A DNA stretch of 64,000 nt, taken from NCBI GenBank assembly GCA_023053575.1, contig JAKZAP010000008.1, positions 1,265,001-1,329,000 of the forward strand, given 5' to 3'. The notes beneath the pieces are model-generated. The model was not told where the DNA came from. It saw only the letters and a list, made by a program, of their open reading frames with translations, and did not search any database. Shown here piece after piece: positions 1 through 64,000 of the stretch. Position numbers and translations under genes: made by a program. Source of the stretch: Branchinecta lynchi. Lineage: Eukaryota > Arthropoda > Branchiopoda > Anostraca > Branchinectidae. Position 1 is the stretch's first letter, and every line of letters starts with the position of its first letter.

Positions 1-475
1 GGGAAATATGGTGCTACAGGTGAAAGATTACACAGGTTTGATGACACATTACCGCCAATTTTTACCGAGATTAAGCAAAAGGTTGTTCACAACAGCAATG
101 TCACCAAGCAGGTCCTTCATTTCAGCTTTCTCATCAGTGACACCCAAGCAGCTTGATACTACTGCACTCAAGACAAATGTAACCAGAGTGCCTCGGGCAA
201 CTAATTTTTTTTCAACTTGCATTTTTCGGCAAACTTCAACTTCCTCCCACCCAAATTTTAGATTTTAGTGTGGCTAAAATGCTGAACCTAAGGAACAACA
301 TAAGTGATGCACCTTTCCACCAATTAAAACTACTAGTAAGGCCTCTCAGAGAAATTTTTTGCAGTTTGTGGTACCCTTGTAAGTGCCGTTTTTAGATCCC
401 ACAAAATCATGCCACCTTATGAAATAACTTACAACTACCAACCCAACAGGGAGGTCTCACAATGAGGTTACTGTG
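1..475. other. Unassigned stretch
   Basis: AT-rich DNA with no coding exon, RNA gene or repeat boundary that I can support. A short open frame on the plus strand (8-268) lacks splice sites and any recognisable composition, so I treat it as chance. Confidence 0.4.
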
Positions 476-483
476 GTATTGTG

Positions 484-1256
484 CAGTCATGCACAAATCC
501 TCAATTTTTGGGCATGGTGCCCCAACGTCTGGGCATGCCCGAACGTATGGGCATGGTACCCATACGTTGGAGCACCATGCTCTGGAGCATGGGCATGGTA
601 CCCCTGTGAAATTTGGATAAACTGAGACTGGTTACATACCTAAATAGGGCCTTCTCCCTGTCCTAGATCAAAAGATACCTGATTTTACTTTCTATTCAAC
701 CTCATTTTCCAATTTACAAAATGTTAGAGCACTTCCAAGATACATAGAGTTTTTTGGAGGCCACTTCTCTTCCAGTGGGCTTATCCTATCCTTTTCCAGA
801 AAATTGCTGCTAGGTAGCATGGATGAGGCAAGCTTTTCAATCTGTTCACTGGAGCAAATATTTCCTTTAGATTGTTTGCCTTTTCTTGTATTTATTTTGA
901 GTTATTTTTTTTTTACCTGTTTTACTCTGACTTTTGACTTTTTGACAACATGGAAAAGGATTGAGTAACCTAGTGGCAACTACCTGTAAAAGGATAGGGT
1001 AAACCCACTGGGAAAGAAGTGGCCTCCACAAAACTCTCTGTATCTTGAAAATGCTCTAACATTTTGGAAATTGGAAAATGAGGTTGGATAGACAGTGAAA
1101 TCAGGTATCTTTTGTCAGTTTAGCCAAATTTCACAGGGGTACCATGCCCATACTCCAGGGCATGGTGCCGTAACGTATGGGCACCATGCCCATACGTCCA
1201 GGCATGCCCGAACGTTGGGGCACCATGCCCAAAAATTGAGGATTTGTGTATGACTG
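484..1256. mobile_element. hAT-like non-autonomous element with ~300-bp inverted ends
   Basis: The left end starts CAGTCATGCACAAATCC and the right end is its near-exact inverse. The inverted arms run about 484-815 and 955-1256. Both ends are flanked by the same 8 bp, GTATTGTG (476-483 and 1257-1264). Ends beginning CAG with 8-bp duplications are typical of the hAT superfamily. The arms contain repeated GGGCATGG/CCATGCCC palindromes that could fold into sub-hairpins. No transposase reading frame is present, so it would depend on an autonomous relative. Confidence 0.8.
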
Positions 1257-1396
1257 GTATTGTGAGATCAAGAACAGAATATTAAACTGAAAAAAAAAAC
1301 CCATCAGATCTCAAGTGAAATCATGAGAAGTAGAAACAATGAACCCAGTAAGATTCCATACCTTGCTAGAGTTATTTCCATGATGTTATATACACT

Positions 1397-1861
1397 TCAG
1401 GCTGCAGTGGCCAATAGCCTCTTTGAGACGAAAATTAACCCATCATAATGCAGTTGCAAAACACCAGAGGAATCAAAAACAACTCTGACATAATACAGCC
1501 ACTCAATAAAGGGTGTAATTGGTGTAAAACTGAAGAAAGATGTAACCTCTGCTGCAACAATCACAAATAATCGCACTTTCTTGAAGATTCGGAATTCATC
1601 TCTCAGAACACATGCACCAAAGCAATTTCGAATATTTTGTGGTTTGTCGCAGTCATGAAATGTCCATGGTACGTTGAGGTAGTGAGGTTCTGCAAGAACT
1701 CGGAAACGATCAAATCGGAAGCGATGGCGCGTACTATTTGGAAACTCTTTATTCTTGAAGTATTTACATGAATTAAATCGTAAATACTGTCCTCTGTGCT
1801 TTAACAATATATACTCCCGCATACGCTCCCTAATACATCCAATATTCCTGACAAGTTCCAT
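1397..1861 (-). CDS. Hypothetical 154-aa open frame
   Basis: An uninterrupted frame runs from an ATG at 1861 to a TGA at 1397, encoding 154 residues. The N-terminal half is basic and the middle has a long hydrophobic, aromatic stretch (about residues 95-130) that could be a membrane segment or buried strands. I do not recognise the family. No splice sites are needed to read it, so it could be an intronless gene, a retrocopy, part of an unknown mobile element, or chance. It lies just right of the hAT-like element and just left of a tRNA-like sequence. Confidence 0.3.
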   Translation of the reverse strand: MELVRNIGCIRERMREYILLKHRGQYLRFNSCKYFKNKEFPNSTRHRFRFDRFRVLAEPHYLNVPWTFHDCDKPQNIRNCFGACVLRDEFRIFKKVRLFVIVAAEVTSFFSFTPITPFIEWLYYVRVVFDSSGVLQLHYDGLIFVSKRLLATAA

Positions 1862-1931
1862 TATCCTAACAATGTAATTTGTTTAGATTATCCACTTTGT
1901 TCGTAGTCCCGCATTCGCTATCTCGTACATG

Positions 1932-2006
1932 GACTCATGGCTCAGTTGGTAGAGCGTTGGACTTGTAACTCAGAGGTTCCTGGTTCGCTCCCGCACTCGG
2001 GCAGCC
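1932..2006 (+). tRNA. tRNA-Thr(UGU)-like sequence, probably pseudogene or SINE head
   Basis: The segment holds a good A box (TGGCTCAGTTGG) and B box (GGTTCGCTCC), with anticodon-loop-like CTTGTAA giving TGT. The 3' part ACTCGGGCA should pair with a 5' GCCCGAGT, but the 5' strand reads GGACTCA, so the acceptor stem does not form. The anticodon stem also has a mismatch. A run of eight T just downstream (from about 2007) would terminate RNA polymerase III. This fits a decayed tRNA or tRNA-derived SINE head better than a working tRNA gene. Confidence 0.35.
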
Positions 2007-2033
2007 CTTTTTTTTGCTACTTTTCGCTCCACT

Positions 2034-2265
2034 TTTGCTTTATAGTTTCCGGACTCCCGGATCCGGGGAAAGTCGGATTGAAGAAATGATTAATTTTAAG
2101 TTGAGCTGGTCCGGTCCCTGATATGCCTGCCAAGTTTCATCGTCCTAGCTTATCTGGAAGTGCCCGAACTAGCAAAACCGGGACCGACAGACCGACAGAC
2201 CGACTGACGGACAGAAATAACAATCGCTATATGGCACTTGAGTAAGCTCAAGTGCCATAAAAATC
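2034..2265 (+). mobile_element. GGCACTTG-hairpin element, 3' fragment
   Basis: This shares text with copies at 39740-41003, 49840-50255, 50256-54686 and 63676-64000, including the phrases TGCCTGCCAAGTTTCATCGT and GACCGACAGACCG. It ends in a near-perfect hairpin at about 2230-2257: GGCACTTGAG, a 4-nt loop, then CTCAAGTGCC, followed by ATAAAAA. A terminal hairpin is reminiscent of Helitron-like 3' ends, but no complete copy with a clean host boundary was found. Confidence 0.5.
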
Positions 2266-2469
2266 ATTCCGGCTTGACGACCAGTTACACACAAAGCACA
2301 TACGTGCTTGCAAAACGCAACCAGTACACATTTACTATCATGTTCTAATCAAACCTTCACTAGAATAAACTAAAAATTAATTAATTAATTTGTCAATATG
2401 TCCTCTCTCGTCTTCCAAACCTCCACTCACCAACGACCCTTAAGGGATGTTTCTTTAACCGATTTTTAA

Positions 2470-2790
2470 ATTGCGGTACACTCTGACCCTTGCCAAGAAG
2501 GGCCGAAATATAGCTCTAATAAAATGTAGCTGACTTATCCGTTTTGCACCGTCAAATATGATGCGCAGTCAGCTCGGACTAAAGGAATATCTATCACCAG
2601 AGTACGGAACTTCAAATCGCTCATAAATGCCGTCTTTTTTTTTACATGTTAATTTTCCAGCTTGAGCGGATTAAGCCGGAAGAGGACCCTACCCTGCCAA
2701 GAAGGGCCGTAATATAGCTCTAATAAATGTAGCTCTTTTCCGTTCTGCACCGGCAAATATCATTCTGTTTACCTGCCCAGAACAAACGCA
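2470..2790 (+). mobile_element. Two tandem decayed copies of the hammerhead-motif repeat
   Basis: Two head-to-tail plus-strand remnants of the ribozyme-like family (subtype 2) lie at about 2478-2560 and 2666-2760. Both keep the AAGAAGGGCC stem arm and the GCTCTAATAAA segment. Each core is broken: the first lacks the CTGANGA box and the second reads CGGAAGA and GTAA in place of CTGAAGA and GAAA. The tandem layout resembles the head-to-tail arrangement known for Penelope-type terminal repeats. Confidence 0.5.
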
Positions 2791-2805
2791 AGCTATTTGT
2801 TATTT

Positions 2806-4240
2806 GATTTTTGGGATCCCAAAACGTAAGTGGAGGGATACCTATGACATCGCAAAAGTTGTCCGTCTGTCCGTCCGTCCGTCCGTCTGTAAGCACGATA
2901 ACTCTCGAAGGGAATGAGATATTTTGATGAAACTTGGTGTGAAAGTTCGTTGGGTCGTCGGACCAGTCAAGTTCGTAGACGGGCTTTGTAGCTTTACATT
3001 TAGGGGTGGGGGAGGGGATTCAAATTAAGGGACAAACAAAATGTTTTGAAACAGCTAATGTGATAGTCGATTATGGGGTAAGAAGACATGCTGAACACGA
3101 TGGTGAAAACCATTTTGTCATCGGACAAGTATTTCGCCCGGAATCCGGCCAAAACCGGAAAGTTTGTTGAAAGTAAAAGTTTTATTTGAAGTTGATTAGA
3201 TGTTCGATTTAGGGGTAGGAAGACATGCTGAAGACGATGGTGAAAATTATTTTCTCGACGGACAAGTATTTCGCCCGGAATCCGGCCCAAACCAGAAAGT
3301 TTGTTGAAAGTAAAAGTTTTATTTGAAATTGATTAGATGTTCGATTTAGGGGTAGGAAGACATGCTGAAGACGATGGTGAGAACTATTTTCTCGACGGAC
3401 AAGTATTTCGCCCGGAATCCGGCCCAAACCAGAAAGTTAGTTGAAAGTAAAAGTTTTATTTGAAGTTGATTAGATGTTCGATTTAGAGGTAAGAAGACAT
3501 GCTGAAGACGATGGTGAAAACTATTTTCTCGACGGACAAGTATTTCGACCGGAATCCTGCCCAAACCGGTAAGTTTGTCAAAATTAAAAGTTTTATTTGG
3601 AGTTGATTAGATGTTCGATTTAGGGCAAGAAGACATGCTGAACACTTATGTGAAAACGAGTTTCTACCCGGACATGTATAGTTCGTCCGGAATCCGGCCA
3701 AAACCGGAAAACTGTTGGAAGTCAAAGTTTTATTTCTAGTTGATTAGATAAGCGATTTAGGGGTAAGAAGAGATGCTGAGTCCCTGTATGACAATCATAT
3801 TTTACCCGGACATATAGTTCGACCGGAATCCGGCTGGAATCGGAAAATTTGTTATAAGCTAAATTTCTATTTGAAGTTGATTAGATGTTCATTACTGGGG
3901 AAAGAAGATACCCTGATTTCGTGTTTGAGCTTTCTTTTTTCGCCGGACAAGTAGTTCTGGAGTTCGGCCGGAACCGGGAAATTAGCAGAAGTGGCAGGAA
4001 GTTTTCGTCAAAACAGATATGATAGGGGTAAACACACATGCTGAATCCAAATCTGAACTTGGTTTTCTCAGGTGATTAGCTATTTTGCCTTAATCTGTTT
4101 CTGAATTTTAATTGTAAAAATGTTCAAGGAGTCTGGCGAAGACTGGATCTGGCTAAGACAAGACCCTGTTGTCTGGATCAGATATTGAATTTTTGGGATC
4201 CCATCGAAACCTTTGGTCTTGTTTCCTTTTGCTGAAGGGC
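2806..4240 (-). mobile_element. TGGGATCCCA-family element, copy 1, with 137-bp minisatellite
   Basis: The left end has TTGGGATCCCAAAACG followed by the GTCCGTCTGTCC-rich segment. The right end has GGGATCCCATCGAAACC and closes with GGTCTTGT. In between are repeated units containing CCGGAATCCGGCC and TAGGGGTAAGAAGACATGCTG. It abuts an inverted second copy at 4255. Boundaries are taken from the intact copies at 19172-19990 and 34858-35926. Confidence 0.65.
3060..3900. repeat. Tandem array of ~137-bp units
   Basis: The block containing CGGAATCCGGCC, AGTAAAAGTTTTATTTGAAG and AGACATGCTGAAGACGATGG recurs at 137-bp spacing across 3100-3720 and then decays. Because the minus strand of each unit has no stop codon, overlapping short open frames appear here. 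They are a by-product of the repeat, not genes. Related units fill the centres of the other TGGGATCCCA elements. Confidence 0.85.
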
Positions 4241-4254
4241 TATTGTTGGGTCTT

Positions 4255-5225
4255 GAGAAACAAGACCAAAGGTTTCGATGGGATCCCACAAATGTAATAT
4301 TTATTCTGGACAATTAGGACTTGTAGAGATATCCGGTCTTCGCCAAGCCCCTTTGATATATTTACTTGAACGTTTTAATTTAATTTTTACTATTAAATTC
4401 AGAAACAAATTAAGGCCAATGGCTATTCGTCTACGAAAAAAAGTTCAGATTGGAATTCAGCATGAAGTTTGCCACTCTAATTCGGCGAAAACTTAACAAA
4501 ACATTTGCCACATTTCCATTCTTAGCTGGATTCCGGGCGAACTACTTGTCCGGTAAAAAACAACACTAAAAAACGAATTCTGCCTATCTCCTTACGTTAG
4601 TATTGAACCTCTAACTAACTTCAGATAAAACATCCGACTTTTAACAAATTTTCAGGTTTTGACCGGATTCCGGGAAAACTATTTCTCCGGCTAGAAAATA
4701 ATTTTCATATACGTAATGAGCATGCCTCGTTACCACTACATCGAACATATAATCATCTTCAGATAAAACTTCTACTTAAAACACATTTTCTGGTTTCAGC
4801 CGGATGCCTGGTTAACTATATGTCCGGGAAGAAAATAAGTGTCATATATGTCTTCTTACCCCTAAATCGAACATCCAATCAACTTCAAATAAAACTCTAC
4901 TTTTAATAAATTTTCCAGTTTTGGCCGGATGCCGGGAGAATTACGTGTCCGGCGAGGATTTTCTAATACGTGTTCAGCATGTCTTCTTACTCCTAAATCG
5001 ACCATGTCATTTAGCTATTAACAAATATTTTGTTCGCCCCATAATTTGAAACCCCCACACCTAAATGTAGGGCTACTTGCCCATCTTCGAACTCGACCTC
5101 TCCCTTGAACCAAAGAATCCTCACGCCAAGTTTCATCAAAATATCTCATTCCCTTCGAGAGTTATCCTGCTGACAGACGGACGGACAGACGGAAAACTTT
5201 TACGAAGTCATAGGTATCCCTTCAC
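4255..5225 (+). mobile_element. TGGGATCCCA-family element, copy 2, inverted against copy 1
   Basis: It begins ACAAGACCAAAGG and GATGGGATCCC, reads through decayed 137-bp-type units and ends in GACAGACGGACGGACAGACGG and the GGTATCCC block. The far TGGGATCCCA end is missing. With copy 1 it makes a head-to-head pair separated by about 15-20 bp. Confidence 0.6.
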
Positions 5226-6735
5226 TGAACTCAAATATTGCGAAAGCTGTTGGAAAGAGGATCCACACTGAAGAGAAGTTGACGGAAGAGAAAATTCGTA
5301 CAAACCAGGTATTGGTTTTATTATTGGTTTGCAGGATAGATAAATATTTGATTTCATAACATATCTGATTTCACTATGTAATTTTTTAGAGGCGGATTGT
5401 TTTTGTTGAGGCGACGCTGGGGGCTGATTAATCACTGAATTTTATTCCAATATTAATTTCTTAGATTAACTGAAACTTCGAGAGTAACTTCCAATAATCC
5501 AATTGCCTAGTAGTCTTTCTTGTGATTCTGAACATTGATTAGGCTATAGGGATGATAGGCATGATGTTGGAGCAAAAACTAGCATTTTTATATGCCTGCT
5601 TTAAACACCGTTCAACTACGCACACTTCTACTACACCCGAAAAAGGGCAAACTAGATAAAGAAATTGCTAAAAAAAAGAAAAAAAAAGTAAAAAGACAAT
5701 GGCTGAGGCGAAAGTTTGCGCAAAAAACTTGACTACGCGACCAAGACCGGCCACAGAGCTGCCATCCCCAACCCAGAGAAGAGTCAAGGTGGAAGGCCTA
5801 CAGCTCCAATAATACCTTTTAAGCGCACAACCATGTCTGGACAACTGATGACACGCACTTTGCCAAGAAAGTACAACGGCCTATTGTTAATACCAATTAC
5901 AGTAAGTCGAATTCGGAATCTGAATACTGAGCGAAGAAGGTTAATAAGGATCACGATTGGAATGAGCAATAAGGTAATACCCATGGATCAACCTCTATTT
6001 CAGGATGGTAACTTTCATACTCAAGTCGATAATACCGAGATATGGATTATCGATCTCTACGACTAAGTCGAAACAGGCCAATGAACCACGACAAGAACGA
6101 GAAACGTCACCCAAACAAATCCTCGAACTTGACTCAATTCCTATGTCAACCAATCACAACGTTTGTTGGCTGTCAGGCCAGTAACATATCTGGCTGTTCA
6201 ATAGGCACTCGGTGATCCTTTGTCGACACACAGAGTTAGTCATCAAGAGTATAGGGCGACATTTACTTACAAGTCCATACCCGAACCTAAACACACTAGT
6301 CCTGATCCAGTCTCCGGATCCTGCTTGACGCAGACCTACCCTCCCGTGTGGGCCAACATTAATTCCAGCTATGATTTCCGGCTCGAAACATTCTTGTACT
6401 AAAAAGCAACCAATTTCGATGGAGAACAGAAATAAAAATGAAAGGAGACCCTGAGATATTTGCAAGGATGAATATTAATGTTGATTTTCAAAAATCACAG
6501 ATATTAAAATGCTCACTATTCAGTGTTATGCTCAAGGAAATAAATTGAAAAAACCCGGCGTTGCAGAACCACGTCTAGGTGGTGAGCAACGGGTTGGCCA
6601 CTTGCGAGTAAGGATGCAAATTTATACATGATGTTTCAGCGCTTACGGCAATTCCGGGGAAGGAAAATGTTGCTGGTATTACGATATAGAGAAAGGAGTA
6701 GGTTTTAAGCAGAAATAAAGCTTTTCGAGGCTCTA
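5226..6735. other. Unassigned stretch
   Basis: No supported gene. A plus-strand open frame at 5716-6066 includes a donor-like GTAAGT near 5901, and a minus-strand frame at 6154-6465 has an acceptor-like and a donor-like site. Neither matches a known domain and neither joins in phase with the recognised gene. Confidence 0.35.
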
Positions 6736-6740
6736 TTTAA

Positions 6741-7380
6741 GGTCCCAGAGCTATTGACATCCCAAAAGCTCTTCGTATTTTAGGTGGACGTCTGAATTGT
6801 GGTGATACGGTTAATTGTTTTAAGTCGTTATGTGTGTTACCGGTAAAAAGATTTGTCAACACCAGATTGGAGTATTTGTATATAAGAGTCGAAACGGATT
6901 GTGCCCATCGTATTTTCGAAATTTTTATGTTGATCATGCACATTACTACGAGTATGAGACAAGAAATGTGGGTTTGTTGGTGAATGATATTGGAGAGTCG
7001 TCAAGAGGAGGGTCTTGTGTGAGGAACTCGGGTGTGAAGGTATGGAATCATCTTCCGGAGAGAATCAGGGAGTCGGAGAACCAGTTTTTGTTTAAAAATA
7101 GATTGAAAAATTATTTTTTGGATAGTTAGGTAAATGTGGAATCTTTATTTGGAATTTTATTTAAGTTGTATTTCAATATTATTATTAGTGAATGAGAGTT
7201 GGGTTGGGTGGGGGGGGGGATAAAGAAAAAGAAATGATACGGTTAAGACGAGAAATGTGTGTCATAGTATGTAATAGGTGATTAAAAGTTGTGCACTCCC
7301 GCACAGGAAACGGTTGTGCCCTTCATGGGAGCGTTCTGTTTAAGGAATGTTGAATTAAAATGAACTGAATTGAATTGAAA
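6741..7380 (+). mobile_element. LINE 3' end: reverse-transcriptase C-terminus and tail
   Basis: Residues read VYKSRNGLCPSYF, then GVKVWNHLPERIRES and FKNRLKNYF, the usual C-terminal tail of CR1/L2-type non-LTR retrotransposon polyproteins. The stop is at 7127-7129. The upstream part (LPVKRF...) is in another frame, so there is a frameshift near 6880. A 3' UTR follows and ends in a TGAATTGAATTGAA-type tail at about 7361-7380. The copy is 5'-truncated and dead. Confidence 0.75.
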
Positions 7381-7849
7381 AAGATTAATCGCAGCGTCAG
7401 AACTAGCACGCCAACGATTTAAGGGACACACAAACTATGTACGCAAAAGACAGCTCGTTGGCCGAATAAGCATAGTAGGCTTCTCGACCCACTCTCAAGT
7501 GGCGCTCTAGCGACGTACATCCGCTTCCCGCCGACAAATATTGTTCGCTTTGGAAATTCAGTAATGATGCTGACAGAACTGTTAGGTCAGAAGTCAAGAT
7601 AGGACTTGTTGCTTTGTAACTTCGAAAAGCTTGCTATTACATCCTGCATTCTTGGTTTTATGATGCATATGGTATGTATTTGTATTTAATAAAAGTGTTG
7701 TTATTCATAAAACCATAAGACGTTTTACATGCAGAAAATTACATATTTAGCAGTGGGTAGACGATGATGGCAACACTTTTGCAATATATGTTATCCTTAC
7801 ACTATGCCTACATTATGTGGAGATAGATTATGATGTTATGAATTTCATT
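7381..7849. other. Unassigned stretch
   Basis: Sequence between two LINE remnants. I see no exon, RNA gene or terminal repeat. Confidence 0.4.
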
Positions 7850-8790
7850 TCATTTCATTTCATTTATTTCTGAACGCCGAAGCTGGCGAGTATAAAAAAG
7901 AAATAAGAATACAACACGGCCAAAAAATACATTAAACGTGGCCCAACACTTGCACAATCAAATACTCAAAATTTTTTGAGAAAAACATATAAAAAAGAAC
8001 ATACCATACTAACAGAAACAATCTATTTCAAACCTTGACCCAGGTTATGCTTTAGGCTATCAAGCTTAATCATGAACTTAGCGTGTTTCTGCTTCAGGAT
8101 TTCAACCGGATTTTTCATATTATAATCTTTCATCATCAAAGAAGAAGATTTAAATTTCGAGAAACGACATAAGAATTTCTCAAATTTAAAAAAAGTTGTT
8201 TTCAGGGAAGTTAAATTACCTTTAGAAAAATATGGCAAAAAAGGAGAACCCAGTAAAACATGTGGTAAAACTACACTATTAAAATCTTTGCCAGTCACTT
8301 CTTAGACAGATAATCTCTTAGGCAAACAATACTACCAAAACTTCTCGCAGTTCTTTTTTCTAGATCAACTATTATCAAAGAACGAGTTAGTACCATTGAC
8401 GAACTAATAGGCAAACCTAAGTATTTTAGAGAAAAAACTGGTTTCAAAATAAAATCATCAATCTTAATAGAAATAGACTGCACTAAATCAGAAAAATGTA
8501 TAACCAAAACAAGAAGTTGGCATTTATGCGGAGTAAAAGCAATCCGTGGGTTTTAAAAACTTGGCAAACATAATCAACATTAATTTGAAGGGATTTCAAA
8601 GACCGGCTTATTAAAAGAATATCATCAGCATAAGCAACCTATGACAGAAACGATCTAGATTTAAAAAGAAAAGAAATAGGGATATTATCTAAACATGCAG
8701 CTAAAGTAATATTGAAAATCGTCGGTGACAGAATTCCACCTTGCCTCAGACCCCTATTTAACAAATATCTTTTGTAGGTCGTCCGAATGC
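7850..8790 (-). mobile_element. LINE fragment with reverse-transcriptase core (YADD)
   Basis: Read on the minus strand, the segment begins GLRQGGILSPTIFNI (RT motif 4 region) and continues to VAYADDILLISRS, with the YADD codons at 8621-8632. A TAG stop lies just before this motif. After a frameshift it continues HFSDLVQ and then VFSLKYLGLPIS. The 3' end is a CATTT-type microsatellite tail at 7846-7865, preceded by CTTCGGCGTTCAG. Several stops and frameshifts show it is inactive. The clade is not determined. Confidence 0.8.
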
Positions 8791-9049
8791 CGCTTCCATC
8801 ATATCAGCTGAATAAATGTCAGGATCATTCCGGGTCAACAGCTATAAATGGCTCCCATCGCATTCGGCTACATCTTCACAGGGCAGAGTCAGTGTTTCTT
8901 CAGGCCGAAGTCGGGTAGCAAGGGTAGATCGGAAAAACAACCAAATTACCTTAGTGAAAATATACTATCGAGCTGGTCTTCTCGGTCCTCCAGGCTCCAG
9001 GTAAACATCGACGTTCGCAAAATCTGGAGTAAGGCACGCTCTTTCTCAC

Positions 9050-9480
9050 CTTCAGGATTCGAGCTCAGGCGAATGATTTGCACCTCCTCGGTATCGACAT
9101 TCTCAGCATTACCGATCCGGTCGGCCTTTCCGGCACTGCATATCCGGTCGATCTTATCGGCGTAAATTCGGTCACGCTTCTGACAGCATAAAACTCTGCA
9201 GCAAGCGTTCAGAAAGAAGCTACCAGGTTCACTCTCCTGTTTCGAGATCCGGTACAAAAGCCGATTTGGCTTCTTTTCCGGCGTTGTATCGGAATGATCT
9301 GTTCCGGTCAGATTAATGTGCGAGACAAAAACTTCGGTCTGTGATCCCGATTGGCTACCAATCCGCGTTAAAGTGAGAAATTTCTCGAAAATCTTCATTT
9401 CACTCCGATCCACACAAAGCCGGATTATCTCCAGGTAGGATTCAATCACACATTCCGTCGATTTTCTTAGTTCAACTTAT
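9050..9480 (-). CDS. Candidate linker exon of the PTPN4-like gene leading into a PDZ domain
   Basis: A long minus-strand open frame (opening after a stop near 9480) reaches a good splice donor, GAAG/GTGAGA, at 9049-9050. The last residues before it, VQIIRLSSNPE, look like the first strand of a PDZ domain. The preceding residues are rich in S, T, E and K, as expected for the disordered linker between the FERM and PDZ parts of PTPN4. The acceptor cannot be fixed. The next PDZ exon was not found in the window. Alternatively it is an unrelated open frame. Confidence 0.35.
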
Positions 9481-10814
9481 CACATTATACAGCGTAATCA
9501 CTGCGTTATCTATTCTACTCAAGTTCCTTAACCTGGTTCGCGAGTTCAATGTCAAATAGCTACTCCAATATTAACACCAAGTCACCACGCTTGAACAATT
9601 AATAAGCAGATCGGAATCGATTGCAGCGGACACGATTCTCCAGCATCACTGGAGAACTTTTTGAGTTCTGGGAGCCAGAGGAACTGCTCTGCTTCGCACC
9701 TTTTCCTACCTCCCTGCTCCGGCTCAAAGCCTCAAACCGCGAGAACGAAAGAGCTTTCATTACTCCAGCAAAAAGACTGACAAATAACCAACGGATATGA
9801 TGATAATGATGAAGCAGAACTGTGGGGAGAATGGGGATGGGCTGGACCATTTTCTGAACAGTTCCAAAGTTTGGTAAATTTGAGGGATACATTTTTTCGA
9901 AGGGGTGTACCGCTGCTCCCTGGTATTTTGGGGACTACTTCGACAGATTCAATTATTGTGTTATGTTGTTTTATAGAGAACGGCGTGGAGGCAGGGAAGG
10001 CAGCGACTTGAACCTTTTGAGTGTTATTGGTTTTCTTTTTTGTTTATTTTTGTGTGTGTATTTGGGTATATGGCCACTGGCTTTTGACACGTGGCCATAT
10101 ATATATATATAATGTCGTGAAAAGACTGAGTGTGGATTACTAGTTGACACCGACATTTTGAGGACCATATAAGCATGACACTATTCAAGGGGTATTATTG
10201 ATGTAAAGTAGCAAAGACGAAGTCAGCTATAGTGCTCTGTCTCCGACTAAGAACTGCTTAACTACAGACACGGTGTAAAAATCGCACACCATCCAGCGCA
10301 CTGGTTAGTGGATATGATGGTCTGCTCCCAACAATTCAAATACTAAGTAGATTATAAGCCATGTCAAGCTTAACCAAAGACTGAGCGAGCAGATAAAAAG
10401 TCGGACTCTGCTGCAGGGTCTGAAAATTCGCAGCCATCTGTAAAATCAGATTTAAAACGGCAAGGAGGTCGTTCGAATACTCCAAAACTGTCACCGGAAA
10501 TAAAGCCTAGTTTTCATCCCGCCATCCCCTGTTAACGTAACTGGAAGGTACGAGCTTATTTCCGCATTTCGGTAGCGGGTGAGTGAGTGGGAGGGGGGGG
10601 GGGTGAGGTCTCCTAATCCCAAAAGGTTTATGCGTATTTCTCCGAAGCGGAAAGGCCGTTGCTAATGGCAGAAAAACGGCAAAAAAAAACAGCCTTAAAG
10701 GACCGTTTGTACCTATTTATCTAATTAGTCTCAGGAACGGAAGTTTAGTTTAGTTTACGTAGCATAGTATTTCTGGAGGTGTAATAGTTTATTTGTAAAG
10801 TGAAAAGTGCATAC
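9481..10814. other. Unassigned stretch
   Basis: It contains a GTGTGTG/(AT)n microsatellite near 10050-10112 and a minus-strand open frame at 9599-9892 without convincing coding content. A G-rich run lies near 10593. No supported gene. Confidence 0.4.
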
Positions 10815-10825
10815 AATCCTGTATG

Positions 10826-11083
10826 TTTATTCAAACAATGTTTACAACGGGTACGTCAGCTACGATTCTTCATCAGCGATATTTCGGCCCTTTTTGGCAA
10901 GGGTCCTCGTCAGGCTGTCAATCCTCTGGTTCAACTTCGGGGAAGGAAACCTGATTACAGCCTGACGAGGACCCTTGCCAAAAAGGGCAGAAATATCGCT
11001 GATGGAGAATCGTAGCTGACGTACCCGTTGTAAACATTGTTTGAATAAATGTTTCAAAGTCAGCTTGGGCTCAAAGAATATTT
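10826..11083 (+). mobile_element. Foldback retroposon carrying two inverted hammerhead-like motifs
   Basis: Two arms in inverse orientation flank a ~40-bp loop. The minus-strand core at 10874-10917 reads CAGC CTGACGA, stem II, GAAA, UAUC, GCUG with every invariant base present. The plus-strand core at 10958-11001 differs only at the base before GAAA. The right end has the extension CAGCTTGGGCTCAAAGAATA. The flanks AATCCTGTATG (10815-10825) and AATCTTGTATG (11084-11094) form an 11-bp TSD with one mismatch. No protein is encoded. Confidence 0.8.
10874..10917 (-). ncRNA. Hammerhead-ribozyme-like motif, intact core
   Basis: The CTGACGA box is at 10907-10913 and GAAA at 10882-10885. Stem II pairs GG.CCCTT with AAGGG.CC. 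Stem I pairs CAGC with GCTG immediately after a UC cleavage-type site. Stem III is minimal, as in Penelope-type hammerheads. Activity is inferred from the motif only. Confidence 0.6.
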
Positions 11084-11601
11084 AATCTTGTATGGCCTTT
11101 TGGCTCAATAAACAAGCGTTATTGTCCCAAGGTTCCTGATGGTTCCACACATTCTCATTTCCTAGATTCCGAACTTCCTGTTCAGTTTCAACTTGTATCT
11201 ACCCTAAAGGCGCTCGACTGATTCTTCCATTCTCCTTGTTTGACACATTCCGACGCGGATCAAATTGTAAGCTTGTCGCTCTTGATGAGGTCATATCGGA
11301 TATGCAAGTTTCTCATCAACATCAAAGGGCTGCTCGAGGCTGACAAACAGCTGAGGCGGGTTCTATTCTCCGAGTTTCAAAGAGGTACGTTTGTTCGAAT
11401 ATTGGAACAGAAACTGTATCTACTGCTACCTGTGCTTTAAGGTAAAAGCATGGGAAACAAAAATGTCTGAAAATCCATAGCTAGCCTGTGGGACGGAATG
11501 AGACATCGCCCAACAAATTCAGACCCATGACTTCATCCAGTTGCAGCTGTAACCATTCTGATCGCAAGCTTGGAAGATTTCTGCAGCGGTTGGAAAATTA
11601 C

Positions 11602-11710
11602 TATCTCTTCGGTAGAAAAGACTGTGCTCTGCTTGCAGGTTCCATTAGACTAATATGTTGATCTAAAGGGAAATCCGAAGCGACAGAAGGGCAATCCGAT
11701 AAACCGGAGT
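11602..11710 (-). CDS. Tentative serine-rich linker exon
   Basis: A strong acceptor (TTTGTTCCTGTTCAG) precedes 35 open codons reading SGLSDCPSVASDFP and further S/P-rich residues. The exon would end at a weaker donor, GTAATT. It could belong to the disordered linker of the PTPN4-like gene, but its entry phase does not match the exon at 18622-18816, so at least one further exon would be needed between them. It may be fortuitous. Confidence 0.25.
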
Positions 11711-11973
11711 CTGAACAGGAACAAAGAGTAATGAAACGCAAATACAGAAGAAACATGAAACCAATCTGACTATTCTTATCGAGTGTCCCTAGATCTTGAC
11801 CGAAATATTGCGCAGTATCTCGATTTCCAAAATGCGCCTCACAACGCATAGAAGGACACGAGCGTTCTGCGGTTGCCGAGCGCATCAGGTTAAAATCTGC
11901 CTAGACTATAACATTGTCATGCTCACATTTTTCTTGAGAAAGCCTACAGGGACCTCTCATTCATTCATGATTA

Positions 11974-12203
11974 AGCCGCTTTCACAGTGATACGTCGTTG
12001 CGATGCCTTTATCTTACGCTGCGTAAAGGTTGCGTAGCGTGTCTTTCACACGTCCGCGAGAAGCTTTCACGCTGGATGCGTATTTACGTTTTTCCTTCCT
12101 CGATTTCTGCTACTGAATTTTAAGCTCTGCGTCGCGTCGGCGCAAGCGCGACACAGAGAATGCCTAGCTCAGTCTGAAAGGCTCAAAGCGTGAAAGGCTA
12201 AAA
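11974..12203. mobile_element. Possible small MITE with GCTTTCACAG/CTGAAAGGC-type ends
   Basis: CpG-rich for the region, with repeated TGCGTA/TACGC motifs and imperfect inverted ends (AGCCGCTTTCACAG versus the inverse of GCGTGAAAGGCTA). The ends resemble Harbinger-type termini, but I could not find a convincing TSD. Confidence 0.3.
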
Positions 12204-12261
12204 TTTCGTCAAAAAAGCACGACAAGCAATTTTTTTAATTTTTTTCGTAAGAATCAGCTAA

Positions 12262-12545
12262 GTCAACCGTCCCTCATTGAGACCATACGAAGGCGTAGAT
12301 GGAGTTACCTCGGACATGTGCTGCGCATAGACGATTCCAGAATCCCCAAGTCCACGTTTTTCTGGTTACCCGAAGGCACCCGCCGCAGCGGAAGACACAA
12401 AAACACACTCTGTCGTACCTACAACAACGACCTGCGGCAATTTCATGCCTCATTACAGCCGGAGTGGGAAGACATCGTCGCAGCCGCAAGTTTCAGAGAC
12501 GACTGAATACTCTTCTTGGACGCCCTGGGCGCCTCTAGAGGCACA
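12262..12545 (+). mobile_element. LINE C-terminal fragment
   Basis: The frame reads IRRRRWSYLGHVLRIDDSRI, then FFWLPEGTRRSGRHKNT and WEDIVAAASFRDD before a TGA at 12504-12506. The pattern RRxRWxGHVLR, followed by GxRRxGRxK, is characteristic of the end of many non-LTR retrotransposon polyproteins. The segment after the stop still resembles the usual tail (DALGAS, GGPK). It is truncated at the 5' side. Confidence 0.75.
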
Positions 12546-12659
12546 GGAGGACCTAAGGTCTAAGGTAAGAATCGGCTGACATAACTCCTACACAAGTCCA
12601 TTGTTCTGTGTTAGTAAGTCGGAAACCCTTGCCTTAAGAAATACACGGGATAGCACGAC

Positions 12660-12776
12660 GAGTATTCAAACAATGTTTACAACGGATACGTCAGCTATGA
12701 TTCTTCATTAGCAATATTTCGACCCTTCTTGGCAAGGGTCCTCGTCAGGCTGTCAAGCTTCTGGGTCAACGTCGGG
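12660..12776 (-). mobile_element. Hammerhead-motif repeat, single arm
   Basis: Only one arm is present, starting TATTCAAACAATGTTTACAA. The core at 12709-12752 keeps CTGACGA and GAAA, but the cleavage-site region reads UAUU followed by GCUA, which weakens stem I. It is truncated in the loop, where it meets the inverted repeat that starts at 12777. Confidence 0.65.
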
Positions 12777-14399
12777 GAAAAGAGTCGGGAAAGCCTTGGT
12801 ATCAGTATTTCTAAAAAAAAATCAAATGGTAGCTCTGGCCGAAACTGGCGTGTTTAATATTCAAGCATAAATAGTAAAAATGTCAAAATAGGTACTGCAT
12901 ACCGACTATTATAATCCAATTGCGGGACAGCTTTTCAGATAGCGAGCAGTCTTGTCTTTTATTTGTTGAATGACTAGACAATCCCGGAAACAGGTTACCT
13001 GGATTCCTCTCAGTTCTAATTTTCGTTAGGATGTTTTTGCCACGTGCAAATTGCATGCATGGTTATGAAGCATTGGCAAACTAGTCCCGAGGCCCTTAAA
13101 TTTTTATATTTATTTTTTTTTGTTAAGGAATTCGAGTATTGTTGTATTCAAGTATTTATTTACGTACTAAAATTATATAACACTGGACAACATGGTCTAT
13201 TGGCGTAGAAGGAAAAGAATCTTGTGTAGGCCTACACAAGATTAGGTTTGTGGCACCATCGTAGGGGGAGAGGAATCCGGAATGTTGAGGCATGGCTTCG
13301 TCTTTGGACGATAGGACAAGCAGTTGAGTTTGACCCCCCCCCCAGAAATGGCCGTCAAACAATATGACCCATAAAAAGTGGGTCCAGCTTGTTTGGAAAA
13401 GTTTACGGTGATTATGCTGCGAACAGACGATCAGGTTTTCCGGACGGATTTTTTACACCTCTATCATCAAGTAGAAATAATCTCAACTGTTCCGTGTAGA
13501 GAATCATGATGGTGTAAAAACGGATAGTAGCCACCCCCCCACCCTCTCCTCTCCTACTCCCCCCACAATCGTCCGATCCGGTCCGGAGGTGAAGTGGAAG
13601 ATCTGAAGCATGTGCTATTTCCTATTGAATTTGATGCGTTATTCTCAGCCGTTTAAGTTGTGTTTTATCATTAAGTTTTTGTTTTGGATAGTTAGTGGTG
13701 ATTCAGGTTGAAAATGAGTTGTTGTTTTTTGGTTGATTTTCTGGTTGGGCGTCCCAGACCGCGTAAGTCAAGCTCTTTTCTTTCTTTCTTTCCCCTTTTT
13801 TCCTTTGTCTTTGTTTTGTCGAAGTTTTGTTTTTATTAATGTTTTGTTTCGAGGGTAATTAGTCCCTTACAGGTTCGCCTCTGGGCATTGAAGATTCCAT
13901 TTTTTTTTTAATAAACCCTTCATTCATTCATTCAAGTTTCATTCAGATCGGATCACCCGTTCGAAAGTTACGCATGCCTCAACATTCCGGATTCCCCTCC
14001 CCCTCCTCGCCCTACGATGGTGCCACAACAAGACTCGAATTCCTTAACAATAAAAACAAAACAAAACTTTACGGGCCCCGGGACTAGTTTGCCAATGCTT
14101 CATAACCATGCATACAATTTGCACCTGGCAAAAACATCCTAACGAAAATTAGAACTGAGAGGAATCCAGGTAACCTGTTTCCGGGGATAATTCTAGTCAT
14201 TCAACAAATAAAAGACAAGACTGGTCGCTATACCAAAAGCTGTCCCGCAATTGGATTATAATAGTCGGTATGTAGTACCTATTTTGAAATTTTGACTTTT
14301 TACACTTGAATATTCAAGACGCCAGTTTTGGCCAGAGGCCACCATTTGATTTTTTCTTTTTTTCAAATAGTGATACCAAGGCTTCCTCGACTCTTTTCT
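12777..14399. repeat. 1.6-kb inverted repeat (foldback)
   Basis: The left arm begins AAAAGAGTCGGGAAAGCCTTGG and the right arm ends with the inverse (CCAAGGCTTCCTCGACTCTTTT). The arms match over about 350 bp (12777-13140 versus 14030-14399), including the GGAATCCAGGTAACCTG and AATCCAATTGCGGGACAGC blocks. The inner parts share the GAGGCATG/TTCCGGATTCCCC text of the GGCACTTG family. The centre holds a LINE tail. Confidence 0.75.
13620..13935 (+). mobile_element. LINE 3' UTR and tail
   Basis: A pyrimidine-rich 3' UTR-like segment ends AATAAACCCTTCATTCATTC at about 13910-13932, a simple-repeat tail of the type left by target-primed reverse transcription. No coding frame survives. It sits in the centre of the inverted repeat. 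Confidence 0.5.
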
Positions 14400-15143
14400 C
14401 GTGTCCACGCTCGTTAACAATTCTCACGTTATAAAGTACTCATAGATTTTTTTTCTTTTCGGGGAGTATGCCTTCTGTCCAATGAGCCGAAAATCAATAA
14501 CCAAAAGTTGAACGCAGAACACAGTCTGTCCAGCAATAATTCGCCTGAAGCCCGTTCATTGTCTATGTTGGCGGTGTGTCATCATGGATAATCATAGAAT
14601 TCTGAAATACTGAATAATGAACTTGTGCATGAGCTACGAGGATAGACCTTGGATACAACCTTGGTGGAGTGAATCAATTTAGTGTCTAATTGCTGCTTGT
14701 AATCTAACAAAATCAAATCGAGTCATGTTAACCTTTGTGCCTATATTACTGATTCACTCCACGTCCTAGTCGTACCATCCATTCTAATTTCTGAGATTTC
14801 CAACTTCCCATGCCCAATCCACCCTGACGGCGCTACACCGATTTTTGCAACTGACACATCTGTCCCTTCTAGAATCCTATCAGGCATTCCCTAAATGAGT
14901 AGCTCCTTGGTCAGAAAGAACAGTTATGCATTTTTCTTTTTCGTTTTTTTTACCTGAGGGCGCAAAGCGCGGTTAATAATAATAATACAAAGCAAGAGAA
15001 AAGGCTTTTGCCTCTAAATAAGAAGGTTAAGAAAGTCTAGTTTTTTTTTTTAAACACAGCAGAGTCTGAAAGAAGCCAGGTGTGTTATAATATTAAAAAA
15101 ACAAACAATATCTACTGTGGACTGTGCTTTAAGAAGTTGGGAC
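14400..15143. other. Mostly unassigned; short L2-like 3' tail at 14965-15040
   Basis: The segment AATAATAATACAAAGCAAGA followed by GGCTTTTGCCTCTAAATAA matches the 3' tail shared with 36730-36920, 43945-44010 and 59030-59290, in the same orientation as the minus-strand copies. The rest holds nothing I can support. Confidence 0.45.
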
Positions 15144-16569
15144 CGTTAAAGCACACCTCGCACTATTTACTATTTAAGCCCCCTTCACATTGAACACGTA
15201 AGACCTTACATTAAGTACTTAAGTTACGGCTTAAGTTTCTTACGTTAAGTAACCTATTCACACTGACAGAGTCCCCTTCCGACTGGGCCAAGTCCAGTCT
15301 ACGTTACGTTTGACTGTAGCATCAAACAAACAAAGAAAATTAACACTTTCGTCGATATTATTCTGCTAAAGGAAGGTCAAAGATACCCATTGGGGAAATG
15401 ACCGCTGAAGGCGCTGGGAGATTACCCCTCTGAAGACCACCCACTAGTATGAAATTTTCAGTCAAGCCCGATGGGTCATCTAGTTCAAAACAGGTTACTC
15501 CAAGTTTACTCATTAGATATTTTGCGTTCAGTCATCCTAGGATTACAACAATTTATTTCGGAAAAAGGTAGATTAAAAGTGACCCAATCTTTGTTTATTT
15601 CTTTCCCCCAAAAAAACCGCATGCTTTTTGCCAGCACTGGTGAGCAGGGGATAGACATTTGCCATTTATTCTAAATACCAGATGTACCTGACGGCTGGCA
15701 TGGATTTCCAAAAATCAGAGGTTTGTCATAGTAGATTGTACCTGTATACTGAAAATATTTTATTTAATTTCATCAGTGAAGCATGGCTGCTAAATTATTG
15801 GTATCTAAAAATTCGCTACTGATTAAAAAAAAAAAGATAAATCAAGTCTATCTGTACATATTTTCCCCAGGTAATCACTGAGTTTCTTTACAAAGCTTTC
15901 CCATGCATTATGCATTTACTCAAGGGTCTGTTCTTATATTCTTTCAACTTAGTACTGCAAAGAAACTCTCGCTCTCTCTTATAAACTTGATGATTTCCTC
16001 CCACCAAAATCCATTTTCCAACTTAACGTAAGGTCTTAAGTTGAAATTTTTTCAACTTTCTTAAGTGGCTACGTTAAGTAAAAATTCCTTACGTTACGTA
16101 TCACGTAAGAACCTTAAGTGGACTTAAGATTCTTAAGTTGGTCAGTGTGAATGGCCCACTTAAGCATCTTAAGTCAGTGTGAAGGGGGCTTTATGTTCCA
16201 AGACTCACAACTACTTGAATACTGTAAAACTAGGATCTGCTTTTAACATAATTATCATCCACGGCTTTTGCTGTTTCACGCCTTTTCCCAGGCCCATTGA
16301 CTTCTAGCAACAATTCGGCAAATCAGATGACTGTTTTACGCGTCAATACCATGGCACATGAACAATCGTCGGTAGCATAATGCGCATGGAAAATAGTGAA
16401 TTGCGGCAAGTGTAAAGATTAGTGAGGTGTCGTTAACGAACATAGAATGAAGCACATGAAATCTTGATCTCCGAGTGAAGAATTAATGAATGCCTCCAAG
16501 TAAAGAAATAATGAACGCAATTACGGAAGTAGGTTGCACTGGCATTATAGGTACGACGAGTCCTTTAAA
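15144..16569 (+). mobile_element. CTTTAAAGG-type MITE, copy 1, split by a second element
   Basis: The outer parts (15144-15176 and 16191-16569) match copies at 36322-36705 and 45314-45650. Shared blocks are CCTCGCACTATTTACTA at the start, CACGGCTTTTGCTGTTT in the middle, and ATTACGGAAGTAGGTTGCA near the end, closing with GTCCTTTAAA. The matching sequence is interrupted only by the Harbinger-like element at 15177-16190. No protein is encoded. Confidence 0.75.
15177..16190. mobile_element. Harbinger-like MITE (1014 bp) with TTA duplication
   Basis: The ends are AGCCCCCTTCACATTGA and the inverse of TCAGTGTGAAGGGGGCT. The direct repeat TTA flanks both (15174-15176 and 16191-16193), as expected for PIF/Harbinger elements. 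Long subterminal blocks are built from TTAAGT and ACGTTAAGTA motifs in both orientations. No transposase is seen; the frame at 15471-15674 is not recognisable. Confidence 0.8.
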
Positions 16570-17740
16570 CCATGCAAGGAAAAGGCAGGTCATTGCACTG
16601 GTTGGATTAGTTGTTCCACTCTAGCTCCAAAGCCATTACTTTCTCTTGAATGGTTTCCAGGGAGATATTCCTTGGAACAAGTTGAACCCACACGAAATCA
16701 AATTCCGGAGGAGAGCACCAGAAGTGACTGAAAGCACGTCTCTACTTATTATAATCCCACTCTAAGTATTAGGTCCAGGTTACGGGAAGTGATCGAGAAC
16801 ATGTTTGACATAAAGAAATAAGGTATACGTCCTTCATAGATTTCTTCCGGATTAGATATTTTTTGCCGCTAAATCCGCAAGTATTTAGGTAAACGACGAC
16901 ACGTTACTTCTTTCTGTAAATTTAACTAGGTTTGTTCGGCTATTCAATACCTCTCAGGTATGACAACTTTTTAAACTGTTTGAGATTCCTCTGCCTATAT
17001 GTGTGCTCTACCCAACTCTGTTCTGTCGTTGATCAAGTTCGTCAATTCTAGCTTACGATTTTAATTTAGTGTTGGCTGCTAGCTCACTTTTCCACGGGGG
17101 AAATGGGCGACTCGGTATGAATCGAAAGCCTAATCGCTCATTCCCCTTTCAGACAACTTATACCAAGATTTAACTTGAGATTTTTATTGTTTCTTCTAGC
17201 GTATCTGGCGACAATTCGTGACTGGATTTTATGAGCGGGGTATCAACTGGAAACACCCGAATGTTTGGCCAAAAAAATCATGAATACGAGTTCGTCAGAC
17301 AATTAACCACGCTCAACAAGTGCGCAAGCGCTCAGACGTGGAGTGTAAAAGTAAAATGTTTATCACATTCATATACAAACAGCTTTAGAACCAAGACATT
17401 TCTCTTCCCCAATAACCAAACAAGTTTTGAAATAACCTTGTAATCACATCCCTTCAAAAGGTTTAAACGTAAACAAACCGCCAGTATATATCCAAAGAAA
17501 TGTTGAAGATCTTGTAAGAATAGCATTTGTTCGAACACTGAATAGTCTGCCTGCCAGTCCCACTCTTCCTCTTTCCCATTAGCAAGGTAATAACAAGTGC
17601 AATAAACCAATTCGTAGCAGACTATCTTTGTCACAATTCACTAAGAACGGCATATCGTTGATCATATGACAAAACAATCCAGTTTCCAACTATTCATTAA
17701 AGATTAAAGTACGTCGCGCTGTCTTATTTGTTGATGTTAC
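16570..17740. other. Unassigned stretch
   Basis: AT-rich sequence with no supported exon or repeat boundary. A part near 16830-17170 (TTTCTTCCGGATTAG, CGACACGTTACTT, TGTGCTCTACCCAAC) recurs in altered form at 45240-45320 and 45920-46150, so it is an old dispersed repeat. Confidence 0.4.
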
Positions 17741-17799
17741 ACCAAATCCTCATCCATAGACATATGTCCCCAAATATACAAGAGTTGGACTTGAGACCT

Positions 17800-18480
17800 G
17801 TCATAGACGAACTTAGCTCATGGGAAATCTGGGCCCAGCTGTCCATGAACGGGAGGGGGGGGGGATGGGTTCGGGACCCATCAAAATGTGTATTTACACC
17901 TTTTTCCCTCAAGTATACCAGCTTAGAGTTTGATTCCAGTCACGGGTCAAACACTTTTTTCATTGGCAATTTTGGGCCCACTTGCCCATAAACGGGGAGG
18001 GTGGGGGTGGTTCAACTCTCCCCCGTCCCTATGATCCAAAAGCAAAAAGGAATTCCCTCGCCTTATCTCCAGTTATTGTCAAATTAAAAACATTAAAAAA
18101 TGGGCAATCTGGGCCCAATTGCCCCTGAACAAAGTGGGGGTGGGGTTTGGGACCCGCAAAAAGTAAAAAGAGACCCCAATGCTCACAATCCTACCAAGGT
18201 TCAACTTGATTCCTGCTGATTCCTGGCAAGGGTAACAAACTTTACTCCTGGGCAATCTGGGCACAGTTGCCCACGAACAGGGGTGGGTGGGGGAGGTGTA
18301 ACTTTAAAAGCAATTTCTCAGTCCTAGGATCTACACGTCGAAGGAATTTCATCGTCCTATGTCCAGTTCTCGCCAAGTTATGAACATTATTCAGTGGGCA
18401 ATCTGGGCCCATTTGCCCCTGAACCGGGTTGGGGTGGGGGGGGAGGGGTGTGACCCCCAAAAGGCACAACTAGACCCCAA
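17800..18480. repeat. G-rich ~140-150-bp tandem repeat, five units
   Basis: Units are marked by GGGCAATCTGGGCCCA-type blocks at about 17820, 17961, 18100, 18248 and 18397. Each is followed by AACGGG and G-runs such as GGGGTGGGGT, then by ACCAAGTTTGAAC-like text. Spacing is 139-149 bp. The array ends about 140 bp from an exon of the PTPN4-like gene. Part of the unit (GTCACGAGTTATGAAC, GAAAACCGAAA) recurs at 18930-19040. Confidence 0.75.
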
Positions 18481-18621
18481 TACCCACAAGTGTACCAAGT
18501 TTGAACATGATGCTTGCACTGGGTCACGAGTTACGAGCTTCACAAAATGCGGTGAAAACCGAAAGCCGAAAGCAGCTACAGCGCTCGCAATAGTGGATTG
18601 TTCCAAGCAACACTCACTCAC

Positions 18622-18816
18622 TTGGGTTGCAGCTCCGACACACTTCCATCGCTCTGGGGAGCATATTGCACAGCTTGTCGGGTTATAAGTTGATCGTTCG
18701 AGTTTTTTGCAAAATTTATATATTCAGTCACCGCGAGTCGTTTGCGTGCTTTTTGCGAGGAACCCCTTTCAGGTGACCGAGGATACTTAAGCCCTTCCAT
18801 TAAATATCTATAAAGC
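18622..18816 (-). CDS. PTPN4: PTPN4-like gene, exon 10: basic linker after the FERM-adjacent region
   Basis: The acceptor TTTTATCCTTAG lies before 18816 and the donor AA/GTGAGTGAG at 18621-18622 is strong. The exon takes one base to complete the codon left by exon 9 (AG+G) and ends with two bases, leaving 64 full codons. Residues read LYRYLMEGLKYPRSPERG, then QKARKRLAV, then an S/Q-rich tail. In PTPN4 the matching position, just after the FERM-adjacent segment, is also a basic, serine-rich linker. Phase and splice signals are what I see; the assignment is inferred because linkers are poorly conserved. Confidence 0.6.
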
Positions 18817-19171
18817 CTAAGGATAAAACACGGGGTTACCAGCTTTATAACCGGGAAACAACAGAGCTTACCGTAATGAAATCCATAAATTGAAAATCTC
18901 CAACTTCAGTAGCCTCAGTTGCCCTCGTGTACGTTTCAACTTGATACCGGTCATTGGTCACGAGTTATGAACTATACAAACTATTGAAAACCGAAAACTA
19001 ACTACAGTGGTCGCAAGAGTGGATTGCTCATAAATAAGACTCACCAAAAATAATGTCTGACATTATTTTTTGGTTAAAAGCCAACGACAGCTTCTGCGTT
19101 AAGTAGCGGACTTGGGAACATGGCAAATTTTATAGGGTGAACAAATATTAATAGACGTAAAAACTGATTAA

Positions 19172-19990
19172 ACAAGACCAAAGGTTTCGATGGGATCCCA
19201 AAAATTAAATATTCGATACAGACAATTGGGTTTTGTCTTCGCCAGATCAAGTCTTCGCCAGACTCCTTGAATATTTTTACTATTAACACTTAGAAACAAA
19301 TTAAGGCCAAATAGCTAATCATTTGAGAAAACCAAGTTCATATATGGATTCAGCATATGTGTTTATATAAGACATATCTATTTTGACGAAACTTCCTGCC
19401 TTACTTCTGCCAAATTCCGCAAGAACTGCTTGTCCGGAAAAAAAAAATAAACCTCAAAACCGAATTCAGCGCATCTACTTACCACTATATCAAACATCTA
19501 GTCAACTTCAAATAAAACATTAACTTATAAAAGTTTCAGCCGATTCCAGGCGAACTACATATAAGGGTAGAAAATGATTTTCACATAATTGTTCAGCATT
19601 TCTTCTTACGCCTAAATCAACAATCTAATCAACTTCAAATAATTTTCGATTTTGGCCGGATTCCTGGCGAACTACTTATCCGACGAGGAAATAGTTTTCA
19701 TAATCGTGTTCAACATGTCTTCTTACCTCTTAATCGTCTATCGTATTAGCTGTTTAAAATATTTTGTTTGCCCCTTAGTTCGAAACCCCTCCCCCACCCC
19801 TAAATGTAGGGCTACAGAGCCCATCTATGAACTCGACCTTTCCCTTGACCCGAAGAATCCTCACACATTTCGTCAAAATATTTCATTCTCTTCGACATTT
19901 ATCGTGCTGAATGACGGAAGGACGGACAGACGGGCAACTTTTGCGAGCAGGTATCCCTCCACCTAGGTTTTGGGATCCCAACAAGGAAGG
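19172..19990 (+). mobile_element. TGGGATCCCA-family element, complete copy with 8-bp TSD
   Basis: The start ACAAGACCAAAGG and the end GGGATCCCAACAAGGAAGG are both flanked by CTGATTAA (19164-19171 and 19991-19998). Subterminal TGGGATCCCAAAA palindromes lie inside each end. The interior holds decayed 137-bp-type units and the CGGAAGGACGGACAGACGG block. No protein is encoded. The short open frame at 19652-19966 comes from the repeat units. Confidence 0.85.
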
Positions 19991-20116
19991 CTGATTAAGA
20001 ATATCTATATATATCAGTTTGAAAAAATGTATGGTCTGAAAAGAGGACTGAAATGGCGTTTGGATGATTAGAGCAAGTTATTTATTTTATTCTCGATACA
20101 CGAAAGAATGCAAACC

Positions 20117-20275
20117 TACACTGTAAAAAGTTTCTCCGAATAAGGATGCAGTATTTGCTACTGGGATTAATCTTATCTCTATTCGGATAAAATCAATCCG
20201 AATTCGGGCTAATCTTACCTCAATAAAGACAAGATTAATCCCAGAAGCAAATACTGCAAGATTTTTTTTACAGTT
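20117..20275. mobile_element. Palindromic CACTGTAAAAAG MITE, copy 1
   Basis: The ends are TACACTGTAAAAAGTTTCTC and the inverse of GATTTTTTTTACAGT. The interior is a near-perfect hairpin built from GCAGTATTTGCTACTGGGAT and ATTAATCTTATCTC in both orientations. Related copies lie at 23757, 31796, 31986 and 46270. TA at the ends suggests TA target preference, as in mariner-type MITEs, but the superfamily is not fixed. Confidence 0.75.
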
Positions 20276-20574
20276 TAGCCCTTGAAAATACCATGGATAC
20301 CCATTACTGTTATGCTGCCCTTGTATGTGGAGCCCACATTCGGCAGGGGGGGGGGAGTCGAAACAAGGCCTTGGGCCAAGGTTTTGGGTTCAAACCTGGG
20401 ATTCTCAATACCTCTCGAAAACAAAAATTCAGACGAAAATAAAAGATGGCGTTGGGTTAGACAGCGGAACACATTCGATCAAGTTTACCTGCAAACGGAA
20501 ACATGACCCTTTTTTCTGAAAACGTTCTATGCCGACTTATTAACTCCTTGTGAATCGAAAATACCTCCAAAATC

Positions 20575-20960
20575 TGAGAGAAACCGTCAAAGTTACAATA
20601 TTTGCGTTTTTGAAGATATCGTGGTATCTGATACCACGGTCTAAAGCCGTTTTCGTTGTTACCGTTGGATCTGGTACCACGGTCAAAAGGTGTTTTTGCG
20701 GTTATCGTGGTATCTGAAAAGTCGTCTCACTGTAATCAAATTTTGTCAAATTAGTGGGAAAGATGTTTGGCACTTAGTGATGTAACTGGATATCAGGTTT
20801 TCTTTTGGGATGACTTCGACAAGTGCAATTTCGCAATAGTCGTTTTTGCAGAGCAGCCTTGTATCAGATACCAAGGTAATAGCAAAAAAAGACTCACTGC
20901 AGATCCAGTTACCGTGGTATCTGCAAAACCGAAACTAAATAAAACACCCGCAACAGCTGA
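20575..20960. repeat. Cluster of GGTATCTGATACCACGG palindromes
   Basis: TGGTATCTGATACCACGG at about 20630 and related words (ATCTGGTACCACGGTC, TATCGTGGTATCTG, GTATCAGATACCAAGG, ACCGTGGTATCTGC) recur within 350 bp. The short palindromes could form cruciforms. No coding or terminal repeats were recognised. Confidence 0.5.
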
Positions 20961-22688
20961 GAGAGCGACAGAGCCGTACTTTCAGAATTTTTCGACAGAT
21001 GGCTCGCCTGCAAAATCCAAATAAATAGCCTGGGCCCTGCCGATTTCGCGATCCCTTCTCCCCTACCGGCAACAGAGACAGATGCGCATCCTATATCTAA
21101 ACATAACACAACCATACCCAACAGAACAAGGCCGCCTCAACCTCGCACATATCAATCTTCATTAACGGCTCCTGCACGTCTTCCAAATAATTACGCGGTC
21201 ATGAAACCACTTGACTATTTAACAGCGACGATGCGATTCTTGATAGCAAGACCACAATTTTCCCGACAGTGCTAATTACAACTAAACAGTAGCCAGCGCT
21301 AACTGTAATACGAATTGATCAGAGTTAGCGTTAAACCAGGACAATAGATGAACATGCCATATGGGGACTAAACGGATGCTTGTTGGTCACAGCTGGACAA
21401 AAGGGGTGCCGACTCAGTTTAATCTGGCGTACCTCACGATGATGAAGGTACTGACTTCAAATTTCAAATTCAAATTCACTTTATTCATCCAAAAATTCCT
21501 CATAGCGAAAAACAAGTGTCGAAGAAATTATGGCACGGCAAGCCTCGACTTTGGTAGAATCCCTTCACGCTCGAAGGGTTGACCTCGGACTTTCAAAACA
21601 GACCAGGTGTTCGGTTGGTTCCCTGCAATTTCCGGCAAAGAACGCATGGGACCTGCTTCCAGTTAATATATAAAAATATATTAAGGGATAATCCGGCCGG
21701 ATTCCGGCGCTCTCGCATTCCTTCCAGGCAGGGAGAACCACCCGGCAACCCGGATGCTACCGGCTAGAAGTACCCAGCTCATCTCCGGGCCATATTAGCT
21801 TCTTCAAAACCTTAAAGGATCGAATCTACGGAGTACGGTTGACCTGGTGACGGAGAAGGAATATTCTTGCAGTTTCCCATTCTAATGCGCCTTTCCTCCG
21901 ATGACGTCACAAGTAAATTTATGTATGAACAAAACTAGCGTCCATTCTTAAATAGAACCATCCATCTCCTATCATTGGCTTTTTCGTTGCCACGTGTAGC
22001 TAGATTAATTGGCCCCCGTGTTTCTAGGGTCCGTCACTTATTGTTAGGTGCTTGGTCCGACAGTAACTCGGTAGACAGCGAGTGACCAACCCCTCGTTCA
22101 TACCCTTCCTGGGTACTCCTGTTCCCTGACTACAGCCAGTCTAAATGTTTTGAAGAGACAAACGTAGGCCACACTACCACCAGTCATGTCGAATCGAGTA
22201 GACACTAGGTCTAAAAACACAGATAAACTGGTACCGACTACCACAAGAACAAATCGGGTTTTAAACACGTTCGTTCCGTACTACACATCAGTGTTTAACA
22301 AGTGCTTAATTTTTTTTTTACAATTTGTGTCGTCTTTTAGTTTGTAAGCCGAACCGCCATTTTGAGTTTCTTCTTCTTGACTATGGTAGCTTATATAAAT
22401 AAATGATTCTGAACTAGGAGGACTAAGCAGGTCAGTTCATCACCTTGTAGGCAGCAACGCCATCTTATTGGAGAAAAACGAGCCGCTTTGAAACAGATCC
22501 AAAATTTGATAGAAGAAACAGAAGGAACTAAGGGCAATTATCTGAAAATCCAGTCAACATACGGAACGTGGCCGAAAGCTTTTTGGTGCTCTAAATGCTC
22601 CATTAATGCTGCATTTTCTTTCCTTGTTTTGTCCGAAAGCTGTTATCTTTATTTCTTCTCTGACACTTCCAGAATACCAAAATTTAAG
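20961..22688. other. Mostly unassigned; LINE/SINE-type tail at 21443-21780
   Basis: On the minus strand a segment ends GGATGAATAAAGTGAATTTG and a GAATTT-type tail near 21445, the mark of a retroposed 3' end. Its upstream text (to about 21780) shows no clear reverse-transcriptase motif. No host exon is supported in the remainder. Confidence 0.4.
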
Positions 22689-22991
22689 AGCGTGTTCCAT
22701 CCTACTTACCATAGTTACTACGCATGACGTCACGAATTCTGTTTTTTTGCCGTCAAGGCTGGAACGATTTTTCTATTTTCCAGCAGGATCTCACGCCAGG
22801 GGCGAATCCGACCAATCACGTTACAGAGATGCGTAGTTACTACGCTTACTACGCTCCCGAGCATGGTAAGCAAATAGTAACTATTAGTTACTATTCCGAC
22901 AAGGTTGGAACGGTCAGCGTAGTAACTTTTCTTGAGGATGGAACGGAAATAGTAACTAATAGTAACTATTGTTAGAAGGGTGGAACACGCT
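22689..22991. mobile_element. AGCGTGTTCCA MITE, complete copy
   Basis: Ends AGCGTGTTCCA and TGGAACACGCT are exact inverses. The interior carries repeated GTAGTTACTACG and TAGTAACTATT words, with GGTTGGAACGGTCAGCGTAG near the right. Related copies lie at 29425-30430, 31779-32430 and 44364-44646. No protein is encoded. Confidence 0.75.
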
Positions 22992-23756
22992 GTAAGTCAG
23001 GAAGAAGAAGAACAAAAAAGAATTAGCTGTACAAAGCTGACAAAATGGATCAACTACTGATATCCAACCTTCTTATCTTCTTATATTTTCCTTTCTTTGT
23101 TGGCCTTTCATTGCTTAGAATTTGGAATGTTAGCGGAATTGTCAGTTGTCTTTTTGAATGTGTTATGTTTGCCGCCGAAAACACTGAGCGAATCGCCGTA
23201 CTCTCCAGTTTCTTCTTGAAAATTCAGCATCAAATTTAGCATTCTTGCTGAATTTTCCGATGAACTTTTTGCTGAATTAATGCTGCATTAATTGAGCGAA
23301 AATTTAAGTCCGAAAGCGGAAAACTGCATAAAATCCTGAATTAATTCAGCATTCACACAAACGTCTTTGGCAAGTATTCTACAGCAAAAATTGCCCGGTA
23401 TGGGTTTTAGTGAAATCTTCGACGACTGTTCAAAATTAGGCGACGTTCAAATAGGCAAACCTTTACTCTACAAACGGGACACACATTTATCACCATAGTC
23501 ATGATTGGAGCATGGTTTCACTGAAAAGTGGAGAAGAATTCTGGTAGGGCGGGGGGGGGGGGGGGGGCAATACCCAGATTGCGTAGAGGGCAATACGCGA
23601 ACCAAAAGAACGGACAAAAATTTAGGGTTGAACACCTTTAAAACCATAGAGATTCTAGACTAAGTAAGTAAGTAACTTATTTATAATCGAGTAATGAAAG
23701 AAAATAAGTAAGACACATTAACACACAGAAAAAGACACTTAATTTCAATCTTCGGA

Positions 23757-23918
23757 CAGGAATCTTGCAGTATTTGCTACTGGGATTAATCTTGTCTCTA
23801 AAAAGATAATCTTATCTCTAATTCGGATTAAAGCTATCTCAGTATAAATAAGGTTAATCCCAGTAGCAAATACTGCAGTTAACTTTAATCCTTACTCGGA
23901 GAAACTTTTCACAGTGTG
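23757..23918. mobile_element. Palindromic CACTGTAAAAAG MITE, copy 2
   Basis: It contains CTTGCAGTATTTGCTACTGG at the left and the inverse GTAGCAAATACTGCAG, then CTCGGAGAAACTTTTCACAG at the right. The internal palindrome is the same as at 20117-20275. The left terminal CACTGT is missing or degraded. Confidence 0.65.
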
Positions 23919-24284
23919 CTGCTGGAAGAGAGTGAGCAGCGCCTCCGATTGGACATAGAGGACCACACACGAGATTCTAAAATAACGCATCAAAAATCTG
24001 TCGAAAACGAGGAAGCAAACCGTCGGTCAAGGAAAAGCGTACTCGCGCGGAACCGTGACACAGTCCGCGGTTCAATAGAACCAATGCACCAAACAGAATT
24101 TCAGAGTTACAGCTCTTTTGGGGAACACTGACATGCGAGGATGTCCACACCCAAATATCAATTAAGTGTATTACTTCGTGACTACGACTCTTTCAGATTG
24201 CTCGGAAAAACTCTGCATTGCCAGATTCCAAACGAAAGAGAGGTAAATATTCCTTGAGCTCAAGCTGACTTGAAAACATATGTT

Positions 24285-24965
24285 CAAATAATGTATACAA
24301 CGGATACATCATATTTGATGGATACATCAGGTACGATGCTTCATTAGCAAAGATATTTTTTTTTTTAGTAGTAGTAGATTTTTAATTCTAAAAAGTAACT
24401 TTCACAGCGTGAACGCCGAATTTGACTTCTACGTCCAAACATAACTAAACACTCTAATCAATTTGTCAGTCGAATAATAATTGCAACATAATTCGTAACA
24501 AATTCATCAGTCGATACAAAACTTAACTACCACAATTTACACGATAGGCTCATTCGGCGAACATTTTGCCAAAAACTTCTAAAACAAATAAAAGTCACTT
24601 TAAAAAAATGGTAAAGTTTTTTTTTTTCAAATTCAATCAAAGTAAATTTTTAATCATTACGTCAAAAGTAATTTCACTTAAAAATATATATAAAACAAAA
24701 TAAAACATTCTAAAAGGGTCAAAAACCAAAACTAACAAATTCAACAAAAATAATGACTAAGTTTACTGGCTGTTGTACAATTCAACAAAACTTGGAACAA
24801 AACTCCTTCGGTACCTTTCATGTTTTGTGGGGACTGGATTTAATCAATTAAATCGACCCTTTTCGACCCTTCTTGGCAGGGTCCTCGTCAGGCTGTCAAT
24901 CTTCAAGAATGAAGATGCTGATGAACCATCGTAGCTGACGGATCTGTTGTATACATTATTTGAAA
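24285..24965 (-). mobile_element. Hammerhead-motif repeat split by an AT-rich insertion
   Basis: The left part (24285-24350) has TCAAATAATGTATACAACGG and the right part (24861-24965) has the minus-strand CTGACGAGGACCCTGCCAAG core and GAAA, then a shortened second arm. The insertion starts with a T-run and ends near AATCGACCC, exactly beside the GAAA box. It is an A-tailed minus-strand insertion of about 500 bp whose start (ACTTTCACAGCGTGAACGCC) resembles the LINE 3' end at 7870. Confidence 0.6.
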
Positions 24966-25384
24966 ATGCACAATGGTCGGCGTCTGAAATGATGTTTAGC
25001 CCACGGATGCGCATCCATGTGCTAACTGGTATCCAACTTCCGATGGTGAACTCAAACGTAGCAGATGAGTGATGGTGGGGGCAGTCGATCCGTCTATGGC
25101 ACTTGAGACTAGAGTTCCCGTCAGGATTTAACCACCATCATGGCTTCTACACGACATTTTTGATAAAAACTCCCGGCCGGATGGACACTCCGCTCCGGGG
25201 AAACCTTATCCTCTGTCAGCACCATCAAGCGGAAGTAAAAGAAAACTCCAAGCGGACAACACTCAAATTGAGAACTTACTCATCAGATGGCGTTCTGTCT
25301 GACAGGCTTGCTTCGGCTCCACAACCCCGCTGCACCAGAGCAATATCTAGGGGGTAGCGCCAAGACCTTTGCTTTCCATGCTTT

Positions 25385-26830
25385 GAAAACGGGCCATACT
25401 CATAGCCCCGCCCACTACGCTTGCGGCATTTAAAGGGGGATAAACTTGCAGGTTTATAAGTTTCTAGTAATGCAAAGGTTCGGTCTACACACACCAAGGA
25501 AAAAATGGAGGCTGTATCATTTTTGTTTTGCTGATTCCAGAGTATGAAGTTTTAGGAGCCAGCGTTGATGAACGACTGAATGAGTTTCAGTGGGGACGTT
25601 CTCTATAACTAGTGGTGCTAGTATCTCTGCCATTCGAGTGTGTGTCAATTTTGTCAAGTCTTGGCCCTACTCCCTGGTGTTATTTGCTCTGCACTGGACT
25701 GAACTCTACAACTTCCAATCGCATCAAAATAAAAGAAAACTCGAAGCGGACAACACTCAAATTGAGTACTTACTCATCAGATGGCGTTCTGTCCGACCAG
25801 GCTTGCTTCGGCTCCACAATCCCGCTGGACTGAACTCTACCGCTTCCAATCGCATCATGGGGTTTGAGTGACGCTCCGTTGGAAGAACGAGGCGAGGCAC
25901 GGAAGGACGGACTAAAGAGGGCAGGAAACTTCCGTCTGATATCATCACCGATGCTCGAACCAGCAGGAACTGTTTGTCTATGAGCTGCTCCATGTCTAGA
26001 AATAATTGCCGGTCAGTTCAATCCAGAACAAAATAACATAGCGTCAAGACCAGAGCAAAACATGTTTTGCTCTCCATGCTTTGCAAACGAGCCATTCTCG
26101 TAGTGCCGCCCACTACGCTTGCGACATTTAAAGCGAGACAAACTTGTGGGTTTAGCAGTTTCTAGTAAAGAAAAGGTGCGGTCTGCACACCCCAAGGAAT
26201 CAATGGAGGCTGTATCATTTTTTGCAATGTTCAGAATACGAAGTTATCGGAGCCAGCGCTGGTGAACGACTGAATGCGTTTTAGTAGAGATGTTAAAATA
26301 TTCCTTCAGCCCAAGCTGACTGCGAATCATACTTGACGGTGCAAAACGGATAAGTCAGCTACATTTTATTAAAGCTATATTCCGGTCCTTCTTGGCAAGG
26401 GTACTCTTCAGGCTCAAGCCGCTCAAGGCCCCGAAGAAGGGCCAAAATATAGCTCTAATAAAATGTAGCTGACTTATCCGTTTTGCAACGTCAAATAGAG
26501 ATGTTCTCTATCGCTAGTGGTGCTAGTATCGCTGCTACTCGAGCGTCTGTCAATTTCGACAAGTCTTGGCACTACTCCCTTATAGTGTTATGTTGCTCTG
26601 AGACGTAGGCATTCCTTCTTTCGCAAACGGGCCATACTTATACCTCCGCCCACTACGCTTGCGACATTTAAAGCTAGACAAACTTGTGGGTTTAGAAATT
26701 GCTAAGATAGCTAAGATGCGGTCTGCACACGTTGAGGAAACTGGGGAGATTGTGTGTTATTTTTGCTTTGTTCAGAATATGAAGTTGTTGGAGCCAGCGC
26801 TGGTGCACGACCAATTGAGTTTAGAAATAG
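25385..26830 (+). repeat. Three diverged copies of a ~250-bp segment
   Basis: The block CCGCCCACTACGCTTGCG, then TTTAAAG, AAACTTG, GGTCTACACAC/GGTCTGCACAC and GGAGCCAGCG occurs at 25391-25640, 26088-26294 (continued at 26506-26600) and 26628-26830. The middle copy is interrupted by a ribozyme-like element. The first copy preserves the empty site. No coding function is evident. CCGCCCACTACG and TTTAAAG in each unit could hint at promoter-derived sequence, but that is only a guess. Confidence 0.7.
26295..26495 (-). mobile_element. Hammerhead-motif retroposon, subtype 2, with 10-bp TSD
   Basis: TAGAGATGTT flanks both ends (26285-26294 and 26496-26505). The arms carry GGTGCAAAACGGATAAGTCA and its inverse. 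The minus-strand motif at 26371-26415 keeps CTGAAGA, with stem I GAGC/GCTT, but GAAA is changed to GGAA. The plus-strand arm has lost its CTGANGA box. Confidence 0.8.
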
Positions 26831-26925
26831 AAAAAAAGAAAAGAAAATGCGTACACAATGATTCAAACTAACTTAGATACGCTTAATCACTAAAGATTAG
26901 GCGGTCAGCACAAACTCAACCAAAT

Positions 26926-27218
26926 GCTTAAAAGACGCGTCGTACTTATGATAGTAATTCATTCTACTTCAGTAGTATTTCCATTCATTCTCGTTCCCGA
27001 GATTATACGCTTCATAATCGAATCATATCTCCTCCATTAGCAAAACACTGATTATCCCGCTTGCCAAGTTTGTTCTCTCATGCGGCCAATCATTGTTTCC
27101 GAGGAGCTTGTTCGTCCGGAGACCGGTTATGCAAATTGTGCCAAGGCTGTCATCTAAAACAAGGTACATGGAAAGAGGCTAAAAACAGCCTACTGCCTCA
27201 CATAAGGCGTATTAACGC
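26926..27218 (-). mobile_element. CTTTAAAGG-type MITE, second subfamily, truncated
   Basis: Read on the minus strand it matches 46737-47108 and 55757-56108. Shared blocks are CCTCGGAAACAATGAT, GCGTATAATCTCG-like text and TACTATCATAAGTACGACG, closing with GTCTTTTAAGC. It runs into the foldback at 27219, which removes its 5' part. Confidence 0.6.
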
Positions 27219-28141
27219 CGTTCCCCAAGGACTTCTTTTGAGGAGTCCCTGCGTTTTTGTTTGTCCCAGGGACTCACTCCCCGTATTCTCGCGAATCCTC
27301 ACGGACGGGGAATGCTCCGATTATCATCACCATCATCAAAATGGACTCCCTTTCAGATTCGGAGGGGAATCAATTTTTACTGGTGTTGATTACTTGAAAA
27401 CAATCGGAATAAACAAAACCAAAAATTAAGTGGATCCAAACTAACTTCGTCAACTGCAAATTTTTGTTTCGAACAAAATCCATTTTGGAAGCATTCCCTG
27501 TGTTCTCGTCGTTTTCCGTACGCGGAGTCTGCGAGGAGTAACTCCTCTATTCTCGCCGTCCGCCCTGATGGTTGGTCATTTTTGTTTATTTTTCGCAAGA
27601 GGGTAGTTTTTATTTATTTATCTGGTAGATCGGAGGTCATTTTATACAGGTCAAATAAATTAAGTTATATTATTTTTGTTAGATTTATAGGGTACGTAGT
27701 TGTTGTTATTATAGTAAAAACTGTAACAAGCACTGCTTGTTCGAATTTTTGTTCTCCATAGAGCTTGTATAATGTATTTGTATTTTTGTGTAAAATTAAA
27801 AAACTTGAACACTCCACGCGGACTCCGCGTACGGAAAACATCGAGCACACGGGGACTGCTTCCAAAATGGATTTTGTTCGAAAAAAAAAAATATGCTGTT
27901 GATGATGGTCTCTATCCGCTTCCTTTTGGGTTTTCTTTATCCTGATTGTTTTTAATTAATTTTGACACTGCACCAATGCCAGCAAAAATTGACTCCCCTC
28001 TGAATATGAAAGAGAATCTTTTTTGATGATGGTGATGGTAATCGGAGCATTCCCCGTCCGTGGGAAACTCGCGAGAAGAACAAACAGTCCCCAGAACAAA
28101 CAAAAACGCGGGGACTTCTCAAGTCGAGTCCTCGGGGAACG
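27219..28141. repeat. 923-bp foldback inverted repeat next to an exon
   Basis: The left arm starts CGTTCCCCAAGGACTTC and the right arm ends with the inverse (GAGTCCTCGGGGAACG). Matches continue inward through GGACGGGGAATGCTCCGATT, ATCCATTTTGGAAGCA and CCGTACGCGGAGTC, with the centre near 27690. The arms span more than 350 bp each. It lies in the intron just 28 bp beyond the donor of the PTPN4-like exon at 28170-28423. Confidence 0.8.
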
Positions 28142-28169
28142 CGAGAACGTGTCTTAAATAAGACTTTAC

Positions 28170-28423
28170 CTGAACACTCCTCTTTCGCGAGCACGCCTCA
28201 CTCCGTTTTCAATCGTCTGGTACTCCGTTCTTCCCGTAAACCGGAATCGAGATCCAATCCCAAAACCCAAAGAGCTGCCGAAACCCAAAAATCTCCTCGG
28301 CATAGTGTGAAGAGGAGTTGAGAGACGGAAGAAGGAGTGATGCTCCACACATGACCTCCACAGATTCTTGCAGGACCGGTAGGTCACCAGGTTGAATCCG
28401 AGTAAGGTATCGAGCTCTTCTGA
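28170..28423 (-). CDS. PTPN4: PTPN4-like gene, exon 9: FERM F3 end and FERM-adjacent segment
   Basis: Acceptor ATTCTCTTTCAG lies before 28423 and donor AG/GTAAAG at 28169-28170. The exon enters in phase 0 and leaves in phase 2, with 84 full codons. Residues read SEELDTLLGFNL, YRSCKNLWRSCVEHHSFFRL and then GSRFRFTGRTEYQT. The words LGFN, CKNLW, CVEHHxFFRL and GRTE are the hallmark of the last helix of the FERM F3 (PH-like) lobe and the FERM-adjacent region of band 4.1 and PTPN3/4 proteins. The stretch LGFGSSLGFGIGS between them is an unusually glycine-rich insert. Confidence 0.85.
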
Positions 28424-28884
28424 CTGAAAGAGAATCATTCCTTACGTTCTAAAATATGAAAGGGGGTTGAAAGGGGGTTGCTCTCAAAGAACTGGGACAC
28501 AGACTCTAAGATCGGAGGCCCACAACTAAAATAAAATGGTGTAAAATCTGTGGAAGACTATATACATCATTTGTAGTGATCTTTGGATGATTACGAAAAG
28601 GTGGTACGGTTTTTTGTTTTTTTTTCTCATCACCTTATCTTTAAGTGTTCTTTCCTCTTTTTCACAAAATTATTTTACTGTTTAAACGTTCAAAGAAGAA
28701 GTATGCTTCTTAAAGCCCCGAAGCCGACTGGGGCTTCACCAACTGCATCAGGGAAGCTTCACTTGGGGTGAATGTTAGGAGAAGTATTTTTTACAAAGCT
28801 ACCACGAAAATGATATTCCTGTCTAGGACTGCTTACAAGCAACTTTTGATCACACTAAGAGTGAACACAGCTTGAGCATTTGTC

Positions 28885-29075
28885 CAGCCCACGCTGACTG
28901 CGAATCATATTCGATGCCAAACAGAAAAGTTAACTGGGATTTAGTCTAGCCGTCGCAGGTCCGTCTTTCAGACCTGAAGAGGAACTTTGCCAAGAAGGCC
29001 GAAATACTGCTAGAACAAATTTAAGCTGACTTCTCCGGAATGGCGCCATCACAATATGACACGCAGATTGTTTAC
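28885..29075 (+). mobile_element. Hammerhead-motif repeat, subtype 2, decayed
   Basis: It begins CCCACGCTGACTGCGAATCA, like the copy at 26295. It contains CTGAAGA at 28974-28980 and GAAATACTGC at 29001, but the cleavage-site region and stem I are changed. The other arm is rearranged. Confidence 0.5.
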
Positions 29076-29424
29076 ATGGTCTAAACTAATTGTATCGGAA
29101 TCCCATACAAGCGTGACGTCACACCCATCTGATCTATTTTACCTCACGTCACACCCATCTTTCACCCATATTTTACCTCAGAGAACGAAAAATTTTAGTA
29201 TTCCTATCGGTGAATTTATATTTTAATACATGTATACAGAGCGGCCAGCGAGGCACCGGTCGCGTTTACATTTATAAACCGACCTAGAGACAATCAAGTC
29301 CTATGTTGGGTCCTCAATCACTCGACGTCACTATGTACGTCACGACTGTATGGAATTCCGATACAATTTAGTAAAGATCGTTTAAATAAGTTGATTGATA
29401 TGGCGGAAAATGGGGATAAACCAA

Positions 29425-30430
29425 TACCAGTCGATACTACTTACCGTGGTTACTACGCACGACTTCGCGAATTTCGGCTTCTTGGCGTCAAGACTGGATC
29501 GCATTTTTTTATTTTCACCAAGATATCCCTCCACGGGGTAATCCATGCAATCACGTTACAGCGATCCGTAGTTACCACGCTTACTACGCTCCCGAGCAGG
29601 TAAGCAAATAGTTACTATTAGCAAGAACAAATAATCAGATATAACCTCTGTCTTTGGTACCATGCAGCGACAACGAATACCCCGACAAAACTGAGCAGAC
29701 CTAGAGGTATTTACGTAGCTTTTTAGCTAAGTGCACACACAGTCCGGAAAGATTCCGCACGCGAAAACGCGCATGCGAAATTCGCGTCACTATGCCCACA
29801 GGTTTTCAATGAAACGAAATTTCGGGCGGGAAGCTTGGCCCCAGATTTGAAAAATCCACTGCTTAGCCTACGGTCAGAAAATGATGATTGATTGACGAAT
29901 GTTGGCAAATCCTCTGTTCATTAAAAAATGTCTAGTTTGTATTGTCTATATAAAATACAGGAGGTGCAGCCTATGTAACTTTGAACAGTTCTAAGAAGTA
30001 CTAAAGAAAGATGCAATTAAGGAACTGCTTTGACTGACCAGTATTTTCCTTTTATTGCAGCAAGTGTATGGAGTGTCGCTCAAATCGGAACGAAAATATC
30101 GGACCGAATCCGCATGCGATGCGTCACAATTCCGGAGCCGAGAAGGAAATTCGCACAGGACTGCGAAATTCGGACTGTGTGTGAACGCTACTTTTTATCC
30201 GTCTACTCTACTTTCGTCTTCGCCGTTGCTCATCGCAGATAAAGCGAATGCAGGAGGCGTACTCTATGCGCTGAGCCGCTCTTGAACGCGTCCAAAAAAA
30301 CAATCAGCTTTGTCTTCTACTTTTCCTCAGTTACTATTTCTAGAAGGTTGGAACGGTCAGCCTTGTAACTTTTCGTGAGGTTGTAGTAATTAAGAGTTAC
30401 TACTGTTAGAAGGGTTACACGCTCAAAAAT
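29425..30430. mobile_element. AGCGTGTTCCA MITE, copy 2, interrupted
   Basis: The left part (29425-29620) has ACTTACCGTGGTTACTACGC and ACGCTCCCGAGCAGGTAAGC. The right part (30325-30430) has GGTTGGAACGGTCAGC and TTAGAAGGG. Between them lies about 700 bp with its own inverted repeat: ACACACAGTCCGGA at 29737 against the inverse near 30175, with CpG-rich TTCGCG words. Related inner text recurs at 46585-46740. Confidence 0.55.
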
Positions 30431-31778
30431 GATTAGGTAAGCATAATCGTAGCTTTTATCTCTACAAGATCAAAACACCAGCTAAAATTATATGACTACT
30501 GCTAGGAAACAGTTGTCCCCTTCTACAGCAAGAAGTCCGTCAATATCGTCCGCTATCTAGACATTGCAAAAGCTAGAATACTTCAGACTTAACTCCTTTA
30601 AATAGTGGGTTATCGTCAAGTCCCGGTACAGTTCCTCGAGGTTTAATTGCCAAATTACAAGCAAGTAATTTACAACAGTTCATTAGCAGAAGTAAAAGGA
30701 ATGTCGTTTACTGAGGATGGCGGCAGTTAAGTATCCGAACAAAAAGAAGCGACAAGATAGCAAGGACTGACAAAGGCTTGCCATTTTCCTCTTTGAATTA
30801 ACTATTTCTTTATTTTAACAATGTACGGTGATAACTTAATAAATCCATAGGAATTATAAAATGTTTTATTTAGTAAACAAGTCTTTCCATCCCGTGCACA
30901 ACGAACTTGTCTTCTCAGCCGGGCTCTGGACCTTTTGTTATTTAATTTATTATTAAAAGAAACTGAACATAATCAAAAGAAATTGACTGTATGAAACACT
31001 AAGTAATTCCCAAAATAAGCGTCTTTGTCTTGCTCAGCGACCCTATCAGGAAACAGTCTTGACGAGTTGAAAGTTGAACGAGAATGGCACAACAGCTTAC
31101 TACGCTGGGACGTCGGCATGATATCTAATTACAAAGAGGACAGGCTATTGTGAATGTGCAAAACTCAAATCCGCTGCCTATTCGGGAGAAGACGAAACGC
31201 ACGTCGCATTTGTTTGCGCTTGCAAGCAGTTCTTCACCTCATTAAATTTGATGCAACGTATTTGCAATTATAAAACCGTAAGTTCCAATTATCCAATTAA
31301 GCTTGAACAGCCAAATATGTACCGAAACTGCCAAGCATGGTTGGATTTGCGATCTGATACGCACATGCCTATGACTAATGTGAAAAAATGATACTACCCA
31401 CATTCCCCGCTAGCAGAGTCCCTCCCCCTCTACCACACACAATATCTCAAACGACCTTCCTTTATTTTTTTACAGCAACTCTTAGTATTCCGACCAACGA
31501 TTGTGACCCCGAAGACATGTCAGTGCAATAATTCTGAGTGGGTTTGCTCCTTCTGACGTTATTTAACTTTAGACGGTGCTATTTCATCCCTTTCGGGTGC
31601 TGTAAAGAACCAGCTATTGGCGCGTCAATCTAGTTTCTAAGAAAATCCAATTCTCAGAAGAAAAAAAAACAGCGGGTGTTTCGGGTTTTATTTTGCTTTT
31701 TAGCGAAAAACTACGCCGTCCGAGGTTGAACAGATAGAAACAAAGTTAAAGGACCCATCTTGCTTTTCATCACACTCT
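30431..31778. other. Unassigned intronic stretch
   Basis: AT-rich, with no supported exon, RNA gene or terminal repeat. It lies in the 8.7-kb intron between PTPN4-like exons 8 and 9. Confidence 0.45.
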
Positions 31779-31795
31779 CAGAGCGTGTTCCACCC

Positions 31796-31952
31796 TACAC
31801 TGTAAACAAAAATCTTGCAGTATTTGCTACTGGAATTAATCTTGTCTTTATTGAGATAAGATTATCCCTAATTCGGATTAATTTTATCACAATAGAGATA
31901 AGATTAATCCCAGTAGCAATACTGCATCCTTATTCGGAGAAACTTTAGTGTA
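31796..31952. mobile_element. Palindromic CACTGTAAAAAG MITE, copy 3
   Basis: It starts TACACTGTAAACAAAAATC and ends GGAGAAACTTTAGTGTA. The internal inverted blocks CAGTATTTGCTACTGG and CCCAGTAGCAATACTGCA are present. Confidence 0.75.
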
Positions 31953-31985
31953 CTTACCATACACCATAGGTTGTTAAGCTGTGCC

Positions 31986-32160
31986 GTACACTATAAAAAG
32001 TTTCTCCGTATAAAGATTAAAGTTAACTGCAATATTTCCTACTCGGATCCATCTTATCTCTATTTGGTATTAATCTTATCTGCGTAGAGATAAGAATAAT
32101 CTGAGTAGCAAATAATGCAGTTAAATTTAATCTTTATACGGAAAAACTTTTTACAGTGTA
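31986..32160. mobile_element. Palindromic CACTGTAAAAAG MITE, copy 4
   Basis: It starts GTACACTATAAAAAGTTTCT and ends GAAAAACTTTTTACAGTGTA. The near-complete self-complementarity would give one long hairpin. It lies 34 bp from copy 3. Confidence 0.75.
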
Positions 32161-32564
32161 TTTACTACGCATGTTACGAATTTTGGCTTCTTGGCCTCAA
32201 GGTTGAAACACATTTTTCTATTTTCAACGAAATATCATGTCAAGGGCTAATCCGAGCAATCATGTTACAGAGATTCGTCAAAACTACACTTCCTACGCCC
32301 CCGTGCATGGTAGGCAAATAGTTATATTAGTTACTATTTTGAGAAGGTTGGAACGGTCAGCGTAGTAACTTTTTACGAGGATGGAACGAAAATAGCAACT
32401 AACAGTTCCTATTGTTCGAAGAACACGCTCCCAGTGACGGCGTATGACGTCTACTAACCTCTGAAATTACATTCTTTACAAAAATCCTTGGGAGTCACTT
32501 AATCTGAATTTTTCGCTTTTCAATGGTAGCCGAGACTTTCCACGGTTGCCAAACCTGATTTTCG

Positions 32565-33250
32565 CAATCAATCAATCAAATTTATTTCCATATAGCTCAA
32601 AGCTAGAAAGGGAATACAATATTTACGAAATACACAAAAACGAATACATTTAAAAGATATGACCAGAAATGAATGTGAGAGAGAGAGAGATAGGTTGATT
32701 TATACAACATCGTAGCTGACAGTTAATTTGCGTTGCTTCACTATAGTAAATACAAACAAAAAAAGGGAAAAATATCACTCGGCTTTGTTTGGCAAATCCG
32801 TAAATAAAAGGTACAAACGAATTTGCGTGGCGGTTCGTTCGCGAAGCTACTGGAACCAGTTTATTTGGTGACACGTACGGTTGTTGGGCGGTGCAGTGGT
32901 GGTAAGATGTCTCGATGCTGGGGTTTCGGGAGAAGAAACTTCCCAAACCTCAGAATAATCTGCTCGTATCTTCGGGCCAACGTGGGGAGATCGAGTTTAG
33001 CAAGCGCTTCACCATAAGATAACTGTCGATCGCCAATAATAATGAACACGGCCCGCTTTTGCACCGACTCAAGTTCTTGGATAAGGTATACAGTACGCAT
33101 CCATCGCAATGATGGGATGAAACTAAGAATTCTCTCTGATCGCAAATTCTTTCTCCGACTTCTCAGCATCTTACCAGGTCGCACATTCGTTTTAAGTTTT
33201 TCGCGACAAAAGCCAATTATTTCTGCGCCGGTTTCAAGCGCAGACAAGAG
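32565..33250 (-). mobile_element. LINE 3' end: reverse-transcriptase C-terminus
   Basis: Minus-strand residues include LESVQKRAVFIIIGD, then SYGEALAKLDLPTLARRYEQ and FGKFLLPKPQHRDILPPL. This matches the C-terminal domain of CR1/Jockey-type reverse transcriptases (pattern LExVQKRAxxII, then LxLPxLxxRR). The copy ends in a TTGATTGATTG-type tail (read on the minus strand) near 32565-32582. It is 5'-truncated. Confidence 0.75.
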
Positions 33251-33627
33251 AATCCCTAATAAGAATATTATTGAAAAAATTTGAATCTCCGAGCAGTTTT
33301 ACCGAGAAAAAGCCATTTCTAATTAGAAGTGTGAGTGTACATACTCACAGTCTGATTGTCGCAAGTGGACACGAATTCCTGATTCGCCCCGAAATCTGCA
33401 CGCATCACATGCGCATGTGTATTTTCACACGCAAAATCCTATCTGCATTATGCACGTAACTTTCGCCTCCTTGCTAACTGCTGAGTTGCTAACCCCTCGG
33501 CTCAACTCCTGTCATTCTGTTCCGTTTTTGTGCGACACCGCGAGGTCCATTTTTATTTTTTAATTATCATAAAAAAGTATCAGTGAATAATTAGTAATGG
33601 CAGGTTGGTGAGTTTTATATATCATCT

Positions 33628-34360
33628 TTCAATTCAATTCAATTCAGTTTTATTTCAACACCAATTACGGACTAGCCGAATAGCAGGTGGTAGAGTCAAA
33701 CATACACTAAAAACCAACCAAAATTATTAAAGTGGTCGAATTACATATAAAATACTGAGAACAAACAATATAAAAAGTAACGATTGGAGAAATAGACAAC
33801 GGGGGGGGGGTATACAATAACCTACTAATTTATGTTACGCAGGGAAACCAAGGAGGGACAAAACTATTCTTGTATCTCACGTGTCGGCAAAACTCTGGTT
33901 GAAGGGTAGGGTAGGGACTGGTTCGGAAGCTTTTCTTTGAGGCCTCTCCCTTTCTGTTGTAAAGTTGGGCGGCAGGATGGACTGGGTTCAGTAGAGTCTG
34001 CCCTCCAAACTTTAAGCACAAATATTCACGACGGTGAGACGGATTAAATCTGTCCTCAGATTAAATTTTTTCAGAAAATAAATATAAGGGACTTTCAGTG
34101 ATTTATCCGTTATTAGGAGAGCTCGGTATTGTATCCTCTCTAGAGCATCCGATTGCTCGCGAGTCAGACCAAAATGACATATAGGACAGCAGTATTCTAG
34201 GACTAGGCGAATGAACGAAAAATAAATGCGCAATAGGTGTTCGGAAGGGACACCATGACGGGAAAGAAGTTTGAGTCCCCGAAGGCCCATATTGGCCTTC
34301 TTTAAAATGGAATCTACGTGCTTTTCCCACTTCATATCATTCATTCTCACGAGTCTTTCT
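33628..34360 (-). mobile_element. LINE 3' end: reverse-transcriptase C-terminus
   Basis: Residues read KWEKHVDSILKKANMGLRGL, then SRHGVP, LLRIYFSFIRLVLEYCCPI and LTREQSDALERIQYRALLI, a textbook RT thumb/C-terminal region. After frameshifts it continues CLKFGGQTLLNPVH to about 33830. The tail is a TTGAATTGAATTGA-type repeat near 33630-33650. Inactive. Confidence 0.85.
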
Positions 34361-34410
34361 CACTTCTTTCACCTTTATTTTCTTTCTCGCGAGAAAGTTT
34401 GGTGCCTTAA

Positions 34411-34632
34411 TCCCAACAAAGCTCCCGAATCGAAAACGTTCAAAAAAGAGCACTTAGAATTATGAATGGTGAAGGAAAGGTCCCGTACGTCTATCGTTTG
34501 AGTAAGTTTCAACTCACGACTTTGGAAGAAAGAAGAGCAACTCTATGCACGCGTTTCGGTACAAGAACCCTTTCAATCCCGCGGCTGCGCAATAGCCTCC
34601 CTAAAAAATGTCCATCCCTAGCCTACATATGA
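34411..34632 (+). mobile_element. LINE C-terminal fragment, divergent to its neighbour
   Basis: The plus strand reads IENVQKRALRIMNGEGKVPY, then LSKFQLTTLEERRATLCTRF, ending at a TGA (34630-34632). It is homologous to the C-terminus of the minus-strand fragment at 33628-34360 but clearly diverged, so it belongs to a related family. The two lie head to head, joined at their 5'-truncated ends about 50-70 bp apart. Confidence 0.75.
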
Positions 34633-34857
34633 GCCCAGCCTACATATATCAACTCCATTTGCCCAAACACAGGAAACGTTCAGCAACAGCTTTAGTCCGT
34701 CCTCTGTCGAGCTCTAAAATAAATTAACGGTATGTACTTTTGACCTGTCTTTTGTTTACTGATGTAGCCTACTTATGAGCTGGTTTATATTTAGAAATTT
34801 GTATGTTATCAGATAAGTAATATTGACCTGTCAAGTTGATTGATAGTGCTTGAACTG

Positions 34858-35926
34858 TCTTTATTGGGATCCCAAAACGTAAGTGGAGGGATACCTATGA
34901 CATCGCAAAAGTTGTCCGTCTGTCCGCACGATAACTCTCGAAGGGATTGAGAAATTTTGATGAAACTTGGCGGGAGGATCCTATGGGTCAAAGTACAGGT
35001 CAAGTTCGAAGATGGGCTCTGTAGCCCTATATGTAAGGGTGGGGAAGGGGTTTCAAATTAAGGGGCGAAAAAAATATTTTTTTAAAGCTATTGAGATAGT
35101 TGATTTAGGGGTAAGGAGACATGCTGAATTCGAATATGAAATTTATTTTCTCGCCGGACAAATAGTTCACCCGGAATCCGGCAAAAAACGGAAAAATTGG
35201 GAAAAGTAAAAGTTTAATATGAAGTTGGTTAGATGTTCGATTTAGGGACAAGGAGACGTGCTGAGTCCGAATATGAAATTTATTTTCTCGCCGGACAATT
35301 ATTTCGACCGGAATCCGGCCAAAACTGGAGAATTTGTTAAAAGTAAAACTTTTATTTAAATTTGATAAGATGTTCGATTTGCGGGTAAGAAGACATGCTG
35401 AATTCGCATATGACAATCATTTTGTCACCGGATGTATAGATCGCTCGGAATCCGGCTGCAACCGGAAAATTTGTTAAAAGTAAAAGTTTAATCTGAAGTT
35501 GATTAGAGGTTGGGGGTAGGGGTAAGGAGACATGCTGAATTCGTTTTTGAGCTTTAGTTTTTTGCCAGACAAGTAGTTTGTCCGGAATCCGGCCGAAACC
35601 TGAAGTTGGGGCAGAAGTAAGGAAGGAATGAGATACGACGTAGGCTATAGGGTAAACCATATGCTGAATCCATATTTCAATATTTGACAGCGCAAAACGG
35701 ATATCTGAATACATCTGAACTTGTTGAAATCCAGCTGGCGTATCCGGTCTGCACTGTCAAATAAGAACTTGGTCTTCTCCGATTATTACCATCGGCCTTA
35801 GCCGGTTTTTAAATATTAAAAGTAAAAATGCTTAAGAAGTCTGTTGAAGACCGAAAATCTACAAGACCGAATTGTCGGCAGCAAATATTAAAATTTTTGG
35901 GATCCCACCGAAACCTTTGGTCTTGT
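34858..35926 (-). mobile_element. TGGGATCCCA-family element, complete copy with 8-bp TSD
   Basis: TTGAACTG flanks both ends (34850-34857 and 35927-35934). The left end is TCTTTATTGGGATCCCAAAA and the right end closes GGTCTTGT, the inverse of the ACAAGACC start at 19172. The interior has 137-bp-type units (CCGGAATCCGGCCAAAACTG, GTAAGAAGACATGCTG). A small ribozyme-family remnant (CGTATCCGGTCTGCACTGTC) is lodged near 35690-35760. Confidence 0.85.
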
Positions 35927-36321
35927 TTGAACTGACATATCCAACACTATTTTTATGTATTTGAAGATATTAAGGATTAAATCATCATTTATTTATTTAA
36001 AAAAAAACCAGAAAATATACCCTAGTCACATTTTTTATCTTTCATTTTAGTGCTCTATTCAAATTTTTATTTATGACAAATTATTGGCAAGAGTTACGAC
36101 AAGGATTTTGTTTACGACAAGATTTAGGACAAGTATTTTGTACATATTTAGACTAGCGAGTATTTTTATACTGACGACGTCCTCGCTGCGACAATGACTT
36201 TATGCATACATTTTACTCAACTCTGGTCTTGACCATGGGCCACACAAGAGCGGCGAGCGGGCGGTGTGAATGAAACAACAGCCGACGGTTAGATTATCAT
36301 TAAGTCCACGTTATAGTACGG

Positions 36322-36705
36322 ACTTTAAAGGACCCCTCGCACTATTTACTACTCAACTTAGAGTATTTTAAAATATTTGAATACTTTAAAAATAGGCTGT
36401 GCTTTCAACAAATAACCCACGGTTTTGGTTGTTTTAAGCCTTTTCCTAGATCCGTTGACTTACAGCGGAAACGGGGAAAATATTTACATAACCGGTTTTT
36501 CTGATGGTATAACTTCTCGCAGACAACCGTCGACAGCGTGATACACATCGAAGGTATCAAAAAACGGCAAGTGAGAATATCAGCGTGGTTTTGTTAGAGG
36601 GGTTAGAATGTACCGTACGAAATTGGGGTCTCCGAGTTTAGAAATGTATGGAGTGATTATGGAAGTAGGTTACATTTGTATTATAGGTAAGACAGGTCTT
36701 TTAAG
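36322..36705 (+). mobile_element. CTTTAAAGG-type MITE, copy 2, intact
   Basis: It runs from ACTTTAAAGGACCCCTCGC to AGACAGGTCTTTTAAGC. This uninterrupted copy shows where the Harbinger-like MITE split copy 1. Internal blocks include AACCCACGGTTTTGGTTGTT and GGAAGTAGGTTACATTTG. Confidence 0.75.
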
Positions 36706-36729
36706 CAAAATACAATGAGCAAACAAAAG

Positions 36730-36920
36730 TTATAATAATAATAATAATATATAATAATATAACTGTAGTAGAAAGGCTTTCGCCTCTATTAATTTCTCGA
36801 GACACTGTGTACACTAAATTGAATTTCAGCCATATGACAATCCACACCTGCTTTAAACTGATTGATATTTTCGGCATTTACGACATTTTCAGGGAGATTA
36901 TTCCAGTGTTCCACTATCCA
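36730..36920 (-). mobile_element. L2-like LINE C-terminus with hairpin 3' tail
   Basis: Minus-strand residues read IVEHWNNLPENVVNAENINQ, then FKAGVDCHM and a TAA. The pattern WNxLPxxVVNAxxINxFK is typical of the last residues of L2/CR1-type polyproteins. The 3' UTR has the small hairpin GAGGCGAAAGCCTTTC and a TAATAATAA tail at 36732-36760. The same tail recurs near 14970, 43950 and 59040. Confidence 0.75.
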
Positions 36921-37161
36921 TTTTTTTTTTTTTTTTTTTTCCTAAATCTATAATTATAATGGGAAAGACACCCTTGAGGGCGGACCCTAACATTTTATTT
37001 ATTTATTGTTACATTTAGCGTTAAGCTTTTAGCTTGTCGCCATAATGGAGCTTGAAGCTCAATTTTCCAGCGTCTTTTCGGAATTTCTCAACACGAATTT
37101 TCACGCTTTTCCTCTAATAAAGCTCTGTCTAATAATGTATATATAAAAATACGTTACTCAC

Positions 37162-37314
37162 CACTTCGCGTCTCAACTGAAGAAAGAACTGTTTCCGTTT
37201 AAATGAGATCTTAACAATCTTTCCCCATGAGAAAGTGTTGACTCGCTTCACATTCTGATAGACAGACACACCGTTAGCAGAAACTCCAATTTGTATCTCC
37301 CTTCCAGCCGAGTC
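37162..37314 (-). CDS. PTPN4: PTPN4-like gene, exon 8: FERM F3 lobe
   Basis: Acceptor TTATTCGTTTATAG lies before 37314; donor GTG/GTGAGT at 37161-37162. Exactly 51 codons in phase 0 at both ends. Residues begin DSAGREIQIGVSANGVSVYQ, continue VNTFSWGKIVKISFKRKQFF and end LQLRREV. The pattern IGVxxxGVxVY, then FxWxKIxKISFKxxxFxL, is the conserved core of the FERM F3 (PH-like) lobe and is close to PTPN3/PTPN4. It joins in phase to exons 7 and 9. Confidence 0.9.
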
Positions 37315-37603
37315 CTATAAACGAATAACTATAGTGCATAAGAACTATTTAAAGGTCACCGGAAGAGCTTATATTTTTCAAATGATCATCTTCATGATCG
37401 TCTCGAACTGTCTCCAAAACCACTTAACAAAACGAAAATCGTTTCCTGTACTTTCTATTTTTTTATTTATTTTTTTTCATTGGAATATATTTAAAAAAAA
37501 AAATACACAATTAACATTCCTGCCAGGAAAGCTGAAAAGGGGTGGTTGGCTTTGCTTGGCTGCGAGCTACACCACAGCGAGCAGATCTCTAACGGATCTA
37601 ACA

Positions 37604-37804
37604 GTATATTCAAATAATGGATAAAACGGTTGTCAGGTACGATGCTTTGCCAGCGATATTCCGGACCTTCTTGGCAAGGGTCCTCGTCAGGCTGTCAATA
37701 TTCAGGGTCAACTTCGGGGAAAGAAACAGACCTGCAAACCTGAATTCGTGTATGCATTATTTGAATATATGTTTCGAAGTCAGCTAGGCTCAAGGAATAT
37801 TTGT
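37604..37804 (-). mobile_element. Hammerhead-motif retroposon with ~10-bp TSD
   Basis: GGATCTAACA (37594-37603) and GGATCTAATA (37805-37814) flank the element. The minus-strand core at 37651-37694 has CAGC, CTGACGA and UAUC/GCUG, but GAAA reads GGAA. The right extension is GTCAGCTAGGCTCAAGGAAT. It lies 290 bp upstream of exon 8 and in sense with the gene. Confidence 0.75.
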
Positions 37805-38003
37805 GGATCTAATAATGCCCGCGAAGAACGCGGTAACGGGTTTATTGGGTTAGCCCACGCAACGTATCTACGTCATGGTCTGTTAACATTTTGAAATGCA
37901 TACAAAATTTGCGTCTACGGGAGGACCGGACCGGACAAATACCGATTTAACTGGTCCTGGGATTAAACGGCTTGAAAAATAATAAAGGATTGTACGAGTG
38001 AAA

Positions 38004-38266
38004 CTCTCCTTCAACAAAAACAAGACCAAAGCGAGAAAATAAATTTCATATTAGGACTCAGCACGTCTCCTTGCCCCTAAATCAAACCTCTAATCAACTT
38101 CATACTAAACTTTTACTTTTCAAAAATTTTTCGCTTTTCGCCGGATTCCGGGTAAACTATTTGTCCGACGAGAAAATAAATTTCAGATTCGCATTCAGCA
38201 TGTCTCCATACCCCTAAATCAACTATCTCAACAGCTTTCAAAAAATATTTTGTTTGTCCCTTGAAC
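38004..38266 (+). mobile_element. TGGGATCCCA-family element, deleted copy
   Basis: It starts AACAAGACCAAAG and then jumps to 137-bp-type units (CTCCTTGCCCCTAAATC, TTCGCCGGATTCCGG). It ends near AACAAGATC, where a ribozyme-type element is inserted. Confidence 0.55.
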
Positions 38267-38280
38267 AAGATCAAAGGTTT

Positions 38281-38458
38281 ATTACAAACCTGTATGTTTG
38301 TTTCCTTCCCCGAAGTTGAACCAGAGGATTGACAGCCTGACGAGGACCCTTGCCAAGAAGGGCCAAAATATCGCTGATGAATAATCGTAGCTGACGTATC
38401 CGTTGTAAACATTGTTTGAATAAATGTTTAAAAGTCAGCTTGGGCTCAGAGAATATTT
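38281..38458 (+). mobile_element. Hammerhead-motif retroposon with 14-bp TSD
   Basis: AAGATCAAAGGTTT (38267-38280) and AAGACCAAAGGTTT (38459-38472) are a 14-bp duplication with one mismatch, lying in the ends of the TGGGATCCCA element. The plus-strand motif at 38333-38376 has CAGC, CTGACGA, full stem II and UAUC/GCUG, but GAAA is AAAA. Confidence 0.75.
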
Positions 38459-39727
38459 AAGACCAAAGGTTTCGATGGGATCCCAAAAATTCAATATTTG
38501 ATCCAGACAATTGGGTCTTGTCTAGGCCAGATCCAGTTTTCGCCAGACTCCTTGAACATTTTTACTATTAAAATTCAGATACAGATTTAGGCCAAAAAAC
38601 AAATCATCTGATTTGTTCAGATATGGATTCAACATGTTTGTCTTTACCCCTAGAAGTCATATCTGTTTTGACGAAAATCTCCTGCCTTACTTCTACGAAT
38701 TTCCCTGTTTCGGCCGAATTCCGTAACTACCTGTCGGGCAAAAAAAAGAGGCTAAAATCGAACTCAGCGTCTCGCTCAGCGTTTCTTCTTTCCCCTATAT
38801 CGAACATCTAATCAACTTCAAATTAAAATTTAACTTAAAACATGTTTTCCGGTTCCAGCCAGATTCCAGCCGAAATATATGTCCGGGTACAAAATGACTG
38901 TCATACACGGATTCAGCATCTCTTCTTACCCCTAAATCGGATATGTAATCAACTACAAATACTTTTAACAATTTTCCGGTTTTGGCCGGATTCCGAGCGA
39001 ACTACTTGCCCGGCGAGAAAATGATTTTCACCATCGTGTTCAGCATGTCTTCCTACCCGTAAACCGAACATATAATTAACTTCAAATAAAACTTTTACTT
39101 TTAACAGATTTTCCGGTTTTGGCCGGATTCCGGGCTAACTACTTGTCGGGCGAAAAAATGGTTTTCACCACCGTCTTCAGCATGTCTTCTTACCCCTAAA
39201 TCAAACATCCAATCAACTTCAAATAAAACTTTTACTTTTAACAAACTTTCCGGTTTTGGCCGGATTCCGGGTGAACTACATGTCCGGCGAGAAAATGGTT
39301 TCCACCATCGTGTTCAGCATTTCTTCTTACTCCACAATCGACTGTCCCATTAGCTGTTTAAAAATATTTTGCTTGCCCCTTGATTTAAACCCCCGACCCC
39401 ACTCCTAAATATAGGGCTACAAAGCCCATCTACGAACTCGACCTTACTCTTGACCCAAAGAATCCTCACACCAAGTTTCATCAAAATAGCTCATTCCCTT
39501 CGAGAGTTATCGTGCTTACAGTCGGACGGACAACTTTTGCGATGTCATAAGTATCCAAAGCCCACCTTCGAACCTGACCTGTACTTTGACCCAAAGGATC
39601 TTCCCAACAAGTTTCATCAAAATATCTCAAACCCTTCAAGAGTTATCGTGCGGACAGACCGACAGACAGACGGACAACTTTTCCGATGTCATAGGTATCC
39701 CTCCACTTACGTTTTGGGACCCCAACA
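38459..39727 (+). mobile_element. TGGGATCCCA-family element, long copy
   Basis: It begins AAGACCAAAGGTTTCGATGG and ends GTTTTGGGACCCCAACAAG. The interior holds about five 137-bp-type units in the opposite sense to copy 1 (TTTTGGCCGGATTCCGGG, CAGCATGTCTTCTTACC) and a duplicated GACGGACAACTTTTGCGATG block near 39520 and 39670. Confidence 0.7.
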
Positions 39728-39739
39728 AGAGCTGGAAGA

Positions 39740-41003
39740 TCTTATGGCACTTGCAAGACTTGGTAAAAAAGAATGACGATGGACCCTTGGAAATCACGAG
39801 ATTGTATCGTTTGGTATTTTTTTCACTGATGTATCTAGGGCTTACGCTTGTTCTTGCCACCAAGTCTTATCCCAATCGTTATATTCCAAGCGTGTCACAA
39901 AATTTCCGCTCCCCTCCCCCCGACTCCCCAACATTGATCGGATCCTGTACGCACTTGAAATGGGACATCTGAGACACGAGCTCTTTCCAAATATCAAGTT
40001 TCATTAAGATCCGATTCCCGGTTCAAAAGTTATAAATACGTCAATATTCCGGATTCCCCTCCTCAACTCTTCCCACGGTAGTCGGATCGGGGAAATGACT
40101 ATTTCCAAGTTAGTTTGGTCGGGTCCCTAGTATGCCTGCCAAGTTTCATCGTCCTAGCACATGTGTAAGCGTCTTAAGTCGTCATCACCGGAATTCCGGA
40201 ACCCTCCCTCCAAGTCCCCCTACAGTGCTCGAATCCGGTCCGGTTTTGTCAACAATGTATCTAGTGCTTGTGCTTGTTCTTCCCACCAATTTTCATCCTG
40301 ATCCGTCCACTCTGAACAAGTCACACAATTTCCTGTTCCCCCTCCAACTCCCCCCAAAGTCACCGGATCCATTCCGGACTTGAAGTGTGAAATCTGAGAC
40401 ACGAGGTCTTTCCAAATATCAAGTTTCATCAAGATCTAATTCCCCGATCAAAAGCTATAAATACGTCAATATTCGGATTCCCCCTCCCTCCACTCCCCCA
40501 CGGTGGTCGGATCGTGGAAGTGACTGTTTCCAAGTTAGTTTGGTCGGGTCCCTAATATGCCTGCCAAGTTTCACCGTCCTAGCACATGTGTAAGCATTTT
40601 AAATCAGGATCACCGGAATTCCGGAACCCTCCCTCCAACTCCTCCCACAGTGCTCGGATCCGATCCGGTCTTGTCAAGCATGTATCTGGGGCGTGTGCTT
40701 GAAGTGTGACATCTGAGGCAGGACGTCTTCCGAAATATCAAGTTTCATTAAGATCCGATTCAAAGTTAAAAATACGTAAATATTCCGGATTCTCCCCCTC
40801 CCCCCTCTACTCCCCCCATGGTAGTTGAATCGAGGAAGGGACTATTTCCAATTTAGTTTGGTAGGGTCCCTAATATGCCTGCCAAGATTCATCGTCCTAG
40901 CACTTCTGGAAGTACCCTAACTAGAGATGAGTGGCCTGACGGACCGACCGACCGAAAAGTGATCGGTATATGGCACTTGAGCGGAGCTGCAAGTGCCATA
41001 TAA
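39740..41003 (+). mobile_element. GGCACTTG-hairpin element
   Basis: It starts TATGGCACTTGCAAGACTTG and ends CTGCAAGTGCCATATAAAC, with a terminal hairpin at about 40971-41000. The interior repeats a ~300-400-bp module (ATCAAGTTTCATTAAGATCC, AATATTCCGGATTCCCC, CTGCCAAGTTTCATCGTCC) two to three times. Apparent open frames across it are repeat shadows. The 3' hairpin followed by CTAG near 41005 recalls Helitron ends, but no helicase is present. Confidence 0.6.
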
Positions 41004-41016
41004 ACTAGAAACCTAT

Positions 41017-41397
41017 TTGACGGTGCAAAACGGACAAGTCAGCTACATTTTACTGGAGCTATATTTAGGTCCTTCTTCGCAAGGGTCCTCTTCAGGCTCA
41101 AGCCGATAAAGCTGGAAAATGAACTTGTTGAAAAACAACTAAAGATTCTTCATTAAATATCTGATTTTATGAACTTCTTCTCTGAAAATTGGTTGGAGTT
41201 AAAGCTGGTGCTGTGATTTCATTCTGGAAACGCTGCTGTATATGCTGTTCGATTGGGTCGCCAAAAGGGTAGAGATTCTTCTGCATTTTGGTTTTGGAAT
41301 CACCTGTCTCTGCTTCTTTTTTCCAGCTAAGATGGATAATTGTTGCCAGCATGTATGGGCGATTTGAAGTTCCGTACTGTGGTGATAGATAATATCT
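41017..41397 (-). mobile_element. Long hammerhead-motif retroposon with 14-bp TSD and a coding-like 5' part
   Basis: AACTAGAAACCTAT flanks both ends (41003-41016 and 41398-41411), a perfect 14-bp TSD. On the minus strand the 5' part is open (PYMLATIIHLSWKKEAETGD and onward) to a TAA near 41166, followed by a short UTR. The motif then follows at 41056-41099: CTGAAGA, stem I GAGC/GCTC, with GAAA changed to TAAA. This is the only copy with a plausible protein remnant, perhaps the end of a Penelope-like polyprotein, but I see no diagnostic residues. Confidence 0.7.
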
Positions 41398-41411
41398 AAC
41401 TAGAAACCTAT

Positions 41412-42153
41412 ATATTCCTCTTGTAGCAGTGTTCAAAAATCTGATCAATTTAATCGAGAAACGTTTGGTTCGACCGAATTCCTAGTTTTTGGCTGGTGCC
41501 TTATCAGCTGTAGGTGCCCTACTGATTGAGCGAGAGAAAAAAAGATATGGCAGTATTTTAAATTTTACAGTTATTTTACCGAAAGAATCCTTACACCTTC
41601 CACACCGTCAAGAGTTAACGTGCGGATGGATACATCATAGTCACAGGCGTTCGAGATCGCAAACTGCCCAGTGTCACTATCCCCATTATTTTTCGGGAAG
41701 AAAATTTTGCAGTCAGTCAGATTCCGCCACCTCCTTCCCGAACAACTCCCTGAACCGGCTTTCTCAACAAGACCTACAAATTTACTCAAGCCGATTCCAG
41801 CATTAAGTACCGCCGTCGACTCCCCTCATTCTCCCCCCTTGTTACCAATTATTCTAACAACCAATAAAATTTCACGTTTGTTGTTTATTTGTGCCTGTTC
41901 GGTCCCTTGATTTTTTTCTGTATTTTTGTTTTACGTTTAGTTGCTGATGGTAAATTATTTAGATGTTGTTAACTATTAACTTCTGTTTATTTAAATTCTT
42001 TTTGTTCCAATTCTTTAGCTTTTGCTATGGAGGCAATTTTTCACTTAAACCATTGTTCTTACTGACCTACGGGAGTGCGGCTGAATTCCCGACCCCATTC
42101 CAAATGGTTAGGCTACTGACTGAAAAAAAAGAAGCGACGATCAGTATATGTAC
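41412..42153. other. Unassigned intronic stretch
   Basis: AT-rich intron between exons 7 and 8 with no supported feature. Open frames at 41489-41910 show no recognisable domain. Confidence 0.4.
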
Positions 42154-42241
42154 CTTAGCTTTATGCAGGTCGAGTCCATACATCTCTAATCGTTTCGCAT
42201 GATCAAGGAAGTTGAATTCTGCCTGAGCAGGAGTTTGGCCC
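42154..42241 (-). CDS. PTPN4: PTPN4-like gene, exon 7: FERM F2 end
   Basis: Acceptor CTTATTCTAG lies before 42241; donor AAG/GTACAT at 42153-42154. One base completes the codon begun in exon 6 (CG+G). The remaining 29 codons read [20 protein letters not shown] and YGLDLHKAK. GxxPAxAExxxLxxAxxLxxYGxxxH is the conserved end of the FERM F2 lobe and the entry to F3 in band 4.1, ERM and PTPN3/4 proteins. It exits in phase 0 into exon 8. Confidence 0.9.
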
Positions 42242-43142
42242 CTAGAATAAGACGATCTTCAAAGAAAGACCAACGAAGACATATACCGAGGTACTAAGCT
42301 TCTACAAAACTAGCAGGTCACGGACGCTTTAACGACTGTTAACAAAAACAATAACGATTACAGGATTCCCGTCACAATCCTCCAAAGATCCTTAAAAACC
42401 GTTGATATGAACTACACAAGTAACATAGTTCCAGATACGTGAAGATATGCCCGGAGTGTGACAATGCCCGAAGTTTAGTAACATTTATCATATCACGAAA
42501 AAAACAAATCGACAAACGAAAAATTTAGGCTTCCGAATTCTTCCAATTTTGGTTTTCATTTTCGTTTGGTTGTTGGTTTCCCGCTTTGTTTCAGTTGTCT
42601 CGTTTGTCGGTCTTCATCCACGTTTCGGCGTTTTTCCTCGAAATTTTCCGTCTACGGAAGGGAGGCGGTTGTCCTCCCGAAATATTCGCTTTTTATTTCA
42701 GTATTTCCGTTTTTTTTTTTTTCGTGATATGTCAGGCCAATGTGGTTTACAACATTATCAACATTTATCATATAGATGGGCACCCTTGTTTTTAATGTTA
42801 TGAGAATATGACTCTTTTAAGTATTGTATTTCGCGAAAAGATAACACTCACAGGTATTATTGTAAGACAAATACTGTCGACGTCCGTTAGTTAGTGTACA
42901 TATAGCAAAAGAACGCGCATCCATAGATTAAATAGACTGCTCAGTTCCACAGGAAAGATGTAATGGGTCTTGTCAACTCAATGCCCAAGTTTTATCGCTC
43001 CAACTTTCCTACATCTCTTCCATTCTTTCACCCATGGTCGTGTCCTCTCATAACAATCTTTTAGACCGGAACTACTCGATTTAAAAATAAGCTTTACACT
43101 TCTGCCACCAATAGAAAACATTATTGCAGAAAAATACTATTC
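42242..43142. other. Unassigned intronic stretch
   Basis: It contains a short inverted pair, CATATCACGAAAAAAAC near 42490 and TTTTTCGTGATATG near 42720, flanking AT-rich sequence. This may be another small foldback. No exon is supported. Confidence 0.4.
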
Positions 43143-43208
43143 AAATCATGTATACAACGGATACGTCAGCTACGATGTTTCAGATATGTTGACCCTTCTC
43201 GTCAAGGG

Positions 43209-43790
43209 TGTTACGGTGGTGCCATCTGCACCCCGTACTGCTAACTTCTCCCGCCGTTAGGCAGCGTTACTCCCTTCCCGTCCAGTTTGTTTAATCCTTT
43301 ATATTGTCGTGACTCTGTACTATTTTATTAACTTTATGTTGATGACTCATCCGAGAGCATGAATCATCTTCTTCACACTTCTTTTCCGGGTCCTGACCGG
43401 GAACAATCCTTTTGACCTAAAGGTTGCTTATTGTGTAAGTAAGTTCATACCACAGAATAAAACCTTTTGTTTATTTTACGGACCATAGGTCATTATTATG
43501 AGTCTTGGTTAAAGCTCCTTAGAGTGGGCTGGCCTATCGGGCCTAGTGTATGATGGGTGGTTTATAGCCTATTGTGGTTCGGTACGCAAACCTTAGTGTG
43601 AATCGATCGCGGGAATCCACAATGAACCCGTGAAGTCTGCTCGTGTAGTAGGCCACCAGACGCCCTAGGTTGTCCTGACTCCGATGACTGTATATAAGGA
43701 CATTTACGATCTCTGTCCGGCCTATTACACCCCTCGCCATAACATCAGGTTGAGAGTGCTTCTTCACATACAAATACAGTCGTCGTAACA
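43209..43790. mobile_element. Solo LTR (582 bp) with 4-bp TSD
   Basis: The ends TGTTACG and CGTAACA are exact inverses bounded by TG and CA. AGGG flanks both sides (43205-43208 and 43791-43794). It contains AATAAAACC (near 43456, plus strand) and a TATATAAGG (near 43690). No internal coding region is present, as expected after recombination between two LTRs. A 4-bp TSD fits Ty3/Gypsy, and possibly other LTR groups. Confidence 0.85.
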
Positions 43791-43865
43791 AGGGTCCTCG
43801 TCAGGCTGTCAATCTTCAGGGTCAGCGTCGGGGAAGGAAGTAAAACCAGTAATAATGAAGATTGA

Positions 43866-43909
43866 CAGCCTGACGAGGACCAATGCCAAGAAGGGCCGAA
43901 ATATCGCTG
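43866..43909 (+). ncRNA. Hammerhead-ribozyme-like motif, intact core
   Basis: CAGC (43866-43869), CTGACGA (43870-43876), a stem II arm weakened by CCAAT in place of CCCTT, CC, GAAA, then TATC and GCTG. All catalytic-box bases are present. Stem I is 4 bp and stem III is minimal. Confidence 0.55.
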
Positions 43910-43944
43910 ATGAAGCATCGTAGCTGACGTCTCTGTTGTATATT

Positions 43945-44010
43945 AAATTTCTTAGAATTATTTAGAGGCGAAAGCCTTTTCTCTTGCTTTGTATTATTAT
44001 TATACCTTAT
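43945..44010 (+). mobile_element. L2-like LINE 3' tail with hairpin
   Basis: TTCTTAGAATTATTTAGAGG, the hairpin GAGGCGAAAGCCTTTTCTC and a TATTATTAT tail match the 3' end of the copy at 59030-59290 in the opposite orientation. It begins directly at the end of the foldback repeat and ends about 110 bp from exon 6. Confidence 0.7.
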
Positions 44011-44123
44011 TTTAATATATTATTGGAGAACAAAGATAAAATCGATCGGAGCGGCAGAAATGTCCAGCAGTAGGCCTATATAGAGAAAGAGCCCAAGACA
44101 CTGATTATACCCATTTTGCTTAC

Positions 44124-44241
44124 CGATGAATTTTGTACAACTGTATGGCACTTGTAATCATTTCATCCGTTTGAGACGGGTAGAAACGAAGGTGAAGATA
44201 ATCGCTTCCGTGTTCTTCTTGGCAGTAATCACCGTAAGTAG
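44124..44241 (-). CDS. PTPN4: PTPN4-like gene, exon 6: FERM F2 lobe
   Basis: Acceptor GATGTTTTTTTCAG lies before 44241; donor CG/GTAAGC at 44123-44124. Two bases complete a codon from exon 5 and two carry over to exon 7. The 38 full codons begin TYGDYCQEEHGSDYL and end MITSAIQLYKIH. GDYxxxxHxxxYL followed by a helix ending LYKxHRG matches FERM F2 helices in band 4.1 and PTPN3/4 proteins (usual form LGDYD). The expected FxP segment reads LRFYPSQ here. Confidence 0.9.
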
Positions 44242-44363
44242 CTGAAAAAAACATCCGTCACCTCATCTGCGCAATATATGTATTTATTTTATTACCTTCC
44301 TAGTCAGGAAAACCTGTAACATATCCCTGCGCTCTGTTATTTCATTCTAGTTTCTAACCCTAC

Positions 44364-44646
44364 GAGCGTGATCCATGCTTCTTCCAGTAGTTACTACGTA
44401 CGACTTAACTAATTCTGGCTTTTTGCCGTCAAGGCTGGAACGACTTTTCTATTTTCCAGGATAAGATCATGCAACGGGCGAATCCGACCAATCACGTTAC
44501 AGAGATGCGTAGTTACAACGCTCCCGAGCACGGTAAGCAAATAGTTACTATTTCGAGAAGGTTGGAACGGTCAGAGTACTAACTTTTACGAAGTTGGAAC
44601 AGAAATAGTATCTAATAGTTACTATTATTAGAAGAGTGTAACACGG
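44364..44646. mobile_element. AGCGTGTTCCA MITE, copy 4
   Basis: It starts GAGCGTGATCCATGCTTC, contains AGTAGTTACTACGTACGAC, GCCGTCAAGGCTGGAACGA and GGTTGGAACGGTCAGAGTA, and ends GAAGAGTGTAACACGG. The ends are more diverged than in the 22689 copy. Confidence 0.65.
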
Positions 44647-44881
44647 TCTACATTTCGCGTTTCCACCTACGATGAAGAACAACAGTTTTGCGACCAGTAA
44701 GTATACCCGAAATCCGGTGGCTCGGCATTTCTATTACCAGAAACGGTTAAGCTTTCTGCAGCAAGTAGTTCTACTGTGTCGGTCTCGTGCTTAACTAACT
44801 GTATGTGCATACCGGAGTGCACATGATGGTACTTCGTAGAATCTAATTGCACAAATGAAGACTCAGAACTAAACAACATCC

Positions 44882-45220
44882 TGTTAAACTGAAGTCCACG
44901 TCAGTTGGATATTGCTAAATTCCATACTACGTCGACACCAGGTAGCTTTCGGTAAGGAAGCTAAATTGTATATTACGTCAGTTGAACCTTCACTTGTGCA
45001 GTTAGGAGTATATAAGCTCGTTTAGTTGTCTATCATTGGTCATTCATATTTTGTAAGTCACACATGAATTAGTCTATTATCGTTATCAATCGTGATATTA
45101 TTTACCCGTATCGGGATTATCTTTATAAAGAGTAAGTCAGAAATAAAACCACTATATATTAACGTAAACCTTGTCTACTACCGCCCGTAGTTACCCTACG
45201 CTCCATCTTCAGTTACAACA
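44882..45220. mobile_element. Possible LTR remnant
   Basis: TGTTAAACTGAAG at the left and CTTCAGTTACAACA at the right are imperfect inverses with TG and CA at the tips. A TATATAAG (near 45009) and AATAAAACC (near 45141) lie inside in promoter-then-polyA order for the plus strand. No TSD was found, so it may be one LTR of a broken element. Confidence 0.45.
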
Positions 45221-45313
45221 GTTCTCGATACGCCCTTCCTAAAATTCCTTCCGGATTAGCTTTTTTTACCGCTAGATGCCCTAGTGTAAAGTAAACAACG
45301 ACACGTTACTTAT

Positions 45314-45650
45314 AACCTACTTCCATAATCACTACGTACATTTTCTAAACCCGGAGACCCCAACTTAAATTCTAACCCGCTAACAAAACCACGCTGATTT
45401 TCTGAATTGCCGCGTTTTGCTACCTTCGATGTGTATCACGCTGTCGATGGTTGTCTGCGACAAGTGTTTCTATCAGAAAAACCGGTTAGCAAATTGTTTC
45501 CCTGTTCTCGCTACAAGTCAACGGGTCTCGAAAAAGGCTTAAAGAGCCAAAACCGTGGGTTATTTGTTCAAAGCACAGCCTAGTTTTAAAGTATTCAAAT
45601 ATTTTAAGATACTGCAAGTTGAAGAGTAACTAGTGCGAGGGGTCCTTTAA
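45314..45650 (-). mobile_element. CTTTAAAGG-type MITE, copy 3, truncated
   Basis: The right end GCGAGGGGTCCTTTAA and internal blocks AAAACCGTGGGTTATTTG and AACCTACTTCCATAATCAC match copy 2 in reverse. The other terminus is missing. Confidence 0.7.
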
Positions 45651-46269
45651 CCATGTAGAGCGCGTAGCCTCTTCCCCCCAGATTGTTGGTGTGTCAGTTT
45701 TTAAAGTGTTGTGACAAAGGCAGTCGCCTGAATTTATTTTTTTTGACAGACGCTTGACCACCAATTGGCACCAATGAGAAGCCTAACGTGGATTAACTCC
45801 GGAATAGTCGACACGAGCGCGTATGGTCAGTCCTGTCGACCGAAGCGCCAACCCAACCAACCAATCAGGTTTGCTATTTTCAACTCTTTTATGTTTGTCT
45901 CTTAGGACTGGCCATGTTTAAGGTACCTCTGCCTCTATTAGTGTGCTCTATCCAACTATGTTAGGTCAAACTTCACCAAGGTTGTCAATTCCGGATTCCG
46001 AGTCAGTGCACACTGGCTTTACCACGGGGCTAATGTGAGACTGTATGGATCGATAGCCTTATCGCTTATTTCACCTTCAGATAACTTATACCATGATATG
46101 TAACATGTGATTATAAATGTTGCTCTAGCACATATGGCGGCAATTCCTCTTTGGATTGTAGGAAGGGCGTATATTCACATACAGATAGTGGCGTACGTCA
46201 TTCAAGATCGCCGGTAATAGATAGTGAGCTCTCCCAGGGGAGACATTGCGCGAGCTGATGTATTGTAGC
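45651..46269. other. Unassigned intronic stretch
   Basis: No exon or terminal repeat. Parts (TGTGCTCTATCCAAC, TCACCTTCAGATAAC) repeat text from 16990-17160, an old dispersed repeat. Confidence 0.4.
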
Positions 46270-46481
46270 TACACTGTAAAAAGTTTCTCCGACTAAGGAT
46301 CAAAGTTAACTGTATTTGCTACTGGGATTAATCTTATCTCTACTGAGAATCTTATCTCTACTGAGATAAGATTAATCCGAATTCGAGATAAGATTAATCT
46401 GAACAAGAGATAAGATTATCATTTTTAATCCCAGTTTAATCCCAGTAGCAAATACTGCAAGATTTTTTGTTTACAGTATAA
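46270..46481. mobile_element. Palindromic CACTGTAAAAAG MITE, copy 5
   Basis: It runs from TACACTGTAAAAAGTTTCTC to TTGTTTACAGTATA. The inner ATCTTATCTC/GAGATAAGAT blocks are duplicated, so this copy is about 50 bp longer than the others. Confidence 0.75.
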
Positions 46482-46736
46482 TCTATTTTTGGTAGTATTT
46501 TCCAATTTAAAGGGAAGTAATCCGTTTTGCCTGTAGTGGGAGACTGGAACCTAGATACTGCAACTGCTCAAGGAACGTTCAAGTTACGTACACACACTGT
46601 CCGATACCATTTCGTATGCGGAAATATCTATCCGTAATTCGCGTTACTATGGGCAAACCTGCAATGCGACGCGTCAAAATTTCGGAGCGAAGGAGGAAAT
46701 CGCGAAAACCTGCCAAAAACGGATTGTGTCCATGTA

Positions 46737-47108
46737 ACTTTAAAGAATACTTCGTACTACATAGTGTTTCTGCTCGAATGTTCCAAGATATTTGACGATA
46801 TTTACAACTAAGCTATGCTTACAGAAAATTACACACGGCTTCGGCTGCTTTCAACCTCTTTCCATCTTGCTTCAGACGACAATCTTTACAAAATTGGAAT
46901 TACCGGTCTCCGGACGAATAAGCTCCTCGGAAACAATGATCGGGCGCATGATACGTCACGTAAATAGAATAAAGGTGTCAGGCCATATAATCAGTGCACC
47001 GCTAATAGAGAAGATATGGTACACTTACGAAGTGAAGAATCTCAAGAACCAGAATAAATGAAATCCTACTGAAGTAAAACGAATTACTACAGTAGAGGTA
47101 TGCTTATC
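46737..47108 (+). mobile_element. CTTTAAAGG-type MITE, second subfamily
   Basis: It starts AACTTTAAAGAATACTTCG and shares CTTACAGAAAATTACACACG, AATAAGCTCCTCGGAAACAA and TACACTTACGAAGTGAAGAA with 55757-56108. It is preceded at 46585-46740 by a CpG-rich block related to 29735-30190. Confidence 0.65.
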
Positions 47109-47226
47109 TGACTGCTACCAAAATTGAACGGTTCAATTTTGGGGTACATGGTAGAATGAAGATCCAACATACGTGCTCAGGTGTTTTCAATGGCTCTTAA
47201 TTAGTTACTTAGGCAAGCTGGTACAC

Positions 47227-47409
47227 CAGGCCCGTATCCAGGACCTTTATTTCGGGGGGGGGGGGGGGGGGGGGATCCCTGCGGGTCGCACAAAAAAGTG
47301 CAAAAAAAGACAGAGATCAGACAGAAAAGCCTCTAAAATTGTATTTTTGTATGTTTCGGGGGGGGGGGGGGGTCAGCCCCCTAACCCCCCCCCCCTGAAT
47401 ACGGCCTTG
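47227..47409. mobile_element. hAT-like MITE with G/C homopolymer arms and 8-bp TSD
   Basis: TGGTACAC flanks both ends (47219-47226 and 47410-47417). The ends CAGGCCCGTATCCAGG and the inverse of CCTGAATACGGCCTTG are inverted repeats. Long runs of G and C near the ends pair in the hairpin. CAGG ends with 8-bp TSDs point to hAT. Confidence 0.8.
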
Positions 47410-47416
47410 TGGTACA

Positions 47417-47786
47417 CTGTCAAAAGTTTCATAACAGACAGCAGAGGATGCGCGGTTTCAACAGATGATGTGTAACAGACAACACTTGTATGTTGCGATG
47501 TTGTCTGTTGCGTTTGAAAACGTTATGCATAACAAGTGTTGCCATCAGTAAGAGCCGAAAAATCGCGAAAGCATCTGCTGAATTTTCCGACACCATGACG
47601 ACAAGAAAAAAAGTCAGTAGATGCTTTTTTGGCTGTTTTTTGCTTTTCCTGGTAATGCTTGTTCTACATAATATATCACGTATAACGTCTCGCAACACAA
47701 CACATAATACCCCAAGTGTTGTCAGTTATGCACTCTCTGTTGAAACCGCGCATCCTTCTGTTGTCTGTCATGAAACTTCTGACAGC
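47417..47786. mobile_element. Foldback MITE adjoining the hAT-like copy
   Basis: The left arm CTGTCAAAAGTTTCATAACA and the right arm ending CATGAAACTTCTGACAG are inverses, continuing through GGATGCGCGGTTTCAACAG and CTGTTGAAACCGCGCATCC. Inner words AACACTTG/CAAGTGTT are also paired. It begins exactly where the neighbouring TSD ends. Confidence 0.7.
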
Positions 47787-48065
47787 GTAGTCGACGATTA
47801 GCCATAGCCAGTGGATGAAAATAGCACTGTTCGAAGTCAACAAACGTTCAAATAAGCATACCTGTACTGTATCATAAGTACGAGGTGTCCTTCAAGTGCC
47901 GAAATCAACTTTTACCTGCAGCACAGTACTTACATCAGTGTTGCCATGTGTTACACTTTTGGTGCTTTTTTACACTTTTTGTCTCAGGTGACATCGTGAC
48001 ACTTTCTCTCTGAAAGTGACAGCTTCCTTTTTTTTTTGACATTTTTTAGGCCAGAAAAGCAATTG

Positions 48066-48415
48066 TCACTAGAGCCGTCACGCACGGAGGGAGGGGTGCC
48101 CCCCCCCCCCAACGTTGTCAGCCAGTCGGTATTAAATAACAGAGTTGCTTCGCGACTTTTCCTAAAAACAGTCGATTTCTCCTTGGAAACAGTCGATTTT
48201 TCCTTGGAAACAGTCGATTTTCTTAAAAACAGTCGGTTTTTCGTAAAATAGGTCATTTTTTTCTTCAAAGCAGTGTGTTTTTCTGAAAATCAGTCGTTTT
48301 TTTGTCAAAACAGTCGTGCTTCTTGCAAAAAACAGTCGGTAAAAATGACAAGCCAGTCGGTAAATACCTCCCCCCCCCCCCCTCCCAAAAAAAACATTTT
48401 GGCTAGTAACGCCTC
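48066..48415. mobile_element. Element with phased AAACAGTCG repeats
   Basis: About ten copies of AAACAGTCG-TTTTTC words recur at roughly 20-24-bp spacing (48165-48360), ending in AGCCAGTCGGTAAATACCTC, a C-run and TTTTGGCTAGTAACGCCTCT. The left edge is CTAGAGCCGTCACGCACGG. A second copy lies at 63270-63505. The outer ends look like diverged inverted repeats of a hAT-type element. Confidence 0.6.
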
Positions 48416-48462
48416 TGACTGTGACACTTTTATGATTCGATCTCTTGGCAACCCAGACTTAC

Positions 48463-48639
48463 ATTGGAGAACGTAGGAAGTGAGGAGGCAGGCGGCGCTG
48501 GGAGAGGCTGGAAGCAAGCCGTTGGCAACGTCGCTCTTAACTTGCAAGAAGTAGTGGTACCGTGTAAACTCTTCCTTCAACTTGCTTGGATCCAAAACGA
48601 AGAATTTCACGCGAAAGTAGAAAACGTGGCTTGTGGCAG
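48463..48639 (-). CDS. PTPN4: PTPN4-like gene, exon 5: FERM F2 lobe
   Basis: Acceptor TTTCTCATTTTAG lies before 48639; donor AAT/GTAAGT at 48462-48463. Two bases complete the codon from exon 4 and one carries to exon 6; 58 codons lie between. Residues include YFRVKFFVLDPSKLKEEFTR, then YHYFLQVKSDVANGLLP and CLLTSYVLQ. The pattern FRVKFF, DPxKLxEExTRYxxFLQxKxD and LLxSYxxQ is the signature of the F1/F2 junction in PTPN3/4 and band 4.1 proteins. High confidence from sequence and from phase. Confidence 0.93.
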
Positions 48640-49022
48640 CTAAAATGAGAAACATCATTCGCACGAATTACAAAAATGTGGCCAGCCAATTATGAAATGG
48701 TTGATCTGAGGAAACAATTTCACAGCCGGGCCTGCTGTCGTTTTAAGGTCACCGAAAAAGAAAAAAAATCGAACCCTCAACTTTTACGTTCGAAAATTTC
48801 AGCGGGGAATGAAGTTTGTTAGTCAGCATGTGCTGAACTGAATGGTTCTTCTACTTAGTGTCTTCTTCTCCCAAATCCCTCTAACTTAAGCAATAACACA
48901 TTCTCAGTTCCAGCGTCGCGCTTTCTGGTTTTGGGCTGGTCGGGTGTTAATTCCCAACTTAATGTCAGCCAACTTAATGAAGCCCTTGGGCCATGAACAA
49001 AAACAACAGAATACTTACATTC

Positions 49023-49277
49023 AGTATACGTGCGAACTTTAAATCAACTGATCTTTCCCACATTCTCAAACTATCGTTACTTAAATCTTTTGCTGACATA
49101 ACTACACCATTCAAAAGTTCTCCAGTGGGACAGACTACTCCTGGCACTTGTAAAGATGATGGTCTAAATCTCCTACATCAACTAAACATTGGTACCTCGG
49201 CTTCTCCCTTGTCCCATTCCCTGAAACTGGGAGAAAGTTTGCTCGCAGCTGAATCCACGAACGCAAAAATCTTAAAG
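49023..49277 (+). CDS. Exon-like open frame antisense within an intron
   Basis: On the plus strand an acceptor-like ACTTACATTCAG precedes an open frame of 85 codons ending at a perfect donor, AAAG/GTAAGT (49277-49278). Residues are S/L/T-rich (STDLSHILKLSLLKSFADIT) with no domain I recognise. It lies inside the 878-bp intron between PTPN4-like exons 4 and 5 but on the other strand. It may be chance, part of a mobile element, or a nested antisense gene. Confidence 0.25.
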
Positions 49278-49517
49278 GTAAGTTAAATTTCACAGAACCT
49301 TACCTTTGTTATCTTGTGATATCTAAGTATTTCAGACCTTTCCAATTTTTATGATCATTATTTGTGTTAATCTTTTACAACACAAAACAAAATGTTGTAA
49401 GAAGTTGCCCCCCTCCCCTCTCTCAATGGTAACTGTATCCACCATGTCCAAAAATTCAAGATGTTAACACCTAAGTTATGTCTGAAAAAGGGGAGGAGTT
49501 ATAATAAAAGTACTCAC

Positions 49518-49560
49518 ATCTGAGCTGCTTTTTGATGGTCTTCCGAGGATCCAGCCATTT
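49518..49560 (-). CDS. PTPN4: PTPN4-like gene, exon 4: 43-bp FERM exon (KWLDP)
   Basis: Acceptor TTCGTGTTTCAG lies before 49560; donor GAT/GTGAGT at 49517-49518. The 43 bp encode KWLDPRKTIKKQLR plus one base, which exon 5 completes. WLDPxKxIxKQL is the conserved F1/F2 linker strand of the FERM domain in PTPN3/4 and band 4.1 proteins (RWLDP in mammals). Very short, but supported by both splice sites, phase and residues. Confidence 0.9.
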
Positions 49561-49613
49561 CTGAAACACGAATACAAGCTACAGGGATTTTAAAAGCCGT
49601 ACATACGCTTTAC

Positions 49614-49649
49614 CTGTTCAAAACTATTCTGCTCATATTTCGTGACACC
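49614..49649 (-). CDS. PTPN4-like gene, tentative 36-bp microexon
   Basis: FERM proteins have about ten residues between DYFGL (end of exon 2) and WLDP (exon 4), so a small exon is expected. On the minus strand a good donor (CAG/GTAAAG) follows an in-frame GVTKYEQNSFEQ, with acceptor-like TTGATAG before it. This gives 12 codons in phase 0. The acceptor is weak and the intron to exon 4 would be only 53 bp. Other positions within 49650-56242 are possible. Confidence 0.35.
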
Positions 49650-49839
49650 CTATCAACGCATGGTTCCGCTTAAGTCACAAAAATTGACACAACGTCAAAT
49701 GCATAGGATTCCTATACAGTGTCTGATCACTTCACTCACCCTTCTGTATCGGTTCCATAAAGCCGAGATTCCTAAATCCCTTCTAATGTCATATACCGGT
49801 CGTGGAAAAGTTTCAGATATAATACCGATACTGAAATTC

Positions 49840-50255
49840 CACAGTGCCTGAATCCGGTCCCGTTCTGTCACTGATATATCTAGGGCTTGTTATTCCCACC
49901 AAGTTTCATCCCAATCGCTCCACTCTAAGCGTGTCGTAAGATTTCCAGTTCCCCTCTCCCCCCATTCATGTGATCCGGTCCTGACTGGAAACAGGACATC
50001 TGGGACACGAGGTCTTTCATTAAGATCCGATCACTCGTTCCAAATTTAGGCATACCTCAAGATACCGGATTCCCCCTCCCTCCACGGTGGTCGGATTGGG
50101 GAACTGACCATTTCGAAGTTAGTTTGGTCGGGTTCCTGATATGCCTGCCAAGTTTCATCGTCCTAGCACTTCTGGAAGTACCCTAACTCGGAAACATTAG
50201 ACCGACCAAAGTGACTGGTATATGACACTTAAGCGAAGCTGCAAGTGCCATAAAA
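49840..50255 (+). mobile_element. GGCACTTG-hairpin element, 3' part
   Basis: It shares CCACCAAGTTTCATCCCAAT, GATATGCCTGCCAAGTTTC and the GACCGACC block with 39740-41003. It ends in the hairpin GACACTTAAGCG/GCAAGTGCC and ATAAAAAC, directly against the left end of the 4.4-kb palindrome. Confidence 0.6.
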
Positions 50256-53200
50256 ACAAGAGCTGTAAGCTCATATGGCACTTGCAAGCATATGTAGTAG
50301 GTAAGGTAACAGCTAAGATCTGTGCTGTGTTGAGGCACACGATTATGGACCTTTAGAATTCATAAAAATGTGTGGTTTAGTAAGAATCATGCAATAGGTT
50401 ACAATGGGCAATGTAAATTGGCTAGGAATCCATTTTGCAAGCAAACGCACTGGTACACACATGATCATGGGCCCGTGGGTCGTGAAAGTACATCTTTCGC
50501 TCGAAAGTAGTATTTTTTTTTCCATTTTGTGCTAAGATGCGCACTTTAAGGGCATCGAACTGAATTTAGAAGTAAAATACTTGGGGCACAGACGGTCATG
50601 GGCCCTTGGGGATCTTAAAAATGTTTAGTTTCTTAAGAATATTTTTTCCACTTTGCGGTAACATTGGTGCTTTAAGTATGCTGGAAACTCATTTTTAAGC
50701 GAAACCCTTGAGGCAAAATTATCACAGGTCCTTGGGTATCACGAAAATGGATCTTTTGGTAAAAATGTCTTGTTTCACTTTGCAGTTAGATACGCACTTT
50801 TAAGAAGGCCGAAAACTCATTTCATATACTTTAGGTGCAAACGATCATGGGCTCTGGGGGATTATGAACGTGTTCGTGAAATCAGAAACACGTCCTTTAG
50901 TCAGCTGTCAAGTTTCCTCCCTATCCGACCAACCGTTCAAAAGTTATGCAGGAAATTTCTGGTAGTCCGGCTTCCAGTTCCCTCCACTCCTCGGATCGCG
51001 GAAATTACTGATTATAAGTCAATCTGATCGGGTCCCCAGTACACCTGCCAAATTCCAGCGTCCAAGTTCATCTGTAATTACCTTAATTCGCGATCACCGG
51101 ATTTCCGGACAACCCCTTCCAAGACCCCCACAGTGCGCCGATCCGGTTCATTTCTGTCAGAATGTATTTACAACTTGTCCTTGTTCTTCTCACCAAGCTT
51201 CGTCCCCGTCCCTCTACTCTAAGCTTGTTCCAATATTTCCAATCCCCCTCTAATCCTCCCCCTCCCCCTGAGTTATCAGATACCGTCCGGACACGAAATG
51301 GTAATCCTCGACAAGGTCTTTCCAACTGTCGAGTTTCATTTGTATCCGATGCCCCCTTCGAAAGTTATGCTTGCCTCAAGATCCCAGATTTCCCCCGATT
51401 TCAAGGTCGTGGAAATGACTTTTCTTAAGTCAATATGGTCGGGTCCCTGATAAGTCTGCCAAGCTTCATCGTCCTAGCACATCTGGAAGTACCTTAACCC
51501 GTGGTAACCGGAAATCCGGGACCCAGCCTCCACCACCGCCCCACACAGTGCCCGGATCCGCTCCGGTTTTGTCAACAATGTTACAACGATATGTGCTTGT
51601 TCTTCCCACCAAGTTTCATCCCGATCCCTCCACTCTAAGCGTGTCACGATATTTTCGATCCCCTCCCCCCCCCCAACTCCCCCAACAGTTGTTCGAAAGT
51701 TCGAGCGTCCCTCAATATTCGGGATTCCCCTTCCCTCCACTCCCACCACGGTGGTCGGATCGGGGAAGTGACTATTTCCAAGTTAGTTTGGTCGGGTCCC
51801 TAATATGTCTGCCAAGATTCATCGTCCTTGCACACCTGGAAGTACCCTAACTCGAGAAGAGTGAACAGACCGACATGGCACTTGAGCAACGCATGCGTTT
51901 CGTCGGACCAGTTAGCATTTTTCATCGCATCGCACACTACGACAAAAAGCAACGTTTTGCATTGCATGTTGCAGGAGTCGTGTCGTGTCGCATAACGCAA
52001 AATTTTGGGCAAAATCGCAGCTGTGTGAGGGGTGGGAAGAACAATAGAGAAGTTTTCGGATAGGCTTTTCCCTTCCTTGCCTTCCGACCAAGTCCCCCTA
52101 TGTATTGCGTAGGTCGGTCGGTCGGTCCGTCTGTCGGTCCGGTGATCGCGAGTTAGGGTACTTCCAGATGTGCTAGGATGGTGAAACCTGGCAGGCTAGG
52201 AGGGAAGAACAAGCAGATATCCTTGATACACCTTTGACATACGGATCGGATCCAGGCACTGTGGGGGGGGGCGGCTGGATCTCGCGGATTTCCGGTTATC
52301 ACGGGTTAAAGTAGCCTACTTCGAGATGTGCTAGAATGACGAAGCTTGGCAGACATATCAAGGACCCGACCAAACTGACTTGAAAATAGTCACTTCCCAT
52401 ATTTGACCATCGTTGGGAGTGGAGGGAGGGGGAATCCGGAATATTGAGGCATGCATAACTTTCGAAATGGTGACAGGATCTGAATGAAACTTGATATATG
52501 GAAAGAACACATACCTTACATTTCCCATTTTACGTCCAGACCGGATCCGACAACTATAGGGGGGAGCTGGAGGGGGTTCTGGAAATATCATGACACGGTT
52601 AGAGTGGAGGGGTCGGGATGAAACTTGGTGGGGAGAACAAGCACATATCCTTAATAGATCTGACATAACCGGATCGGATCCGGGCACTGTGGGAGGGGGG
52701 TGGAGGCTGGATCCCTGATTTCCGGTTATCACGGGTTAAGGTGCTTCGAGATGTGCTGATGTACCCGACCAAACTGACTTGGAAATAGTCATTTCCCCGA
52801 TTCGACCATCGTGGGGGGAGTGGAGGGAGGGAAAATCTGGGATATTGAGGCAAGCTCAACTTTCGAACGGGGCATCGGACACAAGCGAAACTTGACAGCT
52901 GGAAAGAGCTCGTGTCTCTATTATACCATTTCGTGTCCGGACCGGAGCCGATAACTCTGGAGGTGGGGGTTGAAGGGAGATCGGAAATCTCGGAACAGGC
53001 TTAGAGTGGAGGGGTCGGGATAAAGCTTGGTGAGAAGAACAAGGACAAGTCATAAATACATTTTTAACAGAAATGGTCCGGATCGGCGAACTGCGGGGGT
53101 CTTGGAAGGGGTTTTCCGGAGATCCGGTGATCGCGAGTTAAGGTACTTACAGATGCACTTGGACGATGAAATTCGGCTGGTGTACTGGAGACCCGATCAA

Positions 53201-54373
53201 ATTGACTTGGAAGCAGTCAGTTCCCAAATGCGACAAGCTCCGGGGGAGGGGAGGGAACTGGAATGCGGACTAGCAGAATTTCATGCGTAACTTTTGAACG
53301 GTTGGTCGGGTCCAAGGAAATGTAGCTGTTGACAAAATAAGGTGTTTCTAATCTCACGAACACGTTCATAAGCCTCCAAGGGCTCATGATCATTTGTACC
53401 TCAAGTATATGAATTTTAGCCCCCTTAAAGGCACAGAAAACTTGACTACGCAACTTTCGGCCATCAAATCAACCTGGGAGGCTTAGATAAAGATACAGGG
53501 ACTTATTGTCGACAGGACCCCCCTTATTTGTTATCTCGAACCCCCTCCTTAGTGTTCCCAAAGCTAGCTGGCAGGCCCTTGCCCCTTCTGCACTGGGATT
53601 ATGCACTTATGCACTGTAAAAGTACGCCTTTGACCGTGTTTCGGCCATAGTATCGGGGTAGTAGTCAAGAGGTCGCGCGTTCGATTCCTACTCCCGGCAC
53701 ACAAACCTTTTGCTTTTTTTTCTACTAACTCAAAAATCGAAATCTCGGAAACTGACCGGAAACTGCAATGGTCGTAACGAGAATTTTTCTTACTCTCAAT
53801 ATCGACTCAGGGTACATTCTTGATATGTCAGCTAGCTCCCCGAGTCAAGTTTGTGTCAAGTTTTCTGTTCCTTTAAAGTGCGTAGCTGAACTGCAAAGTG
53901 AAAAAACTTTTCACCAAAAGATCCATTTCGTGATTCCGAAGGGCCCGAGATAATTTTTCCTCAAGGGATTTGCTTACAAATGAATTTCCAACATACTTGA
54001 AGCACCAATGTTACCACAAAGTTGAGAACAAATTCTCAAGAAACTAACAAATTTTGAGATCCCCAAGGGCCCAAGATCATCTGTGCCCCCAAGCATTTTG
54101 CTTCCAAATTCCGTCTAAACCCCTTAAAGTGCGCATCTTAGCCACAAAATGCAAAAAAATAATACTTTCGAGCGAATGATATACTTTCGTGACCCAAGAG
54201 CCCATGATCATTTGTGTACCAGTGTATTTGCTTACAAAACGGACTCCTAGCCCACTTAAATTGCGCATTGTAACCGCAACGGCATACTTTTTCTAAACCA
54301 TACATTTTCATGAATCCCAAAAGGTCCATAATCATCTGTGCCTCAACACCGCATGAATCTTAGCTGTTATACC

Positions 54374-54623
54374 CAAATATTCTTTGAGCCCAAGCTGACT
54401 TTGAAACATTTATTCAAACAATGTTTACAACGGATACGTCAGCTATGATTTTACATCAGCGATATTTCGGCCCTTCTTGGCAAGGGTCCTCGTCAGGTTG
54501 TCAATCCTCTGGATCAACTTCGGGGAAGGAAACAAACCTGTAATAAATAACTGAAGCTTCGACCGACTAATATCGCTGATGAAAAATCATAGCTGACGTA
54601 TCCGTTGTAAACATTTTTTTGAA
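54374..54623 (-). mobile_element. Hammerhead-motif foldback retroposon with 13-bp TSD
   Basis: TAGCTGTTATACC flanks it on both sides (54361-54373 and 54624-54636), and the empty site (GGTAACAGCTA, near 50310) survives in the opposite palindrome arm. It starts CAAATATTCTTTGAGCCC. The minus-strand motif at 54457-54500 has intact CTGACGA, GAAA and UAUC/GCUG, with one mismatch in stem I. The second arm has lost its core. Confidence 0.85.
54457..54500 (-). ncRNA. Hammerhead-ribozyme-like motif in sense with the gene
   Basis: Stem II GG.CCCTT/AAGGG.CC is perfect apart from the usual bulged A, and the two catalytic boxes are intact. Stem I pairs CAAC with GCTG (one mismatch). It lies on the same strand as the PTPN4-like transcript, inside the intron between exons 2 and 4. 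Confidence 0.55.
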
Positions 54624-54686
54624 TAGCTGTTATACCATTACCTACTGTGTGTGTTTGCAAGTGCCATATGAGCTTACACCTCTTGT

Positions 54687-55756
54687 CGGTTTATCTGTGA
54701 CAACACAGATATGTATAGTGAAGTGGTACCAATAAAAAATACTTTTGTGTGCCGAACTCGCTTGACATTTTCTTTAATTATATAGTTACCTATCCCGCCC
54801 TGAGAAACGAAAATTGGCAACAGAAATGAACGAGGATTGCAGAAAATCAAGGATCGATGCCAACCGATAAATTATAGGAGCAAATCCAAATTCTCGCGGA
54901 TTTCGCCTGGCAACATTCAGGAAACGAAGTTTCGTATCTAGTCTGGAGGTACTTAATCATTAGTAAGGATCTAAGAGGCGTATAATTTAAACATCATAGT
55001 TATTTACTTATTCTACAGATGTAAGAGAAACAATTCATATTAGAGGAGGTGTTTAAATCGTGCTACAAGTGATACGTGACACCCACCCGATGACCAGGAA
55101 AGCTCTAAATCAAGCGATTTTCCACACCCTGTCAGGATTCCGAAGGGGCATTCTTCGGCATTCATATGCAAGTGATCTTCTTCTACCTCAAAAGGTTTCT
55201 TTCAGATGCACTCGATGACTCGTTTAGAGTCCGGTCGAGCCGACATAGTCGTCATTAGAAGCACATGCGGCCAGCACCCTGAGCAAGGTTGCCACATCAA
55301 AAATATTTAGAGAGTGACTTTTGGCCCAAAACAGAGAGTGGATTGGGAGTGAAATTTATTTTCATGACATGTTCACTTTTGGTCGGAATCGCCTCTGTAA
55401 AAATGACACATCTTAATTTTACTTTCATGTAAACAACTTGAAATAGCCACTTCAGTTCGAAATCCCTGCTGCAAAAATGACACATTTGGTCATTTTCTGA
55501 AACAGAGCGAGTTTTGTGTCCTACGTAGGACAAGAGTGACAAAAACAAAATAGAGTGACAATTCACACTATCGTGCGACATGTGGCAACATTGACCCTGG
55601 GAAGGTAGTACGCGAAAGTAAGGCCTGATTAAAAGACGATTCTGAGGTACTCCGGATTCGCTTTCCAAACAGCAAAGCGATAATTCGCCGAGCTCAAGAA
55701 CAAATCGGCAGTCGTTGCGGCAGATAAGCCAGCGGATCTTTCCAGAACGCCAGAAT
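54687..55756. other. Unassigned intronic stretch
   Basis: No exon supported. The long minus-strand open frame at 55297-55668 is a set of repeated AAATGACACAT/TGTCATTTT-type words and does not match a domain. The missing FERM microexon could also lie here. Confidence 0.4.
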
Positions 55757-56108
55757 CGCCTTTAAAGGAGACCACGCACAACATAGTTCTTTTGCTCATA
55801 GCTGACCACTTCGTGACTAAGACATGCTTACAGAAGATAACACACGGCTTCAGCTATTTTAGCATCTTTTCGTGTCCCTTGACTTGGATGACAAATCTTG
55901 ACAAAATTTGCATAGACGAGAACTTTCCGGACGAGTAAGCTCCTCGGAAAAAATGATACTGCGCATGATACGTCACGCAAAGCGAACAAACGTGGCAAGC
56001 GCGATAATCAGTGTATTGCTAATAGAGGAGCTAGGACACACTTATGAAGTGAAGAATCTTGGGAACGTAGAATGGATTACTATCATAAGTACGACGTCTC
56101 TTTTAAGG
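55757..56108 (+). mobile_element. CTTTAAAGG-type MITE, second subfamily, intact
   Basis: It starts CGCCTTTAAAGGAGACCACG and ends ACGACGTCTCTTTTAAGG, giving inverted ends CTTTAAAGGAGAC and CTTAAAAGAGAC. Internal text matches 46737-47108. It lies 134 bp from exon 2. Confidence 0.75.
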
Positions 56109-56242
56109 TGGAGAAGATTAAAATAAGTGGGGCATCGGGACTATCGGGAGTTCACACGAGTTGTGCAAAAATAAAAACTTTAACTTACCGAATTTTCCGA
56201 CGGTATAGCTTCTCCACTGCAACCAGAGCCCTCACTGATTAC

Positions 56243-56320
56243 CAGACCAAAATAGTCCCGCTCCACAAGATCCAGATGGTCGAAAACGGCACATAGCAAG
56301 TCAATGCCTTTGCCCCTTTT
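56243..56320 (-). CDS. PTPN4: PTPN4-like gene, exon 2: FERM F1 lobe
   Basis: Acceptor GATATATTTACAG lies before 56320; donor CTG/GTAATC at 56242-56243. Exactly 26 codons, phase 0 at both ends: KRGKGIDLLCAVFDHL followed by DLVERDYFGL. The pattern kxGxxLLxxVFxHLxLxExDYFGL is the hallmark of the FERM F1 (ubiquitin-like) lobe and is closest to PTPN3/PTPN4 in its DLxExDYFGL end. It follows directly on exon 1 (ending FEIE). Confidence 0.93.
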
Positions 56321-56536
56321 CTGTAAATATATCGAGGTATTAGACAGGCCCTGTGGGTTGACACCACCAAATTCATAGAAGTACGAACAGTAATGACAGG
56401 GAACAGTTTTAGGCTGACTTGAAACACCGATAAATCATAGTTCAAAACAGGCCATTTTTACACAACTTGAAGCTACACAGCTTCAATGGAACACAGCTTG
56501 AAAATTCCAAAAAGACATTGGAAAATGGATCTTCAA

Positions 56537-57416
56537 CAAGACCAAAGGTTTCGATGGGATCCCAAAAATTCAATATCTGATCCAGACAACAGGGTCTTGT
56601 CTTAGCCAGATCCAGTCTTCGCCAGACTCCTTGAACATTTTTACAATTAAAATTCAGAAACAGATTAAGGCCAAATAGCTAATCACCTGAGAAAACCAAG
56701 TTCAGATTTGGATTCAGCATGTGTGTTTACCCCTATAAGTCATATCTGTTTTGACGAAAACTTCCTGCCACTTCTGCCAATTTCCCGGTTCCGGCCGAAC
56801 TCCAAAACTACTTGTCCGGCAAAAAAAAAAAGCTCAAAGACGAAATCAGGGTATCTTCTTTCCCCAGTAATGAACATCTAATCAACTTCAAATAGAAATT
56901 TAGCTTATAACAAATTTTCCGATTCCAGCCGGGTTCCGGTCGAACTATATGTCCGGGTAAAATATGATTGTCATACGGGGACTCAGCATCTCGTCTTACC
57001 CCTAAATCGCTTATCTAATCAACTAGAAATAAAACCTTGACTTCCAACAGATTTCCGGTTTTAGCCGGATTCCTGACGAACTACATGTCCGGGTAGAAAA
57101 TTGTTTTCAGATAAGTGTTCAGCATGTCTTCTTGCCCTAAATCGAACATCTAATCAACTCCAAATAAAACTTTTACTTTCAACAAACTTTCCGGTTTGGG
57201 CCGGATTCCGGGCGAAATACTTTTCCGTCGAGAAAATAGTTTTCACCATCGTCTTCAACATGTCTTCCTACCCCTAAATCGAACATCTAATCAATTTCAA
57301 ATAAAACTTTTACTTTCAACAAACTTTCCGGTTTGGGCCGGATTCCGGGCAAAATACTTGTCCGTCGAGAAAATAATTTTCAGCATCGTCTTCAGCATGT
57401 CTTCCTACCCCTACAA
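56537..57416 (+). mobile_element. TGGGATCCCA-family element, 3'-truncated
   Basis: It starts ACAAGACCAAAGGTTTCGAT and GGGATCCCAAAAATTC, followed by decayed units and then two to three good 137-bp units (57190-57410). A LINE fragment replaces the far end at 57417. Confidence 0.7.
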
Positions 57417-58205
57417 AGCTCATTGTTCAGCAAAGGTCACCAAAACTAGCCATACTAGCCCCCACAGTATTCGCGCTCAATAAGCTTCTTCAAGTGTGTG
57501 ATGAATTTGCGAAAGCAAATGATATTCTTTTCAACACGAAAAAGACAGTTTGTATGGCGTTTATCCCGAAAAGTCTTCAACTACGTTACATCCCCGATGT
57601 TATTTTGTCTGGTGAGGTACTAGTTTTTGTGCAAACTTTCAAGTATTTGGGCTTTACTTTTATTCCTTCTATGTCTGATGAGCCTCACGTTGCTGCGCTC
57701 TCCAGATCACTGTCTGTGAGGGCCAATATACTAATTCGGAGGTTTGGTAGATGCGAGGCTTCTGTTAAGACCTTCTTTTCAGAGCTTACTGCACTCCGCT
57801 GTACTGTTTGTCACTGGTGTGTAACATGAGAGTTAAGTATCTAGATACATTTCGGGTTTTATATAACAACTCTTTCCGGTGGCTACACGGACTTGCATGG
57901 AAATGTAGTGCGTCTGGCATGTTTGTGGGTGAGGGCCTTCCTTCTTTCGGGGAACTTCGGCGTCGGGCTATCTTTTCTCTCCAGACCCGAATTCTTCGCT
58001 CTCGAAACCCCATGCTCGTGGTTCTTTCGAGTCCCCATATGAGACTGACGTTGCCTGTGTGGTTAGTCTGTAACCGCGAACTTTACACGTGTTGCGTAGA
58101 AGGCTCGCAATCTTAAATGTATTTTGTTGTTGTTTTTATGTGTTGTATGTGTAATGGCTCTAGAAGCCGTAGTCGAAGTCAAATAAATTAATAAATAAAT
58201 AAAAC
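57417..58205 (+). mobile_element. CR1/L2-like LINE 3' half, 5'-truncated
   Basis: The frame reads VCDEFAKANDILFNTKKTVC, then FKYLGFTFIPSMSDE, ANILIRRFGRC and, after a frameshift near 57825, FRVLYNNSFRWLHGL and GEGLPSFGELRRRAIFSLQT. These are the palm-end, YLG and C-terminal motifs of CR1/L2-type reverse transcriptases. Stop near 58114; a 3' UTR and an AAATAAATAAATAA tail follow at 58183-58203. It sits in intron 1 of the PTPN4-like gene, opposite in sense. Confidence 0.85.
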
Positions 58206-58322
58206 TACCCTACTTCCCACTGATGGGCACTAGCTCATGTTCCAAAAATCCAGGGCCTTTCCTATTGGAATGGATTGTTAGCTGGTCTTTTTCCTGCCAA
58301 CAAAATCTTTATGGAGGCTTAC

Positions 58323-58502
58323 CTCTATCTCAAATTTCTCTTGGGAGTTATCCAAGAACTGAACAATGCAAGTGATCAGCTTCTGTCCACCTCGTGCCCG
58401 AGTTGGTTGCGTCTGTTGGCGATGCTTACTTCGTGCTTGTTCTGACGCTCTGACATTATAGGTCCCACTTGCTGTCCCAAATCCCGACCAACTCTCAATC
58501 AT
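58323..58502 (-). CDS. PTPN4: PTPN4-like gene, exon 1: start codon and FERM F1 entry
   Basis: ATG at 58502-58500; donor GAG/GTAAGC at 58322-58323. The 60 codons begin MIESWSGFGTASGTYNVRAS and end QKLITCIVQFLDNSQEKFEI plus E. SGTYNVRASExAR is the distinctive N-terminal motif of PTPN3/PTPN4, and the ITCxVxFLD segment is the first strand of the FERM F1 lobe. A few in-frame codons lie upstream without another ATG, so this start is preferred. It joins exon 2 in phase 0. Confidence 0.88.
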
Positions 58503-59029
58503 GGCAGTTCTCACAATAATTTAGTGAAGCTCCAGCTTGTTTGCAGTTTCATAACTTCAACATCCTAAAATATTCAACTAGTTAGGATAGGAGAACAAGG
58601 GTGGTCCTTATTCTTTGACTCACAACAGCATAGAGGAACGGTTAGGTCCACTTAGTATAAATCTTGTGAAAGATCAAGCTTCTCTGAAGACAGTTAGCTG
58701 ATTTCGACTATTAATAACCCTACTTCCAGCTTCCTGCTAGCTATAAGGGGTACACTTGGATAAGAGAGCTATGCTCACCCCTGCCTGCTTGCTTCAGCAC
58801 ACGAGCATAGTTATCAATAAAGGGTTTAGTGTAGCCTACTAGACTGCCCAAGACCTTATTCTCAACAAAATCAAGGTTAATCCAAATGCAGAAATATCTC
58901 TTCCATGTCAACAACTTAATCCAGTTGCAAAAACGGCAGCCATAACCAAAATGAAAGGTAAGCACCAGCTTTCACCTCCATTCATTTCTAAGAAGTAGCT
59001 AGCCAAATTGGATATTTATAGTTTCTAAT
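58503..59029 (-). other. Upstream region of the PTPN4-like gene
   Basis: It presumably holds 5' UTR and perhaps a further 5' exon or promoter. I see no clear TATA box, initiator or CpG cluster. The minus-strand open frame at 58741-58965 has no recognisable content. Confidence 0.35.
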
Positions 59030-59290
59030 AATAATACAAAGCAAGAGAAAAGGCTTTCGCCTCTAAATAATTCTAAGAAATTTTGAGTAGTAGAACTAAT
59101 CAGAGTTAAAAATCTCATCAACAATGACCTTGAAACTATTGATTGATTCAGCATTAACCGCATCTTCAGTAAGGCTGTTTCAAGGATCAACAATTCTGTT
59201 GCCGAAACCCCACTTAAAAACGTCCTTGTGGAATCTTGATTTTGCAAGCTTGTACGCGTGCCCCCGATGACACTTCATTATTTAGATGCA
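59030..59290 (-). mobile_element. L2-like LINE C-terminus with hairpin 3' tail
   Basis: Minus-strand residues read HRGHAYKLAKSRFHKDVFKW, then GNRIVDP, a TGA in place of the usual W codon, NSLTEDAVNAESINSFK and VDEIFNSD. This matches the conserved end of L2/CR1-type proteins. The hairpin GAGGCGAAAGCCTTTTCTC and AATAATAATAC tail follow, shared with 14965, 36730 and 43945. Confidence 0.8.
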
Positions 59291-59679
59291 GGTCTATTGT
59301 TCTTGCAGTTGTAGCTATAGGCTAGTAAGATTGCTGCATAAAGTCAGTTATACATTTAGTGTCACTGACCCTGATTTGCAGTCACCTTGGGCTGAATAAA
59401 AACTTATATCTATACCGAAGCATAGGTACCATTGGTATCTAGATGGGACTCATATTCAGCTTTGTGCAGGTATACTAATTGGAAACATATCATGCTTCAA
59501 GAGGGGCATTTTCAACAAGACATGCAGGAGTAGCGCTATGGGATGAAATACCTCTGTGTATTAGGAATGCAACAACCCTTCAGTCCTTAAAAAACAACTA
59601 AAAGAGTCACTTTCAAGTGATAGTAGATGAGAGTTGGAATTTGCAAAGTGTATTTAAACAATAATGTTTCTTTCTTATT

Positions 59680-60012
59680 CAATTCAATTCAGTTTATTTA
59701 TAACCCATCTCAACAAAAGGAGGACCAAGGGCTCTAAAGATGGAGTAACAAACAAAATAAATAGAAAAAATAAACACTAACACTAAATACAAAAAATATC
59801 AAATATGTATGTTACAAAAAAGGAGTACTATTGAATGAGCTCCTTATTTGTATGTTCGTTCCCATAGTCCACATTGTCTTTTTTGTAGGTGGACATGCAG
59901 TTTGTTCCAGGAAGTAATTTTTTTTTTCTGTGTTAATAAATAATCTGAAAAAAAAATTATCTGAAAGCTTTGAACAGTACAGTTTTCTGGAATACGGTAC
60001 TTTAAATCTCAC
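59680..60012 (-). mobile_element. LINE 3' end with TTGAATTGAA tail
   Basis: On the minus strand the sequence ends ATAAACTGAATTGAATTGAA near 59681-59698. Upstream residues MRFKVPYSRKLYCSKLSDN (59950-60012) resemble the VPxxRTxxxxxSF segment near the end of LINE polyproteins. Short and decayed. Confidence 0.5.
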
Positions 60013-60399
60013 TTGCTAGGAACAAGGCTATGCTGCCTTTACCTACTGAATATACATAGGAGAATTTAAGGATCCAAGTCCCTTGCCCACGACATTCAGC
60101 TAAAAAACTGGACAAGTTTTGTCCTGCGTTCTGCGGGCAAGGGTTGCAGTGCTTGAAAGGCCCGAGCGAAAAATGGAGAAACTGCCATCAAATCACCACC
60201 AGGGCAAAATTTCCAAAAATTCAGATGGTAACTATGTCAGGGCTTCAGCGGCGAGGGTGGCAGTGCTTGGACCTACCAAGCAAAAAACCAAGAACTACCA
60301 AATCTTCACCCTTCTTCTTCAAACTTCAAAATTGGCTTTGGGTATGGCTTGGTGCCAATCCATTTACCTTTCTGTTCTTCTTCTCGTCTTATCACTGTT

Positions 60400-61180
60400 G
60401 AACGTCATGCAATAGAGCGATTTCCATCATCTGTTGGTATATCGTCAATTCTTTTCGTATCGGGAGTGGGGGGGCTTTGGCTATTTGTTGCAAGTTGCAA
60501 GGTAGTTTTAACTTTTGGCAGATTGCTGAAAGTCTTTGATTTTCCACGCGTTTGACGGGCAGTCGAAGAGGATGTGTTGGACTATTTCTTCTTTTTGGGA
60601 GCATCGCCTGCAGTTGGGGGTGTGGGTTAATCCCTACTCGAACAGTGTTTTGTTGAGCAGGATGGTTGAAGCCTTTAGGCGGTAGTACAGAGATGACTCT
60701 TCGCGTATTTTAAATGGCGACTTCAAAAGTTTCATTTTGTTTGGCGGGGCTCTTTGCCTGACGACATCTCTAAACGTTTTGAGGGCTAAGGGTGTTGACA
60801 TCTGGGAACTGGCAACTGAGCCAGCCAGCTTGTCCGCTACCTCGTTTCCCTTTATTCCTTTATGGCTAGGGATATGGTGAAACACTCATTCAATGTTCGA
60901 TTCTCGGAGGCTTAGGATAATAGTTCTAGTCATCCTTATGTCTGAGTCTTCGCTGGCCTTGTGGATGTTTTTGATAAGGTGGGGTGCTGATTTTGAGTCA
61001 GTCAGGACGATGGCTTTCCTTGAGACGGGGGGTTTCTTTAAGATGACTTCAAGGGTCTTGTTGATGGCTGCTAGTTTGGCTGTGAGGATTGAGCACCCAT
61101 TGCTTAGCTTTATGGTGATTTTCATGTTGAATTGGGGATACCCAACATTAAACACCCAAATTAAAATGTATCAAACCATT
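60400..61180 (-). mobile_element. LINE fragment with RNase H domain and zinc-knuckle C-terminus
   Basis: Minus-strand residues run ITIKLSNGCSILTAKLAAIN, then AIVLTDSKSA, a stop, then HIPSHKGIKGNEVADKLAGS. TDSxSA and PSHxGIxGNExADxLA are RNase H motifs. The glutamate usually in the ELxAI helix is replaced (AKLAAI). After a stop, CRRCSQKEEIVQHILFDCP forms the C-terminal CCHC knuckle found in I, Jockey and related groups. Inactive, 5'-truncated. Confidence 0.85.
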
Positions 61181-62892
61181 CCAGAAATGTAAATTGATGT
61201 TTATAAGCTGATTGGTGACAATAGCTATTATAGGTTTCTTTCTGAGTAAAAAATATCCCTAGCCAAAAGATATCTGGTCTGCTTTCAATGGTACGGCCTG
61301 TCTCATTCAAAATAGTGGACTACTATTCTTTATTGCTATTATCGTGGGTGGTGATTTGGTGGGCCTTACCACCCGCACATATTTAGCTTGACCTACATCC
61401 AATTTTTATTTAATTTAAGTTGGGTGGTGCATGGTCGTTTCTCCCTTTACTGCTTGGGCGATTCAAGCACTGGCGCCCAATGCCTGGACATAGTTAGCTC
61501 ATCCCAACTTTTGTGAATTTGAATGCGGAGATAGGTTAGTGGCTGTTCTCTGTTTCCACTTGGACATTTCAGGCTCTGCCACCCTTACCGCCCAAGAGAA
61601 CACCCAATGCCCAGACTTAACTAATCCAGCTTATTTCACTGAAACTAGCTTTGTGTCCACTCAGCCTAAGTTTCTCCATTTTGCTCTTGTGCATTAAAAG
61701 CCCTGCGACCCAATGCCCCATACCTTGCTATTGTGCATTTTGGGGCGGGTGGGAGATGGGCAAAAAGTTCAAGCTGGTTGGACGAAACCCATCTTCCTCA
61801 GCCGTTCAAGGCCTGATCGTTTCTCTCATTTTTGCATGGACCGTTCAGCTCTACAGCCATCCACACAAAAATATCACCATATTAGATTGATAACAGGTAT
61901 CAGCGTTTGGCATAGCGTATCCAGGGTTTGGCATAGGGTATCCAAAAATCAGGGGTTTGTGAGACCGCATAGCTTGACCACATAAAAAAATGGAAACTAC
62001 TTATATAATAGAAGTTATGATGTGGTAGACTAATTACGTGATTCCAAATGTTGTCTAAGTGATTAACATCTTTTCAGTATGGCCTTTGTATTATTATCGA
62101 TGTTTGATGTTTCCAAGTGCTTGGCATCTTAGATTATTTCTAATATATTAATAGTAACAAATGGTGTCATCCAAAAGACCACATTCATCATCACTCCATA
62201 AATAGGTGATATGCAGTGGCACGAACTGGCACAAACCAGATGACAACATTTGCATGGAAAATGTATTTGTGCAGCCCATTCATACAATAGAGGTTGCTCA
62301 ATAAATACGCAATTCACAATGGTGTTTCATCAAAGACCACACCTGCACACTGCATGCATAAGTAATCATGAATAACGCCTAACACATGGCCGTATCCACG
62401 TGCCTGTCTATGCATAGTTGGTTCCAAATATTGTCACCTCAATCATCAATATAAAACTTCCTACATAAACCTTTCATTAAATCCTCATACCCTGTCCAGG
62501 AGCCTGCCAGAAGTTGTCCCACAAACAAATTTAAAACTGTTCTTTTAACTTCTCTTTCTTCCAGACAATTTCAGATTTCAGTCAGACTGCAGTGGGGTGT
62601 GTCTTGCGGCATCTAGTGAGCAAGTACGAGCAGCAAAAACAAATAAATTAAATTGGTCCTTAGATGACTCGAGTGTCGCTTAATTATGTAGTGCATCTGA
62701 GTGCATCCACTGTGGAAAACCGCTACCCGAGGAAAAATGCTCTTTCATCTGATTGGGCCAAGTCATAACCAAGCAAAGGAAGGAAGCGTACAAGAAGCTG
62801 ATGAATCAAAGTACTGCTACGATCGGCACTTCGGCAGTGTAATTTGCTTGAGTGCTTTCCGATGGTACTGTAATAGGTATAGTCACGGAAAG
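61181..62892. other. Unassigned stretch with diffuse repeats
   Basis: It contains related phrases such as GCACTGGCGCCCAATGCC, CACCCAATGCCCAGAC and GACCCAATGCCCCA (61455-61720), suggesting an old tandem or dispersed repeat. Similar text (GGGTTGCAGTGCTTG, GGTGGCAGTGCTTGG) occurs twice at 60135-60270. No gene is supported. Confidence 0.4.
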
Positions 62893-62997
62893 ATGATATC
62901 TTCCGTTTGTGTGTTCTTCGCTTTACTGGCTGGCGTCAAGTGTCTAGAGGAAATCCCTAACGAAGGAGGTAGGATCATTTTCGATAATTATACGTGA
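62893..62997 (+). CDS. Possible first exon encoding a signal peptide
   Basis: ATG at 62893 opens a short frame MISSVCVFFALLAGVK followed by CLEEIPNEGG. The first 16 residues look like a signal peptide with a cleavage site after C or K. A donor-like GGAG/GTAGGA at about 62966-62967 could end the exon; otherwise the frame stops at 62997 after 34 residues. No downstream exon could be identified, so this is only a candidate for a secreted protein. Confidence 0.3.
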   Translation: MISSVCVFFALLAGVKCLEEIPNEGGRIIFDNYT

Positions 62998-63269
62998 CGG
63001 GAATTCTTCGACCGGCTAAAATATACTAAACGAAGCATTCCGGAATTCACAAAATTTTCATAACTTAAAGGCTTCGTAGATATCCACACTATCCTAGTCC
63101 TTTACCAAGTTGACTCCCGGGCACCAGCTGAAAACCGGATCGGCAACCGATCCTTGGACGCCAACTGTATATAGCCTAACTATTCATGCTGTTCTGATCC
63201 CATTTGCCTCTTGAGTTTCGTTCCCCTGTCGTCTTAATATTCCTTTTAAGCAACTGGACTTTCGCTTGG

Positions 63270-63505
63270 AGTTCTGCCCAGGACGCACGGGGGGGGGGAT
63301 GGGGGGGGGCCTCCCCCGAATCGCGCTGTTTCGTAAAAAGAGTTGTTTTTCATCAAAACAGTTGTTTTTTCATCAAAATTGTTATTTTTTTTCTTGAAAA
63401 TAGTCATTCTCTCTGCAAAAGCAGTCGGTAAAAGTGAACAGCCAGTCGGTAAATACCTTGCCCCTCCTCCCCCCAGACATTTTGGCTGGTAACTCCTCTG
63501 GTTCT
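63270..63505. mobile_element. Second element with phased AAACAGT(T/C)G repeats
   Basis: It shares the layout of 48066-48415: a GACGCACGGGG start, G and C runs, then TTTTTCATCAAAACAGTTG words at about 20-bp spacing, AGCAGTCGGTAAAAGTGAAC, AGCCAGTCGGTAAATACC, a C-rich run and TTTTGGCTGGTAACTCCTCT. Confidence 0.6.
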
Positions 63506-63675
63506 ATAAGGTTTTATATGAGGCTAATAGAGATCTGTGTCACTAGTTTTCGTCCTAAATACAGGAGAATTCAAGGAATACGAAGCTGGCGGGGTTCACT
63601 CGCGGTTAAAGTACAGCAATGTCAAGCCAACTGTTCCAAATTTTCATGATAATGTTGATAGCTAGTTTTGCTGTT

Positions 63676-64000
63676 TTTATGGCACTTCCCCTCCGGCCAA
63701 GTGCCATATGGCGAACGCAATTTGTCCGTCTGTCGGTCGGTCTGTCCAGGTTTTTCTAGTTTGGGCACTTCCACATAAGCTAGGCCGATGAAACTCGGCA
63801 GACATATCAGGGACCCCAAAAGATTAAGTTGGAAATAGTCACTTCCCGGATCCGAGGATCGTGGGGGAGTAGGGGGAATCCGGAATATAGAGGTATTTAT
63901 AACTTTTGAACGGGTGATTCGATCGTAATGGAACTTGATATTTGAAAGGACCCCGTGTCTCAGATGACCCAGTTTAAATCCGAACCGGATCCGGTAACTT
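63676..64000 (-). mobile_element. GGCACTTG-hairpin element, partial at window edge
   Basis: It begins with the hairpin TATGGCACTTCCCC/GGCCAAGTGCCATA, then GTCCGTCTGTCGGTCGGTC, TGAAACTCGGCAGACATATC and TCCGGAATATAGAGG, the inverse of 39740-41003. It runs off the right edge. Confidence 0.6.

What the first reader, a model, noticed from the sequence alone, without database searches (positions are those of the whole stretch)
54361..54636. Hammerhead-ribozyme-like foldback retroposon with a 13-bp TSD and a preserved empty site
The element (54374-54623) is flanked by an exact 13-bp repeat, and the matching place in the other arm of the surrounding palindrome (near 50310) lacks it. It carries an intact CTGANGA / stem II / GAAA / UC-GCTG core. 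At least ten relatives occur in the window, most as two inverted arms. Hammerheads with minimal stem III are known from Penelope-like elements and retrozymes. A short, non-coding, inverted-arm version with 10-14-bp TSDs looks like a distinct non-autonomous family and is the strongest candidate here for an undescribed system.
Basis: partly seen in the sequence, partly recalled or inferred. Interest (0 to 1): 0.92.

Follow-up and report, generated by a model that had tools for sequence, protein, structure and literature searches.

The report
Truncated Penelope retrotransposon carrying hammerhead ribozyme
The short ribozyme-bearing foldback is a cut-short copy of a known kind of animal jumping gene (a Penelope-like element) rather than a new system, but its copies hold an unusually clear record of how such elements may paste an RNA into both edges of a staggered DNA break.

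Summary
Element 54374-54623 has an exact 13-bp TSD, a diverged paralogous empty site near 50307, and a hammerhead core on the minus strand (4 cores in the window against 0.02 expected). Rfam finds no hammerhead; Penelope-like elements (PLEs) are reported to carry minimal hammerheads.

The family reading does not hold. The same genome carries coding PLE copies (RT and GIY-YIG) with the same ribozyme leader, ends and TSDs. The finding is a 5'-truncated PLE insertion.

Fetched copies suggest how it forms. Among head-to-head pairs with resolved ends, 30 independent ones have one arm ending at site A and the other about 35 nt earlier at site B; 1 is A/A, 0 B/B (plus L031 and L037+L055). Arms of one insertion share rare variants. 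Eight arm ends lie exactly at ATTACAGG with an extra G, 31 nt after a TATA-like motif, suggesting a capped RNA start; 1 of 54 lies at the cleavage site. This favours two-sided target-primed reverse transcription from uncleaved RNA.

Verdict: new member of a known kind, with useful mechanistic evidence.

The parts
54361..54373 (.). left copy of the 13-bp target-site duplication TAGCTGTTATACC
54374..54569 (-). A arm: RNA-sense minus strand, positions -196 to -1 counted from the A end (...GAATATTTG)
   Evidence: 96.4% to the PLE reference taken from L031; A end shared with other copies
54374..54409 (-). 36-nt tail between the two inferred RT start sites; begins with ATG (MFQSQLGLKEYL, preceded by an in-frame TAA), taken as the start of the PLE ORF (inferred)
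   Evidence: tail concept from PMC11167929
54447..54506 (-). type I hammerhead with minimal stem III: stem I 5' strand 54506-54497, CTGACGA 54496-54490, stem II 54489-54469, GAAA-TA-TC 54468-54461, predicted cleavage 54461|54460, stem I 3' strand 54460-54447
   Evidence: descriptor 4 found against 0.02 expected; fold of another copy gives stems I and II, the window copy itself only stem II; core mostly kept in distant copies
54544..54544 (-). position -171, inferred PLE transcription start (first A of ATTACAGG); internal in this copy
   Evidence: 8 of 8 arms ending exactly here carry an extra G
54569..54623 (+). B arm: inverted copy, positions about -93 to -38, no tail
54624..54636 (.). right copy of the target-site duplication
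50256..50509 (-). paralogous empty site in the other arm of the large palindrome, insertion point about 50304-50307
   Evidence: 82% to the joined flanks
10826..11083 (.). second two-armed A/B copy, TSD AATC(C/T)TGTATG; left arm passes the full descriptor, right arm has AGAAA for CGAAA
37607..37803 (.). older two-armed A/B copy, TSD GGATCTAA
43789..43940 (.). old two-armed copy with intact core at 43870 (+); outer ends not resolved
26296..26482 (.). old two-armed copy (74-80%) of a diverged subfamily with A at positions N7 and H17; one outer end unresolved; overlaps a MIR8742-like hairpin
38296..38458 (+). A-arm copy, -163 to -1
12663..12779 (-). single B-type arm with core

Best explanation
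The element is a short, 5'-truncated, non-coding insertion of an endonuclease-bearing Penelope-like retrotransposon resident in this genome. Proposed course: the PLE protein nicks both strands about 8-15 bp apart. At one nick reverse transcription starts on the PLE RNA at internal site A (36 nt past the inferred start of the ATG). At the other nick it starts at site B, about 35 nt upstream, on the same RNA or an RNA from the same locus. Both cDNAs run towards the RNA 5' end and their heads are joined, giving head-to-head arms with a tail on one arm and a TSD. In one class of short copies the long arm runs to the inferred capped 5' end of the RNA (-171), through an uncleaved hammerhead in the leader. 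SHOWN: partner, ends, TSDs, A/B pattern, shared variants, the -171/extra-G cluster. INFERRED: cap, two-sided priming, template identity, start codon. NOT TESTED: ribozyme activity.
For: Partner: an inverted-armed copy 0.5 Mb away (L031, arms 1.86 kb at 98.9%) carries a 473-aa frame with 169 homologues at E<=0.001 among 7466 candidates; of 3 scanned, 3 match RVT_1 (one just below its cut-off) and 1 GIY-YIG. L037+L055 is a second coding copy: A arm 1419 nt, B arm 205 nt, TSD GTCTTGAACGG. Ends: a sweep of the fetched sequence finds 38 head-to-head neighbours, 30 A/B, 1 A/A, 0 B/B, 7 with an end unresolved; with L031 and L037+L055, and duplicates removed, 30 independent A/B. TSDs: a match in 31 of 31 rows tested (29 independent, 8 with one mismatch), 27 of 31 above the null 99th percentile. 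Same source: arms differ at 2.0% of positions against 5.7% when partners are permuted, 0 of 5000 (26 insertions). Capped 5' end: 8 of 8 arms (7 insertions) ending exactly at -171 carry a G where the template has T; TATTTATA lies 31 nt upstream. Uncleaved template: 1 of 54 arm ends lies within 2 nt of the cleavage site. Ribozyme constraint: at H17, C58 T7 A6 G0 of 71 arms and A8 T4 C1 G0 of 13 distant copies (the two sets overlap). Literature: Anolis PLE cuts and extends both strands and starts RT at two internal sites that bound the tail (PMC11167929); inverted pLTRs, 8-10 bp TSDs and a one-sided 31-bp tail in Adineta (PMC3846280, passages).
Against: One A/A pair exists (L048 772-1196); its arms are of different subfamilies (78% and 93%) and show no clear TSD by eye, so it may be two copies side by side, but it was missing from my first hand-made list. 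Pfam and PDB searches with the L031 frames themselves gave 0 families and 0 chains; PLE identity rests on homologues and motifs. No full-length copy with its upstream pLTR-ORF junction was found, so the start codon is inferred. The copies came from one similarity search with this element as query (40 of 1139 candidates scored), which biases arm lengths and disfavours B/B. Of 13 arm ends at -173 to -166, L046 lacks the G; in L013 and L047 the G could belong to the other arm. Gene conversion between arms could mimic a shared template.
Confidence: 0.85

Rival explanations
1. A distinct non-autonomous foldback family: a short RNA with its own life cycle, mobilised in trans by a PLE.
For: Short copies outnumber coding ones in the sample, and a group of long arms shares one 5' end at -171.
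Against: Short and long copies form a series up to coding copies. The common 5' end looks like a transcript start, which gives short copies without any dedicated short element. Copies ending at -171 or, as here, at -196 lack the TATA-like motif at -202.
Confidence: 0.1
2. Self-priming: a single cDNA folds back and copies itself, giving head-to-head arms (Arkhipova et al. 2013 favoured self-priming, on an antisense template).
For: Arms of one insertion share rare variants (28 shared, 23 on one arm only), and the longer arm often carries extra sequence at the centre.
Against: A copy of the first cDNA should run out to site A and into the target. The second arm instead stops near B in 30 independent pairs against 1 A/A (plus L031 and L037+L055), beside a TSD in the 29 tested, which calls for a separate start. 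The -171/extra-G cluster points to a sense, capped template.
Confidence: 0.12
3. A metazoan non-LTR retrozyme (small circRNA with type I hammerhead, tandem genomic repeats).
For: Type I hammerhead, unit of about 170-250 nt, TSDs longer than 4 bp (compare PMC7229834, parts 1-3 of 6 read).
Against: No tandem unit arrays seen: 25 of 29 neighbouring hammerhead pairs within 1500 nt are inverted, and the 4 direct ones have unequal spacings of 183-639 nt (some duplicates and short pieces). Stem III is minimal, and an arm end at the cleavage site was seen once in 54.
Confidence: 0.04
4. A MITE or other foldback DNA transposon that happens to contain a hammerhead-like motif.
For: Inverted arms and TSDs.
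Against: The two ends differ (A against B) in all but one resolved pair, TSD length varies from 8 to 15, 5' truncation is variable, and the coding copies have an RT.
Confidence: 0.01

Closest known systems
Endonuclease-bearing Penelope-like elements (Pen2a of Adineta vaga; Poseidon PAc of Anolis carolinensis)
   Same: RT plus GIY-YIG frame, head-to-head inverted pLTR arms, tail on one arm, TSDs around 10 bp; in PAc also a hammerhead and two internal RT start sites
   Different: Most sampled copies here are leader-only and non-coding; the hammerhead lies upstream of the inferred ATG (in Anolis the ORF begins at stem II); a transcript-start-like signature is visible at arm ends
Metazoan non-LTR retrozymes with type I hammerheads (PMC7229834)
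   Same: short non-coding retroelement with type I hammerhead
   Different: no tandem unit arrays seen, minimal stem III, inverted arms
Hammerhead type I, Rfam family (number RF00163 recalled)
   Same: CUGANGA / stem II / GAAA / UH core
   Different: no Rfam match at gathering or E<=10; stem III reduced to about one pair

Membership tests
Penelope-like element (EN-bearing) | RT and GIY-YIG endonuclease in one frame in copies of the family | tested here: met
   L031 frame with YVDD and IPCDCGKRYVGRT motifs; homologues with PF00078 and PF01541. Direct Pfam scan of the L031 frames gave 0 families.
Penelope-like element (EN-bearing) | the window copy itself encodes the protein | tested here: not met
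   250 nt, truncated, non-coding: a truncated copy, not an autonomous PLE
Penelope-like element (EN-bearing) | pLTR arms in inverted head-to-head order with TSD | tested here: met
   31 of 31 rows tested show a TSD match (29 independent)
Penelope-like element (EN-bearing) | 30-40 nt tail on one arm only | tested here: met
   30 independent A/B pairs, 1 A/A, 0 B/B among resolved pairs; 6 pairs unresolved
Penelope-like element (EN-bearing) | minimal hammerhead in the pLTR | tested here: met
   activity not tested
Hammerhead ribozyme, type I | conserved core with stems I and II | tested here: met
   4 motifs against 0.02 expected; H17 never G in 71 arms; stem I weakened in the window copy
Hammerhead ribozyme, type I | match to an Rfam covariance model | tested here: not met
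   none at gathering or E<=10
Hammerhead ribozyme, type I | self-cleavage | not testable with these tools
   needs transcription in vitro
Metazoan non-LTR retrozyme | direct tandem repeats of one unit | tested here: not met
   25 of 29 neighbouring pairs inverted, no unit array in the fetched pieces
Metazoan non-LTR retrozyme | circular RNA | not testable with these tools
   no RNA data
MITE / foldback DNA transposon | two equal terminal inverted repeats and fixed TSD length | tested here: not met
   ends differ (A/B), TSD 8-15 bp

The most novel reading that the evidence does not exclude
Inverted PLE copies are the product of paired target-primed reverse transcription from one capped, uncleaved sense RNA, with a near-strict division of labour: one strand starts at site A, the other at site B. 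The abundant short copies are leader-only products of the 5'-proximal start sites, so the leader hammerhead is not cut in the RNA used as template.
Probability: 0.52. Interest if true: 0.6.

Novelty: new member of a known kind. Interest (0 to 1): 0.42.

Why it matters
How PLEs make head-to-head inverted copies was left open in 2013 (self-priming on an antisense template was preferred, PMC3846280, Discussion). In 2024 a purified PLE protein was shown to cut and extend both strands in vitro (PMC11167929). This genome offers many young two-armed insertions that record the reaction base by base: which end each strand starts at, that both arms appear to come from one source, that the template looks like a capped sense RNA, and that it is rarely if ever the hammerhead-cleaved RNA. 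That makes the in vitro model testable on genome data from other PLE-rich animals.

Tried and rejected
Rfam at gathering and at E<=10 found no hammerhead; the MIR8742, WsnRNA46 and SNOR75 matches were below gathering score and I read them as hairpins of foldback repeats or chance. The Pfam GIY-YIG search of the genome found two weak places: L029 resembles host SLX1 (name recalled) with a PLE tail nearby, L030 was not resolved; neither is the partner. The idea that arms stop at the ribozyme cleavage site was tested and not borne out (1 of 54). B arms often end inside the hammerhead (16 of 27, against 0 of 27 A arms, at -125 to -84), but the query favoured long A arms, so I draw no conclusion. 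Folding z-scores are weak (-1.26 and -1.42; 19 and 17 shuffles fold as well), and the window copy folds differently outside stem II. A genome-wide pattern count did not complete. PMC12910113 (passages) held nothing on the point.

Rows dropped before counts. The TSD list was picked by hand and leaves out the A/A pair in L048 (772-1196), the A/B pair in L053 whose flank is cut off, window copies at 24861-24964, 26296-26482 and 43789-43940, and pairs in L020 and L032 with an unresolved end; later swept all of these. L023, L043 and L044 share flank and TSD and count once. L039 has an extra 54-nt A-type piece; its outer A end was used from then on. L048's TSD length is an artefact of the piece's edge; by eye it is AATAGTTATAT. 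One search uses 26 and one search uses 27 of the 29 independent insertions. After I changed '29 of 29' to the counts above, corrected 15 to 16 B arms, and lowered the novel case from 0.55 to 0.52 because of the A/A pair.

Full report
OBSERVATION. The 13-bp repeat TAGCTGTTATACC flanks 54374-54623 exactly. The joined flanks match the other arm of a large palindrome at 50509-50256 with 82% identity and no element; the site is a diverged paralogous empty site, 3 nt shorter. The palindrome arms (53859-54369 against 50817-50307) are 82% alike, while the element is 96% like the PLE reference, so it probably inserted after the arms diverged (inference). The hammerhead core is on the minus strand with cleavage predicted at 54461|54460. 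A descriptor (core, two closing pairs of stem II, at least 3 of 4 stem I pairs) finds 4 motifs in the window against 0.02 expected from first-order Markov sequences. This copy has an A-C mismatch in stem I.

WHAT IT IS. The window lies in an unnamed assembly of 576 Mb in 216 contigs. The first search scored 40 of 1139 candidates. I fetched all 40 places with flanks (the window), six stretches again with longer flanks. Nearly all share one outer end...AAAGAATATTT(G), and run upstream to various points. The trailing G is often present in the target too, so it can be read as target DNA. The longest copies are coding: L031 holds a 4.2-kb head-to-head insertion with 1.86-kb arms at 98.9% and a 473-aa frame carrying YVDD and a GIY-YIG-like IPCDCGKRYVGRT. 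This frame has 169 homologues at E<=0.001 among 7466 candidates; of three scanned, three match RVT_1 (one just below the curated cut-off) and one GIY-YIG. Direct Pfam and PDB searches with the L031 frames found nothing. L037+L055, L042, L032 and L033 carry parts of the same frame at 83-98%. The finding is therefore a truncated copy of a Penelope-like element (PLE).

ANATOMY. Positions are counted back from the A end in RNA sense. TATTTATA is at -202, ATTACAGG at -171, CTGACGA at -123, the predicted cleavage at -88|-87, and an ATG preceded by an in-frame TAA at -36 (MFQSQLGLKEYL). Site B lies about -35. The window copy's long arm begins at -196, so it lacks the TATA-like motif.

TWO ARMS, ONE TAIL. 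A sweep of the fetched sequence for head-to-head neighbours gave 38 pairs: 30 A/B, 1 A/A, 0 B/B and 7 with an unresolved end. One of the 7 is L037+L055, whose A end lies in the neighbouring piece; L031 is A/B too but its arms are too far apart for the sweep. Counting the three copies of one insertion once, this makes 30 independent A/B pairs. The A/A pair (L048 772-1196) joins arms of 78% and 93% identity from different subfamilies, without a clear TSD by eye, and may be two copies side by side. B/B pairs would be disfavoured by the query. A TSD search over 31 hand-picked rows (29 independent) found a match in all 31, 8-15 bp long apart from one edge artefact, 8 with one mismatch; 27 of 31 exceed the 99th percentile of shuffled flank pairs. 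The two arms differ at 23 of 1129 compared positions (2.0%); permuting partners gives 5.7% on average, and 0 of 5000 permutations reach the observed value (26 insertions). For 19 of 26 B arms the closest A arm, ties allowed, is its partner. Minority alleles are shared by both arms 28 times and lie on one arm only 23 times. Both arms thus seem to come from one RNA or one source locus, unless gene conversion has made them alike.

WHERE ARMS STOP. In 54 arms of 27 insertions, 13 ends fall at -173 to -166 and 8 (7 insertions) exactly at -171. All 8 carry a G next to ATTACAGG where the template has T. Of the 13, 12 are preceded by G; L046 is not. The sequences beyond the G differ between copies. 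A G added at a capped RNA end, 31 nt after a TATA-like motif, is the simplest reading; in L013 and L047 the G may belong to the other arm. Only 1 of 54 ends lies within 2 nt of the cleavage site. The reverse transcriptase seems to have copied uncleaved RNA, in agreement with the in vitro work on Anolis (PMC11167929, parts 1 and 2 of 4 read).

RIBOZYME CONSTRAINT. In 71 arms, the position that must not be G in a hammerhead (H17; rule and numbering recalled) is C58 T7 A6 G0, and the free N7 is C65 A5 G1. Summed by hand, the 11 fixed core positions depart from the majority in 18 of 781 cells (2.3%), positions -84 to -78 in 86 of 497 (17%). In 13 distant copies N7 is A8 C5 and H17 is A8 T4 C1. U4, G5, A6, A9, A14 and A15.1 are 13 of 13; C3, G8, G12 and U16.1 are 11 of 13 and A13 10 of 13. 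A block just downstream, -71 to -58, is kept about as well (36 of 994, 3.6%), so the constraint is not on the ribozyme alone. Homology of distant copies is densest over -120 to -70 and thin upstream of -130 (31 distant matches). The absence of an Rfam match fits PLE hammerheads described as usually lacking helix III (PMC6155905, passages).

MECHANISM. The best account is paired target-primed reverse transcription: one nick starts at A, the other at B, both on PLE RNA from one source, and the heads are joined. Self-priming of one cDNA would be expected to carry the second arm out to A and into the target, which is not the usual pattern. Arkhipova et al. 2013 described the inverted pLTRs, the one-sided 31-bp tail and the TSDs, and left the mechanism open (PMC3846280, passages and Discussion). 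Frangieh et al. 2024 showed both-strand cutting and two internal starts in vitro. I saw no paper reporting a cap signature at PLE arm ends in the listings of searches; these cover open-licence papers only.

ABUNDANCE. Short matches (25-71 nt, E<=0.01) to the leader occur in 4 of 8 arbitrary 5-kb stretches; no shuffled control was run, and the matches are old or weak. A genome-wide count could not be obtained.

NOVELTY. New member of a known kind; the value lies in the mechanistic record.

Noticed in passing
window 3067-3890, 35094-35604, 38960-39330, 56872-57413: A 137-bp tandem repeat with similar units at four places; by eye the PLE insertion in L051 lies in similar sequence.
   Followed up: no
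window 50256-54686: Large imperfect palindrome (82% in the part beside the element) that holds the element in one arm.
   Followed up: partly
window 1931-1992: tRNA-like stretch below Rfam gathering score (22.1 bits), possibly a tRNA-derived SINE.
   Followed up: no
window 26327-26502: MIR8742-like hairpin (49.5 bits, E 8.9e-8, below gathering) overlaps a two-armed PLE copy; some annotated microRNA hairpins may be PLE foldbacks.
   Followed up: no
window 23739-23907: Long hairpin matching Rfam WsnRNA46 weakly (35.9 bits against 65.3 needed), probably a foldback repeat.
   Followed up: no
window 57377-57829: 150-aa frame that looks like part of a LINE-type reverse transcriptase (by eye).
   Followed up: no
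L036 3374-4507 (RNA-sense orientation): Two 567-bp tandem copies at 99.8%, each with one PLE leader copy: a recent tandem duplication.
   Followed up: partly
L048 1788-2014: About 227 nt of other sequence between the two arms of one insertion, both arms ending at -171 with an extra G.
   Followed up: no
L048 772-1196: The one A/A head-to-head pair: arms of two different subfamilies side by side, no clear TSD by eye.
   Followed up: partly
L029 669-869: PLE tail-like fragment (SQLGLKEYL) beside a GIY-YIG frame resembling host SLX1.
   Followed up: partly
window 41029, 26296; L038 388; L045 435; L048 453; L054 589; L061 3424: A second PLE subfamily matching mainly over -125 to -55 (hammerhead plus TAGCTGAC.TATCCG), mostly with A at both N7 and H17; the second block may be a protein-binding site.
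   Followed up: partly
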